NCBI RefSeq assembly: GCF_021390595.1
Contig: NZ_JAJEJR010000003.1
Span: 1-64,000, forward strand
Source: Paraburkholderia sp. HP33-1
Lineage (GTDB): Bacteria > Pseudomonadota > Gammaproteobacteria > Burkholderiales > Burkholderiaceae
Direction of reading: 5' to 3'
Length of the DNA: 64,000 nt
The notes under the pieces were generated by a model. The model ran no database searches. It was given only the letters and a program-made list of their open reading frames with translations, and was not told the origin of the DNA. Position 1 is the stretch's first letter, and each line of letters opens with the position of its first letter. A program made the translations under genes and the position numbers. Positions 1-64,000 of this stretch are shown piece after piece.

Positions 1-997
1 GTAACTTCTCGACCGACTGCCGCGCAATCGCACGATTCGGATGATCTTCCGGATAACCGAGCGCGTCGTACATCATCACCGCATTGGCCATCGCCGGGTA
101 GATTGCTCCAAGTCCGTCTTCGCCGTTCAGGCGCTCGTCGACGAATGCAACCGCCTGACGGATCGCGCGTTCACGCGTGTATTTCGGAAACAGTCCATCG
201 ACCGCGCGTAGCACATGGTCGACTCCGCGGAAAAATGCGAACCAGCCCGCATTCTGGTGCGATTGGCGCTGTAGCAGGCCGACCTTCATGGCCGGCTCGA
301 TGAACAGCTCGTCGACGCGCACGCCCCGCGGGTTCTTCGCGATGGGCCGCTTCGCGTTCAACACGAGCAGCGGCACAATGACCGTACGTGCCCAGTAGGA
401 CACCTTCGTCAGGTGGAACGGAAACCATTTGGGCAGCAGCATGATCTCAGCGGGCATCATCGGCACTGCTTGCCACGAAATCGCACCATATAGCGCGAGT
501 TGGATGCGCGTGAACACGTTCGACATTTCGGCGCCGCCCATGGTGTGAATCGCGCGTCTTGCCAGCCGCATATGCTCGGCGTTCTCGTCGTCACCGATCA
601 TCTTCAGCGCAAAATAGGCCTTCACGCTCGCGCTGATGTTCGGCGCCCCACCAGTGAACAATGGCCAGCCGCCTTGGGGAAGTTGAATACGGCGCAGATA
701 GCGAGCGATCTTCTGCTCAAGCTCTAGATTGGGCGTCTCACCAAGATAGTGGACGAACAGCACATATTCTGCCGGGATCGTCGAGTCCGCCTCAAGCTCG
801 AAGACCCAGTGGCCGTCGGCACGCTGCGTGCCGAGCAATGCTGCCGTGGCACGCGCGAGCGCGCCGTCTAATGAATCAACCGCGACGGGCCTTGCCGCGT
901 CCGCCCATTCTGCTGTTTGGTCTTCACACAAATCGCCGTTTCCGACAGCGCACAACTGTGTGTCAATCGCATTCGCACGAAGTAGATCTTCAGTCAT
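1..997 (-). CDS. shc: Squalene-hopene cyclase, C-terminus beyond window edge
   Basis: The minus strand reads openly from an ATG at 997 to the window edge (332 codons seen). Class II terpene cyclase that folds squalene into hopene, a membrane-rigidifying triterpene; membrane-associated. The translation shows the N-terminal QW-type repeat TQRADGHWVFEL, then QLPQGGWPLF, then a block including ALYGAISWQAVPMMP and LLPKWFPFHLTKVSYWAR, all typical of the family. The catalytic DxDD motif would lie beyond the edge. It lies 61 bp downstream of a TetR regulator on the same strand, so the two may be co-transcribed. A family member is normally about 650-680 residues, so roughly half is present. Family call is confident; regulation is inference. 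Confidence 0.92.
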   Translation of the reverse strand, partial: MTEDLLRANAIDTQLCAVGNGDLCEDQTAEWADAARPVAVDSLDGALARATAALLGTQRADGHWVFELEADSTIPAEYVLFVHYLGETPNLELEQKIARYLRRIQLPQGGWPLFTGGAPNISASVKAYFALKMIGDDENAEHMRLARRAIHTMGGAEMSNVFTRIQLALYGAISWQAVPMMPAEIMLLPKWFPFHLTKVSYWARTVIVPLLVLNAKRPIAKNPRGVRVDELFIEPAMKVGLLQRQSHQNAGWFAFFRGVDHVLRAVDGLFPKYTRERAIRQAVAFVDERLNGEDGLGAIYPAMANAVMMYDALGYPEDHPNRAIARQSVEKL

Positions 998-1058
998 TTT
1001 TATTTTGTAGAACAATTGTCGAGTCGATGGATCTGTCGCCCGTTCCAGCGACAATCAC

Positions 1059-1700
1059 CTACTTCTTGCTGGCGCCCGCCTCAGACTCAACATCGGCAAG
1101 ATAGGCTGACATCACCCTCGGCAATTCACGCAGATAAAAGCCCAACTGTTTAGGCTCGACGTCAAAGGCCACACGCATAATTCCGACCGCGATTGCATAC
1201 AGCATGGCTGTGTGCCGCCCTCGGGCAGCGGGCTTGATTTTGGGCAGACGGGCATTGACCAATCGCCTGAGCCCCTCGGTGAACCTCTCCTCGTTCTGCA
1301 GCGAACGCCTGTCGTGCATCAGAAGGAAGTAGTCTGGATGCGCCCGAACATAGTCGACATAAGGCGTCATCAGATGATTGATCGCGTCCGCAGCCGAAAG
1401 CTGCTGCCAGACTTCGGCAGACACTTCCATCACTTCACTGTTGATCGCCGCAATAGCCGTGTCGTGCCTGCTGACTAGCCCGAGCAACAAGCTGGCTCGG
1501 TCGGGAAAGAAGTGATACAGAGAGCCGATTGACGTCTTCGCCCTTTGAGCCACGCCATGCATCGTCATTCCGGCCAGACCGTCCTGCGCGATACTCGATG
1601 CCGTTGCATCAAGGATCGCCTCCACCCGCACGTGGCCCCTTGACTGACTGGGCCGCCGGGCGACTCCCCGGGCTCTTTTCGTTGCGGACGACTCAGCCAT
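1059..1700 (-). CDS. TetR family transcriptional regulator
   Basis: About 213 residues. An N-terminal helix-turn-helix of TetR type is visible (AILDATASSIAQDGLAGMTM through TSIGSLYHFFPDRASLL), followed by a helical ligand-binding domain. An in-frame GTG-type extension to 1733 exists, but the ATG at 1700 sits directly before the conserved part and is preferred. The gene is divergent from the valine-degradation operon that starts at 1935, and a perfect inverted repeat lies between them, so it probably represses that operon and itself. It also precedes the squalene-hopene cyclase gene on its own strand. The effector is unknown; an acyl-CoA of the valine pathway is a reasonable guess only. Confidence 0.85.
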   Translation of the reverse strand: MAESSATKRARGVARRPSQSRGHVRVEAILDATASSIAQDGLAGMTMHGVAQRAKTSIGSLYHFFPDRASLLLGLVSRHDTAIAAINSEVMEVSAEVWQQLSAADAINHLMTPYVDYVRAHPDYFLLMHDRRSLQNEERFTEGLRRLVNARLPKIKPAARGRHTAMLYAIAVGIMRVAFDVEPKQLGFYLRELPRVMSAYLADVESEAGASKK

Positions 1701-1766
1701 GAGACGCCATGAGACGCTCGTCTTCGCCCGCATTCAGCCAAACATCGGTCATCGCAGATTCCTTCA

Positions 1767-1790
1767 AAATTAGACACACGATTCTAATTT
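1767..1790. promoter_or_regulatory. Inverted repeat, candidate TetR operator
   Basis: Perfect 8-bp arms AAATTAGA and TCTAATTT separated by 8 bp, AT-rich in a GC-rich context. It lies between the divergent TetR gene (start 1700) and acyl-CoA dehydrogenase gene (start 1935). Size and placement fit a TetR-family operator overlapping a promoter. Assignment to this regulator is inference. Confidence 0.55.
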
Positions 1791-1934
1791 AAACAATATC
1801 AACGCACTCGTCCAGTCTGTCGCGATGTGTGGCAAATCCGCTCATCAAAAATGATCGAACACGGCATCGGAATGTCATGGCCTGGGCGCCTACACTGGTT
1901 CGCTCATGAGTTCCAGAGACTCGAGGCTACATGC

Positions 1935-3068
1935 ATGGACGATTTCTATACCGACGAACAACGGATGATTCGCGACGCGGCGCGCAACTTTTCGGTCAAT
2001 TGCCTTGCCCCTAACGCTGCGCGATGGGACCGTGATGGCAAGTTGCCTGCAGACGTCGTCACGCAGATGGGGGAACTCGGCTTTCTTGGCATGATCGTGC
2101 CGTCCGAATGGGGCGGCTCGTACAGCGACTACATCGCCTATGCGATCGCACTGGAAGAGATCGCCGCCGGCTGCGCAGCCTGTGCGACGCTAATGAGCGT
2201 GCACAACTCGGTGGGCTGTGGACCGATTCTCAACTTTGGTACCGAGGCGCAGAAAGACCGCTATCTCGCCGATCTTGCGACGGGCAAGCGCATCGGCGCC
2301 TTTTGCCTCACCGAACCGCAGGCAGGCAGTGAAGCGAACAACCTGCGCACGCGCGCCGTGCTGCGCGACGGTCAGTGGATCATCAACGGCAGCAAACAGT
2401 TCGTGACGAACGGCGCGCGAGCGAGTATCGCGATCGTGTTCGCCGTCACGGACCCCGACGCGGGCAAACGCGGCATCTCTGCCTTCATCGTGCCGACGGA
2501 TACGCCGGGCTTCAACGTGGGCCGTCCCGAGAACAAGCTCGGCATTCGCGCGTCGGATACCTGCCCTATCTCGCTCGACGACTGCGCAATCCCCGAAGCG
2601 AACCTGCTCGGTGCGCGAGGAGAAGGCTTGCGCATCGCACTGTCGAATCTCGAAGGTGGACGCATTGGCATCGCGGCGCAGGCCATCGGCATTGCACGCG
2701 CGGCTTTTGACGCAGCCCGTGCGTATGCGAACGAGCGCATCCAGTTCGGCAAACCGCTGAAAGAGCATCAAACCATCGCCAACATGCTCGCCGACATGGC
2801 CACGCGCCTGAACGCCGGGCGCCTTCTCGTCCATCACGCAGCGCGGCTGCGCAGCGCCGGCCGGCCGTGTCTGTCAGAAGCGTCGCAGGCAAAGCTGTAT
2901 GCGTCGGAACTGGCCGAAGAGGTCTGCTCGAAGGCAGTCCAGATCCACGGCGGCTATGGCTACCTCGAAGACTACGCCGTCGAGCGGCACTATCGCGACG
3001 CCCGAATCACGCAAATCTACGAAGGGACCAGCGAAGTACAAAGAATGGTCATCGCGCGGCACGTTTGA
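1935..3068 (+). CDS. Acyl-CoA dehydrogenase, probable isobutyryl-CoA dehydrogenase
   Basis: 377 residues from the ATG at 1935; the frame opens further upstream but the conserved sequence starts at [22 protein letters not shown] flavoenzyme that introduces the alpha,beta double bond into an acyl-CoA and passes electrons to ETF. Family signatures are visible: [19 protein letters not shown] in the middle (flavin/substrate region) and the C-terminal [34 protein letters not shown]. First gene of an operon with mmsA, mmsB, an enoyl-CoA hydratase and a 3-hydroxyisobutyryl-CoA hydrolase, which is the full set from isobutyryl-CoA to propionyl-CoA. That context, rather than sequence alone, points to isobutyryl-CoA as substrate. 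Confidence 0.9.
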
Positions 3069-3163
3069 GCGTAACAAACCGCGCAGAGGCGGCACTTGCC
3101 GCGATTCGATTCATCATGCCCGGGCCGTATGCAAGCGGCGACCCTGAACTGGAGACATTGAGT

Positions 3164-4693
3164 ATGAGCGCAATTCCAATGACTACCCCGGACCGCAAGA
3201 TCGCGTCCGTCAAACTGCTGATCAACGGCGAGTTCGTCGAGTCGAATACGACCGAGTGGCGCGACGTCGTGAATCCGGCGACGCAGGAAGTGCTTGCGCG
3301 CGTACCATTCGCGACCAAAGAGGAAGTGGACGCCGCAATCCGCTGCGCGCACGCCGCGTTCGCCACGTGGAAAAACACGCCCATCGGCGCAAGGATGCGC
3401 ATCATGCTGAAGTACCAGGCGCTGATCCGCGAGAACATGCCGCGCATTGCAAAGACCTTGACTGCTGAACAGGGCAAGACGCTGCCCGATGCGGAGGGCG
3501 ATATCTTCCGCGGCCTCGAAGTGGTCGAGCATGCGTGCTCGATCGGCACGCTGCAGCAGGGCGAGTTCGCGGAGAACGTCGCGGGCGGCGTCGACACGTA
3601 CACACTGCGTCAGCCGATTGGCGTGTGTGCGGGTATCACGCCGTTCAACTTCCCGGCGATGATCCCGCTGTGGATGTTTCCGATGGCGCTCGTCTGCGGC
3701 AACACGTTCGTGCTGAAGCCATCCGAGCAGGACCCGCTGTCGACGATGCAACTCGTCGAACTCGCGCTCGAAGCCGGTGTGCCAAAGGGCGTGCTCAACG
3801 TCGTACATGGCGGCAAGGAAGTCGTCGACGCGCTGTGCACGCATGAACACGTCAAAGCGATCTCGTTCGTCGGCTCGACGGCTGTGGGCACACACGTGTA
3901 CAACCTCGGGAGCGAGCACGGCAAGCGCGTGCAGTCGATGATGGGCGCGAAGAACCACGCCGTCGTGCTGCCCGACGCGAACCGCGAGCAAACGCTCAAT
4001 GCGCTTGCGGGCGCGGGCTTCGGCGCGGCGGGCCAGCGCTGCATGGCGACGTCGGTGGTCGTGCTGGTCGGTGCGTCGAAGGACTGGCTGCCGGAGCTGG
4101 TCGAGAAGGCCAGGACGCTGAAGGTGAACGCGGGTCACGAACCGAAGACGGACGTTGGCCCGGTGGTTTCGCGCGCAGCGAAGAAGCGCATCCTAAATCT
4201 TATCGATGCCGGCGTGAAAGAAGGCGCAAATCTGGTGCTCGACGGCCGGTACGTCAATGTGCCGGGCTATAAAGACGGCAACTTTGTCGGCCCGACGATC
4301 TTCAGCGACGTGACGACCAGCATGGACGTCTACAAGTCGGAAATCTTCGGTCCCGTGCTGTGCGTCATGACGGTCCCAACGCTCGACGATGCCATCGCGC
4401 TCGTCAATAGCAATCCGATGGGCAACGGCGTTGGTCTGTTCACACAAAGCGGCGCGGCGGCGCGCAAGTTCCAGAGCGAGATCGATATCGGCCAGGTCGG
4501 CATCAATATCCCGATTCCCGTACCTGTGCCGTTTTTCAGCTTCACGGGCTCCCGTGGTTCGAAGCTCGGGGATCTCGGACCCTATGGCAAGCAGGTCGTG
4601 CAGTTCTACACGCAGACGAAGACGGTGACAGCCCGGTGGTTTGACGATGCGACTGTCAGCGATGGCGTGAATACCACGATTACCTTGAAGTAG
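3164..4693 (+). CDS. mmsA: Methylmalonate-semialdehyde dehydrogenase (acylating)
   Basis: 509 residues. Converts methylmalonate semialdehyde with CoA and NAD+ to propionyl-CoA and CO2, the last step of valine degradation. The translation carries the family hallmarks GITPFNFPAMIPLWMFPMA, FVLKPSEQDP, the glycine motif SFVGSTAVG, and the catalytic cysteine near residue 293 in GAAGQRCMA. The start at 3164 follows GGAG about 9 bases upstream; the reading frame extends far further 5' but that part is only a frame overlapping the acyl-CoA dehydrogenase gene. Follows the acyl-CoA dehydrogenase by 95 bp and precedes mmsB by 60 bp. Confidence 0.96.
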   Translation: MSAIPMTTPDRKIASVKLLINGEFVESNTTEWRDVVNPATQEVLARVPFATKEEVDAAIRCAHAAFATWKNTPIGARMRIMLKYQALIRENMPRIAKTLTAEQGKTLPDAEGDIFRGLEVVEHACSIGTLQQGEFAENVAGGVDTYTLRQPIGVCAGITPFNFPAMIPLWMFPMALVCGNTFVLKPSEQDPLSTMQLVELALEAGVPKGVLNVVHGGKEVVDALCTHEHVKAISFVGSTAVGTHVYNLGSEHGKRVQSMMGAKNHAVVLPDANREQTLNALAGAGFGAAGQRCMATSVVVLVGASKDWLPELVEKARTLKVNAGHEPKTDVGPVVSRAAKKRILNLIDAGVKEGANLVLDGRYVNVPGYKDGNFVGPTIFSDVTTSMDVYKSEIFGPVLCVMTVPTLDDAIALVNSNPMGNGVGLFTQSGAAARKFQSEIDIGQVGINIPIPVPVPFFSFTGSRGSKLGDLGPYGKQVVQFYTQTKTVTARWFDDATVSDGVNTTITLK

Positions 4694-4753
4694 CGCCTGC
4701 CTGGTCGTCTGTGACCTTCTTTGCCACAGTCGGAAAATAGAGGACAACTCCAT

Positions 4754-5647
4754 ATGAAAATCGGCTTCGTAGGACTCGGCCACATGGGCGCGCCGATGGC
4801 GCTAAATCTGCTGAAGGCGGGCCACGCACTCAACGTCTTCGATCTGAATACCCAGGCAGTGCAATCGCTGGTCGACGCAGGCGCAAAGGCAGCGACATCG
4901 CCCAAGGCAGCAGCGACGGACGTCGAGTTCGTCGTCACGATGCTCCCCGCAGCGGCACACGTAAAAAGCGTGCTGACAGGCGATGACGGCATTCTCGCCG
5001 GCATCGCGAAGAACGTCACTGTCATCGACTCGAGCACCATCGACCCTGCCAGCGTGAAATCATTCGCCGATCTGGCGAAGCAAAACGGAAATACGTTCGT
5101 TGATGCGCCCGTGTCGGGTGGCACAGGCGGAGCGGCAGCGGGCACACTGACCTTCATGGTCGGCGGCAGCGCTGCCGTCTTCGAGCACGTCAAGCCGGTG
5201 CTGTCGGCGATGGGCAAGAACATCGTCCATTGCGGCGATACCTCGACTGGCCAGGTCGCGAAGATCTGCAACAACCTCGTGCTCGGCATCACGATGGCGG
5301 GCGTCTCCGAAGCGATGGCACTCGGCGAAGCGCTCGGCATCGATCCGAAGGTGCTCGGGGGCATCATCAATACCTCCACGGGGCGCTGCTGGAGTTCGGA
5401 CACGTATAACCCGTTTCCGGGCGTGATCGAAACGGCGCCGTCGACGCGGGGCTATTCGGGCGGCTTCGGCACCGACCTGATGCTGAAGGACCTCGGCCTC
5501 GCCACCGATGCCGCAAAGAGCGCACGTCAGCCCGTCTATCTCGGCGCGCTCGCGCAGCAGCTTTATCAGACGATGAGCACGAAGGGTGCGGGCAAGCTCG
5601 ACTTCTCCGCCGTCATCAAGCTCTACCGCAAGGATGGAGACTCGTGA
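4754..5647 (+). CDS. mmsB: 3-hydroxyisobutyrate dehydrogenase
   Basis: 297 residues. NAD-dependent oxidation of 3-hydroxyisobutyrate to methylmalonate semialdehyde. The start MKIGFVGLGHMGAPMALNLL gives the Rossmann GxGxxG fingerprint at residues 6-11. FVDAPVSGGTGGAAAGTL is the family substrate-binding loop, and GQVAKICNN holds the catalytic lysine. The C-terminal TSTGRCWSSDTYNP and GFGTDLMLKDL match MmsB rather than other beta-hydroxyacid dehydrogenases. Its stop codon overlaps the ATG of the next gene by one base, so the two are translationally coupled. Supplies the substrate of mmsA, encoded just upstream. Confidence 0.95.
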   Translation: MKIGFVGLGHMGAPMALNLLKAGHALNVFDLNTQAVQSLVDAGAKAATSPKAAATDVEFVVTMLPAAAHVKSVLTGDDGILAGIAKNVTVIDSSTIDPASVKSFADLAKQNGNTFVDAPVSGGTGGAAAGTLTFMVGGSAAVFEHVKPVLSAMGKNIVHCGDTSTGQVAKICNNLVLGITMAGVSEAMALGEALGIDPKVLGGIINTSTGRCWSSDTYNPFPGVIETAPSTRGYSGGFGTDLMLKDLGLATDAAKSARQPVYLGALAQQLYQTMSTKGAGKLDFSAVIKLYRKDGDS

Positions 5648-6438
5648 TGATCGAACTCGAATACGCGCATGAGGGCAGCGTTGCGTTGCTGACCTTGAAG
5701 CGGCCGCCTGCCAACGCGTTCACGCCCGATGGTCTGTTGCAGTTGCAGCAGACCATCGGGCGCCTGAACGGCGAAGCCCAGGTGCGCGCCATTGTGATAA
5801 CGGGCGGCGGTCCTAAGTTCTTCAGCGCGGGCGCCGATCTCAACACATTCGCCGATGGCAACAAGGAAGTGGCGCGTATCGCGGCGGCGCGTTTCGGCGC
5901 GGCGTTCGAAGCATTGCAGAACGCGCGACCTGTCGTGATCGCGGCGATCAACGGGTATGCGATGGGCGGCGGCCTCGAATGTGCGCTCGCCTGCGATATC
6001 CGCATCGCCGAACAGCATGCGGTCATGGCGCTGCCTGAAACGGCCGTCGGTCTGCTGCCGTGCGGCTGCGGCACGCAGACGCTGCCGTGGCTCGTCGGCG
6101 AAGGCTGGGCGAAGCGCATCGTGTTGACGGGCGAGCGCGTCGATGCAGCGACCGCGTTGCGCATCGGTCTGGTCGAAGAAGTAGTCGAAAAGGGGGCGGC
6201 CCGCGAGTTCGCGTTGCAGATGGCAACACGCGTCGCGGGGCTCAGTCCGCAGGCCGTCACGTTCAGCAAGGAGCTGATCCAGCAGGCTCGAAACGGCGTG
6301 CCACGTTCGGCGGCGCTCGCCGTCGAGCGCGAGCGCTTCGTCGATCTGTTCGACGGCGCCGACCAGCGCGAAGGCGTCAACGCGTTCCTCGAAAAGCGCG
6401 CCCCCCAGTGGCAAGCGGCGAAGGAGTCACAGCGATGA
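5647..6438 (+). CDS. Enoyl-CoA hydratase
   Basis: 263 residues from the ATG at 5647, spaced 7 bases after GGAG; a GTG lies directly before it. Crotonase fold. The oxyanion-hole segments FFSAGADLNTF and NGYAMGGGLECALACDIRIAE are clear. In this operon it should hydrate methacrylyl-CoA to 3-hydroxyisobutyryl-CoA, between the acyl-CoA dehydrogenase and the hydrolase. One base overlap with mmsB upstream and four bases with the hydrolase downstream indicate a tight operon. The family is certain; the specific substrate is inferred from neighbours. Confidence 0.9.
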   Translation: MIELEYAHEGSVALLTLKRPPANAFTPDGLLQLQQTIGRLNGEAQVRAIVITGGGPKFFSAGADLNTFADGNKEVARIAAARFGAAFEALQNARPVVIAAINGYAMGGGLECALACDIRIAEQHAVMALPETAVGLLPCGCGTQTLPWLVGEGWAKRIVLTGERVDAATALRIGLVEEVVEKGAAREFALQMATRVAGLSPQAVTFSKELIQQARNGVPRSAALAVERERFVDLFDGADQREGVNAFLEKRAPQWQAAKESQR

Positions 6439-7592
6439 GCGCCGTTCTCGAACAGCGGTCGGCCACCGGGCAGAATGTGCTGTTTCGCGTCATCAATCGC
6501 GTCGCGATCGTCACGCTCGACCGGCCGGCCGCGCTGAATGCGCTGTCGCACGAGATGGTGCGCGACCTGGCCGCGATCGTCGAACGCTGCCGCGACGATG
6601 GCGATATCGTTGCGCTCGTGCTGCGCGGCGCCGGTACGAAGGCTTTCTGCGCAGGCGGCGACGTGCGTTCGCTGTACGAGACGCGCCGACGCAATGACAA
6701 CAGCTGGCAACAGTTTTTTGTTGACGAATACCGCCTGGACCACGCGTTACATACGTTTCCCAAGCCTGTTGTCGCACTGCTCGACGGCATCACGATGGGC
6801 GGCGGCATGGGGCTCGGCCAGGCGGCGCGACTGCGCATCGTCACCGAACGCACGAAGATTGCAATGCCCGAAACGCGCATCGGTTTTCTGCCTGACGTCG
6901 GCGCGACGCGTTTTCTCAGCGTGATGCCCGTCGAGGTCGAACTGTATGTCGGGCTCACGGGCGTGTCACTCACGGGTGCGGAGGCGCTGCATGTCGGGCT
7001 GGCCGATGTGTGCGTGCCGTCCGAATGGCTCGAGACGTTCGAAGAGCGGCTGTTGCACATCGCGACAGCCGACGCGAGCGCCGACGACCTGACGCACGCG
7101 CTGCGCACGGTGTTCGAGCCGCCTTGCAATATCGTGCCGCACGCGAGCCTGAGTACGTTCATGCCGTGGATTCAGCGTCACTTCGACCGCTGCGCGGACG
7201 TCGAGCGCATCGTCGCGACGCTGCGCCAGGATATGGACCGCGAGCATCCGCGAGAAGTGCGTCAATGGCTGCAGACGACCTATGACGCGATGACGTCGCA
7301 TTCGCCGACCATGCTGTACGTCACGCGCGATGCGCTGCTCCGTGGCCGTCAGATGACGCTTGCCGAGTGCTTCAGGATGGAGCTGGGCATCGTTTCGCGG
7401 GCCATCGAAGATGGCGACTTTAGCGAAGGCGTGCGCGCGCATCTCGTCGACAAGGACCGTAAGCCGCGCTGGGCGCCAGCAACGCTTGCTGCAGTACGAC
7501 CTGAACGTGTGCTGCAGTTTCTGGCGTCGCCGTGGCGGCCGTGCGCGCACCCACTCGCGGATCTGGGCGCGCAGGCGACGCTCGCGTCGTAA
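6435..7592 (+). CDS. 3-hydroxyisobutyryl-CoA hydrolase (HIBCH type)
   Basis: 385 residues. Crotonase-fold thioesterase that releases CoA from 3-hydroxyisobutyryl-CoA, giving the free acid used by MmsB. The motifs KAFCAGGDVRSLYE, DGITMGGGMGLGQAARLRI and MPETRIGFLPDVGATRFL are those of HIBCH rather than simple hydratases, and the length exceeds a hydratase by over 100 residues, as usual for HIBCH. The ATG at 6435 overlaps the previous stop (ATGA). The frame is open far 5' but only as an alternative reading of the hydratase gene. Last gene of the valine operon. Confidence 0.92.
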   Translation: MSAVLEQRSATGQNVLFRVINRVAIVTLDRPAALNALSHEMVRDLAAIVERCRDDGDIVALVLRGAGTKAFCAGGDVRSLYETRRRNDNSWQQFFVDEYRLDHALHTFPKPVVALLDGITMGGGMGLGQAARLRIVTERTKIAMPETRIGFLPDVGATRFLSVMPVEVELYVGLTGVSLTGAEALHVGLADVCVPSEWLETFEERLLHIATADASADDLTHALRTVFEPPCNIVPHASLSTFMPWIQRHFDRCADVERIVATLRQDMDREHPREVRQWLQTTYDAMTSHSPTMLYVTRDALLRGRQMTLAECFRMELGIVSRAIEDGDFSEGVRAHLVDKDRKPRWAPATLAAVRPERVLQFLASPWRPCAHPLADLGAQATLAS

Positions 7593-7738
7593 CCCTTGTA
7601 TTGGCCCGGGCAGGACGGACGATTGCGCTTGTCCCGGTGAGAGGTCGCGGCAGCCAGATCGGATAGCGGAACAGAACGGCGAGAACAGCCTTATGATGCT
7701 GAAAGACCCTCTCTTTTTTCGCTGGATGCAAGGCAATC

Positions 7739-10700
7739 ATGCCATCGCAGATCGGGAAATCCAATGAGCACGGCAGTGCGCTTCGGGCGCCCACAGGCCA
7801 GCCAGGAGATCACGAGCCCAGTGTTCTGAGTCGCTATCAGCGCACGTTTTTCTACAGCGCTGGCATTGCGATTTCGTTGATCATCGTGCTGCTGACTGGG
7901 GTTTTGCTGTATTCGATGGTCAACGACTACATCGAACACCGCTACACCGAGTTCACCGTTCGGCGCACGCGCCTGCAGCTAGATTTTCTCGACTGGAAAC
8001 TCCTCACGCAGTCCTTTGTTCTGCAGGCAGAAGAGAGGTGGAATACGCATCTTGCCGCTCCAGACGTGCTTCTCAAAACGTTTGCCGCGCAACATGGACG
8101 CATTGTTCTGCGGCAGAGCCAGCGGTTAGACGCAATGATGGTGTTAGGCGATATCACCCAGCAGCAACCCGACCCGGAAGTCAGCCGGTATCTGGCGCTT
8201 GCGCAAGAGCTGAACTACCGCCTTGGCGCGATCGCCAGGGTGCAGCCCAACGGTTCGGCAGGGTATGTGTATACGCCAGATCACCGACTCATTTTCATCT
8301 TTCCGGCACCGAAGGACGGCGACCTGCTCCAATCGAATGGTGTGAAAAGCGTCGATGAACTCGTGCACCGCTTCGCGCCGGACATCGGCAATCTGGCAGA
8401 CCCGGTAGTTGCGGCCAGATTGTTTGCCAATCGTGATCCGGTGTGGTTCCCACCGTCCGCAGATGCGTTTGGCAAGGAACCAGCGTTCAAATTGGTAATG
8501 CCGGCGTTTGCGCAGGGCAGGCCATTCCTCGTCGCCGTTCGCACCGTTCCTGCGAGTCTGCTGAGCGCGGCGATTGCCTCGGAGCGCCATGACGAAGCGT
8601 CAATAATCGTCGATGCCGCAGGCAAGCCGATCTTCCTTGCCATGGGCCCAACAGGCGGCGGTCGCGGGCTCACAGATCAGATTCTCAGCGCGGAACTGCA
8701 TGCCACATCATCCACGAGAGTGACTCGTCAGTATCTGAGGGGCCTCTATATTGCCAGCGGTCCGGTGACGAGCACGGGTTGGAAGCTTGTGTACGGCTTT
8801 ACCTGGCGCACGATCCTGGTCGATCTTTGGCCAGGCCTCCTAGGCTACACAGCGGCGATGCTGCTGGTGACGGCTTTTTTGTGGACACTCCTGCTTCTGC
8901 TCGATCACAGGATATTCACCCCAGGCTATGTGCGCTCGCAGCGGGTTTTCGAAAGCGAGAACCTGAACCGCACCATGGTGGCCGCGGCGCCTTCGGGATT
9001 TGCACTGCTATCGTTCGAGCGCGGTGACGTGCTGTTGCAGAACGACTTGATGCGTACCGTCGGGTCGAACACACATCCGGATGATCCACCATTGCACATC
9101 CAGTTGCATGGTCTCTACGACCGCGCCGAAGGAGCCCCCGCGTGGCAGTCCGATCTCGAGATGCCTCTCAGACTGAAGGACGGCCGTGTCGACGATCTGT
9201 TGGTAAGCCTGGTTCGAACCAAATACCAGGGGCATGACGTGCTGCTGTGCAGCTTCTCCGACATCACGTCTCTCAAGAACACGGAACGCAAGCTCAATGA
9301 GGCGCGTGCGGCAGCCGATGCGGCCAATCAGGCGAAGTCGGCGTTCCTCGCGATGATGAGCCACGAAATCCGTACGCCGCTCAATGCCATTCTCGGCAAC
9401 CTCGAGTTGCTCGGACGCTCGCCGTTGTCACCGTCGCAGGAGGATCGGCTAAGGGTCGTCACGTCGTCGTCCACTGCGCTGCTCGGGATCATCAACGACG
9501 TTCTCGATTTTTCGAAGGTCGAGTCTGGGCAGATGACGCTCGAATCGATCAGCTTCGACCTCGGTGATGTCATTCGACAAGTGGGCGCGATGTTCGAACC
9601 CGTCGCGCATGCGAAGGGCCTCGAATTCGACTGCGTCATCGACGATGCGCTCGCGCCGCACTATCTCGGTGACCCAACCAGAATCCGGCAGATCGCGGTC
9701 AATCTGGTCAGTAACGCGATCAAATTCACGGCCACGGGCGAGGTGCTGCTCGAGGTCTATCTCAAGGACGACACGGCCGATGATTCTCCGATCGTGATCG
9801 GCGTGAGCGACACCGGCATCGGCATGACGCCCCAGCAGCAGGAGACGCTTTTTTCGGCATTTACACAGGCTGATTCTTCGATTGCGCGGCGCTATGGCGG
9901 AACAGGACTCGGACTCGCGCTTTGTCTGCGGCTGACCGACTTGATGCATGGCACGATCCAGGTGAAGAGTGAGTTGAATGCCGGCAGTACCTTTGTCGTG
10001 ACGTTGCCCATTCCGGTGAGTTCAGGCACACCGGTCAGCGCTCCAGAAGATGGCAAAACCCAATGGGAGTCTGCCGGGATCGACACACACGCCATTCACA
10101 TCCTCGTGGTCGACGATCAGCTTGCAAACCGGGAGTTGATCGTCGCGCAACTCGCTACGCTAGGATATGAGGCGGATATGGCCGATAGTGGCGGAACGGC
10201 ATTGCGGCGCTTCAACGAGCGCCACTATGATCTCGTGATGACCGACATCAATATGCCGGGGATGGACGGGTACGCGCTCGCGCGGTGCCTGCGCGACCAA
10301 AGCGCAACTGTGCCGATCATCGCGATTACCGCGCATGTGGCAGCGGAAGAGCGTACGCAATGCACGCAAGCCGGAATCGACGAGATCCTGCTCAAGCCTG
10401 TCCTGCTTGGCACCATGGATGCGACTGTGCGGCGGCTCGTCAGCGAGGCCGGCAAGCGTCCCGCGAGCAACACCGCGACGAGGCGCGACATATCGCAAGG
10501 GCCATTGCCCGAGCGCATCCATGCCGCGATGATCCAGTCGCTGAAAGAATCGCTTGCTGCGCTGCACGCCGCCATTGAACGAGGTGATATCAAAACGGTG
10601 CTTGCCCAGCTTCATGCGGTACGCGGCTCCTTCGCGATGATTCAGGAGCCCGAAATGGCGGATGCGTGCGCACAGATGGAGCAGCAAGCCAGAGATCACG

Positions 10701-10795
10701 ACGTTCCTGCCGTTAAGGATGGGCTCAATCGATTTGAACCGCTTGCTTATGCGACCCTCGCGCGGCGCGTGATGAGCGCACAACCCGACGCGTGA
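7739..10795 (+). CDS. Hybrid sensor histidine kinase with receiver and HPt domains
   Basis: 1018 residues, inner-membrane signal transducer. One membrane helix at about residues 36-60 and a second at about 365-388 flank a large periplasmic sensor domain. Then come a PAS-like stretch, a HisKA domain with the phospho-acceptor H542 in MSHEIRTPLN, a HATPase domain (DTGIGMTPQQQ, GGTGLGLAL), a receiver domain (acidic pair D792/D793, phospho-Asp D836 in VMTDINMPGMDGY) and a C-terminal HPt-like domain with H959 in HAVRGSF. The layout is that of BvgS/EvgS-type phosphorelay kinases, though the sensor domain is not a Venus-flytrap type I can name. No response regulator gene is adjacent, so it is an orphan here. 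Signal unknown. Confidence 0.9.
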   Translation: MPSQIGKSNEHGSALRAPTGQPGDHEPSVLSRYQRTFFYSAGIAISLIIVLLTGVLLYSMVNDYIEHRYTEFTVRRTRLQLDFLDWKLLTQSFVLQAEERWNTHLAAPDVLLKTFAAQHGRIVLRQSQRLDAMMVLGDITQQQPDPEVSRYLALAQELNYRLGAIARVQPNGSAGYVYTPDHRLIFIFPAPKDGDLLQSNGVKSVDELVHRFAPDIGNLADPVVAARLFANRDPVWFPPSADAFGKEPAFKLVMPAFAQGRPFLVAVRTVPASLLSAAIASERHDEASIIVDAAGKPIFLAMGPTGGGRGLTDQILSAELHATSSTRVTRQYLRGLYIASGPVTSTGWKLVYGFTWRTILVDLWPGLLGYTAAMLLVTAFLWTLLLLLDHRIFTPGYVRSQRVFESENLNRTMVAAAPSGFALLSFERGDVLLQNDLMRTVGSNTHPDDPPLHIQLHGLYDRAEGAPAWQSDLEMPLRLKDGRVDDLLVSLVRTKYQGHDVLLCSFSDITSLKNTERKLNEARAAADAANQAKSAFLAMMSHEIRTPLNAILGNLELLGRSPLSPSQEDRLRVVTSSSTALLGIINDVLDFSKVESGQMTLESISFDLGDVIRQVGAMFEPVAHAKGLEFDCVIDDALAPHYLGDPTRIRQIAVNLVSNAIKFTATGEVLLEVYLKDDTADDSPIVIGVSDTGIGMTPQQQETLFSAFTQADSSIARRYGGTGLGLALCLRLTDLMHGTIQVKSELNAGSTFVVTLPIPVSSGTPVSAPEDGKTQWESAGIDTHAIHILVVDDQLANRELIVAQLATLGYEADMADSGGTALRRFNERHYDLVMTDINMPGMDGYALARCLRDQSATVPIIAITAHVAAEERTQCTQAGIDEILLKPVLLGTMDATVRRLVSEAGKRPASNTATRRDISQGPLPERIHAAMIQSLKESLAALHAAIERGDIKTVLAQLHAVRGSFAMIQEPEMADACAQMEQQARDHDVPAVKDGLNRFEPLAYATLARRVMSAQPDA

Positions 10796-10860
10796 GTTTT
10801 TGCTTCAGCCCTGAATCAGCGTAAGCAGAAGCCGCGCACAGACTTTCCTGTTCTGCTCGG

Positions 10861-12579
10861 TCACGGCTCTGATTCGTCGCCAGGGATCTCGTCGAGGAAC
10901 TTGGCCAGTCGTTCGGTGTCGGCGTCCGTCCAGCCCTCGAGAGGTACCACGCTGGACCAACCCGTGGCGTAGTCCTCCAACGAGTAGTTGTGCCCGAAAC
11001 CCTGCGGCACGTCGAGCTGGTGAATCAGGTCGCCCACTGCCTGCACGCCCGAGACGACGGGAAACCAACGCATGGCGTCAGGCATGTCGAAGCCGCGGGG
11101 CCGAGCCATCCATTCCGGCGGCCACCAGAACGCCTCGACACTCCAGAAGACGGCCGGATCTGCCGGATGCTGAAGATAGACGATTCGCGGGGACGGCCAG
11201 TCGGCGTCCAATGCCACTTGATGCGGATCACGGTTCAGGAACCGTACTGAGCGACCCCCATCGAAGATCGGCTGCCAGAAGGGCGACCCGCGATCGCGCT
11301 CGCGAGTAAGTTGCGAATGGATAAGATTGCTCTGTTTGGCACCGGCAATGAGCACGCCATCCGTGCCGGCCACCATGTTGGCCACCGAGGCAGATGCATT
11401 CACCCCCACGAAAGGCGCTTCCACCCCCGCGGCGCCGAGGCTCTTGCCGAACAGAATGAGCTTCGGCCGTCGTTGCGGCGGGAGCTTTGACCACCGTGCC
11501 CGAACGGCGTTGAAGAGCGTGATACCCGCCTCGTCCGCGAGCCCTGCGTCCATAAAGATGGCGAGCCGGCTAGGCAGGAAAGAGTATTGAATCGCCACGA
11601 TCGCCGTGTCGCCACGGTATAACTGCTCAAGCGAAGCTGACCCATTGGGGACTATCCATCCCGTGCCGGTGGGTACCCACACGACCAGTACTTTCCGATC
11701 AAACCCGCCCGCGCGCTCGAGCTCGCGGACCGCGAGCTGCGCGCGCTGCTCGAGAGAGTCCGCAGAACGCACACCTACGTAGACTCTCACCGGATCAACG
11801 AGCCCGGCATCAGTCCCGTGAAACATCGCGAGCTGCCGCCTGGTTGTGACTGTTGCCACAAAGTCGCGACCCATGCGTCCCAAGGTGTCCCATGCGACGA
11901 ACGATCCACTGCTGCCGGACACTGCTGACGACTCGGGTGCCACGGTTCCCTCAGTCGTGTCCTCGTTCCTCTGCGCGTGGACGAAGTTGGAGAACCTGGT
12001 GAGAGCGGGAAGCGCGACTCCGCGACCGAGCGCCATGCCGATCACGACGATGAGCAGCGCTGTTGCCGGCAGCGAGATGATCGACGGCACGTGGCCCTGG
12101 ATGAACCGCTTCACTGCGCCGACACCGCGGGCCACTACCCGCCCGACGACCACGAGGAGCGCTGCGGCGAACGGCGACAGCACGCCAACCAGCAGACCGT
12201 CCAACCAGACGAGGGATGCCATCCCCATGAAACTGCGTTGTTCGTTCTGCCAGCCGAGCCATAGATTCGAGCCGAGGACTAGCGCAATGAGCCAGGCCAC
12301 TGCCAGAACGATCCAGCTACGCCGGCGGATCTCGCTGCCGGGCGAGCGCCGCCATCGCGCGATGAGTCGATGCACGCCACGATCGGCCAATGTGCCTAGC
12401 CCATAGCCAATGGCCAGGCAGATCGCGCCGATCACAGTCTGCGTTCCCCACGACCGCGGAATCAGCGTTGGCGTCAGTGACTGCCACCAGAACAGAAGCG
12501 CGAGCAACGAGCCGCTGAGCGTAGGCGTACCATGCGCGCCTCGAAGCTCGGGAGCTACTGCCTTGTGGGAATTCCGCAT
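10861..12579 (-). CDS. Integral-membrane alpha/beta-hydrolase family protein
   Basis: 572 residues from the ATG at 12579 (a TTG 24 bases further upstream is less likely). The N-terminal 200 residues contain several hydrophobic segments (for example GSLLALLFWWQSLTPTLIP, IGAICLAIGYGLGTL, WIVLAVAWLIALVLGSNLWL). The C-terminal half looks like an alpha/beta-hydrolase with a nucleophile-elbow-like LILFGKSLGAAG. WVPTGTGWIVPNGSASLEQLYRGDTAIVAIQYSFLPS and YLQHPADPAVFWS match the uncharacterised bacterial family with an Abhydrolase_9-type catalytic domain. Substrate unknown. It converges with the sensor kinase gene; no operon partner on its strand. Confidence 0.75.
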   Translation of the reverse strand: MRNSHKAVAPELRGAHGTPTLSGSLLALLFWWQSLTPTLIPRSWGTQTVIGAICLAIGYGLGTLADRGVHRLIARWRRSPGSEIRRRSWIVLAVAWLIALVLGSNLWLGWQNEQRSFMGMASLVWLDGLLVGVLSPFAAALLVVVGRVVARGVGAVKRFIQGHVPSIISLPATALLIVVIGMALGRGVALPALTRFSNFVHAQRNEDTTEGTVAPESSAVSGSSGSFVAWDTLGRMGRDFVATVTTRRQLAMFHGTDAGLVDPVRVYVGVRSADSLEQRAQLAVRELERAGGFDRKVLVVWVPTGTGWIVPNGSASLEQLYRGDTAIVAIQYSFLPSRLAIFMDAGLADEAGITLFNAVRARWSKLPPQRRPKLILFGKSLGAAGVEAPFVGVNASASVANMVAGTDGVLIAGAKQSNLIHSQLTRERDRGSPFWQPIFDGGRSVRFLNRDPHQVALDADWPSPRIVYLQHPADPAVFWSVEAFWWPPEWMARPRGFDMPDAMRWFPVVSGVQAVGDLIHQLDVPQGFGHNYSLEDYATGWSSVVPLEGWTDADTERLAKFLDEIPGDESEP

Positions 12580-12668
12580 GCGCGCTCGCTCAGATTGGCA
12601 CAACTGTCACCCCGTTCCCGTGGGTCAGCTGCGAACAATTGTATGAGAGTCGAAGTCCGTCCGCTGTT

Positions 12669-12877
12669 TCAATCCGGCATAGCCTCCTCACCCGCGTAGC
12701 GCGCCAGCCGAACCAGCATCGCGTCGCAGCGTTGCAACTGATCGACCGTCACGAATTCATCGGGCTTGTATCCTTGATCCATGCTGCCCGGCCCGCACAC
12801 GACCGTCGGGATGCCTGCGCGACAGTCGCGAATCCGATCAGTCGTTCCAGCAGGGTGCGGCTCGTGTGATCATTCAT
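12669..12877 (-). pseudogene. argE: Collapsed argE-like deacetylase (both ends kept, middle deleted)
   Basis: From the ATG at 12877 the frame reads MNDHTSRTLLERLIGFATV, a typical ArgE N-terminus. It then jumps, around 12805-12820, to a different frame reading AGIPTVVCGPGSMDQGYKPD and FVTVDQLQRCDAMLVRLARY up to the TGA at 12669-12671, a typical ArgE C-terminus. The two ends are out of frame (206 bases apart, not a multiple of three). A normal family member has about 385-410 codons, so about 80 percent is missing, including all metal ligands. The ATG overlaps the end of the DUF1028 gene, showing that argE was once the last gene of the operon starting at 15342. Confidence 0.8.
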
Positions 12878-13547
12878 CGCCGGGCACGCCATAGCTTGGC
12901 GCGGCAGTCGGATTCAGCGCGCGCGTCACATAGTCCTGCATCTGCGGACGATATGCCTGCCAAAGCGCGTCGAGCCGTCCGATCGGATCGTCGTCGGCCC
13001 AATCGACGCGCAGATCGACGATAGGCCAGACCTGCGTATCGGCGATCTTCAGCGCAGCCGAATGCACGGGCCCGGCTTCCCCGCCCGCTTTCACTGCTGC
13101 GTGCATCGCGGCGAGCAGCCGGTCGGCCAGCGCGCCCGCCGATAACTCGAATGCCTTGACCATCGAATCGATCACCTGCGTATTCGCGAGCAGGTTGCCC
13201 GCCGCGACACATTGGTCGCCGGCGACCGCGTGATGCAGACCAAGCGCCTCGTCGCCGGTGAACATCGCTGTGCGGCCTTCGTTGTCGACCACGCTCACCT
13301 GCCGGTATGCCCGCCATTCGTGCGCGCCGAGCGCCGCGTCGAGCGCCGCGTGGGCTGCGAGCCCGCGGGTTTCGATGAGATCGAGAATCTGCGGACCCAG
13401 TGCCGGCAGGGTCACGTTTTGCGTCGCCACCGCGCCGACGCCCGCGCGCACCCACGGACAGCGCGCGCCCACTGCAATACTCGAAGAACTGATGGCAATG
13501 CCGAGCTGGCCGCTCTGCCGGCAGCGTCCGACGATCGAGAACGTCAT
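12870..13547 (-). CDS. DUF1028 family protein (Ntn-hydrolase-like)
   Basis: 225 residues. The start MTFSIVGRCRQSGQLGIAISS, with AVGARCPWVRAGVGAVATQN and TGDEALGLHHAVAGDQCVAAGN, is characteristic of DUF1028, a family of unproved function often encoded next to RidA and peptidase-like genes in amine or amino-acid catabolic operons. The ATG at 13547 is preceded by AAGGAG. It follows the RidA gene by 11 bp and overlaps the argE remnant. A fragment of the frame runs 5' into the RidA gene without meaning. Role here unknown; possibly hydrolysis of an amide or imine product. Confidence 0.85.
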   Translation of the reverse strand: MTFSIVGRCRQSGQLGIAISSSSIAVGARCPWVRAGVGAVATQNVTLPALGPQILDLIETRGLAAHAALDAALGAHEWRAYRQVSVVDNEGRTAMFTGDEALGLHHAVAGDQCVAAGNLLANTQVIDSMVKAFELSAGALADRLLAAMHAAVKAGGEAGPVHSAALKIADTQVWPIVDLRVDWADDDPIGRLDALWQAYRPQMQDYVTRALNPTAAPSYGVPGDE

Positions 13548-13558
13548 GGCATCGCTCC

Positions 13559-13990
13559 TTAAGCCTGAGACGGCGTCCAGTTGTCCGGAATGACCGCGAT
13601 CACGTCGATCTCCATCAACCATTGCGGCTGGCCGAGCGCGCTGACGCACAAACCGGTCGAAATCGGGAATATGCCCTTGAGCCACTTGCCGACTTCCTGA
13701 TACACAGGCTCGCGATAGCGTGGGTCGATGATGTAGGTTGTCGTCTTGACGATGTGCGACAGATCGCTGCCCGCTTCTTCGAGCAACTGCTTGACGTTCT
13801 TCATCGCCTGTTCGGCCTGGGCACGCGGGTCGCCGAGACCCACGAGATTGCCTTCGAAGTCCGTGCCGACCTGGCCGCGCACATAGACCGTGTTGCCGGC
13901 GCGTACCGCCTGGCAAAGATCGTTATCGAGCGACTGGTTCGGATACGTGTCCTTCGTGTTGAACATCCGGATGCGAGTATGGGTCGGCAT
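13559..13990 (-). CDS. RidA/YjgF family protein
   Basis: 143 residues. Small cytoplasmic protein of the RidA (enamine/imine deaminase) superfamily, which clears reactive imine intermediates. Family features: VYVRGQVGTDFEGNLVGLGD, AQAEQAMKNVKQLLEEAGSD, and the C-terminal stretch WLMEIDVIAVIPDNW. The Arg of the canonical RidA deaminase motif near the C-terminus is not present, so it belongs to a divergent subgroup without proven deaminase activity. Good ribosome-binding site AAGGAG before the ATG at 13990, which overlaps the stop codon of the monooxygenase by one base. Confidence 0.87.
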   Translation of the reverse strand: MPTHTRIRMFNTKDTYPNQSLDNDLCQAVRAGNTVYVRGQVGTDFEGNLVGLGDPRAQAEQAMKNVKQLLEEAGSDLSHIVKTTTYIIDPRYREPVYQEVGKWLKGIFPISTGLCVSALGQPQWLMEIDVIAVIPDNWTPSQA

Positions 13991-15342
13991 CAGATCACTC
14001 CTTGTTCGTTGGCTTTCAGAACATTCGAAACGTCGGGCGCGTCAGGCGTGTCGCGAACCTGCGCGCGCTGCGCATCGTCCTTGCGTTGCGCCGCGTCGCG
14101 ATAGTCCAGATATTTGCGTTGCGTGACGATGTGATCGGCGATGTGCTTCGCGTCGTGCCACACTCCCCAGATGAACGACGACCCACGGCGCGACAACCAC
14201 GGCAAGCCAAGAAAATAGAGGCCCGGTTCTTTGGAGACGCCGCGCTGATGCTTCGGCTTGCCTTGCTCGTCGAACACATCGACGTGCAGCCAGCTAAAGT
14301 CGAGCGCATAGCCGGTCGCCCAGATAATGGTGTTGACGTTCGCCTTCGCGAGATCGAGTTCGCGCAACGGATGAGTCACGCATTCGGGATCAGGCGGAAT
14401 ATCGCGCGCTGTCGGCTCGGCGGGCAGGTCGATTCCGTTTCGTGCCACGTAGGCATCGGCGGCATCGAGCAGCGACATCAGATTCTCGTCGCCGCGCTTC
14501 AGGTTCGCAGCAAGGTCCTGTTCGAATCTCACCACGCCGTTCTCGAACGACTTCGTCACGCCGACGAGCGTCATGCCCTCGTACGCGAGGCGGCGAAAAT
14601 CGATGGTCTTGCCGCCATATGCGCCGCTCACCGCGATCGTCACATGTTCGCGCCCGGGGGTGGCGACTTCCTTGTCCCATTCGCCGAGCACGCCGAGCCA
14701 CCAGCAGAAGTCGCGATTGCGATAGCTGCGCGGCGGACGATCATGCGCGCCGACCGACAGATACACGGTGCGACCCGCGCGCCGCAATTCGTCGGCGATC
14801 TGCGTGCCCGACGAGCCCGCCCCCACCACCAGCACGGCGCCGTCGGGCAACTGCGCGGGATTGCGGTAGTCCACCGAATGGAGTTGCGTGATGGACGCAT
14901 CGCGCGGCGCGATGGGTGGAATCACCGGGCGCTGGAACGGGCCGGTCGCCACCACCACGCGGTTCGCCGTGAACGTGCCGTCGGAGGTCTCGACGCTGAA
15001 ACCCGGCCGCCCCTCGCGGCGCGCGACACCTGTCACTTCCACGCCGGTGCGGATCGGCGCGTTGAACTGCTGCGCGTAGGCGACGAAGTAGTCCGCCACC
15101 TGCTCCTTGCCCGGAAATCCGTCTGGATCGCCTGCAAATTCCCGATTGGGAAAGCGGTCGTGCCATGCCGGTCCGTTGGCGACCAGCGAATCCCAGCGCG
15201 CGGTGCGCCAGCGTTCGGCGATGCGGCCGCGCTCCAGCACGAGATGCTGCACGCCCAGCTTGCTGAGGTGTTCGCTCATCGCCACGCCGGCCTGCCCCGC
15301 GCCTATGACCAGCGTGTCGATCGACATTGTTTCAGCCATCAT
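13990..15342 (-). CDS. Flavin-dependent monooxygenase (FMO/CzcO-like)
   Basis: 450 residues. The N-terminal FAD fingerprint is IDTLVIGAGQAGVAMSEHL, and the second nucleotide-binding motif (NADPH) is AVLVVGAGSSGTQIADELRRAG. ATGYALDFSWL is the conserved ATG-type motif of class B flavoprotein monooxygenases. Likely hydroxylates or N-oxygenates a small organic nitrogen compound. AAGGAG lies 8 bases before the ATG at 15342. First gene of an operon with RidA, DUF1028 and a broken argE, divergent from a LysR regulator; this suggests a catabolic branch coregulated with the Rieske oxygenase genes. Substrate is not deducible. Confidence 0.85.
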   Translation of the reverse strand: MMAETMSIDTLVIGAGQAGVAMSEHLSKLGVQHLVLERGRIAERWRTARWDSLVANGPAWHDRFPNREFAGDPDGFPGKEQVADYFVAYAQQFNAPIRTGVEVTGVARREGRPGFSVETSDGTFTANRVVVATGPFQRPVIPPIAPRDASITQLHSVDYRNPAQLPDGAVLVVGAGSSGTQIADELRRAGRTVYLSVGAHDRPPRSYRNRDFCWWLGVLGEWDKEVATPGREHVTIAVSGAYGGKTIDFRRLAYEGMTLVGVTKSFENGVVRFEQDLAANLKRGDENLMSLLDAADAYVARNGIDLPAEPTARDIPPDPECVTHPLRELDLAKANVNTIIWATGYALDFSWLHVDVFDEQGKPKHQRGVSKEPGLYFLGLPWLSRRGSSFIWGVWHDAKHIADHIVTQRKYLDYRDAAQRKDDAQRAQVRDTPDAPDVSNVLKANEQGVI

Positions 15343-15442
15343 GGCCGTCTCCTTTCAAAGCAGCACGAGGTTCATTACGGTTAGGTCCGGACAGAATGTA
15401 CGCTCGGCGCTCGGCAATCAAAAATACATTCAAAAAATGCTA

Positions 15443-15468
15443 TGCATTGCTTTTACCTATGCAAAGAT
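15443..15468. promoter_or_regulatory. LysR-type operator candidate, copy 1
   Basis: Left arm TGCATTGC, 10-bp spacer ending in CTAT, right arm GCAAAGAT (partial match). Same architecture as the element at 16453. Placed between the monooxygenase operon (start 15342, minus) and the LysR gene (start 15516, plus). Confidence 0.5.
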
Positions 15469-15515
15469 TTTTTTCGGGCGGAGAATTCGTGTCGTTCGGA
15501 CGTGAGGAGAGGCAG

Positions 15516-16439
15516 ATGGAAGGCCATCCGGTGCGGTATTCGTTGCGTCAGCTGCGATACTTCGTGGTCACTGCGGAAACGCTGTCATTCACCGCTGCGG
15601 CGAAACGCTTGCACATCTCGCAGCCGTCCATTTCCACCGCCCTTGCGGATCTGGAAGAGTCGTTCGGAGTCCAGCTTTTCATTCGCCATCATGCGAGCGG
15701 ACTGTCGCTGACGCAACCGGGGCGGGACCTGCTGGGCCACGCTCGCAATCTGCTTAAGAACGCTGAGGAGTTGCAACTGACCGCGAAAGAGCTCGACGGC
15801 GGCATGTCCGGTTCGATTTCGCTCGGCTGCATGGTGTCGCTCGCGCCACCGTTGATGCCGGCAATCATCAGCCGCTTCGTCAAGGATCACACGTCGATCA
15901 CGTTCCGCACCACTGAGGCGCATCAGGACACGCTGTTAAGCGGCCTCGCCGATGGCTCGCTCGATATTGCGCTGACGTATAGCCTCGACATCACGGACGG
16001 CATCACGTTCAAGCCACTGCTTTCGCTGCCTCCGTACGCTATTCTTCCGAGTACGCACCGCCTTGCGCGTGCGCGCCGGATCTCGCTGGCGGACCTGCTT
16101 CCCGAGCCTTATGTGATGCTGGATCTGCCCCATAGCCGCGAGTACTTCTCGGCGCTATTCGATGCGGTCGGCGGCCGTCCGGTGGCGGCATTCCGGTCGT
16201 CCCAACCGGAGGTGGTGCGCGGCATGGTGGCCAACGGTCTTGGCTACAGCATCCTCAACTTTCCGCTCAAGTCGAGCCGCACGGTCGACGGCGAAGACTT
16301 CGTGATTAAGCGTTTCAAGGAGAACGTCAATGCGACCACGCTCGGCATCGCGATGTCCAGTTCGATGAAGCCGCGCGAAATCGTGAAGCGGTTCTCGGCC
16401 TTTTGCGAGACCTTTATCCGGCGCTTGCACATCGAATAG
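15516..16439 (+). CDS. LysR family transcriptional regulator
   Basis: 307 residues from the ATG at 15516, preceded by GAGGAGAGG; the frame is open further 5' but lacks homology there. The winged helix is YSLRQLRYFVVTAETLSFTA, AAKRLHISQPSISTALADLE, ESFGVQLFIRHHASGLSLTQ, followed by a type-2 periplasmic-binding fold effector domain (SISLGCMVSLAPPLMPAII onwards). It sits between the divergent monooxygenase operon and the Rieske oxygenase/ABC transporter operon, and a similar palindrome flanks it on both sides, so it probably controls both. Effector is likely the transported substrate or its product. Confidence 0.92.
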   Translation: MEGHPVRYSLRQLRYFVVTAETLSFTAAAKRLHISQPSISTALADLEESFGVQLFIRHHASGLSLTQPGRDLLGHARNLLKNAEELQLTAKELDGGMSGSISLGCMVSLAPPLMPAIISRFVKDHTSITFRTTEAHQDTLLSGLADGSLDIALTYSLDITDGITFKPLLSLPPYAILPSTHRLARARRISLADLLPEPYVMLDLPHSREYFSALFDAVGGRPVAAFRSSQPEVVRGMVANGLGYSILNFPLKSSRTVDGEDFVIKRFKENVNATTLGIAMSSSMKPREIVKRFSAFCETFIRRLHIE

Positions 16440-16452
16440 CCAGCAGCGGGTC

Positions 16453-16478
16453 TGCATTGCTTATGTCTATGCAATGCA
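16453..16478. promoter_or_regulatory. LysR-type operator candidate, copy 2
   Basis: Perfect 8-bp arms TGCATTGC and GCAATGCA around a 10-bp spacer, lying 80 bp upstream of the Rieske oxygenase start codon. It shares the left arm, the end of the spacer (CTAT) and GCAA with the element at 15443. Spacing resembles LysR recognition sites. Direct control by the adjacent LysR protein is inference. Confidence 0.55.
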
Positions 16479-16558
16479 TCAAAAAACAGTATTTTGACTA
16501 GAAATTTGGATTGTTAGATTGATACTCATCGCAATGCAGACGCTGACGCGGAGGCCAC

Positions 16559-17710
16559 ATGGCAGCGCTTTCGTTTTCGACAGAAACCGGCCCCGACCTG
16601 GTCCGGGCGCTACGCGCCAACTGCGAGCGCCCGTTCGGAGACGCGCGCGCCATGCCGCCTGGGGTCTATACGTCGGAGGCGTTTCTCGCGCTTGAACAGC
16701 GTGACGTGTTCAGCAACGAATGGCTATGCGTGGGGCGCGCGAGCGCGCTTCCGCAAACGGGCGACTACCTGAGCGCGCAGATCGGCGACCAGCCCGTCGT
16801 GGTGCTGCGTGAGGCCGGCGGCAACTTGCGCGCGTTCTCCAACGTTTGCCTGCACCGCATGTCGGTGCTACTCGAGGGACGCGGCAACGTGCGCCGTATC
16901 GTTTGCCCGTATCACGCGTGGAACTACGCGCTTGACGGCACGCTCGCCGGTGCACCGCTGATGGAACGTCAGCCCGGCTTTTGCAAGGACAACTACGCAC
17001 TGCCGGCGGTGCGCTGCGAGACGTGGCAAGGCTGGATCTACGTGACGCTCAACGACGACGCGCCATCGGTATCGACACGGCTTGCCGAACTCACGTCGCT
17101 GATCGAGCCATACGGGATGACCGGCTATGTCGAGACATTCCATGAAGAACATCTGTGGGATACCAACTGGAAGATCCTCGCGGAAAATTTCATGGAGAGC
17201 TATCACCTGCCGATGCTGCATCGCGCCACGGTAGGGCCGCATTCGAAGCTCGAGGAAATGGAGTGTCCGCCGGGGCGGCCCGCGTTCAACTATCACTGGA
17301 TCACCAAGGAAGCGACGCTGCCGATCGGCAACGCGCATCCAGCCAACACACGGCTCGAGGGACACTGGCGCCGTACCACCGCGCTGCTGGCAATCTACCC
17401 GACGCATCTCGTCACGCTCACACCAGGCTACTTCTGGTATCTGATCCTGCAGCCGCAGGGCGTCGGCCGTGTGCATATCCGCTTCGGCGGCGGCCTCGCG
17501 CCGGAGTTCATCGACGACCCCAAGGCCGCCGAGTACATGGGCACGCTCAAGGCGCTGCTCGACGAAGTGAACGCCGAAGACCGGCGCGGCGTCGAGGCGG
17601 TGTTTCGGGGCGTGCACGCACCGCTCGCGAAACCCGGTCATCTGAGCCCCCTCGAGCGGCCCAATTACGATTTCGCGCGCTATCTCGCGCAACGCATCGG
17701 CACGGCATGA
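16559..17710 (+). CDS. Rieske oxygenase alpha subunit, quaternary-amine type
   Basis: 383 residues. The Rieske [2Fe-2S] ligands are C97 and H99 (CLHR) and C116 and H119 (CPYHAW). The mononuclear iron site is NWKILAENFMESYHLPMLH with H216 and H221. The acidic residue three before the first His is Glu (E213), giving E-x2-H-x4-H instead of the D-x2-H-x4-H of aromatic ring dioxygenases. That pattern is known from carnitine monooxygenase CntA, glycine-betaine demethylase and choline monooxygenase, so the substrate is probably a quaternary or tertiary amine. No reductase gene lies nearby. ATGA overlap with the downstream ATPase gene couples oxidation to uptake. Precise substrate unknown. Confidence 0.88.
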   Translation: MAALSFSTETGPDLVRALRANCERPFGDARAMPPGVYTSEAFLALEQRDVFSNEWLCVGRASALPQTGDYLSAQIGDQPVVVLREAGGNLRAFSNVCLHRMSVLLEGRGNVRRIVCPYHAWNYALDGTLAGAPLMERQPGFCKDNYALPAVRCETWQGWIYVTLNDDAPSVSTRLAELTSLIEPYGMTGYVETFHEEHLWDTNWKILAENFMESYHLPMLHRATVGPHSKLEEMECPPGRPAFNYHWITKEATLPIGNAHPANTRLEGHWRRTTALLAIYPTHLVTLTPGYFWYLILQPQGVGRVHIRFGGGLAPEFIDDPKAAEYMGTLKALLDEVNAEDRRGVEAVFRGVHAPLAKPGHLSPLERPNYDFARYLAQRIGTA

Positions 17711-18957
17711 CGCCGCTGCCGCGCACGAATAGCCGACCCATCGCCGACACTCCTATGCCTGATCAATCGTTCATCTCTTTCTCGGGCGTCAGCAAGTCAT
17801 ACGACGGCACGCACAGCGTGGTCGAAGGGCTCGACCTCGAGGTCGCCCGCGGCGAGTTCGTTTCGCTGCTCGGGCCGTCCGGCTCCGGCAAGACCACCAC
17901 GCTGATGATGCTCGCCGGCTTCGAATCGCCCACCCGCGGCGAAATCCGGCTCGCGGGCAAACGCCTCGACGACAAGCCGCCGCATCGGCGCGACATCGGC
18001 ATGGTGTTTCAGAACTACGCGCTGTTTCCGCACATGACGATCGCGGAGAACGTGGCGTTTCCGCTCTCGGTGCGCAGGGTGAGCCGCAGCGAACAGAAGG
18101 CGCGCACGCTGCGCGCGCTAGAGATGGTGGAACTCGCGCATCTCGCGGGTCGCCGGCCAGCGCAACTGTCAGGTGGCCAGCAGCAGCGGGTTGCGCTGGC
18201 TCGCGCGCTGGTGTTCGAACCGAGCGTGGTACTGATGGACGAGCCGCTCGGCGCGCTCGACAAACGTCTGCGCGAGACGATGCAATACGAAATCATGCGT
18301 CTTCACCGCGATCTGTCGCTGACGATCGTCTACGTCACGCACGACCAGAACGAAGCGCTGACGATGTCGGACCGCGTCGCGGTGTTTTCCGATGGCCGCA
18401 TCCAGCAAGCCGCCACGCCGACCGAACTCTACGAAAACGCGGCGAATGCTTTCGTCGCGAACTTCGTCGGCGAGAACAACGGCCTCATGGGCCGCGTCAC
18501 GCCGAACGACGCCGACTGGGCCGCGCTGCAGCTTGCCGACGGCAGCATCGTCCACGGCCGCGCGGGCAGCGGTCTTGGCAACGGCGATACCGCAATGCTC
18601 GCGCTGCGCCCCGAACGCGCGCACATCGCCGCGACGCCGGAAAGCGTCGCGCAGGCCGCCCAACAGAACATGAATGTCGTACACGGGCTCGTGCAGGAAC
18701 TCGTCTACTGCGGCGACCATCACCGCGTCCATCTGAAGCTCGGGCATGGTGAAACCGTGGTGGTCAAGGTACCGAATACGCAGCATCAGGACCTGCCCGT
18801 ACTGGGCCATCAGACCGCCGTCGTGTGGCGGCGCGACGACTGCAAGGTTCTGCCGGCCACCGCCGCCGCGCGCGACGCCGCGTCGCCCGATGACGCCAGC
18901 CATTCCGCTTCCTCGTCTTCTTCGTCCGCTTCGCCACTCATCGCAGGAGTCAACTAG
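17707..18957 (+). CDS. ABC transporter ATP-binding protein, PotA-like
   Basis: 416 residues from the ATG at 17707 (overlapping the Rieske stop); an internal ATG at 17755 nearer the conserved region is the alternative. Walker A is LLGPSGSGKTTTLM, the signature is LSGGQQQRVALARAL, and Walker B is VVLMDEPLGALDKRL followed by the H-loop YVTHDQNEAL. The C-terminal 130 residues form a TOBE-type regulatory domain, as in spermidine/putrescine importers. The C-terminus ends in an unusual Ser-rich tail. Energises import by the permeases and binding protein encoded downstream. Confidence 0.92.
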   Translation: MTPLPRTNSRPIADTPMPDQSFISFSGVSKSYDGTHSVVEGLDLEVARGEFVSLLGPSGSGKTTTLMMLAGFESPTRGEIRLAGKRLDDKPPHRRDIGMVFQNYALFPHMTIAENVAFPLSVRRVSRSEQKARTLRALEMVELAHLAGRRPAQLSGGQQQRVALARALVFEPSVVLMDEPLGALDKRLRETMQYEIMRLHRDLSLTIVYVTHDQNEALTMSDRVAVFSDGRIQQAATPTELYENAANAFVANFVGENNGLMGRVTPNDADWAALQLADGSIVHGRAGSGLGNGDTAMLALRPERAHIAATPESVAQAAQQNMNVVHGLVQELVYCGDHHRVHLKLGHGETVVVKVPNTQHQDLPVLGHQTAVVWRRDDCKVLPATAAARDAASPDDASHSASSSSSSASPLIAGVN

Positions 18958-18959
18958 AC

Positions 18960-20015
18960 ATGAAAAGCAACCGTTCTGTGTTCCGGATCGCCGTCGCTGC
19001 TGGCACGCTCAGCGTCCTCGCTGCGGCCACGGCTCACGCGGCCGATACGATTTCAGTCGTCACCTTCGGCGGCGCCTATGAAAACGCCGCGAAACAGGCC
19101 TGGTTCGAGCCGTTCACCGCCAAGACGGGCACTCAGTTCGCCACCGAGTCGTATGACGGCGGCCTCGCCAAGCTCCAGGCGATGGAACAGGCGAAGAATC
19201 CGACGTGGGACCTGATCGACCTCGAAACCAACGACGCCATCACCGCCTGCGATGAAGGCCTGCTCATGAAGTTCGACAGGAAGTCGCTCGGCAACACCAG
19301 CGACTTCCTGCCCGGCTCGATCAGCGATTGCGCGGTCGCCGCGATGGTGTGGTCCACCGTCTACGCGTACGACACGACGAAGCTCAAGACCGCGCCGACC
19401 TCGATCAACGACTTCTTCGACCTGAAGAAATATCCGGGCAAGCGCGGCATGCGCAAGTCGCCGAAGGTGGCCATGGAGTGGGCGCTGATCGCCGACGGCG
19501 TCGCGCCGAAGGATGTCTACAAGGAACTCGCCACGCCAGCCGGAATCGATCGCGCGTTTAAAAAGCTCGATACGATCAAGCCGAGCATCGTCTGGTGGGA
19601 AGCGGGCGCGCAGGCGCCGCAGTTGCTCGCCGACGGCGCCGTCGTGATGACGCAGGCCTACAACGGCCGGATCGACGACGCGGTGCACAAGGACAAGAAG
19701 CCGTTCAAGGTGGTCTGGGACGCACAGGTGTACGACTACGAGTGGTGGGGCGTCGTGAACGGCGCGAAGCACGCTGACGCCGCGACGAAGTTCATCGTGT
19801 CCGCATCAACGCCGCAGGCCTATGCCGATCTGACGAAATACATCGCGTATGCGCCGCCGCGCAAGAACGCCATTGCGCTGATCGACAAGGCACGACTGAA
19901 CGACCTGCCGACCGCGCCGGCCAACTTCAAGCGCCCGGTGCAGATCGATGCACAATTCTGGGCCGACAATTCGGATGCGATCAACAAGCGCTTCCAGAAC
20001 TGGCTGGCGCAATAA
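18960..20015 (+). CDS. ABC transporter substrate-binding protein, PotD-like
   Basis: 351 residues with an N-terminal signal peptide (hydrophobic core about residues 8-24, likely cleavage after AHA, before ADTISVVTFGG). Periplasmic polyamine-type binding fold: FGGAYENAAKQAWFEPFTAKTG and WDLIDLETNDAITACDEGLL resemble the family that binds polyamines and related cations. Two bases separate it from the ATPase gene. Together with the quaternary-amine-type Rieske enzyme this suggests a cationic amine ligand. Ligand identity cannot be read from sequence. Confidence 0.9.
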   Translation: MKSNRSVFRIAVAAGTLSVLAAATAHAADTISVVTFGGAYENAAKQAWFEPFTAKTGTQFATESYDGGLAKLQAMEQAKNPTWDLIDLETNDAITACDEGLLMKFDRKSLGNTSDFLPGSISDCAVAAMVWSTVYAYDTTKLKTAPTSINDFFDLKKYPGKRGMRKSPKVAMEWALIADGVAPKDVYKELATPAGIDRAFKKLDTIKPSIVWWEAGAQAPQLLADGAVVMTQAYNGRIDDAVHKDKKPFKVVWDAQVYDYEWWGVVNGAKHADAATKFIVSASTPQAYADLTKYIAYAPPRKNAIALIDKARLNDLPTAPANFKRPVQIDAQFWADNSDAINKRFQNWLAQ

Positions 20016-20057
20016 GTCGAACGTCGATCCACGAGTCACGAGGAGCCCCGCGCACCG

Positions 20058-21314
20058 ATGAACACGCCGCTTCCGTCCACTGCCCCATTCGGCCGCGGCA
20101 CGCCCGCCGCGGACCGCGCCGCGTTCCAGGCCGTGCGCCGCAAGGCGGCGCTGCGTGCGCTGCTGCTCGCGGTACCACTCCTCGTGTTCCTGCTTGCTAC
20201 GTTCGTTGGACCGATCGCCAGTCTGCTCGCGCGCAGCGTGCAAAATCCTGAAGTTCGCCACGGCATGCCGCAGCTCACCGCGGCGCTTGACGCGTGGAAC
20301 GGCACGGGCGTACCGGACGAACCCGTGTTTGCCGCGCTCGCGCACGATCTGAAGGACGCTGCCGCGTCCGGCAATCTCGGCAATATCGCGCACCGCATGA
20401 ACTTCTATCAGCCGGAGTTTCGCAGCCTGCTGTTCAAAACCGCGCGCGCGACCCGCTCGCAAACGCCTGCGCAATGGAAGCCTGTGCTGATCGGTCTCGA
20501 CGCGCGGTGGAACGACCCGGAGCCGTGGCGGCTGCTGAAACGGGCGTCCATCTCGCCGACGCCCGATTACCTGCTGAACGCCGTCGACACAACAGTCGCG
20601 CCGGACGGCTCGGTCGCACCAGTGCCCGCCGATAGTGCCGTCTATCGCGCGGCGTTCCTGCGCACGGTGGCGATCGGCGCGACGGTGACGGTGCTGTGCC
20701 TGCTGTTCGGCTATCCGGTGGCCTATCTGCTGGCGACGTTGCCGGACCGGCAAAGCAACCGTCTGATGCTGTTCGTGATCGTGCCGTTCTGGACCTCGCT
20801 GCTCGTGCGCACTACCGCGTGGTACGTGCTGCTGCAGCCGGGCGGCGTGATCAACAGCTTGCTGATGAGTCTTGGTCTCGTCAGTCATCCGGTGCCGCTC
20901 ATCTTCAATCGGACCGGCGTGCTGATCGGCATGACGCACATCCTGTTGCCGTACATGATCCTTGCGATCTACTCGGTGATGAAAAGCGTGTCGCCGTCGT
21001 ATATGCGCGCGGCGCAGTCGCTCGGTGCCCATCCGGCAGTCGCATTCGTACGCGTCTATATTCCGCAGACGCTGCCAGGCGTCGGAGCGGGCTGTTTTCT
21101 GGTGTTCGTGCTTGCCCTCGGCTACTACATCACGCCGGCGCTGCTCGGCGGTGCCGGCGACGAAATGATCAGCCAGCTGATCGCCTCGCAGACCAACGAG
21201 CGCTTGAACTGGGGACTCGCGGGCGCGCTGTCGCTCTATCTCGTGGCGTTTACCGCGGTGTTCTATTTCATCTTCAACCGGCTGGTCGGCATCGACCGCC
21301 TGCGCTTCGGTTGA
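20058..21314 (+). CDS. ABC transporter permease, PotB-like
   Basis: 418 residues, inner membrane. One hydrophobic helix near residues 35-55 precedes a long periplasmic insert (about residues 60-190), longer than in E. coli PotB, then about five helices. The EAA-type cytoplasmic loop is visible as YMRAAQSLGAHPAVAFVRVYIPQTLPG. AGGAGCCCC lies upstream of the ATG at 20058. Forms the channel with the second permease encoded directly downstream. Confidence 0.9.
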   Translation: MNTPLPSTAPFGRGTPAADRAAFQAVRRKAALRALLLAVPLLVFLLATFVGPIASLLARSVQNPEVRHGMPQLTAALDAWNGTGVPDEPVFAALAHDLKDAAASGNLGNIAHRMNFYQPEFRSLLFKTARATRSQTPAQWKPVLIGLDARWNDPEPWRLLKRASISPTPDYLLNAVDTTVAPDGSVAPVPADSAVYRAAFLRTVAIGATVTVLCLLFGYPVAYLLATLPDRQSNRLMLFVIVPFWTSLLVRTTAWYVLLQPGGVINSLLMSLGLVSHPVPLIFNRTGVLIGMTHILLPYMILAIYSVMKSVSPSYMRAAQSLGAHPAVAFVRVYIPQTLPGVGAGCFLVFVLALGYYITPALLGGAGDEMISQLIASQTNERLNWGLAGALSLYLVAFTAVFYFIFNRLVGIDRLRFG

Positions 21315-21353
21315 GTGAACCGTCGCACATTCGTGATCAGGAGGCGCATCCAC

Positions 21354-22181
21354 ATGAAAGACGGGCGCACCCGGCTTCTTTCCGAACGCATCGCAGGCGC
21401 GGGATTGCGCGTGCATTGCGCGATCGTTTTCTTCTTCCTCGTCGCGCCGATTCTTGCAATCGTGCCGCTGTCGTTCAATTCCGGTTCGTTCTTTTCGTAT
21501 CCGATGCAGGGTTTCTCGCTGCGCTGGTATGCGCAGGCGCTCGGCTCGCCGGACTGGCAACGCGCATTCACGAACAGTATCGGCATCGGTGCGGCGGCTA
21601 CGCTGATCGCGACCGTCCTCGGCACGCTGGCGGCACTCGGCTTGAGCCGCGCGCAGTTTCCGTTCCGCTCGATCGTGATGCCGATCATCGTGTCGCCGAT
21701 GATCGTGCCGATCGTGGTGGTCGCCGCAGGCTTCTATCTGGTGTTCGCGCCGCTCGGACTCGTCAATTCGTATCTCGGCGTGGTGTTAGCGCACGCGGCG
21801 CTCGGCACGCCATTCGTGGTGATCACGGTCACCGCGTCGCTGTTGTCGTTCGATCAATCGCTGTTACGCGCGGCGTCGGGACTTGGCGCGCCGCCGTGGA
21901 TCGCGTTCCGGCGCGTGACGCTTCCGCTGATCACGCCCGCCGTCGCAACGGGCAGCGTATTCGCGTTCGCCACGTCGTTCGATGAAGTGATCGTGATTCT
22001 TTTCATTGGCGGCCCGGAGCAGCGCACGGTGCCGCGTCAGATGTGGAGCGGCATTCGCGATTCGATCAACCCTTCGATTCTCGCGGTTGCGACGCTGCTG
22101 ATGATTTTCGCTATCGCCCTGTTCGCCTGCCTGAGCTGGCTTCGCAAGCGCGCCGGGGCGGCTAGCCGGGCATTTGCGTGA
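21354..22181 (+). CDS. ABC transporter permease, PotC-like
   Basis: 275 residues from the ATG at 21354, which has a strong AGGAGG about 9 bases upstream; an in-frame GTG at 21315, directly after the previous stop, is the alternative. About six hydrophobic helices. The EAA loop is LRAASGLGAPPWIAFRRVTLPLITPA. The final stretch FDEVIVILFIGGPEQRTVPRQMW is typical of PotC permeases. Last gene of the Rieske/ABC operon. Confidence 0.9.
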   Translation: MKDGRTRLLSERIAGAGLRVHCAIVFFFLVAPILAIVPLSFNSGSFFSYPMQGFSLRWYAQALGSPDWQRAFTNSIGIGAAATLIATVLGTLAALGLSRAQFPFRSIVMPIIVSPMIVPIVVVAAGFYLVFAPLGLVNSYLGVVLAHAALGTPFVVITVTASLLSFDQSLLRAASGLGAPPWIAFRRVTLPLITPAVATGSVFAFATSFDEVIVILFIGGPEQRTVPRQMWSGIRDSINPSILAVATLLMIFAIALFACLSWLRKRAGAASRAFA

Positions 22182-22818
22182 GTGGTGGGTAACGGCAAAC
22201 ACCACCATGACTGAGCGTAAGTGACGCCACACGCGTTTCCGATAAACGCCTGTCGCACAAGGCTTCAGGCGAGGTGCCTGACGATCCCGGCAGTTATCAC
22301 AGCCGAAACGCAATGCCGGGAAGTCCAGTTACCGGCATTGGCACGCAGCAAAGAATTTTTCGCGTACGCGAATATTCACGCTACCAGTCCCAGCGGGGCT
22401 GGTAAGTCCAAGCATGCGAAGCGTGCAGCGAATGTCGTTGATAACCTTGCACCCCGCAAGGAATGGCCGCGCGTGGTAGTCGGCTACGTGTGCGCAATGG
22501 TCTTACACGTACGAGGTGACGCGCTTCAGCTCGCCGTTCCAGCGCAACAGGTCGCCCCTGTACGTGTCGGGTGCCACAGAAAGTGAAAACCGTGCCAGGT
22601 AAGTGAAAAACTGCTGACATAGTTGGTGAAAAGTTTCCGGCGGGCGGCGTTCAATCGGAGCGTGCGCGGGCCGTGGCTGTCTCAGTTCGACCCACAGCGA
22701 TCTCTCGAGTCGCCGGAAAACGGTCGCTCGCTTTGCCGGGTGTCTGTTGCAGCCCACCCGTCACACAGATCAAGACTCGACACTGCGAAAAAAACCGAGC
22801 GCACAGCACCATCGAAGC
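22182..22818. other. Gene-free interval with small hairpins and possible IS-end remnant
   Basis: No convincing gene. Two stem-loops are visible: 22382-22404 (TACCAGTCCC pairing GGGGCTGGTA with one G-U, loop AGC) and 22445-22461 (CCTTGC/GCAAGG). At about 22578-22640 three GTGAAAA-containing direct repeats occur roughly 21 and 22 bases apart, an arrangement reminiscent of IS21-family ends. The open frames here do not look coding. Confidence 0.4.
22578..22640. repeat. Short direct repeats, possible IS21-type end
   Basis: Three copies of a GTGAAAA core (AAGTGAAAACCGTGCCAGG, AAGTGAAAAACTGCTGACA, TGGTGAAAAGTTTCC) spaced by about 21 and 22 bases. IS21-family termini often contain such multiple direct repeats. 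No transposase gene remains nearby, so this is at most a relic. Confidence 0.3.
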
Positions 22819-23289
22819 TCATTTGAACGGAGCCTTTTCCGGTTCGGCTGCATACTTGTCCCGGATCGCGTTCACGCAGTTGGTGAACCGCGTGCGGAAA
22901 CCGACGGGATCGGTGCTCGGCGGTGTGAGTCCGTCCGAAGTAACGTTCCAGCCGTTGGGTGTACGGGTGACATCAAGATCGAAGGAGATGCCCGGCGCGT
23001 CCTCGAAAATCACCGTCTCGCGCACAACGCGGCCCCCGGAGCGGATGATCGCCTGGCATCCCTGGTGAAGCCCGCCAGCGGTATGAGCGTTGCCGCGGCC
23101 CGGGGCGATGCTGTCCGGGGCGGCGCCGTACATCCGTAGTGATTCGAATTGGGGCGGTGTCCCGGCGGTAACGAATGCAACGTCGGCCTCTGATATCCCG
23201 TCGCTACAGCCGGTTACCAGCCAGGAAATCGCAACCAACATGATGCCGGTGAAAGCGTGTCGGAGACTCGAGGTGTCGTGGCGTAGCAT
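22819..23289 (-). CDS. Putative lipoprotein of unknown function
   Basis: 156 residues. The N-terminal segment FTGIMLVAISWLVTGCSDG carries a lipobox (VTGC), so the mature protein probably begins at that cysteine and is membrane-anchored. The rest is soluble and contains the pairs QGCQAII and TNCVNAI, with two cysteines that may form a disulfide. No family recognised. The start shown gives a rather long n-region; an internal ATG just before the hydrophobic core (MLVAIS) is possible but lacks positive charges. Isolated gene between remnant-rich intervals. Confidence 0.6.
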   Translation of the reverse strand: MLRHDTSSLRHAFTGIMLVAISWLVTGCSDGISEADVAFVTAGTPPQFESLRMYGAAPDSIAPGRGNAHTAGGLHQGCQAIIRSGGRVVRETVIFEDAPGISFDLDVTRTPNGWNVTSDGLTPPSTDPVGFRTRFTNCVNAIRDKYAAEPEKAPFK

Positions 23290-24186
23290 GGTTGGTCCAG
23301 GAATTCGCGGTACGTGGTGGTAAGCGGTGGGCGATCACGCCGATCGCCATCGCGACAAGGGCGCGCGAGAAAGAGATCTTGAACGCGGTCGGAAGATCGA
23401 AAACGTCGAATGCTTAAATCAGGCGTTCAGGCATGCCACGATACCGGCACACGCTGCGCTCAAGGCGAACGCCAGCGGCCATAATTTGAATCGCAGGGTC
23501 ATGAGTTTCGGCTTCAATGAAAAAACGCTCGACTTTCATATCGGCAAACAGTGGAAATTCTTGAGTAATCCGCTCGCTTCACGAGACCGCCCCCCCGGTG
23601 GGTGGGTTGTCGACGATTCCGGCGACGCAGTCGAATTACTCTTTGTGGCCGTACACGGTCTGATGCTGAACCGGCGACAGCGGCTGTCGTCGACCCGACT
23701 GCATTCGGCAGCAGTCGACCCACTGCGGACGGCCACATTTCTCCAAAGCGGTCGTTCAAACGCCGCCACTGTTTGCCAAGGGACGACCTCATGACAACGC
23801 CGAGGTGCACTCACTGGACACCGTGCAAGAGCGCAAGACGCGACGCGGTCTCTTGAATAGCCAGACATTTTCTTATTGCGGGAGAGCCTACAAAGGTCGC
23901 TTCGGGTTGAAAATGCATCCTTCGCGGGCTGCCGGCCGGCCCCGAGGCGCAGCGGGTCGTCCATCAGCTTGATCACTGGCCCCCATGTCGCTTGCTCGGC
24001 GGCGTTGTATTGGAAACGCACGACGACGAGCACGTCTTTGCGGATCGCCACCTTCTCGTAGACAATGCGTCATTTGGGCGTCAGACGGGAGGGCGCCACG
24101 AAGCCGGACCTGCTTAGCTCACAAGAAAACTTCCATGGCGCACAGTCGGTTTCGTCGTCGCAGCGATTAATCAATACGGGATGTGA
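23290..24186. other. Gene-poor interval
   Basis: About 900 bases with no recognisable gene. Several frames are open on both strands but show no family features and overlap each other. A short minus-strand frame (23419-23502) looks like a lone signal peptide. Probably decayed DNA between the lipoprotein and the SDR gene. Confidence 0.4.
23419..23502 (-). CDS. Possible 27-residue signal-peptide-like small protein or gene stub
   Basis: Reads MTLRFKLWPLAFALSAACAG and ends seven residues later at TGA. Basic start, hydrophobic core and two cysteines look like a signal peptide or tiny membrane protein, or the 5' stub of a lost exported protein. No strong ribosome-binding site. Weak call. Confidence 0.25.
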   Translation of the reverse strand: MTLRFKLWPLAFALSAACAGIVACLNA

Positions 24187-24981
24187 ATGGCAACTTCTAG
24201 CGAAAAATCTTCGGGACAAGCACGTTACGCGAGCTATCCCAGTCTAGTAGACCGGGTCGTGCTCATTACGGGCGGCGCGAGTGGCATTGGCGCTTCGTTC
24301 GTCGAGCACTTCGTTGCGCAAGGCGCACGTGTGGGCTTTCTCGACATCGACACGAACGCGGGAACAGCTCTTGCCAAATCGCTCGGTAAAGCGCGCCATA
24401 AACCGCTCTTCGTCGCCTGCGACGTCACCGACATTCCCGCGTTGCACGCGGCCATCGCCGAAGTGCGGGCAGCATTCGGACCGATCGAGGTGCTCGTGAA
24501 CAACGCGGCGAACGATCGCCGCCACGCGCTCGCCGACGTTACGCCCGAGTCGTTCGATGCAGGCGTTGCAGTTAACGTGCGGCATCAGTTGTTCGCAGCG
24601 CAGGCCGTGGTCGAGGATATGAAGGCCGCACGCGCGGGCTCGATTATTAATCTCGGCTCGCATTGCTGGATGCTCAAGAGCAGCCAGTTCCCGGTTTACG
24701 CAATGAGCAAGGCGGCAGTGCAGGGCCTGACGCGCGGGTTCGCCAAGGACCTCGGCGCGTATGGGATCCGTGTGAACACGCTCGTGCCGGGCTGGGTGTT
24801 GACTGAGAAGCAGCGCGACCTGTGGCTCACCGACGAAGGCCGCGAAGAGATACGACGCGGCCAGTGCATCGACGAGGAAATGGAGCCCGGCGATCTCGCG
24901 CGCATGGCGCTCTTCCTCGCGGCCGACGACAGCCGCATGATCACGTCGGAGGATGTCATGGTGACGGGTGGCTGGTCGTAA
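24187..24981 (+). CDS. SDR family oxidoreductase
   Basis: 264 residues, classical short-chain dehydrogenase. The cofactor motif is LITGGASGIGASFVEHF. DID after the second strand suggests NAD rather than NADP. NNAAND is the structural NNAG-type motif, the catalytic Ser lies in LGSHCWM, and YAMSK is the YxxxK catalytic pair. The C-terminus EDVMVTGGWS is typical of sugar or polyol dehydrogenases of the L-arabinose/xylose/galactose type, which is a suggestion only. No operon partners; flanked by gene-poor DNA. Confidence 0.88.
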   Translation: MATSSEKSSGQARYASYPSLVDRVVLITGGASGIGASFVEHFVAQGARVGFLDIDTNAGTALAKSLGKARHKPLFVACDVTDIPALHAAIAEVRAAFGPIEVLVNNAANDRRHALADVTPESFDAGVAVNVRHQLFAAQAVVEDMKAARAGSIINLGSHCWMLKSSQFPVYAMSKAAVQGLTRGFAKDLGAYGIRVNTLVPGWVLTEKQRDLWLTDEGREEIRRGQCIDEEMEPGDLARMALFLAADDSRMITSEDVMVTGGWS

Positions 24982-25195
24982 TAAGGCCGATTCTCGCCCG
25001 GCGGTTTCGCCCATTGACGAGCGGTAGTGGCATGGCAACTTCCGAGGAAAGGTTGGCCGATGGTGGAAGCGCGTTCGCGACCTCGCTCAACCAAGCGAGG
25101 TCTCGAAGGTTGTCGACGATTTCACCCGGATCGTCGACTGACCGCTGATGGCCGAACGTCGCCTCATGCAATCAGCATATTCGGCGTGCTTTGCG

Positions 25196-25720
25196 CTAAA
25201 CGATTCGATTCCCAGGAGGGGCCAACGGCAGTCGTTGCATGATTCCTTCGACGGCCTGCTCAACCGAAAACTTTGCGGTGTCGACGACGAGGTGCGTCGA
25301 TTCCCATGGGTCGTATTGACGTTTAAGCACGCTCTGCCATGTCGGCAACTGAAAATCGGGGATATCGGCCTTTCGCCCCTCGACCCTATGCCGGTGCATT
25401 GCAGCATCCGAACAAACCAACTCGATCTCGAAAATCTGCACACCTGCCTCGAACGCCACATTTCTCCAGGCGCTACGCGTAATTTGCAACGAATTGACCG
25501 AGTCCGCGACGACAGTCGACCCAAGCCGTAAGTTATCGCCGGCAACCGCATATGCGGCCAGATAGCCGGCAGCCCCGATATCCGATTGGCCGCTTTTGCA
25601 CGCCTTGATTGCCTGTTCCAATGTATCTATGCGCAGATAAACGGCCGCGAGCCTGCGTGCGAGTGTTTGCGCTACTGTTGTCTTCCCGGTGCCTGGTAGT
25701 CCGCCGAAGGCGATCAACAC
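25196..25720 (-). CDS. P-loop kinase (AAA_33/zeta-like)
   Basis: 174 residues from a GTG at 25720 with AGGGAG about 9 bases upstream. Walker A is GGLPGTGKTTVAQTLARRL. RIDTLEQAI follows as the acidic substrate-binding segment, and ADSVNSL plus CSDAAMHRHRVEGR resemble the lid region of small-molecule or nucleoside kinases. The family includes adenylylsulfate-kinase-like and chloramphenicol-phosphotransferase-like enzymes. Converges with the SDR gene. Substrate unknown. Confidence 0.75.
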   Translation of the reverse strand: MLIAFGGLPGTGKTTVAQTLARRLAAVYLRIDTLEQAIKACKSGQSDIGAAGYLAAYAVAGDNLRLGSTVVADSVNSLQITRSAWRNVAFEAGVQIFEIELVCSDAAMHRHRVEGRKADIPDFQLPTWQSVLKRQYDPWESTHLVVDTAKFSVEQAVEGIMQRLPLAPPGNRIV

Positions 25721-25896
25721 TTTCGATGCTCCCTGATCAGTAGACGCAGACAGATTGTTATCGATCTACGTCACGAGGTCGACTGTCTCCTCCTGGCCGC
25801 ATATTGCCGCATGCCGCCTGCATAGGTTTGCAATCTGCCCGGTCGATTTAGACCTGCTGCCCTCCGTTGGAATTTCCATCATTTGTGGCGCAACCA

Positions 25897-26430
25897 TCAG
25901 GAATTTTCACATTCCACGGCACAGGCCAGGACATGCGTGCCACCGTTAGTGAAAAAGCCTTTCGGAATCAGCGTCGCGGATTTCACTTGCCGCGTCACTC
26001 GACAGTACGCTTTGCCGGCTCCGGCGCTCACGCTATTCGGCCCGGTGGCGCGATGCGTGGACGGATTTGAGCCCGGTTCATACACGGCCCAACTGGGTGT
26101 TTTGCGGCCCTTCATGGTCCCCGGCCCGTCCTCCACAACCTCGGCGCACAACTGGCGAAGCGTCACCGAACGCGAAGAGGGAACCGCGATCACCTGGCAG
26201 AAGTCGACATTGGTCTGCTCGCAGCCCCAGATCAAGCAAAGAATGTCGCCAAGCTTGAAAGTGTGTGCCGCCGTGCGGCGCTCATGTGCTGCGCGCTCGC
26301 GGTCGTCGTACTGACGCACGACGCCGGCGAGGAACCTTTCCCGTGCCGCTTCGCCACACTGGAAAGTCGCATGTGTAACGGGCTTGCTCTTGCTGCCGTG
26401 ATAGACCAGCAGAGCGGCCAGGTTCTTGAC
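25897..26430 (-). pseudogene. Accessory plasmid/phage-type protein, start codon lost
   Basis: The frame reads VKNLAALLVYHGSKSKPVTH from a GTC codon at 26430-26428, where a start codon would be expected; the in-frame codon three upstream is TAG. It continues QYDDRERAAHERRTAAHTF and GDILCLIWGCEQTNVDFCQV, which resembles a conserved protein found on plasmids and phages (GDIL-WGYDQTN-DFYQV pattern). The only start codon in frame is the GTG at 26319, which would remove the first conserved 37 residues. The C-terminal part is divergent. Probably non-functional or shortened; function of the family unknown. Confidence 0.45.
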
Positions 26431-26516
26431 TGACTATGCACGCGTTCGCGCCGCGAGGGCGAACCTCCGCGACGCGAAACGATCGGCCAACAGTCGCAGA
26501 CAAGAACCGCAGTACG

Positions 26517-27986
<1,470 letters not shown>

Positions 27987-28000
27987 TCAGATCACGCAAT

Positions 28001-29512
28001 TCACGCGTTCGCCATGCTCGCGCCCGCACTGCGGCGCAGCTTCATCCATGTGCCGTACACGATCGATGCGAGCACCAGTCCCACGAACCATGCATACGTA
28101 TAGAGCGTATTGAGGAACGCGGGCACGTTCGGGAACGATGCGGGGAACGCCGTGTGCAGAAAGCCCGGCAGATTGGGCAGCACGCCGATCGCGAGCGCGA
28201 CGACGGCGGCCATGTTCCAGCCGCCCGTATAGCTGTATTCGCCGTTTTCGTCGAACAGTTCGCGCTGGTTGAGCCGCGTGCCGCGAATGAAGAAGTAGTC
28301 GACCATCATGATGCCCGCGACAGGTCCAAGCAGCGCCGAATAACCGACGAGCCAAACGAAGATGTAGCCCTGTGTCGTCGCGAGAATCTTCCACGGCATC
28401 ATCACGATCGCGAGGCTCGCCGTCATGAGGCCGCCGGTACGATACGAAACGCGCTTCGGCCACAGGCTCGAAAAGTCGTAGGCAGGGCCGACGAGATTCG
28501 CGGCGAGATTGCAGCCCATCGTGTCGAGCGTGAGGATGATGAGCGCGACGCCGACACCGATGCCCGTCATGCGGCTCGTCAGATCGATCGGGTCCCAGAT
28601 CGCATTGCCGTAGATCACGACGGTGGCCGACGTCACGACGACCGAAATCATCGACAGCAGCGCCATCGGCACGGGCAAGCCGATCGCCTGGCCGACGACC
28701 TGATCGCGCTGCGTCTTCGCAAAGCGCGTGAAATCCGGAATGTTGAGCGCGAGCGTCGCCCAGAAGCCGACCATCGCGGTCAGGCTCGGCCAGAATGTCA
28801 CCCAGAAAAGCCCTTCTTTCTTGCCGCCCGCCGCAAACTGCGACGGCCCTGACAGCATCGAGCCGACGCCGCCCGCTTTCGACGTCGCCCACCACACCAG
28901 CGCAATGCACATCACGACCTTGATCGGCGCGGACCAGCTTTCGAGCCAGCGGATCGAATCGGTGCCATTCACGATGAAGTAGATCTGCAACGCCCAGAAC
29001 GCGAGAAAGCACGCGAGCTGGCCGATCGAGATATCGAGGAACGGCAGCGCCGCGCCATGCAGCGCATTACCGGTCAGGATGTTGAGCAGCGTAAAGATCG
29101 CACTACCGCCAAGCCACGTCTGGATGCCATACCAGCCGCACGCGACGATCGCACGCAGCAGCGCGGGCAGCTTCGCGCCCTGCGTGCCGAACGACGAGCG
29201 CACGAGCACCGCGTACGGAATGCCGTGCTTTGCGCCCGCGTGTCCGATCAGAAGCATCGGCACCAGCACGATCAGATTGCCGAGCAACACCGTCAACACC
29301 GCCTGCCACGGCGACATGCCCTGCTCCGTCAAGCCGGCCGCGAGCATGTACGACGCGATGTTCATCACCATGCCGACCCACAGCGCCGCGAAGTGATACC
29401 ACTTCCATGTGCGCTGCGCCGGGCCGGTCGGCGCGAGGTCGTCGTTATAGAGACTGCTGCCGTGCGCGACGGTCGCATGCGACGCGTCGGCGGATTGCGC
29501 TGTCTGCTTCAT
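28001..29512 (-). CDS. NCS1 family nucleobase/allantoin/hydantoin permease
   Basis: 503 residues with about 12 hydrophobic segments. Family features: TWKWYHFAALWVGMVMNIAS, SYMLAAGLTEQGMSPWQAVL, SSFGTQGAKLPALLRAIVAC and FGTQ-type substrate region, GWYGIQTWLGG, and NIPDFTRFAKTQRDQ. Inner-membrane cation symporter. Between preA and hydA in the operon, so uracil, thymine or a hydantoin is the likely substrate. Confidence 0.92.
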   Translation of the reverse strand: MKQTAQSADASHATVAHGSSLYNDDLAPTGPAQRTWKWYHFAALWVGMVMNIASYMLAAGLTEQGMSPWQAVLTVLLGNLIVLVPMLLIGHAGAKHGIPYAVLVRSSFGTQGAKLPALLRAIVACGWYGIQTWLGGSAIFTLLNILTGNALHGAALPFLDISIGQLACFLAFWALQIYFIVNGTDSIRWLESWSAPIKVVMCIALVWWATSKAGGVGSMLSGPSQFAAGGKKEGLFWVTFWPSLTAMVGFWATLALNIPDFTRFAKTQRDQVVGQAIGLPVPMALLSMISVVVTSATVVIYGNAIWDPIDLTSRMTGIGVGVALIILTLDTMGCNLAANLVGPAYDFSSLWPKRVSYRTGGLMTASLAIVMMPWKILATTQGYIFVWLVGYSALLGPVAGIMMVDYFFIRGTRLNQRELFDENGEYSYTGGWNMAAVVALAIGVLPNLPGFLHTAFPASFPNVPAFLNTLYTYAWFVGLVLASIVYGTWMKLRRSAGASMANA

Positions 29513-29559
29513 CGATGGATCTCCACTTGAACGCTCGTTGAGGGTGGGGCCGCGGTCTT

Positions 29560-30870
29560 TCAGGCCGCTTTGGCCGCTTGTAGTGCATCGGTCGCTTCTG
29601 GTGTGTCCGCAATGACTCGCGCCGGATTGTTCGGATGCGTCGTCCAGTTCGCGTACTCGCCGCTATCGACACGCTCCATCGTGATGCATTGCTCGACCGG
29701 GCACACATGCATGCAAAGATTGCACCCGACGCATTGCGCATCGATCACTTCGAAATGACGCTTGCCGTCTTTTTCACGCGTGATCGCCTGGTGCGACGTG
29801 TCTTCGCAGGCGATATGACAGAGGCCGCACTCGATGCACTTGTCCTGATCGATGCGCGCCTTGATGTCGTACTTGAGGTTCAGATACTTCCAGTCGGTGA
29901 CGTTCGGCACGGCGCGGCCACGAATCTCGTCGAGCGTCGCGTAGCCTTTTTCGTCCATCCAGTTCGACAGGCCGTCCGCGAGATCGGACACGATGCGAAA
30001 GCCGTAGTGCATTGCCGCCGTACACACCTGCACGCTGCCGGCGCCCAGCACCATGAACTCGGCCGCATCGCGCCACGACGAAATGCCGCCGATGCCCGAA
30101 ATCGGCAGATTCGGCGTTTCGGGATCGCGCGCGATTTCAGCGACCATGTTCAGCGCAATCGGCTTCACGGCGGGACCGCAGTAGCCGCCGTGCGTGCCCT
30201 TGCCATCGACGGTCGGCATCGGCGCCATCTGGTCGAGATCGACGGCGACGATCGAGTTGATCGTATTGATCAGCGACACGCCGTCCGCGCCGCCCTTGTA
30301 GGCGGCACGCGAGCCCATGCGGATGTCGCTGATGTTCGGAGTGAGCTTCACGAGGCACGGCAGCTTCGTGCCTTGCTTCACCCAGCGCGTGACCATCTCG
30401 ACATACTCGGGCACCTGGCCGACAGCCGAACCCATGCCGCGCTCGCTCATCCCATGCGGACAACCGAAGTTCAGTTCCACGGCATCGGCGCCCGTGTCCT
30501 CGACGAGCGGCAGAATCCATTTCCAGTCGCGCTCATTGCAAGGCACCATCAGCGAGACGATCAGCGCGCGGTCGGGCCAGTCGCGCTTGACCTCCCTGAT
30601 TTCGCGCAGGTTGACGTCGAGCGGACGGTCCGTGATCAGTTCGATGTTGTTCAGGCCCGCCATGCGCTGGCCGTTCCATTGCACCGCGCCGTAACGCGAA
30701 CTGACGTTGACCACATGCGGATCGAGCCCGAGCGTCTTCCACACGACCCCGCCCCAGCCCGCTTCGAATGCGCGGTTCACGTTGTAGGCTTTGTCGGTCG
30801 GCGGCGCGGAGGCGAGCCAGAAAGGATTCGGCGAAGTGATGCCGGCAATCGTGCAGCGTAGATCGGCCAT
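29560..30870 (-). CDS. preA: NAD-dependent dihydropyrimidine dehydrogenase subunit PreA
   Basis: 436 residues from the ATG at 30870 (GGAG 8 bases upstream); the long open frame 5' of it overlaps the preT gene region only by chance. FMN-binding dihydroorotate-dehydrogenase-like barrel (ADVELNFGCPHGMSERGMG, with the catalytic Cys region GCPHGMS), then two C-terminal [4Fe-4S] motifs, CIECGLCHIAC and CVGCNLCMHVCP. Reduces uracil and thymine to the dihydro form with electrons from PreT. Gap of 62 bp to preT upstream and 47 bp to the permease downstream. Confidence 0.95.
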   Translation of the reverse strand: MADLRCTIAGITSPNPFWLASAPPTDKAYNVNRAFEAGWGGVVWKTLGLDPHVVNVSSRYGAVQWNGQRMAGLNNIELITDRPLDVNLREIREVKRDWPDRALIVSLMVPCNERDWKWILPLVEDTGADAVELNFGCPHGMSERGMGSAVGQVPEYVEMVTRWVKQGTKLPCLVKLTPNISDIRMGSRAAYKGGADGVSLINTINSIVAVDLDQMAPMPTVDGKGTHGGYCGPAVKPIALNMVAEIARDPETPNLPISGIGGISSWRDAAEFMVLGAGSVQVCTAAMHYGFRIVSDLADGLSNWMDEKGYATLDEIRGRAVPNVTDWKYLNLKYDIKARIDQDKCIECGLCHIACEDTSHQAITREKDGKRHFEVIDAQCVGCNLCMHVCPVEQCITMERVDSGEYANWTTHPNNPARVIADTPEATDALQAAKAA

Positions 30871-30932
30871 GTTCGGCTCCGTGGGGATTCGCTTTTCAGG
30901 TAACGTTGCGTGCGTTGGCGTGCGTTCGGGTT

Positions 30933-32282
30933 TCAGGCCGCCTTGACGGCGGCGAGCGCGAAGGCCGCATCGATCGATGCCGCCGCGAGCTTGCCGTCCT
31001 GCACGGCCTGCACGGTCAGATCGACGCCGCCCGATGCTGCGCAATCGCCGCCCGCCCAAACGTTGACCAACGACGTACGCATGTCCGCATCGACCGCAAT
31101 GCGGCTTTGGTCGAGCGTCAACAGTTCGCGATCGAGCCCGACGGGTACCAGCGTCTGCCCGATTGCTTTGAGCACCATATCGGCTTCCACTGTGAAGCGC
31201 TCCGCGCCGCGGCCATTCACAGCGCGTTCGAATTCGACGCCGGTCACCGATCCATCGCTGCCGATCAATCGCACCGGCTTCGCATGTGTGACGAGCGTCA
31301 CGCTCTGCTTCTGCGCGAATTCGCGCTCGGCCCATGTCGCGCTCATCGATTCGACGCCGCGCCGATACACCATCGTCACGCTCGTCGCGCCGAGCTTGCG
31401 GCTTTGCACGGCCGCATCGACAGCCGTATTGCCGCCGCCGATCACGATCACGCGGCGCCCGACCGGTACCGTCGAAAGATCTTTCGCCTGACGCACCTGC
31501 TCGATGAAATCGACGGCGTTCATCACACCATCGAACGACTCACCTTCGAGTTCCAAAGCGCGCACACCCGCGAGTCCGACGGCAAGAAACACGGCATCGT
31601 GTTGCTGCCGCAACGTATCGAGCGTGGTGTCGCGGCCCAATGCGACGCCAGTCTTCAGCTCGATACCACCTACCGACAACAGCCATTGCACTTCCCGTTG
31701 CGCGAAGTCATCGACGGTCTTGTAGGCGGCGATTCCGTATTCATTGAGGCCGCCGCCTTTATCGCGGGCGTCGTAGATCGTCACGCGATGACCGGCCACC
31801 GCAAGACGATGCGCGCACGCGAGTCCCGCCGGCCCGGCGCCGACGACGGCCACGTGGCGTCCGCTGGCCGCTGCGCGTTTGAACTGCACGGCATCGCGCG
31901 CCATCGCCCAGTCCGTTGCATGACGTTGCAACGCGCCGATCGCCACGGGCTGCGCGTCCTGATGATTGCGCACGCAGGCGCCTTCGCAAAGGATCTCCGT
32001 CGGGCACACGCGCGCGCACATGCCACCCAGGGGATTCGCGGAAAGAATGTCGGTGGCAGCGCCCTTCAGATTGCCGTTGCCGATCTTGCGGATGAAGCCT
32101 GGAATGTCGATCTGCGTCGGACAGGCCTGCACGCACGGCGCGTCGTAGCAGTAGTGACAGCGGCTCGCAGCCGCGGCGGCGGCCGTCGGGTCGAGCAGCG
32201 GTGCAATATCGGCAAATTCGCACGAAAGCTGTTCGGACGACAGACGGTGCGCGGCGATGTCGCCGGTTTGCTTGATGGCCAT
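30933..32282 (-). CDS. preT: NAD-dependent dihydropyrimidine dehydrogenase subunit PreT
   Basis: 449 residues. GltD-like flavoprotein: N-terminal Fe-S cluster cysteines in CHYCYDAPCVQACPTQIDIP and GGMCARVCPTEILCEGAC, FAD motif VAVVGAGPAGLACAHRLA, and NADH motif VIVIGGGNTAVDAAVQSRKLG. AGGDCAASGG is the terminal FAD-binding ATG/GD motif. Feeds electrons from NADH to PreA. AAGGAAC precedes the ATG. Part of the operon from the amidohydrolase gene to hydA. Confidence 0.95.
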   Translation of the reverse strand: MAIKQTGDIAAHRLSSEQLSCEFADIAPLLDPTAAAAAASRCHYCYDAPCVQACPTQIDIPGFIRKIGNGNLKGAATDILSANPLGGMCARVCPTEILCEGACVRNHQDAQPVAIGALQRHATDWAMARDAVQFKRAAASGRHVAVVGAGPAGLACAHRLAVAGHRVTIYDARDKGGGLNEYGIAAYKTVDDFAQREVQWLLSVGGIELKTGVALGRDTTLDTLRQQHDAVFLAVGLAGVRALELEGESFDGVMNAVDFIEQVRQAKDLSTVPVGRRVIVIGGGNTAVDAAVQSRKLGATSVTMVYRRGVESMSATWAEREFAQKQSVTLVTHAKPVRLIGSDGSVTGVEFERAVNGRGAERFTVEADMVLKAIGQTLVPVGLDRELLTLDQSRIAVDADMRTSLVNVWAGGDCAASGGVDLTVQAVQDGKLAAASIDAAFALAAVKAA

Positions 32283-32397
32283 ACACGTTCCTTCGTCAAA
32301 GTGAGGACGTCGCCGTGCCTGCCGGCTTCGCGTGATCGAAGCCGGGACGGCGTGTTTTATGGGTGAAGCGTTGCGGCGCTACCGCTTCATCGAGCGC

Positions 32398-33675
32398 TTA
32401 CGGGGTGCTCTCGCAAGCGCGTTCCAGCATCGCGTGCAGCAATACGTTCGCGCCAGCCTCGATCCACTCGGGCGTCGCGTCTTCGACTTCGTTGTGACTG
32501 ATCCCATCCACGCAGGGCACGAACACCATCGACGTCGGCGCGACTTGCGAGAGATAGCACGCGTCATGACCCGCGCCCGACACCATGTCGCGATGTGAAT
32601 AACCGAAGCGTTCGGCAGCGGCGCGCACGGACTTCACACACGCCGCGTCGAACTTGACGGGCTCGTAGTAAAAGATCTGTTCGAGCTCGGTTTCGAGGCC
32701 GATGCCGCCTGCAATCTTCGCAACACCCTCGCGCAATTCGGCATCCATCTTCGCGAGCACGGCATCGTCCGGATGACGGAAATCGACCGTGAAGAACACT
32801 CGGCCCGGAATCACGTTGCGCGAGTTCGGATGCACCTGCATCATGCCGACCGTCGCGCACGCGAGCGGCGCGTGCGCGAGCCCGATACGGTTCACGAGAT
32901 CGACGACGCGCGCCGCACCCAGCAATGCGTCCTTGCGGCGCGGCATCGGCGTTGGGCCCGCATGCGCTTCCTGGCCCGTTAGCGTGATCTCGTACCAGCG
33001 CTGACCTTGCGCATCGGTGACCACACCGATCGTCTTCTGTTCGGCTTCGAGTATCGGACCCTGCTCGATATGCAATTCGAACGCCGCGTGCAGCGGATGG
33101 CTGCCACACGGCACGTTGCCCGCATAGCCGATCCGTTCGAGCTCTGCGCCGATCGTCTTGCCGTCGACGTCCTTGCGAGAGAGGCCGTAGTCGAGCGTAA
33201 AGACGCCCGCGAACACGCCCGACGCCACCATCGCGGGCGCAAAGCGCGAGCCTTCTTCGTTGGTCCAGATCACGACTTCGATCGGATGCGCGGTTTCGAT
33301 GTTGCGGTCATTGAGGCTGCGAATCACTTCGAGCCCGCCGAGCACGCCGTAGATGCCGTCGAAGCGCCCGCCGGTGGGTTGCGAGTCCGCATGCGAGCCC
33401 GTCAGCACAGGCAAGGCATTCGGGTTCGTGCCCGCGCGCCGCATGAACACATTGCCCATCTGATCGACGCTCACCGTGCAGCCCGCCTCCTTCGCCCAAC
33501 TAACGATGAGGTCGCGCCCTTGCTTGTCGAGATCGGTGAGCGCGAGACGACAGACGCCGCCCTTCTTCGTTGCGCCGATCTTCGCCATCGTCATGAGGCT
33601 ATCCCACAGCCGATTGCCGTTAATCGTGATCGACGTATCTAGTCCTTGTTTCAACGCTTCGGATACCGCATTCAT
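32398..33675 (-). CDS. N-carbamoyl-beta-alanine amidohydrolase (beta-ureidopropionase), M20 family
   Basis: 425 residues. Zn amidohydrolase that completes reductive pyrimidine degradation, giving beta-alanine or beta-aminoisobutyrate, CO2 and ammonia. Metal-site motifs: GSHADSQPTGGRFDGIYGV, WTNEEGSRFAPAM, FELHIEQGPILE, and GISHNEVED near the C-terminus; SGAGHDACYL carries a further conserved His. The same family includes allantoate amidohydrolase and L-N-carbamoylases, but the neighbouring preA/preT/hydA genes favour the pyrimidine role. First gene of the operon; strong GAGGAG before the ATG. An inverted repeat lies in the upstream divergent region. Confidence 0.9.
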   Translation of the reverse strand: MNAVSEALKQGLDTSITINGNRLWDSLMTMAKIGATKKGGVCRLALTDLDKQGRDLIVSWAKEAGCTVSVDQMGNVFMRRAGTNPNALPVLTGSHADSQPTGGRFDGIYGVLGGLEVIRSLNDRNIETAHPIEVVIWTNEEGSRFAPAMVASGVFAGVFTLDYGLSRKDVDGKTIGAELERIGYAGNVPCGSHPLHAAFELHIEQGPILEAEQKTIGVVTDAQGQRWYEITLTGQEAHAGPTPMPRRKDALLGAARVVDLVNRIGLAHAPLACATVGMMQVHPNSRNVIPGRVFFTVDFRHPDDAVLAKMDAELREGVAKIAGGIGLETELEQIFYYEPVKFDAACVKSVRAAAERFGYSHRDMVSGAGHDACYLSQVAPTSMVFVPCVDGISHNEVEDATPEWIEAGANVLLHAMLERACESTP

Positions 33676-34084
33676 TCGTCTTGCTCCTCTGGATCAACAC
33701 GCCTTGCAGTCCAAATGCGAGACACTGTGCATGGCCTCGCGACGAAGTGAAACTGGTGCATCGGTGGCGCAGAAGGATTCACTTTTGGGCATCGATGCAC
33801 ACGAGGCGTGCATAGCGCAAATGCCTGAAGCGTCCGATTGATGCGTTGGTAAACCCTGGCCGTGATGCCTGCTTCGAATCCTGTCCGATTGGACAGGTTG
33901 TAGCTGATTAAAATCATCAAAGCAATGTCTTTTGTGCGCGCCGAAACAGTTCGACATAAGAGCGAGAAGCATGCCATTGCGATGCAGCATGTCTTTTTGC
34001 CCGAATGACAAGTCGGCGCGAACGGTTATGTCGATGCGCACGCGAGCGGCTAGAATAAAGCGCGACGCAGCACCGAGGCCCACG
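33676..34084. other. Divergent intergenic region of pyrimidine operon and TetR gene
   Basis: 409 bases between the minus-strand amidohydrolase start and the plus-strand TetR start. It holds the 18-bp palindrome at 33880-33897. The TetR frame extends 5' into this region (to 33932) but without conserved sequence. No gene seen. Confidence 0.6.
33880..33897. promoter_or_regulatory. Perfect palindrome, candidate RutR-like operator
   Basis: CCTGTCC-GATT-GGACAGG, 7-bp arms and 4-bp centre. It resembles in size and layout the RutR operator of E. coli (TTGACC-type arms around a short centre). Lies between the pyrimidine operon and its presumed regulator gene. Confidence 0.6.
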
Positions 34085-34777
34085 ATGAAACACCACGACA
34101 CAATGTTGAGCGAAACGGACAACGACGAAGCGGCACCGCCTTTGCGGCGTCGCAAGGCTCACATTCGCGAGAGCAACGAAGCCCATCTGCTCGCGTGCGC
34201 GGAGGCCGTGTTTGCGGAGCGCGGCTTCGAAGGCGCGAGCACGGCGATGATCGCCGAACGCGCGGGCTTACCGAAAGCCAACGTCCATTACTACTTCCCG
34301 ACGAAGCTCGCACTCTATCGCCGCGTGCTCGAAAACCTGTTCGAAGACTGGCATCGGGCGGCGAATACGTTCGAAGGCAGCGACGACCCTGTCGACGCAA
34401 TCGGCGGCTATGTGCGCGCGAAGATGGAATTGTCGCGGCGGCGGCCGCTCGGATCGAAGGTATGGGCAAACGAAATCATTCACGGCGCCGAGCACATGCA
34501 GGACATCCTCGCGCATCGCGTGAAGCCGTGGCTCGATACCCGCGTGAGGGTCATCGACGACTGGGTCGCGCGGGGCCTGCTCGCGAACGTGGATGCGAAA
34601 ACGTTGATGTACATGATCTGGGCCACGACGCAGCACTACGCGGATTTCGATGTGCAGATACGCGCGCTCAGCGGCAAGCGTGCGCTGTCGCAAAAGGCGT
34701 TCGATGCGGCCACTGAGCAGGTCGTGCAACTTGTGATTCGCGCGTGCGGCGCGAGGTCTCCGTCAGCGAAGATCTAG
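34085..34777 (+). CDS. TetR family regulator, RutR-like
   Basis: 230 residues from the ATG at 34085. The N-terminal helix-turn-helix spans LLACAEAVFAERGFEGASTA, MIAERAGLPKANVHYYFPTK and LALYRRVLENLFEDW, the pattern seen in RutR-type regulators (NVHYYF-K). The C-terminal ligand domain is of the TetR_C type found in RutR. Encoded divergently from a pyrimidine-degradation operon, so uracil or thymine is the likely effector. Proposed repressor of that operon through the palindrome at 33880. Confidence 0.88.
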   Translation: MKHHDTMLSETDNDEAAPPLRRRKAHIRESNEAHLLACAEAVFAERGFEGASTAMIAERAGLPKANVHYYFPTKLALYRRVLENLFEDWHRAANTFEGSDDPVDAIGGYVRAKMELSRRRPLGSKVWANEIIHGAEHMQDILAHRVKPWLDTRVRVIDDWVARGLLANVDAKTLMYMIWATTQHYADFDVQIRALSGKRALSQKAFDAATEQVVQLVIRACGARSPSAKI

Positions 34778-34806
34778 CGTTGAATTCAGGTCCCGTGCAG
34801 GCAGTG

Positions 34807-35460
34807 TCACGTTAAAGCGTTCGCGCCGCCGAGTCGGGCAAGGACGTTCGCATAGTCCTCCGGCGTGTCCATATCGAGCGCGAAACGATCGTGGGCAGCG
34901 GCGTGAATGAACACCTCGTCGCGATGCTCCTCGATCAGTTTTCGACATCCCGGATTCACGTGACCACTGACGACTTCGGCCGCATAGCTTGCGGAAAACA
35001 CCACGGGGTTGCCGCGTCGTCCGTTGCAGAACGGCACCAGAATCGAGCCCCGTGGCATCGCGGCGAACGCGTCGATCAACTCGCGATAGTCGGCGGTATC
35101 GAGAAGCACCTGATCGGCCAGACACACCATCACGACGTTGCAGGGCGCGCTCAGGGCGGCCACGCCGACCGCGACGGAAGTCATCTGCCCTTCCTCATAG
35201 CGCGGATTGTTCCGGAACGTCACCGGCAGCCCGTCGAGCGCTTCCATCACCGCCCGGCCGCCGTAACCGGTGACGACCACGATTTCGACAGGCCCCGCCC
35301 CCGCCAGCGCGCTCACGGTGCGTCTGACGGCCGGCTGACCGCCGATCGGCAGCAGCAGCTTATGCCGGCCCTGCATCCTCGACGACAGACCGGCGGCAAG
35401 CACGACCGCCGAGAACGCCGGCGGCTCGCGGCACGCGGCGCTCTGCCCCGCGTCGTTCAC
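34807..35460 (-). CDS. Molybdenum cofactor cytidylyltransferase-like protein (MocA/MobA family)
   Basis: 217 residues from a GTG at 35460 that overlaps the stop of the XdhC-type gene (GTGA). Nucleotidyltransferase fold with the signature VVLAAGLSSRMQGRHKLLLPI, then CLADQVLLD and the C-terminal DMDTPEDYANVLARL. CO dehydrogenase uses molybdopterin cytosine dinucleotide, and MocA-type enzymes attach CMP to molybdopterin; this fits the position as last gene of the cox operon. The longer open frame 5' lies inside the upstream gene and is not used. Confidence 0.88.
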   Translation of the reverse strand: MNDAGQSAACREPPAFSAVVLAAGLSSRMQGRHKLLLPIGGQPAVRRTVSALAGAGPVEIVVVTGYGGRAVMEALDGLPVTFRNNPRYEEGQMTSVAVGVAALSAPCNVVMVCLADQVLLDTADYRELIDAFAAMPRGSILVPFCNGRRGNPVVFSASYAAEVVSGHVNPGCRKLIEEHRDEVFIHAAAHDRFALDMDTPEDYANVLARLGGANALT

Positions 35461-36515
35461 GTCTTCTCCAGATGGGCTTTGGTCTGGACGATCGCCAGAT
35501 ATTTCGCGGGCTGGCGCTCGAACTCCTGCTTGCAACCGTCGCAACAGAAGTAGAAACGCTCGCCGCCAAAGTCGAGCACATGTTTGGCCGACGCGATGTC
35601 GATCTCCATCCCGCACACGGGATTCAGATAACGCGCGAGCGGCGCGCCAGCCTGATTGGATGCTTCGCACGGCGACAACGGTGGCACCGTTTCACCGCAG
35701 GCATCAGCCTGTGCATCGGCCCCGGCAGCGGCGGCCTCTTCCAGCTCGCCGCGCAACGCGACCAACCCGGCGACCGCGCCCAACGCGATCTCTTGCGGCG
35801 TGTGCGCGTGAATGTGCGGACCCGCGGGCGCATGCAGCGCTGCCAGACGCTCCGGCGCGATGCCACGCACGCGCATCGTGTCACGCAACCGGTCCGCTTT
35901 GCGCTGACTCGCGACCAGCAGCACGGCAGCGGCCGTGCTGCGCAAGGCTGATTCGAGCGCCTCTTCGTCGCCGTCGCCCTGAGTGGCGACCAGAACCAAC
36001 AAGGGCTTGATCGCCTCGAACGCGGCCACCTCGAAACCTTGCAGGACGCGCGGCAGACCCAACGCCGCCAACGGCGCGGTCACGTTCGCCGCCGCGCACA
36101 CGCGCAGGCCCATCCGCTGCACCAGCACGCAGGCTTCGAGCGCAGTGGGCGTCGAGCCCAGTACCAGCACCGCGGGCGCGGGCAGCGTCGGTTGAATGAA
36201 CAGTTCGAGCGCGCCATTGCTGGCACACGGCATCGCATGCGCTTCGACGTCCGCTTCCGCACGGTCGGGCTCGTTGCTGATGCGTATGCGCTTTGGCCGG
36301 CCCGCGCGGATCGTCTGTTGCGCGGCCTCGATCACAAGCGCGCGCGAGCAGCCGCCGCCGATCCAGCCGTGCAGTGTGCCGTCGTCTTCGACCAGCGCCT
36401 GCGCGCCCACCCACGCCGAGGTCGGCGGCGCCGCGCGTATCACGGTCACCACAGCGAACGGCCGCGCCTGTTCGATCAGCCGTTGTTCAAGTTGGAGAAG
36501 GGTCTCGGTGCTCAT
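35457..36515 (-). CDS. coxF: XdhC/CoxF-type maturation factor with C-terminal YHS domain
   Basis: 352 residues. The N-terminal XdhC_CoxI domain (VVTVIRAAPPTSAWVGAQAL, HGWIGGGCSRALVIEAA) and Rossmann-like middle (PAVLVLGSTPTALEACVLVQ) are those of factors that insert or sulfurate the Mo site of molybdo-hydroxylases. A linker of about 50 residues leads to a metal-binding YHS-type domain at about 298-341 (NPVCGMEIDI, FYFCCDGCKQEFERQPAKYL) with four cysteines. A thiol-rich domain on a CODH maturation factor suggests a link to copper or metal delivery for the Mo-Cu site; that is inference. Lies 10 bp after coxE and overlaps the cytidylyltransferase gene. Confidence 0.88.
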   Translation of the reverse strand: MSTETLLQLEQRLIEQARPFAVVTVIRAAPPTSAWVGAQALVEDDGTLHGWIGGGCSRALVIEAAQQTIRAGRPKRIRISNEPDRAEADVEAHAMPCASNGALELFIQPTLPAPAVLVLGSTPTALEACVLVQRMGLRVCAAANVTAPLAALGLPRVLQGFEVAAFEAIKPLLVLVATQGDGDEEALESALRSTAAAVLLVASQRKADRLRDTMRVRGIAPERLAALHAPAGPHIHAHTPQEIALGAVAGLVALRGELEEAAAAGADAQADACGETVPPLSPCEASNQAGAPLARYLNPVCGMEIDIASAKHVLDFGGERFYFCCDGCKQEFERQPAKYLAIVQTKAHLEKT

Positions 36516-36525
36516 CGCGGGATAC

Positions 36526-37734
36526 TCATTGCAGAATCGTCAACACCCGGGGCAGCACGCGCTCGAGGCTCGTCAGGTCGCGCGCGCCGGCCAGCAGGTC
36601 GATATAAGGGAGCGCCGCCTGCATGCCGGCGCTGGCCGGCGTGAAATCGGCGCGGCTCGCGAGCGGATTGAGCCACACGAGACACCGGCAACGGCGCCGC
36701 AGCGTGGCGAGCGCTTGCCGCAGACGTTCGGGCTCACCGGCATCGTAGCCGTCACTGACCATCACGACCGCCGTGCGCGAATGGAGCAGCCGCCTCGCGT
36801 GCTGCCGGTTGAATTCATCGACACTGTCGCCGATGCGCGTGCCGCCCGCCCAACCCGCCGACAGCAGTTGCAGCCGCTCCTGCGAACGCCACGGGTCCGG
36901 GTCGCGCAACGCCTGTCCGATGCCCACCAGCCGGGTGTGGAAGATGAAGCAATGCACGTCGGAAACCCGTGCGCTCAGTACGCGGGCGAGTCGCAGATAG
37001 AAAAAACTGTACAGGCTCATCGAGCGGCTCACGTCCAGCAGCAGCACGATGCGCGGCCGCAGCCGCCGCTTGCGGCGCCAGCCGAGATCGAGCGGCAAGC
37101 CGCCATGCGACACGCTGCGGCGGATCGTCCACCCGATGTCGATCGTGCGGCCACTGCACGCGCGCCGTTCGCGGCGCACCGCAATGCCTTGCAGGCGCTG
37201 AGCGAAACGGCGGATCGCCGCATCGATCGCGAATAGTTCGTCGGGCTGATGCAAATGGCGGAAATCCGCGTGCGCCAAAGACTCTTCCCACGCGGCGCCC
37301 TGCTCGGCCGTCCTGCCGTTTGGCTGCGCCGCGCTGGCCCCGCGCCCCGCCGCAAGTGAAAGCGGCGTGCCCTCGCTACCGTCGCGCGCTCCTGCGCTCT
37401 TTGCCATGTCGATGCGGCCCGCGCCGCCGGCCCGCGTTTCGACCAGACTGCGCCGATTCGGCACGAAAAAGTAAGCGTCGAACAGTTCGTCGAAGCGCCG
37501 CCACTGCTGCGCATTCGAGCACAGCAACGCGCGCAGGCTCCAGCGCAACACCTCGCTGTCCAGTTGGCCCATGCGCAACGCAACGTCCATCGACGCAGCC
37601 ACGTCACTGCTGGTGACGCGGAAATCGTTCGCGCGCAACCAGCCGGCAAAACCCGTATAGCGGGTTACCAGCGCCTCTTCGAGGGCCGAGGGCGAGCGGG
37701 CTCGCGCGGCGGTGCAGTCGATCCCGGTCAGCAT
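36526..37734 (-). CDS. coxE: VWA-domain protein CoxE
   Basis: 402 residues. A von Willebrand A domain with the MIDAS motif DVSRSMS (in RIVLLLDVSRSMSLYSFFY) and VVMVSDGYDAGEPE lies in the C-terminal half; the N-terminal part (DFRVTSSDVAASMDVALRMG) matches CoxE-type proteins. Works with the AAA ATPase CoxD in maturing the Mo-Cu active site of CO dehydrogenase in the cytoplasm. Overlaps coxD by 7 bases. Confidence 0.9.
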   Translation of the reverse strand: MLTGIDCTAARARSPSALEEALVTRYTGFAGWLRANDFRVTSSDVAASMDVALRMGQLDSEVLRWSLRALLCSNAQQWRRFDELFDAYFFVPNRRSLVETRAGGAGRIDMAKSAGARDGSEGTPLSLAAGRGASAAQPNGRTAEQGAAWEESLAHADFRHLHQPDELFAIDAAIRRFAQRLQGIAVRRERRACSGRTIDIGWTIRRSVSHGGLPLDLGWRRKRRLRPRIVLLLDVSRSMSLYSFFYLRLARVLSARVSDVHCFIFHTRLVGIGQALRDPDPWRSQERLQLLSAGWAGGTRIGDSVDEFNRQHARRLLHSRTAVVMVSDGYDAGEPERLRQALATLRRRCRCLVWLNPLASRADFTPASAGMQAALPYIDLLAGARDLTSLERVLPRVLTILQ

Positions 37735-38621
37735 GACGCCACCAGTCTTTCGACGACGGGCCGCGTGAGGCCCGCCTGGTCCTCGCGGGTTTTGACCAGC
37801 GCGGCGAGCGAATCCATGATCCGATCGACGCCGTCCGCATTGATCGAACTGACGCCGAGGCGCAGCAACGCGGCGACCCAGTCGAGCGTTTCAGCCAGCC
37901 CCGGTTTCTTTTGCAAATCCATTTGCCGTACCGACTGGACGAATTCGACGATCTGCCGCGCGAGCTTCTCCGGCACCTCGGGGATCTGGCTGCGCACGAT
38001 CAGCAATTCTTTTTCGAAGCCCGGGTAGTCGACGTACTGATAGAGGCAGCGACGGCGCAACGCGTCGGAGATTTCGCGCGTACCGTTGGACGTCAGAACG
38101 ACGAACGGCCGCTCGTTGGCACGAATCACGCCAAGTTCCGGAATCGACATCTGGAAGTCGGACAGCAACTCCAGCAGATAGGCTTCGAACGCCTCGTCGG
38201 TGCGATCGATCTCGTCGATCAGCAGCACCGGCGCAGGGGTCGTCGTGATCGCTTCGAGCAGCGGCCGTTTGAGCAGATAGCGCTCCGAGAAAATGTCCTG
38301 TTCCTTGTCCGGAATCGGCCGCCTGTCCTGTTCCAGCAGTTTGATCGCCAGCAACTGGTGCTGGTAGTTCCATTCGTAGAGCGCCGAATGCGCGTCGAGA
38401 CCTTCGTAGCATTGCAGGCGAATCAGCCGCGTATCGAGTAGCCGCGCGAGCGCCTTGGCGACTTCCGTCTTGCCGACTCCGGCCTCGCCTTCGAGCAGCA
38501 ATGGCCGGCGCATTTCCATCGTCAGCAGCAAGGTCGCGGCAAAGCTGCGCTCGCAAATGAAGCCCTGCCGCGCAAGCCGAGCCTGCAGCTCGACGACGTC
38601 GCCCATGCGGTCGCTGGCCAT
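37728..38621 (-). CDS. coxD: MoxR-type AAA+ ATPase CoxD
   Basis: 297 residues. Walker A is LEGEAGVGKTEVAKALARLL, Walker B is VLLIDEIDRTDEAFEAYLLE, sensor 1 is VVLTSNGTREISDALRRRC. Length and LQCYEGLDAHSALYEWNYQHQL match CoxD. Known role of the family is post-translational assembly of the [CuSMoO2] site of CO dehydrogenase, with CoxE and CoxF. Starts 15 bp after coxG. Confidence 0.94.
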   Translation of the reverse strand: MASDRMGDVVELQARLARQGFICERSFAATLLLTMEMRRPLLLEGEAGVGKTEVAKALARLLDTRLIRLQCYEGLDAHSALYEWNYQHQLLAIKLLEQDRRPIPDKEQDIFSERYLLKRPLLEAITTTPAPVLLIDEIDRTDEAFEAYLLELLSDFQMSIPELGVIRANERPFVVLTSNGTREISDALRRRCLYQYVDYPGFEKELLIVRSQIPEVPEKLARQIVEFVQSVRQMDLQKKPGLAETLDWVAALLRLGVSSINADGVDRIMDSLAALVKTREDQAGLTRPVVERLVASC

Positions 38622-38636
38622 GATCGCTGCCCGGCC

Positions 38637-39257
38637 TTAAGCCGTCTTGCGGGAAAAAAGCCCGCGTAACCAGTCGCGCACCACGGCCCACGCGAGCGCG
38701 AGGCCATTCAGTTCGGGAGGCGGCGCGTTGACGTCCGATGCGGCAGCAGGCGGCTGCGGCTCGCCTGGCGTGGTGCTGACCGGCGCCGCTTCAGGCCGTG
38801 GCTGCGAGCTTTGCAGCCGCGCCGCAAAGTTCGCCACGAACTGCTTGAGCATCTGCTCCGACACCGGGCCCATCAGCCGGCCACCGAGGGAAGCGGCCTT
38901 GCCGCTCATCGTCACCTCGCTCTTGCCCACCAGCTCGCAGGCCTCGCCGCTGGCCTGCACGGCGGCAACCAGATCCATCGACGCCGCCGAGGTGCCGGTC
39001 GTGTCCGCGCCCTTGCCGGTCAGATGCAAGCGGCGCGCCGCCGCGTCGAGCTCCACCACCTCGATATCGCCTTTGAACGACATCACAGCCGGCCCGAGCC
39101 GTACCGTGATCGTCCCTTTGTAGTGCGTGGCGTCGACGCGTTCGGTAATTTTCGCGCCCGGCATGCAGCCGGCCACGGCCTCGATGTCCTGCATCAGTTG
39201 CCACGCGTTATCCGCCGTGGCGGCCAGCGGAAACACCTTTTCCAGTACGACTTTCAT
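38637..39257 (-). CDS. coxG: CoxG family protein (SRPBCC fold)
   Basis: 206 residues from the ATG at 39257; the frame continues 5' into coxL territory but the family begins MKVVLEKVFPLAATADNAWQ. LMQDIEAVAGCMPGAKITER and GTITVRLGPAVMSFKGDIEV are hallmarks of the CoxG/START-like family. The C-terminus (RKTA end) is preceded by a hydrophobic stretch (LNGLALAWAVVRDWLRGLF) after a Pro/Ala-rich linker, so it may anchor CO dehydrogenase to the membrane, as proposed for CoxG. 86 bp after coxL. Confidence 0.9.
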   Translation of the reverse strand: MKVVLEKVFPLAATADNAWQLMQDIEAVAGCMPGAKITERVDATHYKGTITVRLGPAVMSFKGDIEVVELDAAARRLHLTGKGADTTGTSAASMDLVAAVQASGEACELVGKSEVTMSGKAASLGGRLMGPVSEQMLKQFVANFAARLQSSQPRPEAAPVSTTPGEPQPPAAASDVNAPPPELNGLALAWAVVRDWLRGLFSRKTA

Positions 39258-39343
39258 CGATGCCCCCATCGCATGTATGTGCGTGCGCCCCGCGGTGCGG
39301 GCCTTCAGCACCGCGGCCTTTGCGTCGCCGACGCGCGTCGCGA

Positions 39344-41755
39344 TCACTGCCGCGTGAGCCCCAGCGCGCGGCATTGCTGCCAGACGCGATACGCGTTGTG
39401 CGGCATGTTCATATGCGTGACGCCCAGATGGGCGAACGCATCGACCACGGCGGCCGTAAAGCACGGAATGGAGCCGACGTGCGGCGACTCCGCCACCCCC
39501 TTTGCGCCGATCGGATGATGCGGCGAAGGCGTCACCGTGAAGTCGGTCTCCCAGTGAGGCGTTTCGACCGCCGTCGGCACGAAGTAATCGAGCAGCGTGC
39601 CGCCCAGCAGATTGCCGGATTCGTCATAGGGCAGTTCCTGACCCATCGCGACCGCAAATCCCTCGGTCAAACCGCCGTGGATCTGCCCTTCGATGATCAT
39701 CGGATTGATTCGCGTACCGCAATCGTCGAGCGCATAGAAGCGGCGCACCTTCGTTTCGCCGGTATAACGACTCACATCCAGCACGCATACGTACGCGCCG
39801 AACGGGAACGTGAAGTTGGGCGGGTCGTAATAATCGACTGCCTCCAGCCCCATTTCCATCCCCTCGGGCACGTTGTTATAAGCCGCCCACGCGACTTCCT
39901 TGACGGTCTTGAACTGGCCGGGCGAGCCTTTGAGCACGAAGCGGTCGAGATCGAACTCGACGTCGCCGGGGCTCGCTTCGAGAAGATGCGCGGCGATGTG
40001 CCGGGCCTTCTCGCGAATCTTGCGCGACGCGCGCGCGACCGCGGCGCCCGCGACCGGCGTCGAACGCGAGCCGTAGGTACCGAGCCCATAGGGCGCGGTC
40101 GACGTGTCGCCCTCTTCCACGGTAATCACCGACGCCGGAATGCCCGCCTCGGACGCGATGATCTGCGCGTAAGTGGTCTGGTGGCCCTGACCTTGCGTGA
40201 TCGTGCCCATCCGCGCGACCGCGGAGCCGTCGGGATGCACGCGGATTTCGCACGAGTCGAACATGCCGACGCCGAGGATGTCGCACATCTTCGACGGCCC
40301 GGCGCCGACGATCTCCGTAAAGTTCACGACACCGATGCCCATGAGCCATTCGGCGGTCGGGTCCGCGCGCCGCGCGGCCTGCTCGGCACGTAGCGCCGGA
40401 TAGTCGACGGCGGCGAGCACTTTCTTCAGTGCCGGCTCGTAATCGCCCGAATCGTATTCGAGCCCGAGCGGCGTCGTGTACGGGAACTGCTCCTTGCGGA
40501 TGAAGTTGCGCAGACGGATTTCGGCCTTGTCGATGCCAAGCTTTTGCGCCAGCACGTCGACCATCCGCTCGATCAGATAGACCGCCTCCGTGACCCTGAA
40601 CGAGCAGCGGTACGCAACACCACCCGGAAACTTGTTGGTATAGACACCGTCCACCGACACGAACGCGTTCGGAATTGCATAGGAGCCCGTACAGACGTGG
40701 AACATGCCCGCGGGCCACTTGGTCGGGTCGGCGCATGCGTCGAACGCGCCGTGGTCCGCGGTCACCTGCACGCGCAGCGCCTTGATGTGGCCGTCGCGAT
40801 CCGCCGCGAGTTCGCCGGTCATGTGATAGTCGCGCGCAAATGCGGTGCTGCTGAGGTTCTCGGCACGCGACTCGATCCACTTGACCGGCCGCCCCAGCAC
40901 GATCGACGCGACGATCGACGTCACGTAGCCCGGATACACGCCGACCTTGTTGCCGAAGCCGCCGCCGATATCCGGCGAGATGATGCGGATCTTCGATTCG
41001 GGGATCGTCGAGAGCAAACCCACCACCGTGCGCACGACGTGCGGCGCCTGCGATGTGATATAGACCGTCAGATCGCCGCGCGCCTTGTCGAACGACGCGA
41101 CGCAGCCGCAGGTTTCGAGCGGGCACGGATGCACGCGCGGGTACAGCATGGTCTGCTCGACCGTGACCTCCGCGTTGTCGAACACGCGGTCGGTCTTGTC
41201 CCGGTCGCCGATCTGCCAGGTGAAAATGTGGTTCGGATGCTTGCGCGCGCCATGCGCGCCGGCCTGCTTGTCCTGAATGTCCTCACGAATGACCGGTGCG
41301 TCGGCGGCGAGCGCCGCGAGCGGATCGATCACCGCCGGCAATTCCTCATACTCGACCTCCACCAGTTCCGCGGCGTCCGCGGCCACATAGCGGTCGTCGG
41401 CGACGACGAACGCGACTTCCTGGTTCTGGAAGCAGACCTTCGTGTCGGCCAGCACGGCTTGCACGTCGCCGGCGAGCGTCGGCATCCAGTGCAGCTTGAG
41501 CGGCTTCAGGTCGTCCGCGGTCAGAACCGCGTGCACGCCTGGATGCGCGAGCGCGCGGGACTTGTCGATGCGCTTCACGCGCGCATGCGCATAGGGACTG
41601 CGCACCATCACGCCGAACAGCATGCCCGGCATTTTCACGTCATCGACGTAGGTGCCCTTGCCCTGGATGAAGCGCGGGTCCTCGCGGCGTTTGCGCGAGC
41701 AGCCCATGCCCTCCAGCGCGGCGAGACGGTCGAGATTGGTGTCGAGATTGCCCAT
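39344..41755 (-). CDS. coxL: Aerobic CO dehydrogenase large subunit, form I
   Basis: 803 residues from the ATG at 41755, with GGGAG 6 bases upstream (a GTG directly before is the alternative). Molybdenum-copper subunit that oxidises CO to CO2. The active-site loop reads AYRCSFR around residues 381-387, the diagnostic form I signature (form II has AYRGAGR); its cysteine ligates copper. Other conserved segments: DIGGGFGNKVGVYPGYV, TITQGQGHQTTYAQI and GAKGVAESPH with the catalytic Glu. The length equals known CoxL. Third gene of coxMSL, followed by coxG, D, E, F. Confidence 0.97.
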   Translation of the reverse strand: MGNLDTNLDRLAALEGMGCSRKRREDPRFIQGKGTYVDDVKMPGMLFGVMVRSPYAHARVKRIDKSRALAHPGVHAVLTADDLKPLKLHWMPTLAGDVQAVLADTKVCFQNQEVAFVVADDRYVAADAAELVEVEYEELPAVIDPLAALAADAPVIREDIQDKQAGAHGARKHPNHIFTWQIGDRDKTDRVFDNAEVTVEQTMLYPRVHPCPLETCGCVASFDKARGDLTVYITSQAPHVVRTVVGLLSTIPESKIRIISPDIGGGFGNKVGVYPGYVTSIVASIVLGRPVKWIESRAENLSSTAFARDYHMTGELAADRDGHIKALRVQVTADHGAFDACADPTKWPAGMFHVCTGSYAIPNAFVSVDGVYTNKFPGGVAYRCSFRVTEAVYLIERMVDVLAQKLGIDKAEIRLRNFIRKEQFPYTTPLGLEYDSGDYEPALKKVLAAVDYPALRAEQAARRADPTAEWLMGIGVVNFTEIVGAGPSKMCDILGVGMFDSCEIRVHPDGSAVARMGTITQGQGHQTTYAQIIASEAGIPASVITVEEGDTSTAPYGLGTYGSRSTPVAGAAVARASRKIREKARHIAAHLLEASPGDVEFDLDRFVLKGSPGQFKTVKEVAWAAYNNVPEGMEMGLEAVDYYDPPNFTFPFGAYVCVLDVSRYTGETKVRRFYALDDCGTRINPMIIEGQIHGGLTEGFAVAMGQELPYDESGNLLGGTLLDYFVPTAVETPHWETDFTVTPSPHHPIGAKGVAESPHVGSIPCFTAAVVDAFAHLGVTHMNMPHNAYRVWQQCRALGLTRQ

Positions 41756-41771
41756 CACGTTCTCCCGGTCG

Positions 41772-42293
41772 TCAGTGGGTATCCGCTGTCATCAACGGAT
41801 GCGATGTTTCCACCGCTTCGCCCCGCAGCTTGCGCGCCGCGTATTGCACCGCCTTCACGATGTTCTGATAGCCCGTACAGCGGCATAGATTGCCCGCCAT
41901 CCAGTAGCGGATCTCTTCGTCGCTCGGCGAGGGGTTTTCCCGCAACAGTCGATAGGCACGCATCAGCATGCCCGGTGTACAGAAGCCGCATTGCAGCCCA
42001 TGCTCCTGCATGAAGCCCTCCTGCAGCGCATGCAGTTCGCCGCCTTGCGCGAGGCCTTCGACGGTCAGCACCTCGGCGCCTTCCGCCTGCACCGTCAGCA
42101 ACGTGCAGGACTTGACCGACATGCCGTTGAAATCGACCGTGCAGGCGCCGCAATGAGATGTCTCGCAGCCGATGTGCGGTCCGGTGTGCAAACACTTTTC
42201 GCGAAGCGTATGAATCAGCAGTTCGCGAGGCTCGACGATCACATCGGTTTCCTTACCGTTCAGCTTGAACGACACGACGGTTCTGTTGGTCAT
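41772..42293 (-). CDS. coxS: Aerobic CO dehydrogenase small (iron-sulfur) subunit
   Basis: 173 residues. Two [2Fe-2S] clusters: the plant-type cysteines in [12 protein letters not shown] with the downstream SCTLL, and the helical-domain motif QCGFCTPGM and [12 protein letters not shown]. Carries electrons from the Mo site to FAD in CoxM. GGAG lies 8 bases before the ATG. 23 bp after coxM. Confidence 0.97.
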
Positions 42294-42316
42294 CTCACGG
42301 TCTCCAGGAACGGATT

Positions 42317-43183
42317 TCAGTGTGCCGCCCGCGCGAAAGCGGTCGTCAGGGCCCGGCGCGTCATCTCGCCCGCCATTGCCGTCTTGTAGTCGATGTCGCC
42401 GCGCAGATCGGCGACCGGCGCGCAGACTCCCATCGCCAGCCGGGCGGCTTCGGCGATCGCTGGCTCATCGAGCGGTTTGCTCTGCAGGTACTGCTCCGCA
42501 TCGAGCGCGCGGATGGCCTTGTCGGCGACATTCGTCAGCGCGATTCGCACGGCGCTGACTGTTCCCGCGCTCGCGCGCAGCGTCACGGCCGTGGCCGCCG
42601 TCGCGAAGTCGCCGGTCTTGCGCTTGAGCTTCGCGTAGCAATAGCCGGTGCCCGCCGGCGGCGTCGGGATGCGGATTTCCGTCATGATTTCGCCGGGTTC
42701 GAGCAGCGTCGCGTAAGTGCCAAGAAAGAAGTCGTCGGCCGACACGATGCGCTCGCCGTGTTCGCCCGCCAGCACGAACGAAGCGTCGAGCGCCATCATC
42801 AGCGCGGGGTGGTCGTTGCCCGGATCGGCATGCGACAGGTCGCCACCGAGCGTGCCGCGGTAACGCACCTGAGGATCGGAAATCTGCCGGGCGCCCTCCA
42901 CGATCACCGGACACTTGGTCTGCAACAGTTCCGACCAGATCAATTCGTTCTCGGTGGTCATCGCGCCGATGCGGATCTCGCCGTCGGCTTCCCGAATGCC
43001 TTTGAGTTCCGCCAGCTTGCCCAGATCGATCAGATGACCGGGATCGGCGAAACGCAGCTTCATCATCGGCAGCAGACTGTGGCCGCCGGCCAGCACCTTC
43101 GCCTGCGCGCCATACTCGTTGAGCAGCGCAATGGCCTCCGGCAAGGTGCTCGGAGCGTGGTATTCGAATGGGCGAGGGATCAC
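42317..43183 (-). CDS. coxM: Aerobic CO dehydrogenase medium (FAD) subunit
   Basis: 288 residues from the GTG at 43183, chosen because a perfect AAGGAGG sits 5 bases upstream and the length then equals known CoxM; an earlier in-frame GTG at 43207 is disfavoured. FAD-binding motifs [11 protein letters not shown] and [14 protein letters not shown] (typical AGGHS and TIGG types). Transfers electrons to the quinone pool. First gene of the cox operon; divergent from rcoM. Confidence 0.96.
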
Positions 43184-43541
43184 ACGGGCCTCCTTGTCGT
43201 CATGCACCTGCGAGCGGGCGCTTCATCGACGCAATCAAGGATTTCACAATGCAATGCAGCAATTCAACGCGATTTCCCGAACGGTGGTTCGTGAGCGTCA
43301 ACTACCGGAAAACGGACCTGAAACCCGGCTCTCGCGAACGATCCGGCCCTTGCGCCATCCTTCGCACGCGCGCCGGGCGGGACCATTTCGCGGATTGCGG
43401 CGGCATTCCAATGCCGCTCGCCTGAACGACGGGTTTACCTGCGTGAACGCCCGGGAAATTTGCGCGAAAATCGGCACACACCTACCCGGAAAGTCCCTCC
43501 GCCACAGAGCGTGAACAGCGCATAAAGACAGGAGACCCAAC
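43184..43541. promoter_or_regulatory. Divergent coxM-rcoM control region
   Basis: 358 bases between the two start codons. GGAAA-type motifs recur: CGGGAAATT at 43452, CGAAAATCG at 43465 and CCGGAAAGT at 43486 on the plus strand, plus the inverted copy GATTTCCCG at 43271. Their spacing (about 11 and 23 bases) follows the helix repeat, as expected for LytTR-type sites. Binding by RcoM is a hypothesis. Confidence 0.45.
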
Positions 43542-44345
43542 GTGAAACCTTCTGAGCCCGCGGCTGCGCTCGCGCGCGAGCGCCGCGCGGAAACGTTCCA
43601 GCACAAGCTCGAGCAGTTCAATCCGGGCATTGTCTGGCTCGATCCACAGGGCCGGGTGACAGCGTTCAACGACGTCGCGCTGCAAATTCTGGGTCCGGCC
43701 GGCGAACAATCACTCGGCGTTGCGCAGGACAGTCTGTTCGGCATCGACGTCGTGCAGTTGCACCCGGAAAAGAGCCGCGACAAACTTCGCTTTTTGCTGC
43801 AGTCGAAGGACGTGGGCGGTTGTCCCGTCAGGTCGCCGCCGCCGGTGGCGATGATGATCAACATTCCCGACCGGATCCTGATGATCAAGGTATCCAAGAT
43901 GACGGGCGCCGGGGGCGCCTGCGGCACCTGCATGATCTTCTACGATGTCACCGATCTGACCACTGAACCGTCCAGCCCGTCGGCGGGCTCCAACACGGCT
44001 TTGCCGCGCCGCCTTTTCAAAATTCCCGTGTACCTCAAGAACCGCGTGATTCTGATCGATCTGAAGGACATCGTGCGTTTCCAGGGCGACGGTCATTACA
44101 CGACGATCGTCACGAAAGATGAGCGCTATCTGTCCAATCTCTCGCTGGCCGATCTCGAACTGCGTCTGGACAGCGGCATCTACCTGCGGGTTCACCGCAG
44201 CCACATCGTGAGCCTTCAGTACGCGGTCGAACTGGTGAAGCTGGACGAAAGCGTCAATCTCGTGATGGACGACGCGGAGCAGAGCCAGGTGCCGGTCAGC
44301 CGATCGAAAACGGCGCAACTGAAGGAACTCCTTGGCGTGGCGTGA
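43542..44345 (+). CDS. rcoM: CO-sensing haem regulator RcoM (PAS-LytTR)
   Basis: 267 residues, the same length as the characterised Burkholderia xenovorans RcoM as I recall it. N-terminal PAS domain (about 20-130) and C-terminal LytTR DNA-binding domain (about 160-262; YLKNRVILIDLKDIVRFQGD, YLRVHRSHIVSLQ). The known haem ligands are all in place by direct count: H74 (VQLHPEK), C94 (GGCPVRS) and M104 (VAMMIN), where Cys94 is replaced by Met104 on reduction and CO displaces Met104. One-component activator of cox genes in response to CO. Encoded divergently from coxM. The match of ligand positions makes the call strong. Confidence 0.96.
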   Translation: MKPSEPAAALARERRAETFQHKLEQFNPGIVWLDPQGRVTAFNDVALQILGPAGEQSLGVAQDSLFGIDVVQLHPEKSRDKLRFLLQSKDVGGCPVRSPPPVAMMINIPDRILMIKVSKMTGAGGACGTCMIFYDVTDLTTEPSSPSAGSNTALPRRLFKIPVYLKNRVILIDLKDIVRFQGDGHYTTIVTKDERYLSNLSLADLELRLDSGIYLRVHRSHIVSLQYAVELVKLDESVNLVMDDAEQSQVPVSRSKTAQLKELLGVA

Positions 44346-44361
44346 GATGCCGAGCGGCATC
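44346..44361. terminator. Small hairpin between convergent genes
   Basis: GATGCC-GAGC-GGCATC, 6-bp stem directly after the rcoM stop and 10 bp before the MFS gene's stop. No clear T-tract on either strand, so a weak or bidirectional terminator at best. Confidence 0.3.
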
Positions 44362-44370
44362 CGCGCCACT

Positions 44371-45636
44371 TCACGATCCGCGAGCTGCCGCTGCCCGTGC
44401 CCTGCCCGACTTCAAGCGCCAGTTCGCGAGCGCGCCGAGCGCCATCAGCATGCTGGTGCCGAGAAACACCGCGCGCATTCCGACGTGTCCGCCGACGAAA
44501 CCGCCTAACAGCGGCCCGGCCACCTGTCCCGCGTACTGCGACGACACCGAGTACCCAAGAATCGCACCCGTCACGCTCGCCGGCACATGGTGGCGGATCA
44601 CGCTCGCGATGCACGGCAACAGGCCGCCCAGTGCCATTCCCATCAGGAAACGCAGCACGATCAGTTGCCAGCTCGCGGTGACGAACGCCTGCGGAACGAG
44701 CAGCGCCGCCGCTACGGCGAGGCAGCCGATGAGCACGTTCCAATGCCCGACACGATCGGCGAACCTGCCCAGCCGCGTTGAGGAGATCACGCTGCCGAGC
44801 GCTGCGCCCGACATCACGAAGCCCGCGACCATCGTCACGCTTTGAGGCTTCGTGAGCTGGGCGACGTAAACGGTGATGATGGGCTCGATCGACATGTTCG
44901 CGACCATCAGCAACAGACCCGTGGCAAGCATCGCGATAGCCGGCCCCTTGTCGTCCACCAATGCCCAAGCGCCCTGCTTCCGTGCGTTGTCCGCGCGCTT
45001 GCGGACCGGCGTTTCGCGGATCATGAACGCCGTCGCGAGAAAGGCGACGAAGATCGCCGCGCCCGATGCCCAGAAAGTCGCGCGAATGCCGATCAGCGGC
45101 GGCAGGAAACCGCCCAACAGCGGGCCGACCAGATTGCCTGCCATGATCCCCGACGACAGAACGCCGAGCGCCCAGCCCGAACGCGACTTCGGCGTCTGCG
45201 TCGCCACGAGGATCATCGAGCCCGACGCATATCCGCCGAGCAGCCCCGCGAGCAGCCGCAACGCGACCAGTTGCCAAGCCGAGTGCGCCATGCCGATCAG
45301 CGACATCGCGGCCGCCATGCCAAGGCTCGAACGGATCAGCATCAGCTTGCGGCCGTAGAGGTCCGCGAGCTTGCCCCACAGCGGCGCGACGAGCGCAGCG
45401 CTGAAAAAAGTCGCCCCGAACGCGGCGCCCGACCACTGCACGATCGCCGCATGGTCCGTCACGCCGAGCTGCTCGACGTAGAGCGGCAGGAACGGCAGCA
45501 GCAACGTCATCGCGACGATGGTCGTGAACGAGCCGAACACGCACACGCAAAGGTTGCGCTGCCAGTGCGCGGCGGCTTCGTCGTCGGCCGGCGGGGCGGC
45601 CGTGGCGGCCGATGGTACGTCGAGCTTGCGATTCAT
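44371..45636 (-). CDS. MFS transporter, multidrug efflux type
   Basis: 421 residues from the ATG at 45636; a GTG at 45672 is an alternative. About 12 hydrophobic helices. The motif-A loop between helices 2 and 3 reads PLWGKLADLYGRKLMLIRSS, and the second-half copy is GRFADRVGHWNVL. Motif C-like GIMAGNLVGPLLGGFLPPL in helix 5 suggests an antiporter of the DHA1 drug-efflux group. Convergent with rcoM; not obviously linked to CO oxidation. Substrate unknown. Confidence 0.88.
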   Translation of the reverse strand: MNRKLDVPSAATAAPPADDEAAAHWQRNLCVCVFGSFTTIVAMTLLLPFLPLYVEQLGVTDHAAIVQWSGAAFGATFFSAALVAPLWGKLADLYGRKLMLIRSSLGMAAAMSLIGMAHSAWQLVALRLLAGLLGGYASGSMILVATQTPKSRSGWALGVLSSGIMAGNLVGPLLGGFLPPLIGIRATFWASGAAIFVAFLATAFMIRETPVRKRADNARKQGAWALVDDKGPAIAMLATGLLLMVANMSIEPIITVYVAQLTKPQSVTMVAGFVMSGAALGSVISSTRLGRFADRVGHWNVLIGCLAVAAALLVPQAFVTASWQLIVLRFLMGMALGGLLPCIASVIRHHVPASVTGAILGYSVSSQYAGQVAGPLLGGFVGGHVGMRAVFLGTSMLMALGALANWRLKSGRARAAAARGS

Positions 45637-45930
45637 CTTCGCGACTTTCCATGGTGGTGAGCGTCGGTTCACGCTCTCCCGGGCATCGTAACGGGCTGCC
45701 GCGCCATCAGGCAGTCAACCCATCATCCTGGTATCGTTGCTACCTCTTCGGGAGTCGCGCGGTCGCGGCGCAATCCCATGAATACCCCGCCGTAACCTCG
45801 GCTTTTCGACCGATTGACCGCCGGGCAGGTATCCGACAATTCGTAACGATACGAGGCGAGTCCCATAGCGCGGCGGCCTCCCGAACGACGAAACGGTATT
45901 CGTCACTACGTGCACTTTGCCGAGGCAGAC

Positions 45931-47073
45931 ATGTCAAGCAACATTACGATCACGGACGATCTCGTAGCCGAAATCGCCAACCGGATGGCTGACGAAGGCC
46001 AGAAGGTGTCTCCCGTAGCCATCTGGTCCGAAGTCCATACCGGTTCGGTGGTCGCGGTCGCCGCGGCATTGCGTAAATGGCGCGAAACGCGCGCCCCGCG
46101 GGTGCCGCAGGTCGTCGAACGTCCCGCTTTGCCCGAAACCGTGACGGACACGATGCGCGATGCACTCGACCGGCTGTGGACGTCGGCGCAGGACGAAGCT
46201 GAACGTGCAGTGGCGCGACGCCTCGCCGCGATGCGCCAACGTGTCGAGGATGCCAGCAACGAGCGCGACGATGCACTCGCGGAACTGCAAACCACCGTTC
46301 AGGAACTCGATGCGCTGCAAGTCCAGCTGGATCAGATGACGAGCGCTTACGACGAGAAGGTCGATGCAGCGGCGGTGCTCGAAGAGGACATCGCGCTCGC
46401 GGTGCAACGGACCGACGTAGCGGAAAAGCGCGCGCAGGAGCTTGCTGAGCGCGTTTCGCTCCTTGAAGCGGAACTGGCGAGCGCGGAGCGTGAAGCGTCC
46501 CCGCGGGAGGGGACCGACGCCGCGGGCGAGGACGAGTCGGCCGGGTCAGTCTCCGAAACGCTGGACGCTGCGCATTCGGAAGCGGTCGCTCGTCTTGAAG
46601 CCGAGCTCGATGCGATTCGCGCGGAGTTGCAGGCCGAACAGGAAGCGCATGCAGCCCGACGCGAAGAGGTCGAGGGCGCGCATGCTGAACGCGATGCCGC
46701 CACAGTTGAATTGCAGACTGCCCAGGCGCAAATCGCGACGCTGTCAGCCAGCTTGTCCGATGCGCAGGAGCGTGCCGAAGCCGCAGCGGCGAGCGCCGCC
46801 GAGTCGGGGTCGCCGGCAGGTATCGACTCGCAGGAGCTCGATGCATTGAAGGCGCAGATTGCGCGCGACGCGCAAGCGCATGCCGCCGCGATTGCCGAAG
46901 CCAGGGAGACCGTCAGGAAATGGGCCGACTACTCGAACGGCCTGAAGCAGCAACTGACTCAGGCGACCGAGAAAATGAAAACGATCAACGCTCACCTCGA
47001 GAATCAAGGCTATCGCTTCGACGAGACGACGGGTGCGGTGTCGAAGCTGAACGCCGAAAGCACGCCGGCGTGA
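45931..47073 (+). CDS. KfrA-like DNA-binding coiled-coil protein
   Basis: 380 residues from the ATG at 45931 (GAGG 6 bases upstream); a GTG at 45910 is less likely. The N-terminal 60 residues (ITDDLVAEIANRMADEGQKV, SPVAIWSEVHTGSVVAVAAA, LRKWRETR) match the KfrA_N DNA-binding domain, followed by about 300 residues of almost pure alpha-helical coiled coil rich in Ala, Glu, Arg. KfrA proteins are plasmid-borne, autoregulated, DNA-bound filament-like proteins that aid plasmid stability. No rep or par genes are visible. Its presence hints that this DNA belongs to a chromid or plasmid or carries plasmid-derived DNA. Confidence 0.8.
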   Translation: MSSNITITDDLVAEIANRMADEGQKVSPVAIWSEVHTGSVVAVAAALRKWRETRAPRVPQVVERPALPETVTDTMRDALDRLWTSAQDEAERAVARRLAAMRQRVEDASNERDDALAELQTTVQELDALQVQLDQMTSAYDEKVDAAAVLEEDIALAVQRTDVAEKRAQELAERVSLLEAELASAEREASPREGTDAAGEDESAGSVSETLDAAHSEAVARLEAELDAIRAELQAEQEAHAARREEVEGAHAERDAATVELQTAQAQIATLSASLSDAQERAEAAAASAAESGSPAGIDSQELDALKAQIARDAQAHAAAIAEARETVRKWADYSNGLKQQLTQATEKMKTINAHLENQGYRFDETTGAVSKLNAESTPA

Positions 47074-47177
47074 TCGTCCGGTGATGTGACCGCAGGCCGC
47101 TACACCGCCAACGGCATGATGCAGCTCGGGGCTACGGCGGTGTCCACGGGGTCTTCTCCGGTCGGCTCTGCGACTCT

Positions 47178-47376
47178 GACAGCGGCGTTCGCCACTGCGA
47201 CCAATGTATTGACGATCACAGCGAAGCAGTGCGGTGGAGCGGCCGGAACCGCTGGCGTGACCAATATCACCGCGCGTCAGCTATCACTCGCGAAATCAAT
47301 GGGTGAATCCGTGCTCGCAATCAGGCTTAGCATTGCTTGTGAGCATCCTGATCGCGAGAACTTGCATTGACATTCG
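47178..47376. repeat. 199-bp direct tandem repeat, copy 1
   Basis: Starts GACAGCGGCGTTCGCC and ends CATTGACATTCG; followed at once by an apparently identical copy. The unit is not a multiple of three, so it shifts any reading frame passing through it. Confidence 0.9.
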
Positions 47377-47575
47377 GACAGCGGCGTTCGCCACTGCGAC
47401 CAATGTATTGACGATCACAGCGAAGCAGTGCGGTGGAGCGGCCGGAACCGCTGGCGTGACCAATATCACCGCGCGTCAGCTATCACTCGCGAAATCAATG
47501 GGTGAATCCGTGCTCGCAATCAGGCTTAGCATTGCTTGTGAGCATCCTGATCGCGAGAACTTGCATTGACATTCG
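47377..47575. repeat. 199-bp direct tandem repeat, copy 2
   Basis: Second unit, in direct contact with the first and apparently identical. The perfect identity points to a very recent duplication or to an assembly artefact. Confidence 0.9.
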
Positions 47576-47611
47576 GTCGGAGTTTCAACCAGTTCAACTG
47601 GAGATGAAGAA

Positions 47612-47640
47612 AGAGTCAGGAACCCAAGGTTCCTGACTCT
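47612..47640 (-). terminator. Intrinsic terminator of the SGNH lipoprotein gene
   Basis: Perfect 13-bp inverted repeat AGAGTCAGGAACC / GGTTCCTGACTCT with a 3-base loop, 12 bases downstream of the stop codon at 47652 on the minus strand, followed by TTCTTC on that strand. Strong stem, modest T-tract. Confidence 0.75.
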
Positions 47641-47651
47641 CTCCGCTCGCA

Positions 47652-48866
47652 CTACCAGTTTTTTGACGTAAGAAATGACTTGACCTGCTGAGCGACTATC
47701 GCGTATCCCGCGTCGTTTAAATGGACCGTGTCGGAGCGCAGGGACGTGGGTGGGATGTTGTTTGCATGGTCCTGAACGTCTTGTGTGAGACTCGGGTTGT
47801 AAGAGCTGACCAGCGCGGACTCGACATCAATGAAATTGTCGGGAAATGTCGATTTCAGCGTAGCGTTAAGCTCGTCAATCTGCTGTGCGCCAGGTTGGCC
47901 CGCGTATTCGTAGCTGTATTCGCCCTTGATCACGGACAACACGGCAAAGTGCGTCGTGTATGGCTTTAGCCAGTTCACGATGGCCTTGGCGTCAGCGACA
48001 ACGGTTGTCGCATTCGTATAGTTGTTTCGACCGACCCAAATGAGCGCGGTCCACGTGTCATATCCCTGCGCGTCGGCGACGAAGCTGGACCCCGCTGAAC
48101 AGGCCACCGCCTGCCCGGTGGTATCGCGGGTGAACGTGTACGTTTCACTTGTAGAAGGAGGTCCGCCAGCCGCCGTGCGCTCAAGCACACCGTGAACGGA
48201 GCAGATTGTTCCTGGCACGCTTCGGGTCACATCGTCTGCGGGTGTCGAAAGCAGGCTGGTCGATAAGTTAGAGGCATTCACAGGCCCGCTCGACGGTATC
48301 GCATTGTTATCGAGCGTCATTGTTGACGACTCTGCCCCAATCCGTGCGGCGATCTGCGTTGAGGTCTGGCCCCCGACGCCGACGTTCACATAAGTTCGGT
48401 TATTGAGCAGAGCGGACAGTTGCGCTGGGTAGCCGCCGCCGGATGAGCCAACACCAAAGGTGAGACTGTCTCCCACAGCAAACAGGTTTGACGACGATAC
48501 GGCCGGGTACTCAGTTCCGCCAGTCACGGGCGCGAAGTATTGTTCCGATGTGCCATTTCTGTCTGTCGTATAGAAAACCTTTGTGCCATCCGCACTGAAA
48601 CTGGGCGACGTGTTATTCCCGATGCTTGTGATTTGGGTCGTAACATTAGTGCTTGTGTCCACGACAAATACTTGATATTTGCCAGAGACCAACTGTGAAT
48701 ATGCCCCATAGTGGCCGCTTGTAGCAGTTGGAGTGAGCGTAGCTGGAGTTGTCGCAGACGGAGAGCCGGTCGTCGAACTTCCGGTCGGCGAACTACCGCC
48801 CCCTCCACAAGCACCTAGGATTAGTGCGGTAGCAAACGCCACCAGGAGCGATTGTCTTCTGTTCAT
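47652..48866 (-). CDS. SGNH/GDSL hydrolase lipoprotein with N-terminal TolB-like repeat
   Basis: 404 residues from the ATG at 48866. Lipoprotein signal with lipobox ILGAC (SLLVAFATALILGACGGGG), then a Ser/Thr-rich linker. A PD40/WD40-like beta-propeller repeat follows (SPSFSADGTKVFYTTDRNG), and then the SGNH fold: block I AVGDSLTFGVG, block II VGVGGQTSTQI (Gly), block III WVGRNNYTN (Asn), block V DTVHLNDAGY (Asp-His). Likely an exported esterase acting at the cell surface. Composition is less GC-rich than neighbours and Ser/Thr/Asn-rich, as in transferred genes. The single TolB-like repeat in front is unusual. Substrate unknown. Confidence 0.85.
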   Translation of the reverse strand: MNRRQSLLVAFATALILGACGGGGSSPTGSSTTGSPSATTPATLTPTATSGHYGAYSQLVSGKYQVFVVDTSTNVTTQITSIGNNTSPSFSADGTKVFYTTDRNGTSEQYFAPVTGGTEYPAVSSSNLFAVGDSLTFGVGSSGGGYPAQLSALLNNRTYVNVGVGGQTSTQIAARIGAESSTMTLDNNAIPSSGPVNASNLSTSLLSTPADDVTRSVPGTICSVHGVLERTAAGGPPSTSETYTFTRDTTGQAVACSAGSSFVADAQGYDTWTALIWVGRNNYTNATTVVADAKAIVNWLKPYTTHFAVLSVIKGEYSYEYAGQPGAQQIDELNATLKSTFPDNFIDVESALVSSYNPSLTQDVQDHANNIPPTSLRSDTVHLNDAGYAIVAQQVKSFLTSKNW

Positions 48867-49276
48867 GGTTATTCCTCGGGTCTTTATGATTGTTCTTCTT
48901 GCGGTTGTTTGTTCTCGACTCCAAACTTGCAGATCTAATTGTTTCCTTACGCTCACTTATTAATCCGCCAAACTCAAGCCTGGATTGACCGTGGTTCGCC
49001 CATCATGAACTGGCTCGCAACTCACTGCGCGGTCTTCTCTATATGTTTGTTTCTGGAGTTACCATCGATATGGTCGATGAACTCTGGCAAATAGCGGTGA
49101 TGCACCAGGAATATCAGTCGGTGGGTAGATCCATTCCGACTGACCGATCGAACGTGTGTATGCCGATGCCTCGCCAGAACATTTGTAAAGTAGTAGCGGC
49201 GCATTTCAACCGTCGGCTGGATCAGGAGCGCTGCTTGTGCGAATCAGAGCTGTGAGGAAGTCTGTCCAAAACGACG
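48867..49276. other. Gene-free, AT-richer interval upstream of SGNH gene
   Basis: 410 bases containing the promoter side of the SGNH gene and running up to a pseudogene. Noticeably less GC-rich than the rest of the window. No coding frame with family features. Confidence 0.4.
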
Positions 49277-49619
49277 ATGAGCGGGCAGATGGTGAATCCG
49301 GACGGCGTGCGCAATCAGATCGAAGGCGGGATCCTGCAAACCTCGAGCTGGACGCTCTATGAGGAAACCCATTTCGACCGGCAACGCATCACGAGCTTCG
49401 ACTGGAGCACTTACTCGATGATGCGCTTCCCGTCCGTGCCCAAACGCGTGGACGTGCTGTTGATAGACCGGCCTGGCCTGCCGTTCATCGGTGTTTGAGA
49501 AGCGGCGCAAGGTCGGGCCCGTTGCGGCGCTCGCGAATGCGATCGACGACGCAACCGGCGTGCGGATCCGCGACTTGCCGTTGCTCGGTCCGAAGGGAAA
49601 GAACGCGCTCAAGGCATGA
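49277..49619 (+). pseudogene. C-terminal remnant of a molybdopterin-binding hydroxylase large subunit (IorB-like)
   Basis: Reads SGQMVNPDGVRNQIEGGILQ, TSSWTLYEETHFDRQRITSF, MRFPSVPKRVDVLLIDRPGL, the C-terminal part of isoquinoline 1-oxidoreductase/xanthine-dehydrogenase-like beta subunits. After PFIGV an in-frame TGA at 49496-49498 interrupts it. EAAQG follows in the same frame, then a one-base shift is needed to read AALANAIDDATGVRIRDLPL up to the true stop at 49619. Everything N-terminal of this (over 600 residues) is missing. Unrelated to the intact cox genes; a relic. Confidence 0.75.
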
Positions 49620-49623
49620 GGTT

Positions 49624-49956
49624 TCATGAGGGCTTTTCCGGTGGATCTTCTTTGCGTAGCTGCAATAGATGTGTATCCCACTGACGTCGTTCGTCGAACG
49701 GCGGAGAGGACGAAATCGCTGCCCGGTTCGAGCAGGAAGCGTCGATGGCGTCCAGCAGTTTCTGCAGCCTTTGTTGCTGCCTCGGCAAAAGGCCCGTCGT
49801 TGCCAGTGCCTGAAGTACTCGCCCCCGCCAATAAGTTCTGGAAAAGAGAGAATCGGCTCCTTGCGCACCCAGCGCCTGCTCGAGGTGGGCAATTGCAGGG
49901 TCGATATTGTGAAACGTGTATGGGCTAGGGTCACGACTTTCGTTTGCAGCGGACAT
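49624..49956 (-). CDS. Hypothetical small protein
   Basis: 110 residues from the ATG at 49956. Reads as a soluble, largely helical protein (NIDPAIAHLEQALGAQGADS, LFSRTYWRGRVLQALATTGL, LPRQQQRLQKLLDAIDASC). No domain recognised. Amino-acid composition and the YWRGRV-type core look coding. No strong ribosome-binding site. Lies 4 bases from the end of the molybdo-hydroxylase remnant on the other strand. Confidence 0.5.
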   Translation of the reverse strand: MSAANESRDPSPYTFHNIDPAIAHLEQALGAQGADSLFSRTYWRGRVLQALATTGLLPRQQQRLQKLLDAIDASCSNRAAISSSPPFDERRQWDTHLLQLRKEDPPEKPS

Positions 49957-50102
49957 CACATTGATCTCTGATTAATCCGGTTCTCATGCGCGGTTGCGCG
50001 TGGGTGAATGCCGCTATTCAGTCTTGTTGTTGTAACTTATATAACGACATCGACGCACGCCAACTTACAAAAAAACAGCCTGCTACGACTGCGTCACCGT
50101 TG

Positions 50103-50315
50103 CTACCCTTCCTTGCCGGGTGGAAACACCTGCCACGTGCCGTCATCATGATGGAAGAAGAACAGCCCGACTGGACCTTGCGGCCGCTGCGCCTCGACAA
50201 GGATGTAACGCCTGTGGCTCGCGTCCCGGTGGCCGAATCGGGTGAGCCGGACGGACGTCGCAGGCATCAGCCATTTTTCAACCGATGAACGCAGGGTCTT
50301 CTTTGCCGTCATCAT
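50103..50315 (-). CDS. Hypothetical small basic protein
   Basis: 70 residues from the ATG at 50315, which is preceded by the strong site GGAGGTG; a second ATG follows directly. Reads MMTAKKTLRSSVEKWLMPAT, SVRLTRFGHRDASHRRYILV, then GLFFFHHDDGTWQVFPP. The basic first half and aromatic C-terminal half suggest a folded small protein. The frame is open further 5' but without coding character. Function unknown. Confidence 0.6.
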   Translation of the reverse strand: MMTAKKTLRSSVEKWLMPATSVRLTRFGHRDASHRRYILVEAQRPQGPVGLFFFHHDDGTWQVFPPGKEG

Positions 50316-50508
50316 GCGCACCTCCTGCAGTCTGTGGGCATCTTCGCGTCGATCCGCCGCATTCACGTCGATGTACCTGTGCATCCGGGAGTACGGGCGC
50401 TGCGCGCCCGGTGCTGAAACCACTTCAGGCAACCCGGACGGCCACTGCCAGCGAAGCTGGCGCGTGGCTCGTCCATGACTTTGACCGCGTCCGGTGGCGA
50501 CGAAGCGA

Positions 50509-51084
50509 TTACTCGTCGCTGGTTTCGACCGGCGCCGCGAGTTGTCGAACGCGCCTGGTGGAACTCGACGCCGCCACGCTGATATCGGTCTCCGCACTCG
50601 CGCCCGCCTGCTTCACGGCCTTCGTCGCAGTGTCATAGGCCGTATTCGCCGTCTCGATGAGCGTCGTGATGAACGTCTTCCATGCCGTCACAGCGGTTTC
50701 GCTTCCTGCGGGTGCAGTTTTCGCCAGGTTTTCGGCGTAGAGCTGCGCATCGTGTTGGTACTTCTTGAGCTGCGTTTCCGCAACCGCCAGAAATTCCGCT
50801 CGGGTGCCCGATGCAATTTCGTAAACCTGGCGCCAATAGGACTGTGCCTTTTCGATCGCAGGTTGTGCCTGGCTTGCCTGTTGCGCGATAAACGCGTGCG
50901 GCGCGCCCGCCTCAAACGCCCTCACCAAGGCGCCCTGACTTTCCGCGAGACCGGACTTCGCGGCTTGCAGAGTCAGCCCGGTGAGCTTCTCGACTGCATT
51001 GACGGTTTTGTTCAGGAAGTCGAACGTTGTATCGACATTCGCTTTCTGTACAGCGACGATTTGTTCCGGGGTAATACTGTTCAT
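50509..51084 (-). CDS. Phasin family protein (PHB granule)
   Basis: 191 residues from the ATG at 51084 with GGAG 7 bases upstream. Begins NSITPEQIVAVQKANVDTTF and continues DFLNKTVNAVEKLTGLTLQA, KSGLAESQGALVRA, typical of the Burkholderia/Cupriavidus phasin family (PhaP). All-helical, amphipathic; coats polyhydroxybutyrate granules. The C-terminal tail (TDISVAASSSTRRVRQLAAP) is variable. Monocistronic by context. Confidence 0.92.
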   Translation of the reverse strand: MNSITPEQIVAVQKANVDTTFDFLNKTVNAVEKLTGLTLQAAKSGLAESQGALVRAFEAGAPHAFIAQQASQAQPAIEKAQSYWRQVYEIASGTRAEFLAVAETQLKKYQHDAQLYAENLAKTAPAGSETAVTAWKTFITTLIETANTAYDTATKAVKQAGASAETDISVAASSSTRRVRQLAAPVETSDE

Positions 51085-51550
51085 CACTAGCTCCATGGAA
51101 GATGCGGAATCGGCGTCTTTGAGCCGCATGCACAGAACATGGCTGTCAGCCACGAATAGTGCGGAACGGATCATTTGATGCGACGCAGCAATTTCATTCT
51201 AGGGTGGAGTGATCAAATGTCAATGACATAGCGGCTTGCATCGCGCGCGGCGGCAGCTGACAACGCGGAAAGCCTTTCTGTAAAAGGATGAACGACGTTA
51301 TCAGTGAAAACCCTAGACCTTCGGAAAGGCCTAATCTTCAGAAAATTCAGGGTTAGCGCGACCTTGTGCAACGCGGCAAATCCTATAGAGTCATCCTCTT
51401 TCGACGTGCCGATTCAAAAGCGATGCAAAAGTGTGCGGATGCGCACATTCGGTCACGCGGCTGTCATGCCCGACCAGTAATGTCTCGCCGCGGAGTGAAC
51501 AACGGGCCGTTGAAATATCTCTGAGAAAATAAAACTGAGAGATCCGAGGA
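51085..51550. other. Divergent intergenic region of phasin and XRE regulator genes
   Basis: 466 bases without a gene. Contains the 13-bp perfect palindrome ATGTCA-A-TGACAT at 51217-51229, which lies in a plausible promoter position for the phasin gene, and an AACCCT/AGGGTT pair around 51307-51355. Short frames here show no family features. Confidence 0.4.
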
Positions 51551-51862
51551 ATGAATCTGCATTTGCAACATATTGGCCATCTCGAGCGTAGCGTCGAGGA
51601 CGACCGCCTGAGGCGCGCGTTCGCCGCGCGCCTTGACAGGGCATTCAAGCGAGCCCGAATCAGTTCAGCGCACGCAGCGAAGTGGTTAGGCGTAAGCGAA
51701 TACGACGTGCAGTATTGGCGCAGCGGAATTACAGTGCCTCCGCTCAATGCGTGTACCCGTCTCGCCGCCGCTTTCGATCTCGACATTCACTGGCTCTGCA
51801 CGGGGCAGACCCCCGACGTCCAGCGAGACTCCCTGCGAGCGTCCAGTTCGCCGGGGATTTAA
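51551..51862 (+). CDS. XRE family helix-turn-helix protein
   Basis: 103 residues. Helix-turn-helix of the Cro/CI type: RLDRAFKRARISSAHAAKWL, GVSEYDVQYWRSGITVPPLN, ACTRLAAAFDLDIHWLCTGQ. The C-terminal tail is short and unstructured. GAGGA directly before the ATG. Likely a small DNA-binding regulator; targets unknown, with the neighbouring phasin or hemerythrin genes as possible candidates. Confidence 0.82.
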   Translation: MNLHLQHIGHLERSVEDDRLRRAFAARLDRAFKRARISSAHAAKWLGVSEYDVQYWRSGITVPPLNACTRLAAAFDLDIHWLCTGQTPDVQRDSLRASSSPGI

Positions 51863-52120
51863 CACCAACGCGCGTCACGGTAACCGAGGAAATCCGTGCG
51901 GTTCCCCTCGGGCGATCTGGCGTCTCGCACGTCGGACCGTAGAACGCACGCTGTGTTTGCTAAAAACGCACTTCGCGCGTGGACGCGAAGTGGCGGCCGT
52001 ATGGTTCAAAAATGACTACGCGAAGCTCGGGCAAGCGTCGTCGCTCGACATTAAAAGTTCGTTGCTCGAGGTATTCGCCCGAGCAGCGTGTCCGTGCGTT
52101 CGTTTAAACGGTGATTTTTC

Positions 52121-52702
52121 TTATTGAATCGTCCCGGAGACCGTACTGAAGATCAACGAGTACAAACGGTCCAATTCCCCTTGAATCTCGCTGCCGCTGA
52201 ACGGATCGTGATTTTCGCCGAACACCTCGTCCAGTTCCATCCAGTCGGCCGCGGTCAGAAACTGCAACGCGGCCGGTAAAATCACTTCCTCTTCCAGCCG
52301 CCTGTGATGGCTGTAAAACGCCGCGTATTCTCCAACCAAGGCCCGCAGTGCCGGCGCCTCGGCAGATCCGCTCAGTTCATATCGGGTCAGCGCGCGTTCA
52401 AGATCACGTACCCGCGCTTCGCCTGCTACATGCTGCGCCTCCAGCTCTTCGATGACGTCGTCCAGTTCGTCCGTGCGCGTTCGCAAGCGCGCGAGCAGAT
52501 ATTTGTCTTCCTTGGGATGATGAATCTGCTCCGGATATTCCCGAATGTAGTAAAGCATGGCCCGCATCACCATCGGTTCGGGCGCATGCCCGCCTTCCGA
52601 CAATGACTCGACATAACGGGCCATGCCATTGACCACCGCCGAAAGCTGCTGATGTTCGCGCACAATGGTCTGTACCGCCCGGCGCGCCGTTGGGTATTGC
52701 AT
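52121..52702 (-). CDS. Hemerythrin domain-containing protein
   Basis: 193 residues from the ATG at 52702 (AGGAG 8 bases upstream). Four-helix bundle with di-iron ligand candidates H17 (REHQQL), H61/H62 and E65 (HHPKED), H91 (EAQHV), H132/H133 (SHHRRLEEE) and E137/E138. Such bacterial cytoplasmic hemerythrins bind O2 or NO or respond to oxidative stress. Encoded downstream of a small conserved gene on the same strand. Confidence 0.9.
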   Translation of the reverse strand: MQYPTARRAVQTIVREHQQLSAVVNGMARYVESLSEGGHAPEPMVMRAMLYYIREYPEQIHHPKEDKYLLARLRTRTDELDDVIEELEAQHVAGEARVRDLERALTRYELSGSAEAPALRALVGEYAAFYSHHRRLEEEVILPAALQFLTAADWMELDEVFGENHDPFSGSEIQGELDRLYSLIFSTVSGTIQ

Positions 52703-52749
52703 GTGATCGCTCCTGAACGCCAAAGCTCCCGGTTCTGCACACCCGGGAA

Positions 52750-52947
52750 CTAGTGAACCCTCCCGACCGATCTCAACACCGAGCGGCCTTGCGCAGTCAG
52801 CCGCCCATGCGCATATCCCGACGTGAGCTGTTCCAGCAAAACAAGTTGGCGCTCACACAGCGCGTCAAGATCGCCAGGATCGAAATTTTCCGAACTCGGG
52901 TTTGTCTCGAGCAGCATGAGCGTTGCGATCTCATGTGGACTGAGCAT
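52750..52947 (-). CDS. Hypothetical small protein upstream of hemerythrin gene
   Basis: 65 residues from the ATG at 52947 (GGAG upstream). Reads MLSPHEIATLMLLETNPSSE, FDPGDLDALCERQLVLLEQL and RLTAQGRSVLRSVGR, which looks like a small winged-helix-like helical protein. I recall similar small proteins in Burkholderia but cannot name the family. The spacing to the hemerythrin gene (47 bp) suggests co-transcription. Confidence 0.6.
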   Translation of the reverse strand: MLSPHEIATLMLLETNPSSENFDPGDLDALCERQLVLLEQLTSGYAHGRLTAQGRSVLRSVGRVH

Positions 52948-53005
52948 CGTCGTCTCCGTTGGTCTGATGTTCCATGCATCATGGTCCTGCTCGAAGGATA
53001 GATGC

Positions 53006-53749
53006 TCATCCAAACCTGTCGACGCGCATTTTGTCGCATACCTGAAAGCCCCGATTCAACCGTTCGATAGCAACGATATGACTGAATGCCGTGCGGAACG
53101 TCTCGTCGATACTGCGCTCCGCATCCAGCGCGACCACGCCGTTGACCTCGAACACGGCGCGATAGGCCGCCACCTGACGCATCAGAAAGCGCATCGGCGG
53201 CGGCTGGTCGTTCTCGTCGTTCCTTGCCCGCACGCGTCGGTGTGAAGTCGCGCCAGAAACGTTCAGGCCAAAGGCGACGTCGGGACGCAGCAGATGGCCA
53301 GCGATGCTGTGGAGCACCGGTGCAGTCTCGGCGGGATCGGAGCGCGTACCGATTTCAGCCTGAGACGTGTACACGTAGCGGTCGCAAAAGACGACGTCAC
53401 CGCGTTCCAGTGCTGGGATCACCGTGTCGGTCATATGCTGGAAGAGGTCCCCCATGATGGACAGCAGAATGCCGAGCATGTCGACGCGCCGTGCGCTTCC
53501 ATCGGGTCCGGAACCAGAATTCGAGGTATGCCAGTGGCTGTCGACCAATTGCCGGAACACCGCATCTTTCCGGATCCGGCGGGTCGGCGTAAACGTCGTC
53601 ACGCAGTTGAGCCCCGCACGCGTGCACGCGCTTTCGAGCCTTGCCATCAGCGAAGATTTCCCCGCTCCATCCACACCGCACAACGTCACGAGGACGCCCG
53701 GATAATCGTGCGGTTTGAGCTTGAGCGCTTCGAAGACACTGTCCGACAT
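53006..53749 (-). CDS. Thymidylate-kinase-like P-loop protein
   Basis: 247 residues. Walker A is TLCGVDGAGKSSLMARLES (GKS at 30-32), and the DRY-type motif VVFCDRYVYTSQ resembles dTMP kinases. Longer than a housekeeping Tmk, and the lid (TSHRRVRARNDENDQPPPMR) and C-terminus differ. Its ATG follows the radical SAM fusion stop by 9 bp with GAGGTG inside the gap, so it is translated with it. It probably phosphorylates a nucleotide or a small molecule of the pathway. Role inferred from operon position only. Confidence 0.78.
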   Translation of the reverse strand: MSDSVFEALKLKPHDYPGVLVTLCGVDGAGKSSLMARLESACTRAGLNCVTTFTPTRRIRKDAVFRQLVDSHWHTSNSGSGPDGSARRVDMLGILLSIMGDLFQHMTDTVIPALERGDVVFCDRYVYTSQAEIGTRSDPAETAPVLHSIAGHLLRPDVAFGLNVSGATSHRRVRARNDENDQPPPMRFLMRQVAAYRAVFEVNGVVALDAERSIDETFRTAFSHIVAIERLNRGFQVCDKMRVDRFG

Positions 53750-53758
53750 GAGATCACC

Positions 53759-56700
53759 TCAGACCATGGCTTCGCGAGGCTCCGCGAGCATCTCGTCATG
53801 CGCCTCGATCGGCGCGAGGACCGCCGTGAAGTGCTTGAGCATTGCCGGTGCAGAGACGATGCGCATTCCGCGAATCGCATCGCGTCGTTGGTAGACGCGG
53901 ATCAACGCAGCGGCAACCACTGCGAGGTGGCTATCGGTGTAGACGCGGCGAGGAACGGCCAGCCTCAGCAGTTCCAGCCTCGGGGGGCTGGCGGTGCCCG
54001 TCGACGGTTCTTCTTTCAGGAACGCCAGTGAGCCAAGACCGACAGCGCGAACCCCGCCCTCGAGATAAAGCTCGGCAGCCAGCGCCTCGGCCGGGAACTC
54101 CGAGCGCGGCAGGTGCGGGAGGAAGGCGGCCGCATCGACATACACCGCATGTCCGCCGGTCGGCCTCAGGATCGGAACGCCGCCGGCCAGCAGTCGGTCC
54201 CCTAGCCGTTCGACCTGCCGCACGCGGTGCTGAAGGTATTCGTCGTCGACCATTTCGCGCAGACCGATCGCGAGCGCCTCGAGATCGCGGCCGGCCATCC
54301 CTCCGTAGGTGACGAAGCCCTCGTGCAGCACGAGGAGCGGCACGACCTGCTCGTAGAGCGTCCTCGACCGTGTCGCGAGCAAGCCGCCGATGTTGACTAG
54401 CGCATCCTTCTTGCAACTGAACGTGCAGCCCTCGGCATAGGAAAACTGCTCCTTGAGAATGTCCGCTACCGACCGGTTCGCATAGCCGCTTTCGCGCTGC
54501 TGGATGAAGTAGGCATTCTCCGCGCAGCGCGCTGCATCGAAGTAGACCGGAATCGCAAACTCGTCGGCCAACGCCTTCACCGCGCGCAGGTTCGCCATCG
54601 ATACCGGCTGGCCGCCGCCCGCGTTGTTGGTCAGCGAGACCATGATCAGCGGAACGTTGTCGCGCCCTTCGCTCTCGATCACGTTGCGCAGCTTCTGCAC
54701 ATCCACGTCGCCCTTGAACGGGTGCTCGACAGCGGGTTGGTAGCCGATTTCGGCGACGCACGGTATCGCGGTCCCGCCGGCAATCGATACGTGTGCCTCG
54801 GTCGAATCGAACGGCGCGTTGAACGGTACCACCTGTCCCGGCCGCACGAGGGTCCGAAACAGGAAGTGCTCGGCCGGCCGCCCCTGATGGGTCGGCAAGA
54901 CGTACTCGAAGCCGAGCATGTCCCGCACGGCCTGCCTCAACTTCGTAAAACTGCGGGAACCGGCATACGACTCATCGCCGGTCATGATGCCCGCCCACTG
55001 GTTCGCGCTCATCGCGGAGGTGCCGCTGTCCGTCATCAGATCGATGTAGACGTCGTCCGCTTCGAGGTGAAAGACGTTGTACCCGGCAGCGGCAAGCCGC
55101 GCCTGCCGTTGCTCACGGTCGATCAGCCTGATCGGCTCGACCATCTTGATCCGGTACGGCTCAGGCGGGCCGTCATCTGAAAGCATGGACTGCTCCTGCG
55201 TTGAAAGTACGCGGGCCATCGGGTGATTGGCCGCTTCGGGCATCGCACGCCGCATCGGGCCTGATTCGATCGGCAAAACCGCGATCGGCGCCCACTCCGG
55301 CTCGCCGCCATGCGCGGACGCGCAGTGACCGCCGTGACCGTTGTGGGCCGCTTCGAAGCGTTTCTCGATCCGGTTCAGAATCGACCAGTACGCGCCCCGC
55401 TCGCCTTGCGCGATCGCTTCGACCAGCGCGTCGTTCGCGTTGTAGTTGAAGAGACTCGCATTGGCCCCGAAGAATCGCCGGTCATTGCCGATCAGATCGG
55501 CAATGAATTTCTGCGGGTCCGGGCCCAGTGAGGTCGGCAGATAGAACACCGGATGCAGAAGATCGTCGTTGCCTTCGATCCGGCCGTGAAGATTCGGATT
55601 CCCGACGTTCAGGCCTTCGCGGCGGATCATCTGTTCGAGTTCGGTTCCCGGGAAAATCCTGAGCCCGACCGTCACCGAAACGCGCTCGGGATCGACCCGT
55701 TTGATGAACTCGATCGTTTCGCGCACAGTTTCCTGCGTCTCACCCGGCGCGCCGAACAACAGTTCGATGATGTGCTCGAGGCCGTGGCGCTTCGCCGTAT
55801 TGACCGCATGTTCGATGTCGGGGGCGCCAAAGGTCCGACGGAGTATCTTCAGCATCGTTTCGCTGGCGCTGTCGACGCCGAAGTTCATGCCGACACAACC
55901 GGCTGCTTTCATCGCGGCCGCCAGCTCATCGGGAAACGGCCGCGGCATACCATACGCATACCACTGGATTTTGCCGGCGAGCCCGTGCCGGATGATGGCC
56001 GCGCACAGCGCGAGAGGATGCGCGACGCTCAGATTGAATTCCGAGTCGTTGATGTGAAAGACGTTGACCCCGCGCTCGACCAGCGATGCCATCTCGGCGA
56101 CGACATCATCGGGTTCGCGCATGCGCACCGTGCGGCCTTTGATCAGCGGCTCGACGCAATAGATACAGGAGCGATTGCAGCCGCGCTTCGTCTCGATGCC
56201 GATCTGGCCGCCTTTGGCGAAATAGTGCGGGTTGTTGACCAGTTCACGTTTGTGGGGCCCAAGTTTGGCCAGCGGACCGCATGCGTTCGGGGCGAGCGGC
56301 GTAGCGTGCACGCCGGCCGCATCGCGGTACACAACGCCGGGTATGTGCGTGAAACTTCCGCCTTCTTCGAGGCAGGTCAGGAGTTCGGGAAAGCTGAATT
56401 CGCCTTCCCTGACGATGCCGAAGTCGGCACCGAGATAGGCGAGCAGTTTGTCCGGCATCACCGAGTAACCCGCGCCGCCCATCACGACCGGGACCGGGCG
56501 CGCACGGCGAAGCAACGCGACGATGTCCCTGATTCTATCGAGGAAGCTGTAGCCGCTCGAAAAGTAGACGTCGTCGGTATTTCGCAGCGTCACACCCCAG
56601 TAATCCGGCGCGGCCGTGCGGCAGTGCGCGGCAATGGCCGCCTCGCAGTCGTCCGAGAAGCACAGGTCGAGCAGATTGAGCTCGAACCCCGCTCGCTCCA

Positions 56701-56785
56701 TCGGTGCCGACAGGTAGTCGAACGCAATCGGCGCAATCGCCGGTTTGATCTGGTTCGTGTTGACGAAGGTGACGCGCTTGGCCAT
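53759..56785 (-). CDS. Radical SAM enzyme fused to tryptophanase/tyrosine phenol-lyase-type PLP lyase
   Basis: 1008 residues. Residues about 1-140 form a B12-binding-type Rossmann fold but lack the DxHxxG cobalt-ligand motif. Residues about 190-430 are a radical SAM core with cluster ligands C203, C207, C210 (RGCNRSCIYC), then VDSASETMLKIL and LLFGAPGETQETV. A linker of about 70 residues follows. Residues about 545-985 are a complete beta-eliminating lyase: DLMTDSGTSAMSANQWAGIM, VLPTHQGRPAEHFLF, the PLP-Asp region VYFDAARCAEN and the PLP lysine, probably K793, in FSCKKDALVNIGG. The lysine motif deviates from tryptophanase (F for M, C for G). One polypeptide therefore joins radical chemistry to PLP-dependent cleavage of an aromatic amino acid. 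Product unknown. Confidence 0.9.
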   Translation of the reverse strand: MAKRVTFVNTNQIKPAIAPIAFDYLSAPMERAGFELNLLDLCFSDDCEAAIAAHCRTAAPDYWGVTLRNTDDVYFSSGYSFLDRIRDIVALLRRARPVPVVMGGAGYSVMPDKLLAYLGADFGIVREGEFSFPELLTCLEEGGSFTHIPGVVYRDAAGVHATPLAPNACGPLAKLGPHKRELVNNPHYFAKGGQIGIETKRGCNRSCIYCVEPLIKGRTVRMREPDDVVAEMASLVERGVNVFHINDSEFNLSVAHPLALCAAIIRHGLAGKIQWYAYGMPRPFPDELAAAMKAAGCVGMNFGVDSASETMLKILRRTFGAPDIEHAVNTAKRHGLEHIIELLFGAPGETQETVRETIEFIKRVDPERVSVTVGLRIFPGTELEQMIRREGLNVGNPNLHGRIEGNDDLLHPVFYLPTSLGPDPQKFIADLIGNDRRFFGANASLFNYNANDALVEAIAQGERGAYWSILNRIEKRFEAAHNGHGGHCASAHGGEPEWAPIAVLPIESGPMRRAMPEAANHPMARVLSTQEQSMLSDDGPPEPYRIKMVEPIRLIDREQRQARLAAAGYNVFHLEADDVYIDLMTDSGTSAMSANQWAGIMTGDESYAGSRSFTKLRQAVRDMLGFEYVLPTHQGRPAEHFLFRTLVRPGQVVPFNAPFDSTEAHVSIAGGTAIPCVAEIGYQPAVEHPFKGDVDVQKLRNVIESEGRDNVPLIMVSLTNNAGGGQPVSMANLRAVKALADEFAIPVYFDAARCAENAYFIQQRESGYANRSVADILKEQFSYAEGCTFSCKKDALVNIGGLLATRSRTLYEQVVPLLVLHEGFVTYGGMAGRDLEALAIGLREMVDDEYLQHRVRQVERLGDRLLAGGVPILRPTGGHAVYVDAAAFLPHLPRSEFPAEALAAELYLEGGVRAVGLGSLAFLKEEPSTGTASPPRLELLRLAVPRRVYTDSHLAVVAAALIRVYQRRDAIRGMRIVSAPAMLKHFTAVLAPIEAHDEMLAEPREAMV

Positions 56786-56834
56786 GTTCTATCGGCTCCG
56801 GTTCAAGGGTTCGCGAGGGTTCGCTAAAACGCGG

Positions 56835-57944
56835 CTAGACGGCGACGTCGATGGACATTTTCTGGCCCGCGCGGGCCACCGTCGTCTCGCTCATGAACTC
56901 ACTGAAGCCATGCATCATCACCGCTGCAAGGTGCTGCGCCTTTTCCTCGCAATCGGAGAATGCATAGAAGCCCGGGCCAGCGCTGCTCATCCCCGCATAC
57001 ACCGCGCCTTCGCGTTGCATCGTTTCGTCGAATTCACGCATCACGTCGGTCCGGAAAATGCCCTCGAGCACCTTCATGTTGCTCATGCTGTTGAGCTCCC
57101 AACCGTGCTTCAGAAACGCGAACAGGTCGTTGCGATGCAGTGCCGGCCGCAATTTCATTTCGATGAAGTTGCGCCACGCGATCCCGTAGTGCTTCTGCCA
57201 CTCGACAAAATGCGTCGGCACGAAGCCCGCCTCGGTGGTGCCGGACATGTCCGCGCCTTCGCCGTGGGCACGCAGCGCTTCGGTCGATAGCGTGTCGTAA
57301 TTGCCGACGGCGGTCGTCACCCACAGGTTTTCCGAACTCAGATTGCCGAGGAAACGGCCGTTGCCGTGCTTCTCGTCGACCCAGACCAGCCCGCCGAAAA
57401 ACAGGCACGCTTCGCCGACGCCGGTCTCGAGGCCGAAATACACGTGCTCGTCATCCTTCGCGTTCTCGACGTAGTTGCGGGTGATCATTTCCCACATGTC
57501 GTGCGGCGAAAACGGTGAGCCGAACAAGGCGTTCAGGCCCGCGAGCGTCGCCGTGTTGAACGACACGTTCGAGCCGAAGCCGCTGTGCTTGTGCTGGATG
57601 CTGCGCACCCGATCGACACGGATGTCGTCGCGTGCGTAGCCAACGGTCCGCTTGAACAACTCGAGCATGTGTCGCCCGCTCGGCACGTCGCAGCCGCCCT
57701 CGCCGCTCGTCGTCTTCGTGACGGTGATCCGGTGTCCGACCGTGCTCGTCGACACGCCAAGTCCGCCGCCGCCGAAGCCAGGCGCCATCTGCATAAAGTC
57801 GAATACGGCGAAGTGAAGGCGCCCTGGCACCGAGACCTCGGCACGGTCATAGCTCGGTACCGCGTCGCGCTCCCAGTGCGGCAACACAGTCAGATTCGCT
57901 CCCGGCAGGAACTGCCCCGCTTTTGCCTTCCACGCCTGATTCAT
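56835..57944 (-). CDS. GHMP-superfamily protein, beta-RFAP-synthase-like
   Basis: 369 residues from the ATG at 57944 (GGTGGAG upstream); the frame is open 55 codons further 5' without conserved sequence. EVSVPGRLHFAVFDFMQM and GFGGGGLGVS resemble beta-ribofuranosylaminobenzene 5'-phosphate synthase, which joins an aromatic acid to PRPP in methanopterin synthesis. HKHSGFGSNVSFNTATLAGL is GHMP motif 2 and MSSAGPGFYAFSD motif 3. It could instead be a small-molecule kinase. First gene of the minus-strand arm, 49 bp before the radical SAM fusion. Superfamily confident; activity uncertain. Confidence 0.75.
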   Translation of the reverse strand: MNQAWKAKAGQFLPGANLTVLPHWERDAVPSYDRAEVSVPGRLHFAVFDFMQMAPGFGGGGLGVSTSTVGHRITVTKTTSGEGGCDVPSGRHMLELFKRTVGYARDDIRVDRVRSIQHKHSGFGSNVSFNTATLAGLNALFGSPFSPHDMWEMITRNYVENAKDDEHVYFGLETGVGEACLFFGGLVWVDEKHGNGRFLGNLSSENLWVTTAVGNYDTLSTEALRAHGEGADMSGTTEAGFVPTHFVEWQKHYGIAWRNFIEMKLRPALHRNDLFAFLKHGWELNSMSNMKVLEGIFRTDVMREFDETMQREGAVYAGMSSAGPGFYAFSDCEEKAQHLAAVMMHGFSEFMSETTVARAGQKMSIDVAV

Positions 57945-58538
57945 TACTCCACCCCCATCCTCTTGAACATTCCCAAGCCAAACGCTTCGCGGACGCGGTG
58001 CCCCGCCGCCATCGATTGTTCGCGCTCCTCGCGCACGGTTCGTGCCAGGCATTCTTTTGCAGCACGCAGTGAGTCCTCGTCCGATGCAATGACGCAAGCA
58101 GACAGCCATATTTCAAAGGGCAGCGCGATACATCCGCACGTTTAGACGTTCGGACGTTGGTGTGCGAACGGGCTCGGTATCAAACGTCCCACAGTCGACC
58201 CGCGACCAACAGATTCCCTCCACCTGTTGGCCCAGCACCGACATCGAGACAGCGGCGACGGTCTCCCCGAACGTGGCTCGGGACATCGCAGACCCCATCC
58301 GAATCCGCGCGATACCCGCGCCCGCCTTTTGAGATCCGGGCACTCCATTCCGTCATTGCATGGTTAGAGGACGACCTCCGTGCCGCCGACGGATGACTGG
58401 CATGAACCCTGCAAAAAGCATCCGCAGGCAGTAGCCGTCTCAGCACGATTCCTCTTCGCCGTATCCGAACCCGAATCGAGTGGCATCGGTCGATCGCCAT
58501 TCGTGACTCGCCCTCATGAGCTTTGCCCGGAGCCGCAC
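57945..58538. promoter_or_regulatory. Shared divergent control region of the biosynthetic cluster
   Basis: 594 bases between the GHMP gene (minus) and the coq4-like gene (plus). Contains three ACGTT copies spaced exactly 8 bases (58138, 58146, 58154). Frames extending into it from both genes lack conserved sequence. No gene seen. Confidence 0.5.
58138..58158. repeat. Triple ACGTT direct repeat, 8-bp period
   Basis: ACGTTNNN three times in a row at 58138, 58146 and 58154 within the divergent promoter region. Possible regulator or polymerase-contact site; may be chance. Confidence 0.35.
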
Positions 58539-59309
58539 ATGACAGCAACCCTGAAGAACAACGCGATGGCGCGACGCCACATCGACTGGCCGCGCGCCTT
58601 GCGGGCGATCAAGGCGCTGAGGGCGAACGTCGACGATATTCAGCATGCCTATGAAGTGATGATCGCGCTCGACGGCGGCCAGATGGAGACGATGTACCAG
58701 CGTTTTCTCAGGGAGCCGGACGCCGGCGCGCTGCTTTCCGAGCAGCCGTCACTGCTCGCCACGCTCGCCGACTCCGACACGCTGCGCCGCTTGCCGCCAG
58801 GCTCGTTCGGCCGCGCTTACATGGCGATGATGGAGCACAGCGGCTACAGCGCCGATGGTCTGCTCCAGGCGAGCCGGCTGGCCGCGGGCCTCGAAGAAAT
58901 CCTCCCCGGCCCGGACCGTCAGTGGTTCATCGAGCGCAGCGGCTGCATTCATGACCTGCTGCATGTGCTGACGGGCTATGGTCAGGACTGGGCTGGCGAG
59001 ACCTCGCTTCTCGCCTTCGACTGCGGCCTCGAGCCGATGCGTGCGCGCATCGTGGGTCTGCTCGGCACCGCGCTGACTGCGCCCTGGTGGCCGAACTTCT
59101 GGGTCCATCGGTTTCTGCGCCGCGCGTGGCTGCGTGGCAAGCACGCCCGCATTCCCCTTTCGTTCCCGTGGGAAGAAGCATTGCAGTGGCCACTCGAAAC
59201 CGTCCGCTCCGAGCTCGCGATCGAGCCGCTCGCGATCGCCCACCCACACGGCATTCTGGCCGGCGGCCAGACGCTGCCGTGGCGCTACGCCGCGTCGAGC
59301 AACGCGTGA
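58539..59309 (+). CDS. Coq4 family protein
   Basis: 256 residues from the ATG at 58539 (GGAG 7 bases upstream). The zinc motif HDxxHx11E is exact: H138, D139, H142, E154 in CIHDLLHVLTGYGQDWAGE. PPGSFGRAYMAMMEHSGYSA also matches the family. Eukaryotic COQ4 acts at C1 of the ubiquinone ring (decarboxylation/hydroxylation); bacterial relatives in gene clusters are not characterised. Followed by the ACP gene after 17 bp, so it begins the plus-strand arm. Suggests a prenylated or quinone-like aromatic intermediate. Confidence 0.88.
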   Translation: MTATLKNNAMARRHIDWPRALRAIKALRANVDDIQHAYEVMIALDGGQMETMYQRFLREPDAGALLSEQPSLLATLADSDTLRRLPPGSFGRAYMAMMEHSGYSADGLLQASRLAAGLEEILPGPDRQWFIERSGCIHDLLHVLTGYGQDWAGETSLLAFDCGLEPMRARIVGLLGTALTAPWWPNFWVHRFLRRAWLRGKHARIPLSFPWEEALQWPLETVRSELAIEPLAIAHPHGILAGGQTLPWRYAASSNA

Positions 59310-59326
59310 ACGGAAAGGAACCCAGC

Positions 59327-59656
59327 ATGGCCACCGCACCGAAAAATGCGTCGACGCGAAACAGCGTATTCGAAGTCGTACGCACGCAGCTTCTTGGCGT
59401 CTGCCGCGAGCATCATCGCAACTTCGATGCCGAGATTCGCCTCGAGAGTTCGCTCATCGCCGATCTTGGACTCGATTCGCTGTCGCTCGTCGAAGCGGTG
59501 GTCGCAATCGAGCAGGCGTTCGGCATCGAGCGCCTGCCGCTGGAAGCGTTGAGCGAAGGATCCGGCGAAGCGCATTTCACAGTCGGATCGTTGGTCGACC
59601 TGTGCATCCGCCACACCGCAGTCCGTGTAGCCGCCGATGAGGGGATGCGCACATGA
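59327..59656 (+). CDS. Acyl carrier protein
   Basis: 109 residues from the ATG at 59327 (AAGGAA upstream). The phosphopantetheine site is S51 in DLGLDSLSLVEAVVAIEQAF. An N-terminal extension of about 15 residues and a C-terminal tail make it longer than fatty-acid ACP. Its stop overlaps the UbiA gene start (ATGA). It likely carries an acyl or aryl intermediate for the downstream thioester-reductase-like enzyme. No adenylation or ketosynthase gene is visible in the window. Confidence 0.88.
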   Translation: MATAPKNASTRNSVFEVVRTQLLGVCREHHRNFDAEIRLESSLIADLGLDSLSLVEAVVAIEQAFGIERLPLEALSEGSGEAHFTVGSLVDLCIRHTAVRVAADEGMRT

Positions 59657-60570
59657 GCCCGCGCCTTTCGCTGGCCACCTCGGGTGCCAGGCGTGACCGG
59701 CTTGCCGTTGCGGCAGACGCTTTGCGCAACACGCTCGGCCGCATTCCGCTGGCGTGCGAGGCGGTGCCGATTGCCGGCGCGTTTGTCTGCTCGCTTCTGC
59801 TGTACGGACGCATAGCCGGCGTCGCCCTCGAACCGGGCTGGCGTGTATTGGCCGGCCTTGCGTCATTCTTCCTGCTGTTCGTCCAGCTGCGCCTGATCGA
59901 CGACCTCGACGACCTCGACCGCGACTATCCCGCCGGGCACGCGCTGGCGGCGCGACGCGCGGCACTGCGCGTACGCCTCCTCGCCAGCCTCGCGGCAATC
60001 GTCGTCCTGCTCGTCGCGCTGAACGCCGGAATGAAGCACGCGTGGACAGCCGCCGCTGCCGCCACCGCCCTGGCCTTCGCCGCCCCGTTCGTTTTCAAGC
60101 GGCTGTTTCCGACCCGGCCGTTACTCTGCTTACCCGCTTTCGAGGGCGCGCCATTCGCCATCTTCACTTACAGCTATTTCTTCTGGCGCGACATGGCTGA
60201 GCGCGATCTGAGCGTCTACGTCGTCGTGTGCGTAGCGGGTTCGATGTGGACCGGCTACGAATTCTGGAAGTTCTCGCGCAAGGTGGGCACCACCGCGCTG
60301 CAGCCCTATCACCTCACGGCGCGCGGAATCCGGGTCGCGCTGAATGCCCTCCTGATTCTCTCGCTCGGCATCAACGTAGCGCTTGCGCGCCTGGCGGGCC
60401 TGTCGCAAACGTACTTGATCTATGCCGCGTTGCTGCCGCTCGTGTGGCTCGTCTTGCTCAACGTTTCCTGGCCAGGCCCCGCGAGCAGACCGGGCCGGCC
60501 ACGCTGGGCCGGCACCCGCTTCGTCGTCGCCGTCGAGCTCGGACTGCTGGCCGCACTGCTCCTCAAATGA
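59653..60570 (+). CDS. UbiA-family prenyltransferase-like membrane protein
   Basis: 305 residues with about 8-9 hydrophobic helices. The first Asp-rich motif is intact (RLIDDLDDLDRDYPAG, an N/DDxxDxxxD type). The second motif, usually DxxxD, reads YEFWKFSRKVG and has lost its aspartates, and the YxxxK lysine motif is seen as PFVFKRLFP. So binding of the diphosphate is plausible, but the acceptor chemistry may differ from UbiA. Sits between the ACP and reductase genes. Likely transfers an isoprenoid or similar group in the inner membrane. Confidence 0.78.
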   Translation: MSPRLSLATSGARRDRLAVAADALRNTLGRIPLACEAVPIAGAFVCSLLLYGRIAGVALEPGWRVLAGLASFFLLFVQLRLIDDLDDLDRDYPAGHALAARRAALRVRLLASLAAIVVLLVALNAGMKHAWTAAAAATALAFAAPFVFKRLFPTRPLLCLPAFEGAPFAIFTYSYFFWRDMAERDLSVYVVVCVAGSMWTGYEFWKFSRKVGTTALQPYHLTARGIRVALNALLILSLGINVALARLAGLSQTYLIYAALLPLVWLVLLNVSWPGPASRPGRPRWAGTRFVVAVELGLLAALLLK

Positions 60571-60596
60571 CACGCAACCCTGGATCGTCACTCACT

Positions 60597-61679
60597 ATGA
60601 ACAAGCACGTTCTCGTCACCGGTGCACGAGGTCTGCTGGGCGCTGAAGTGATCGCCCGGCTCACGGCGATGGGGTATCCGGTCGTCGCCTTTCTGCGCTC
60701 CGATGGACCCGTGGTCCGCAACGACGGCACACCGCTCGCGACAACGGCTTACCGCGGCCACACGCCAGCCGCCGGAACTTTCGCATGTGTGCACGGCGAC
60801 GTCGCCGAAACCCGCCTTGGACTCGATCCGGACACCTACGAGGCACTGCGCGCGACCACGTCCGCGATCGTCCACTGTGCCGCGCTAACGAGCTTTGGAC
60901 GCAAGCCCGAGGTCTACGAGGCGATCAACTTTCGCGGCACGCAGCGCATCGTCGAGTTCGCGCAACGTAGCGGCGACGCGCCGATTCCGCTGCTCTATGT
61001 GAGCACCGCGTACGTCTGCGGCGAGCGCCCCGGCGTGTTCAGCGAGGACGATCTCGAACTTGGCCAGCGTCTGGGCAACCCGTACGAGCAGAGCAAGTAC
61101 CGCGCGGAACAGTCGGTGCGAGCGGCAATGCGCAGCGGTCTGCCGGCGGCGGTCCTGCGCCCGTCGATCATCGTCGGCGACTCGGCGAGCGGCGTGATCC
61201 GCAAGTTCGACACGCTCTACACCGTCGTGCGCCTGACGGCCGCGGGCATCGTGCGCACGATGCCCGGCGACTACGGCGCGACGCTGAACATCGTGCCGAT
61301 CGACTGGGTCGCGGACTGCGTGGCCGAGGCGCTGGCGAAGTTCCCACTGGTGCGCGGACGCACGCTGCATCTGACGTCGGGCACGCCCACGACGCTGCGC
61401 GAAATCAACGACGTATGCGCAGAGTTTCCCTCGTTTCACGTGCCTCGCTATGTGCCGCGGCATGTCTTCGACGCCGCCGCGATGAAGCCGCTCGAGCGGC
61501 GTTACTACGACGAGGTCGTCAAGCTCTACGAGTCGTACCTGACGCGCCAGGTGCGCTTTGCGCGAGACGCGACCGCCGCCATCCTGCCCGCCCTGCCTCG
61601 CGCGACCGGCAAAACGCTGCTGCGCAGGATCTTTCGTTATGGGATCGCGGCGGGTTACTTCGTGCCGCGCACGGCTTGA
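60597..61679 (+). CDS. Extended SDR, thioester-reductase-like
   Basis: 360 residues from the ATG at 60597; an in-frame ATG at 60567 that overlaps the UbiA stop (ATGA) is the alternative, adding ten residues. NAD(P) motif HVLVTGARGLLGAEVIARL, VHCAALTSFG, and catalytic pair Y163/K167 in NPYEQSKYRAEQ. AINFRGTQRIVEFAQRSGD and PAAVLRPSIIVGDSASG match the NAD_binding_4 family, which reduces ACP- or CoA-bound acyl thioesters to aldehydes or alcohols. Consistent with an ACP-tethered substrate from the gene just upstream. Confidence 0.82.
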   Translation: MNKHVLVTGARGLLGAEVIARLTAMGYPVVAFLRSDGPVVRNDGTPLATTAYRGHTPAAGTFACVHGDVAETRLGLDPDTYEALRATTSAIVHCAALTSFGRKPEVYEAINFRGTQRIVEFAQRSGDAPIPLLYVSTAYVCGERPGVFSEDDLELGQRLGNPYEQSKYRAEQSVRAAMRSGLPAAVLRPSIIVGDSASGVIRKFDTLYTVVRLTAAGIVRTMPGDYGATLNIVPIDWVADCVAEALAKFPLVRGRTLHLTSGTPTTLREINDVCAEFPSFHVPRYVPRHVFDAAAMKPLERRYYDEVVKLYESYLTRQVRFARDATAAILPALPRATGKTLLRRIFRYGIAAGYFVPRTA

Positions 61680-61697
61680 CGTTCAGGAAACCTCACC

Positions 61698-63359
61698 ATG
61701 TTGATGACTGATCCGATGCTCGCCGACCTCTGGCAAAAATCGCGTGCCACGCTAGGCGCCCAGTTCGAACAGCGAGCACCGAGCGCCGTCTTTCTCGAAG
61801 GCTCGATCGCCGAAGGCTTCGGTAATGAGCGCTCCGACGTCGACTTCGTCGCGATCGTCGATAGCGGGATTGAGCCGGCCACGATGCCGTACATCCTGTT
61901 CATCGACGGCCGCCGCGTCGAAGTAAGGTTGCTGAGTCCGGCGCGCCTGCGCCGCGAACTCGCGCAAGTTCGCGAAGCGCTCGGCAAAGGCCGTCGCGCG
62001 GTCGCGCGGCTGTCGTGGAATCTGCTCGAGCGTTGCCAGCGCTTTATCGGCGCGCTGCCGATCGACAACCCGGCGTTGATCGAGACGCTGCAAGCGGAGC
62101 TCGGCCGCGAGGCGCTCTGCGAGGCGGTAGCGCTGTGGTTCGAGGATTTCGCGCGTCAGACCGGCCGCTATGCGGTGGCGATGTTCGCGCTCGGCGAGCC
62201 CGACTACGCCCGCGCCTGGATCGGGACCGCCGCGTTTCACGCGGCCAAGAGTCACGTGGCGCGCCTCGGCGAGTGCTACATGAGCCCGAAATGGCTGTCG
62301 CTGCAACTCGAACGCGCAGCCGTCGATGCAGGGCGCGCCGGCCGTCTCTGGAACCTGCTGCACGCGCCGCGCGAGCATGGCACCGAAAGCGGGCTGCTCG
62401 CGGCGGGCGTCGCGCTGATCCGCGAGTTCGGCGTCAACGGTGTGAGCCTCGTGGCCGACAACGTGCTGATCGGCCCTGGCAAAGACACGACGACCTGGCA
62501 GATCGGCGAACGGGTCCATGTGCTGCGAGGCAGCGACGTGTTTGCGCTCGACGACGAAGCCGCCCAGGCCTGGCGGTCGATCACCTTCGACGCGCCATGC
62601 ACGGCGATCGCCAGCCGTGGCGACGCGCAGGCGGCCAGCCGGCGCCGCGCGCTGATCGCCGACTTCAGCCGGCTCGGCCTCGTGAGCCTGCGCTGGAAGG
62701 GCGGCGGAGAAATCCACGCCCGTCAGCAGGCGACGTCGACGCCGGTGTCCCGTGCGCCCCTGATCTCAATCGACGGTGCGCGTCTCGCGGCCGGCCGCGC
62801 GAGCGGTGCCCAGTTGCTGCCGATGCCCGCCGGGCGCTTCGCCGAAGCGGGGCTCGAGATGATCTGGGCCAACATTGGCCTCGAGAACGCGCGTGAGGAC
62901 GCCCAAGGCGCACTCCAGCGCGGCCAATGGAAGGTGCTCGAATACGCGCTGCAACGGATGATGCAGACCGCCTGCATGGTCACGCTCGGGGCGCACGGTG
63001 TGACGCCGCAGTCGACGATGGAAGAAGCGACGCTCGACGCGATCCGGCTGCTGCCGCTCGATGCGGTGCTGATCGACGGCATCCGCGAACTCGAACAGTG
63101 TTCGATCGGATCGGCACGCGATGCGCAGCGCTACGTCGCGCTGGCCGATGAGCTCGCGCAGCGTCTGCGCAACCTCGGCGGCGACCCGCAATTTCCAGCG
63201 AGCTTCGATACGGCGTCGGGTTGGCGCGGCACGATCCACGCCGCCTACGACTGGATCAACCTCGGCGCGCATCTGCACGCGCGCTTCCCGCAGACCGCTC
63301 ACGGCGGACGCGGTACCGCCGAGGAAGCGAGAGATCTGCTCGCTTCGTCGAGCACCTGA
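61698..63359 (+). CDS. Nucleotidyltransferase-domain protein
   Basis: 553 residues. The N-terminal 100 residues form a polymerase-beta-type nucleotidyltransferase domain: VFLEGSIAEGFGNERSDVDF with GS at 35-36 and catalytic DxD at 47-49. The long helical C-terminal part (about 100-553) has no domain I can name. Close relatives with this architecture are not known to me. It could transfer a nucleotide to an antibiotic-like product or act on a protein. 18 bp after the SDR gene. Activity unknown. Confidence 0.7.
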   Translation: MLMTDPMLADLWQKSRATLGAQFEQRAPSAVFLEGSIAEGFGNERSDVDFVAIVDSGIEPATMPYILFIDGRRVEVRLLSPARLRRELAQVREALGKGRRAVARLSWNLLERCQRFIGALPIDNPALIETLQAELGREALCEAVALWFEDFARQTGRYAVAMFALGEPDYARAWIGTAAFHAAKSHVARLGECYMSPKWLSLQLERAAVDAGRAGRLWNLLHAPREHGTESGLLAAGVALIREFGVNGVSLVADNVLIGPGKDTTTWQIGERVHVLRGSDVFALDDEAAQAWRSITFDAPCTAIASRGDAQAASRRRALIADFSRLGLVSLRWKGGGEIHARQQATSTPVSRAPLISIDGARLAAGRASGAQLLPMPAGRFAEAGLEMIWANIGLENAREDAQGALQRGQWKVLEYALQRMMQTACMVTLGAHGVTPQSTMEEATLDAIRLLPLDAVLIDGIRELEQCSIGSARDAQRYVALADELAQRLRNLGGDPQFPASFDTASGWRGTIHAAYDWINLGAHLHARFPQTAHGGRGTAEEARDLLASSST

Positions 63360-63374
63360 CCAACGGGGACCGCA

Positions 63375-64000
63375 ATGAAGTTAGACACCATTACGCCTGC
63401 ACGCGGGCAATTCGAAGCGGCAGGAAGCTGCGCGCCACACGAGGTCCACCCCGCGAGCGGCAGCGCCGCCCCGGCAGCATCGTCACGCGTGATCCTGACC
63501 GCGGCGAGTCCGGCCGACACCATCGAGCGGCTCGCCGGCAATAAGGGCAGATCGCTCCATCGGCTCGCGAACCTCGGCGTAGCGGTGCCGCACTGGGCGA
63601 TCCTCGGTACCGACTGCTTCGCGGACTTCCGGCGCGATGCGGGCCTCGATCAAACCATCGCCGCGCTGCTGCGCGACTTCACGCCCGCGAATGCCGCCGC
63701 GATCGCGAGCACGATCCGCGAGGCCGTGCTGACTTGTGACATGAGCGCCGCGTTGCGCGCCGACATCGCACGCGCGTACGACAGCATCGGAGACGGGCCG
63801 CTCGCGGTGCGCTCGTCCGGTGTCGAAGAAGACAGCGCGAGCTTCTCGTTTGCAGGCCAGTTCGACACGTTCCTCGACGTCCGCGGTCTCGACTCGACGC
63901 TCGAACATGTGCGCCGGTGCTGGGCTTCTGCCTGGTCCGAGCGCTCGCTACGCTACCGGCATCAGCACGGACTCGATATCGCCGGCGCCGGCATGGCCGT
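63375..64000 (+). CDS. PEP-synthase/PPDK-like protein, N-terminal part (cut by window edge)
   Basis: Reads 208 codons from the ATG at 63375 to the edge; GGGGA upstream. IERLAGNKGRSLHRLANLGV, VPHWAILGTDCF and LAVRSSGVEEDSASFSFAGQ, FDTFLDV match the PEP/pyruvate-binding (ATP-grasp) domain of pyruvate phosphate dikinase, PEP synthase and rifampicin phosphotransferase. The swivelling His domain would be beyond the edge, so the class cannot be settled. Last visible gene of the plus-strand arm; could phosphorylate a pathway intermediate. Confidence 0.8.
   Translation, partial: MKLDTITPARGQFEAAGSCAPHEVHPASGSAAPAASSRVILTAASPADTIERLAGNKGRSLHRLANLGVAVPHWAILGTDCFADFRRDAGLDQTIAALLRDFTPANAAAIASTIREAVLTCDMSAALRADIARAYDSIGDGPLAVRSSGVEEDSASFSFAGQFDTFLDVRGLDSTLEHVRRCWASAWSERSLRYRHQHGLDIAGAGMA

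What the first reader, a model, noticed from the sequence alone, without database searches (positions are those of the whole stretch)
53759..56785. Single protein joins a radical SAM enzyme to a tryptophanase/tyrosine phenol-lyase domain
Seen: radical SAM cysteines C203/C207/C210, a degenerate B12-type Rossmann domain without DxHxxG, and a full PLP lyase domain with the catalytic lysine (probably K793) in SCKKDALVNIGG. Known: tryptophanase and tyrosine phenol-lyase release indole or phenol from the amino acid; radical SAM lyases such as ThiH and NosL also cleave Tyr or Trp side chains. Inference: the fusion couples the two, for example making an aromatic fragment in one domain and modifying it in the other. 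I know no described enzyme of this architecture.
Basis: partly seen in the sequence, partly recalled or inferred. Interest (0 to 1): 0.92.

Follow-up and report, generated by a model that had tools for sequence, protein, structure and literature searches.

The report
Tryptophan methylase fused to tryptophan lyase
A soil bacterium has joined two enzymes that its relatives mostly make separately, one that probably adds a methyl group to tryptophan and one that probably then cuts off the ring, which would make 2-methylindole, a little-known building block, for an unknown natural product.

Summary
Both halves can be named more sharply. The N-terminal half is closest to the cobalamin-dependent tryptophan C2-methylase TsrM: about 36% identity to the solved enzyme, with its R69, E236, E273 and Y308 all kept; 0 of 24 other B12/radical-SAM relatives keep all four. 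It is probably a non-radical methylase, not a ThiH/NosL-type lyase, though it scores below the TsrM family cut-off. The C-terminal half has tryptophan indole-lyase selectivity residues (4 of 5 identical, Leu for Ile), not tyrosine phenol-lyase ones (0 of 5). The fusion is real but local: 3 of 8 Paraburkholderia genomes fused, 5 of 8 two adjacent genes. The pairing recurs: 3 of 7 actinomycete TsrM loci have a tryptophanase within 1 kb, in other gene orders and from another lyase clade; 0 of 73 other lyase loci hold a relative of the methylase half. Best reading: Trp to 2-methyl-Trp to 2-methylindole, pyruvate and ammonia, feeding an uncharacterised cluster whose marker gene is in the same 7 genus genomes (of 141). 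Activity is untested.

The parts
53759..56785 (-). Fused gene: TsrM-like B12/radical-SAM methylase + tryptophan indole-lyase, 1008 aa
56381..56749 (-). B12-binding domain (residues 13-135); includes R68 (= TsrM R69)
   Evidence: Pfam PF02310; residue mapping
55703..56194 (-). Radical SAM core (residues 198-361): C203/C207/C210, E212 (= E236), E249 (= E273), Y278 (= Y308)
   Evidence: Pfam PF04055; alignment to 6wte
55169..55348 (-). Linker (about residues 480-539); holds the relic of the lyase gene's own start (M511/M515)
   Evidence: DNA alignment of 7 loci; junctions
55253..55265 (-). Fusion point near codon 508/509: in split genomes L011-L014 the methylase stop codon lies here, overlapping or about ten bases before the lyase start
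53804..55168 (-). Tryptophan indole-lyase domain (residues 540-994): K793 (PLP), Y607, D750, R753, R941; selectivity D660, F824, V915, L917, H985
56835..57944 (-). Gene upstream on the same strand, GHMP/beta-RFAP-synthase-like (369 aa from the conserved ATG; the ORF itself runs to 58109)
   Evidence: weak: 32.6 bits against a cut-off of 328, but in 6 of 6 orthologues scanned; alignment
53006..53749 (-). Gene downstream on the same strand, thymidylate-kinase-like
   Evidence: Pfam PF02223 53.1 bits; PDB thymidylate kinases, best E 3e-8
58380..59309 (+). Coq4-like gene, first of the divergent gene row (real start uncertain)
   Evidence: Pfam PF05019 60.5 bits
59087..59656 (+). Acyl carrier protein (real start probably about 59321)
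   Evidence: Pfam PF00550 28.7 bits; alignment starts at residue 79 in L013
59653..60570 (+). UbiA-like membrane protein (weak)
   Evidence: UbiA in 1 of 7 orthologues, E 8.7e-4, not in the window's own copy; DDLDDL-RDYP motif read by eye
60228..61679 (+). Thioester-reductase-like SDR (real start probably about 60588)
   Evidence: PF07993 148.4 bits; TIGR01746 121.8, below its cut-off of 213
61698..63359 (+). Nucleotidyltransferase-like protein, used as cluster marker
   Evidence: weak PF19464/PF01909, both below cut-off; in 7 of 141 genus genomes
63375..64000 (+). Start of PEP-synthase-like gene (runs on to G000:C3:66152); fatty acid desaturase, acyl-AMP-ligase-like, HlyD-type and outer-membrane efflux genes follow beyond the window

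Best explanation
The protein is a two-step enzyme on tryptophan. Step 1 (inferred): the N-terminal TsrM-like half uses SAM and cobalamin to methylate C2 of the tryptophan indole ring by a non-radical route. Step 2 (inferred): the C-terminal PLP half, a tryptophan indole-lyase, beta-eliminates 2-methyltryptophan to 2-methylindole, pyruvate and ammonia. In 5 of 8 genomes the two are adjacent, overlapping or nearly overlapping genes; in three they are one chain, which would guarantee equal amounts and may help pass the intermediate on. The 2-methylindole would feed the surrounding biosynthetic cluster. Shown: domains, catalytic and selectivity residues, gene pairing in separate lineages, co-occurrence with the cluster marker, mostly silent change. 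Not shown: any activity, the methylation site, the order of steps, the final product.
For: Radical-SAM half: best NCBIfam model for it is Trp 2-C-methyltransferase TIGR04428, 250.5 bits; best solved relative KsTsrM 6wte, 220.8 bits; R69, E236, E273 (roles) and Y308 all kept, and 0 of 24 other B12/radical-SAM relatives keep all four. Lyase half: of five residues that separate indole-lyase from phenol-lyase (PMC5805759, passages) it has D, F, V, Leu (for Ile), H and none of the phenol-lyase ones; K793, Y607, D750, R753, R941 kept. Pairing: Amycolatopsis AA4 tsrT (903 bits, over cut-off) with a tryptophanase 0.9 kb on, one opposite-strand gene between; 2 of 6 TsrM loci of a Streptomycetales-like order carry permease-lyase-TsrM with the last two abutting. 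The lyases of these pairs fall in a different clade from this one, so the pairing arose more than once or swapped its lyase. Control: 0 of 73 other lyase loci hold a match to the methylase half at E 1e-5 (43 of 73 with 2 kb or more on both sides; these are the best-scoring loci kept from 584). One cluster: the 553-aa marker is in 7 of 141 genus genomes, the same 7 handles that hold the methylase and lyase among 144.
Against: TIGR04428 score is only half its cut-off (250.5 against 500), a lipid-biosynthesis model is close (TIGR04072, 241), and both tryptophanase equivalog cut-offs are missed. Overall identity is higher to tyrosine phenol-lyase (48%) than to E. coli TnaA (41%). The closest methylase relative found outside Paraburkholderia (L130, 42%) has no lyase within the 19.5 kb held and has Asp for E236; 4 of 7 actinomycete TsrM loci over the cut-off have no lyase in the 16-20 kb held, so TsrM also serves other pathways. 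The query's closest lyases (L015-L019, about 60%) have no methylase nearby. Residue 916 is Gly where both reference lyases have Glu. E. coli making TsrM accumulates 2-methyltryptophan (PMC8896826, passages), so a tryptophanase-bearing cell need not cleave it all. No assay exists; the cluster product is unknown.
Confidence: 0.6

Rival explanations
1. Same two enzymes, reversed order: the lyase frees indole from Trp first and the TsrM-like half methylates free indole.
For: TsrM is promiscuous; it keeps some activity on compounds without the alpha-carboxylate (PMC4632189, passages). The end product is the same.
Against: Activity of TsrM with 3-methylindole or melatonin fell below 20%. Gene order does not decide: methylase first in Paraburkholderia, lyase first in the two Streptomycetales-like loci.
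Confidence: 0.12
2. The lyase runs in the synthetic direction: it joins an indole with pyruvate and ammonia (or exchanges the side chain) to make a methylated or otherwise altered tryptophan.
For: Tryptophanase is reversible (Watanabe and Snell, seen only as a reference title). The cluster has acyl-activating and carrier-protein genes.
Against: No indole source recognised in the genes examined; the Streptomycetales-like pairs carry an amino-acid permease, which fits uptake and breakdown.
Confidence: 0.1
3. One reading: radical cleavage of Tyr or Trp (ThiH/NosL-like) coupled to a tyrosine phenol-lyase-type step.
For: CX3CX2C and a PLP lyase of the Trp/Tyr family are present; the lyase is nearer to phenol-lyase in overall identity.
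Against: A cobalamin-binding domain is present; the best match is TsrM with its special residues; 0 of 5 phenol-lyase residues.
Confidence: 0.06
4. A B12/radical-SAM enzyme with another reaction or substrate (as TIGR04072 lipid or BzaD-type relatives), beside an ordinary tryptophanase; together they serve one cluster but not successive steps.
For: TIGR04072 scores 241 bits, almost as high as TIGR04428; the L130 relative stands without a lyase; the cluster has lipid genes.
Against: Four TsrM residues kept; independent TsrM+lyase pairs; fusion and overlap of the two reading frames.
Confidence: 0.12

Closest known systems
TsrM (thiostrepton Trp 2-C-methyltransferase; KsTsrM 6wte/6wtf)
   Same: B12-binding + radical-SAM order, CX3CX2C, R69, E236, E273, Y308, about 36% identity over 416 aligned positions of the printed stretches
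   Different: Below the TIGR04428 cut-off; about 500 aa before the linker; fused to, or beside, a lyase; proteobacterial
Tryptophan indole-lyase (tryptophanase, TnaA)
   Same: PLP residues; D, F, V, H selectivity residues; over the NF009709 subfamily cut-off (641 against 285)
   Different: Leu for Ile396, Gly for Glu395; 41% identity to E. coli TnaA; fused to a methylase
Tyrosine phenol-lyase
   Same: 48% identity, same family
   Different: None of its five distinguishing residues; below the TIGR02618 cut-off
   Same: TsrM over the family cut-off with a tryptophan-type lyase within 1 kb
   Different: Not fused; other gene orders; lyase of another clade; with an amino-acid permease in G1409 and G1527

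Membership tests
TsrM, Trp 2-C-methyltransferase (TIGR04428) | Curated family score (500 bits) | tested here: not met
   250.5 bits; L014's separate protein 262.3
TsrM, Trp 2-C-methyltransferase (TIGR04428) | CX3CX2C cluster motif | tested here: met
   C203/C207/C210
TsrM, Trp 2-C-methyltransferase (TIGR04428) | R69 under cobalamin, E236 bridging SAM and cobalamin, E273 on the cluster (roles from PMC8992657 and PMC9692996) | tested here: met
   R68, E212, E249; Y308 = Y278 is also kept, its role recalled only
TsrM, Trp 2-C-methyltransferase (TIGR04428) | Methylates Trp C2 without forming 5'-deoxyadenosine | not testable with these tools
   needs an assay
Tryptophan indole-lyase | Subfamily model NF009709 over cut-off | tested here: met
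   641.4 against 285
Tryptophan indole-lyase | TnaA equivalogs TIGR02617 and NF053783 over cut-off | tested here: not met
   493.9 against 825.8; 555.6 against 750
Tryptophan indole-lyase | PLP lysine | tested here: met
   K793 aligns with TPL K257 and TnaA K270
Tryptophan indole-lyase | D137/F304/V394/I396/H463 selectivity set (PMC5805759) | tested here: inconclusive
   4 of 5 identical (D660, F824, V915, H985), L917 for Ile396
Tyrosine phenol-lyase | T124/M288/M379/R381/F448 set | tested here: not met
   0 of 5
Tyrosine phenol-lyase | TIGR02618 over cut-off | tested here: not met
   584 against 720.7
ThiH/NosL side-chain lyases | Match to their family models | tested here: inconclusive
   None among the 25 of 39 NCBIfam rows shown; 14 rows not shown

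The most novel reading that the evidence does not exclude
A recurrent two-enzyme module (B12 tryptophan methylase + tryptophan lyase), here fused into one 2-methylindole synthase, supplies 2-methylindole as a dedicated building block. Its C2 is blocked, so its C3 would be condensed or ribosylated by the cluster's odd enzymes: the PEP-synthase-like protein, whose sub-cut-off relatives include the prodigiosin ligases RedH and PigC, could join it to a lipid aldehyde made by the acyl-AMP ligase, carrier protein, desaturase and thioester reductase; or the RFAP-synthase-like and thymidylate-kinase-like proteins could make a C-nucleotide of it. Either would be a new class of indole metabolite.
Probability: 0.22. 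Interest if true: 0.82.

Novelty: new variant of a known kind. Interest (0 to 1): 0.62.

Why it matters
TsrM is the known exception among radical-SAM enzymes, and the passages read here describe it as a step towards the quinaldic acid of thiostrepton. A TsrM-like enzyme physically joined to a tryptophan lyase would give this kind of enzyme a second destination, a predicted route to free 2-methylindole, and a single-chain system in which to test whether the intermediate is passed on. [quoted passage not shown] Fused and split species offer a natural comparison for a young fusion.

Tried and rejected
Fusion as sequencing artefact: rejected; three assemblies have the open frame, and the window and L009 share the same junction. 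Wide spread of the fusion: the ~2740-nt matches, mostly Bacteroidota, first looked like fusions but are two tandem lyase genes (26 of 73 loci). Direction and number of fusion events: the tree groups the three fused genomes against L011-L014 only weakly (59 concatenated, 59 lyase, 71 nt, 81 sdr), and the rsam tree contradicts it (90 for L010 with L012-L014); L010 is also 63 nt shorter than the window in this gene, so one or two fusions cannot be decided. Structure prediction of the GHMP/RFAP-like protein (mean pLDDT 29) and the UbiA-like protein (39.7) was too poor to use, so no fold search was run. PDB searches with the GHMP-like protein hit mainly designed ankyrin-repeat proteins over about 30 residues (phmmer E 6.5e-9; profile E 3.5e-5), which I discounted as a short look-alike stretch but cannot explain; the UbiA-like profile hit nothing. 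No Rfam match at gathering score in 50000-64000, so no cobalamin riboswitch seen there. Plasmid searches with the 5.1-kb locus DNA and the 553-, 424- and 305-aa proteins gave none; those with the PEP-synthase-like, SDR and Coq4-like proteins gave 314, 860 and 5 records, all under 60% identity. Searches of 399 order and 398 phylum genomes with the methylase half gave, besides the window itself, 1 and 27 genomes at 25-32% identity; 1 of 396 Actinomycetota with TIGR04428 at E 1e-45.
Full report
What is there. The ORF at 53759-56785 is on the minus strand, 1008 aa. Pfam finds B12-binding (13-135), Radical_SAM (198-361) and Beta_elim_lyase (582-959).

The methylase half. Among NCBIfam models the best for this half is Trp 2-C-methyltransferase, 250.5 bits, under its cut-off of 500; a lipid-biosynthesis B12/radical-SAM model is close behind at 241. 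In the PDB the best relative of this half is KsTsrM, 6wte, 220.8 bits. Two reviews (passages read) give TsrM's special residues: R69 under cobalamin, E273 on the unique iron of the cluster so that SAM does not bind there, and E236 between SAM and cobalamin. The query has R68, E249 and E212 there, and Y278 for Y308 (role of Y308 recalled, not read). All four are kept in the 6 named Paraburkholderia orthologues and in Amycolatopsis AA4 TsrT, and in the six TsrM proteins of a Streptomycetales-like order. L128 (= L130), from an unnamed actinobacterial genome, has Asp for E236. None of the 24 other B12/radical-SAM relatives has all four. The tree puts the query group with L128 and the TsrM proteins at 0.987 support. 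I infer a TsrM-like, probably non-radical methylase; formal membership fails on score.

The lyase half. Scores and identity lean both ways: 641 bits to the tryptophanase subfamily (cut-off 285), but under both TnaA equivalog cut-offs and under the phenol-lyase cut-off; 48% identity to the phenol-lyase of 2ez1 and 41% to E. coli TnaA. The residues decide for me. A paper on engineering TnaA lists five active-site positions that differ between the two enzymes (PMC5805759, passages). The query has D660, F824, V915, L917, H985: four as in TnaA, Leu for Ile at the fifth, none as in phenol-lyase. Another paper states that replacing Arg381 in phenol-lyase by Ile or Val, as found in tryptophan indole-lyases, hurt activity on Tyr but not on other substrates (PMC3870968, passages). 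The PLP lysine, Y607, D750, R753 and R941 are kept.

The fusion. Named relatives: P. translucens (L009) and P. monticola (L010) are fused; P. panacisoli, P. atlantica, P. tuberum and sp. UYCP14C have two genes. The genus search gave 7 of 144 genomes with the methylase half: 3 fused, 4 split, and 3 further genomes with a lyase only at 50-51%. One split genome, G159, is none of the named six (at most 95.8% to any over 1.77 kb), and UYCP14C is not among the seven, so in all 3 of 8 are fused and 5 of 8 split. In L011 and L013 the methylase stop and the first lyase ATG overlap (TGATG); in L012 and L014 the lyase starts about ten bases later, and in L014 the lyase frame has its own stop just before. 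In the window and L009 two bases are missing at this junction and the frame runs on; the linker still holds the relic lyase start. Both halves change mostly at silent sites in all six comparisons. So two genes is the commoner state, separate genes are also what the actinomycete pairs have, and the fusion looks like a young, local variant (inference). The trees do not settle one event or two.

The pairing elsewhere. The best plasmid hit of the methylase half is tsrT of Amycolatopsis sp. AA4, with an annotated tryptophanase as the second gene downstream, one opposite-strand gene between; that tsrT scores 903 bits, over the cut-off. A search of 391 genomes of an order centred on a large SsgA-bearing actinomycete found 6 with TsrM over the cut-off. 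In 2 of the 6 (L142, L143) a lyase ends within a few bases of the TsrM start, same strand, preceded by an amino-acid permease. Their lyases keep D, F and H; the V394/I396 positions are V/F and T/F. The other 4 have no lyase within the 16-20 kb held; L141 has a YcaO gene nearby, as thiopeptide clusters do (my inference), and L138-L140 a different set. So 3 of 7 actinomycete loci over the cut-off are paired. The actinomycete lyases form a clade (1.000) apart from the query's, which sits with lyases of Dehalococcoidia, another Chloroflexi, Spirochaetales and Atribacteria (0.996). As a control, 0 of 73 other lyase loci have a match to the methylase half at E 1e-5; 43 of 73 have 2 kb or more on both sides, and the 73 are the best-scoring part of 584 relatives. 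Against: the nearest outside methylase relative found (L130, 42%) has no lyase in 19.5 kb.

The cluster. Upstream on the same strand lies a GHMP/RFAP-synthase-like gene, downstream a thymidylate-kinase-like gene; divergently run Coq4-like, acyl carrier, UbiA-like, thioester-reductase-like, nucleotidyltransferase-like, PEP-synthase-like, desaturase, acyl-AMP-ligase-like and efflux genes. The seven genes tested match in 6 of 6 named relatives, and the 553-aa marker occurs in 7 of 141 genus genomes, the same 7 handles as. The PEP-synthase-like protein passes the cut-off of NF004881, named phosphoenolpyruvate synthase; its sub-cut-off relatives include RedH (384 bits) and PigC (336), but also rifamycin phosphotransferase (324) and other PEP synthase models. 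The product is unknown; the two routes in the novel case are guesses.

How it most likely works. Trp is methylated at C2, then 2-methyltryptophan is cleaved to 2-methylindole, pyruvate and ammonia. TsrM prefers the amino acid: 3-methylindole and melatonin gave under 20% activity (PMC4632189, passages), which favours methylation first. Against easy cleavage, E. coli making TsrM accumulates 2-methyltryptophan (PMC8896826, passages). A C1 or C2 methyl group inhibited hydroxylation and breakdown of indole under methanogenic conditions (PMC6221969, passage), so the product could be more lasting than indole (inference).

Is it in print? Searches of the held open-access library showed no listed paper on a TsrM-lyase fusion, on the pairing, or on enzymatic 2-methylindole formation; papers outside that library, and rows beyond those listed (12 of 5,166, 12 of 38), were not seen. 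None of the 12 listed holds the word 2-methylindole. PMC8992657, PMC13331322 and PMC8896826 do not contain 'tryptophanase'. PMC11015028 used TsrM and TnaA in E. coli as separate reactions on tryptophan; 'methylindole' does not occur in it.

Noticed in passing
L043, L047, L050 and 23 further loci: Two lyase genes in tandem in 26 of 73 lyase loci, mostly Bacteroidota; in L043 and L061 one copy has tryptophan-type residues and the other tyrosine-type (L061) or mostly tyrosine-type (L043) ones.
   Followed up: partly
L142:9151-13717, L143:5970-10907: Small permease-tryptophanase-TsrM gene sets in Streptomycetales-like genomes: a simpler setting in which to test 2-methylindole formation.
   Followed up: partly
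L138, L139, L140: TsrM (L138 is 95% identical to the printed KsTsrM stretches) beside an acyl-CoA-dehydrogenase-like and an ATP-grasp L-amino-acid-ligase-like gene (Pfam run on L138 only): a TsrM setting in which I recognised no thiopeptide gene.
   Followed up: no
window 56838-57944 (-): GHMP/RFAP-synthase-like protein, 95-98% identical in 5 other species, no plasmid relatives; its function may hold the key to the cluster.
   Followed up: partly
L151:523-3854: Roseinatronobacter plasmid: an annotated UbiA-family gene directly beside the best-ranked plasmid relative (35.8%) of the cluster's PEP-synthase-like protein.
   Followed up: no
L130:8376-9821: TsrM-like protein (42% to the query, Asp for E236) in a 38%-GC stretch of an unnamed actinobacterial genome without a lyase nearby: a sister group of unknown role.
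   Followed up: partly
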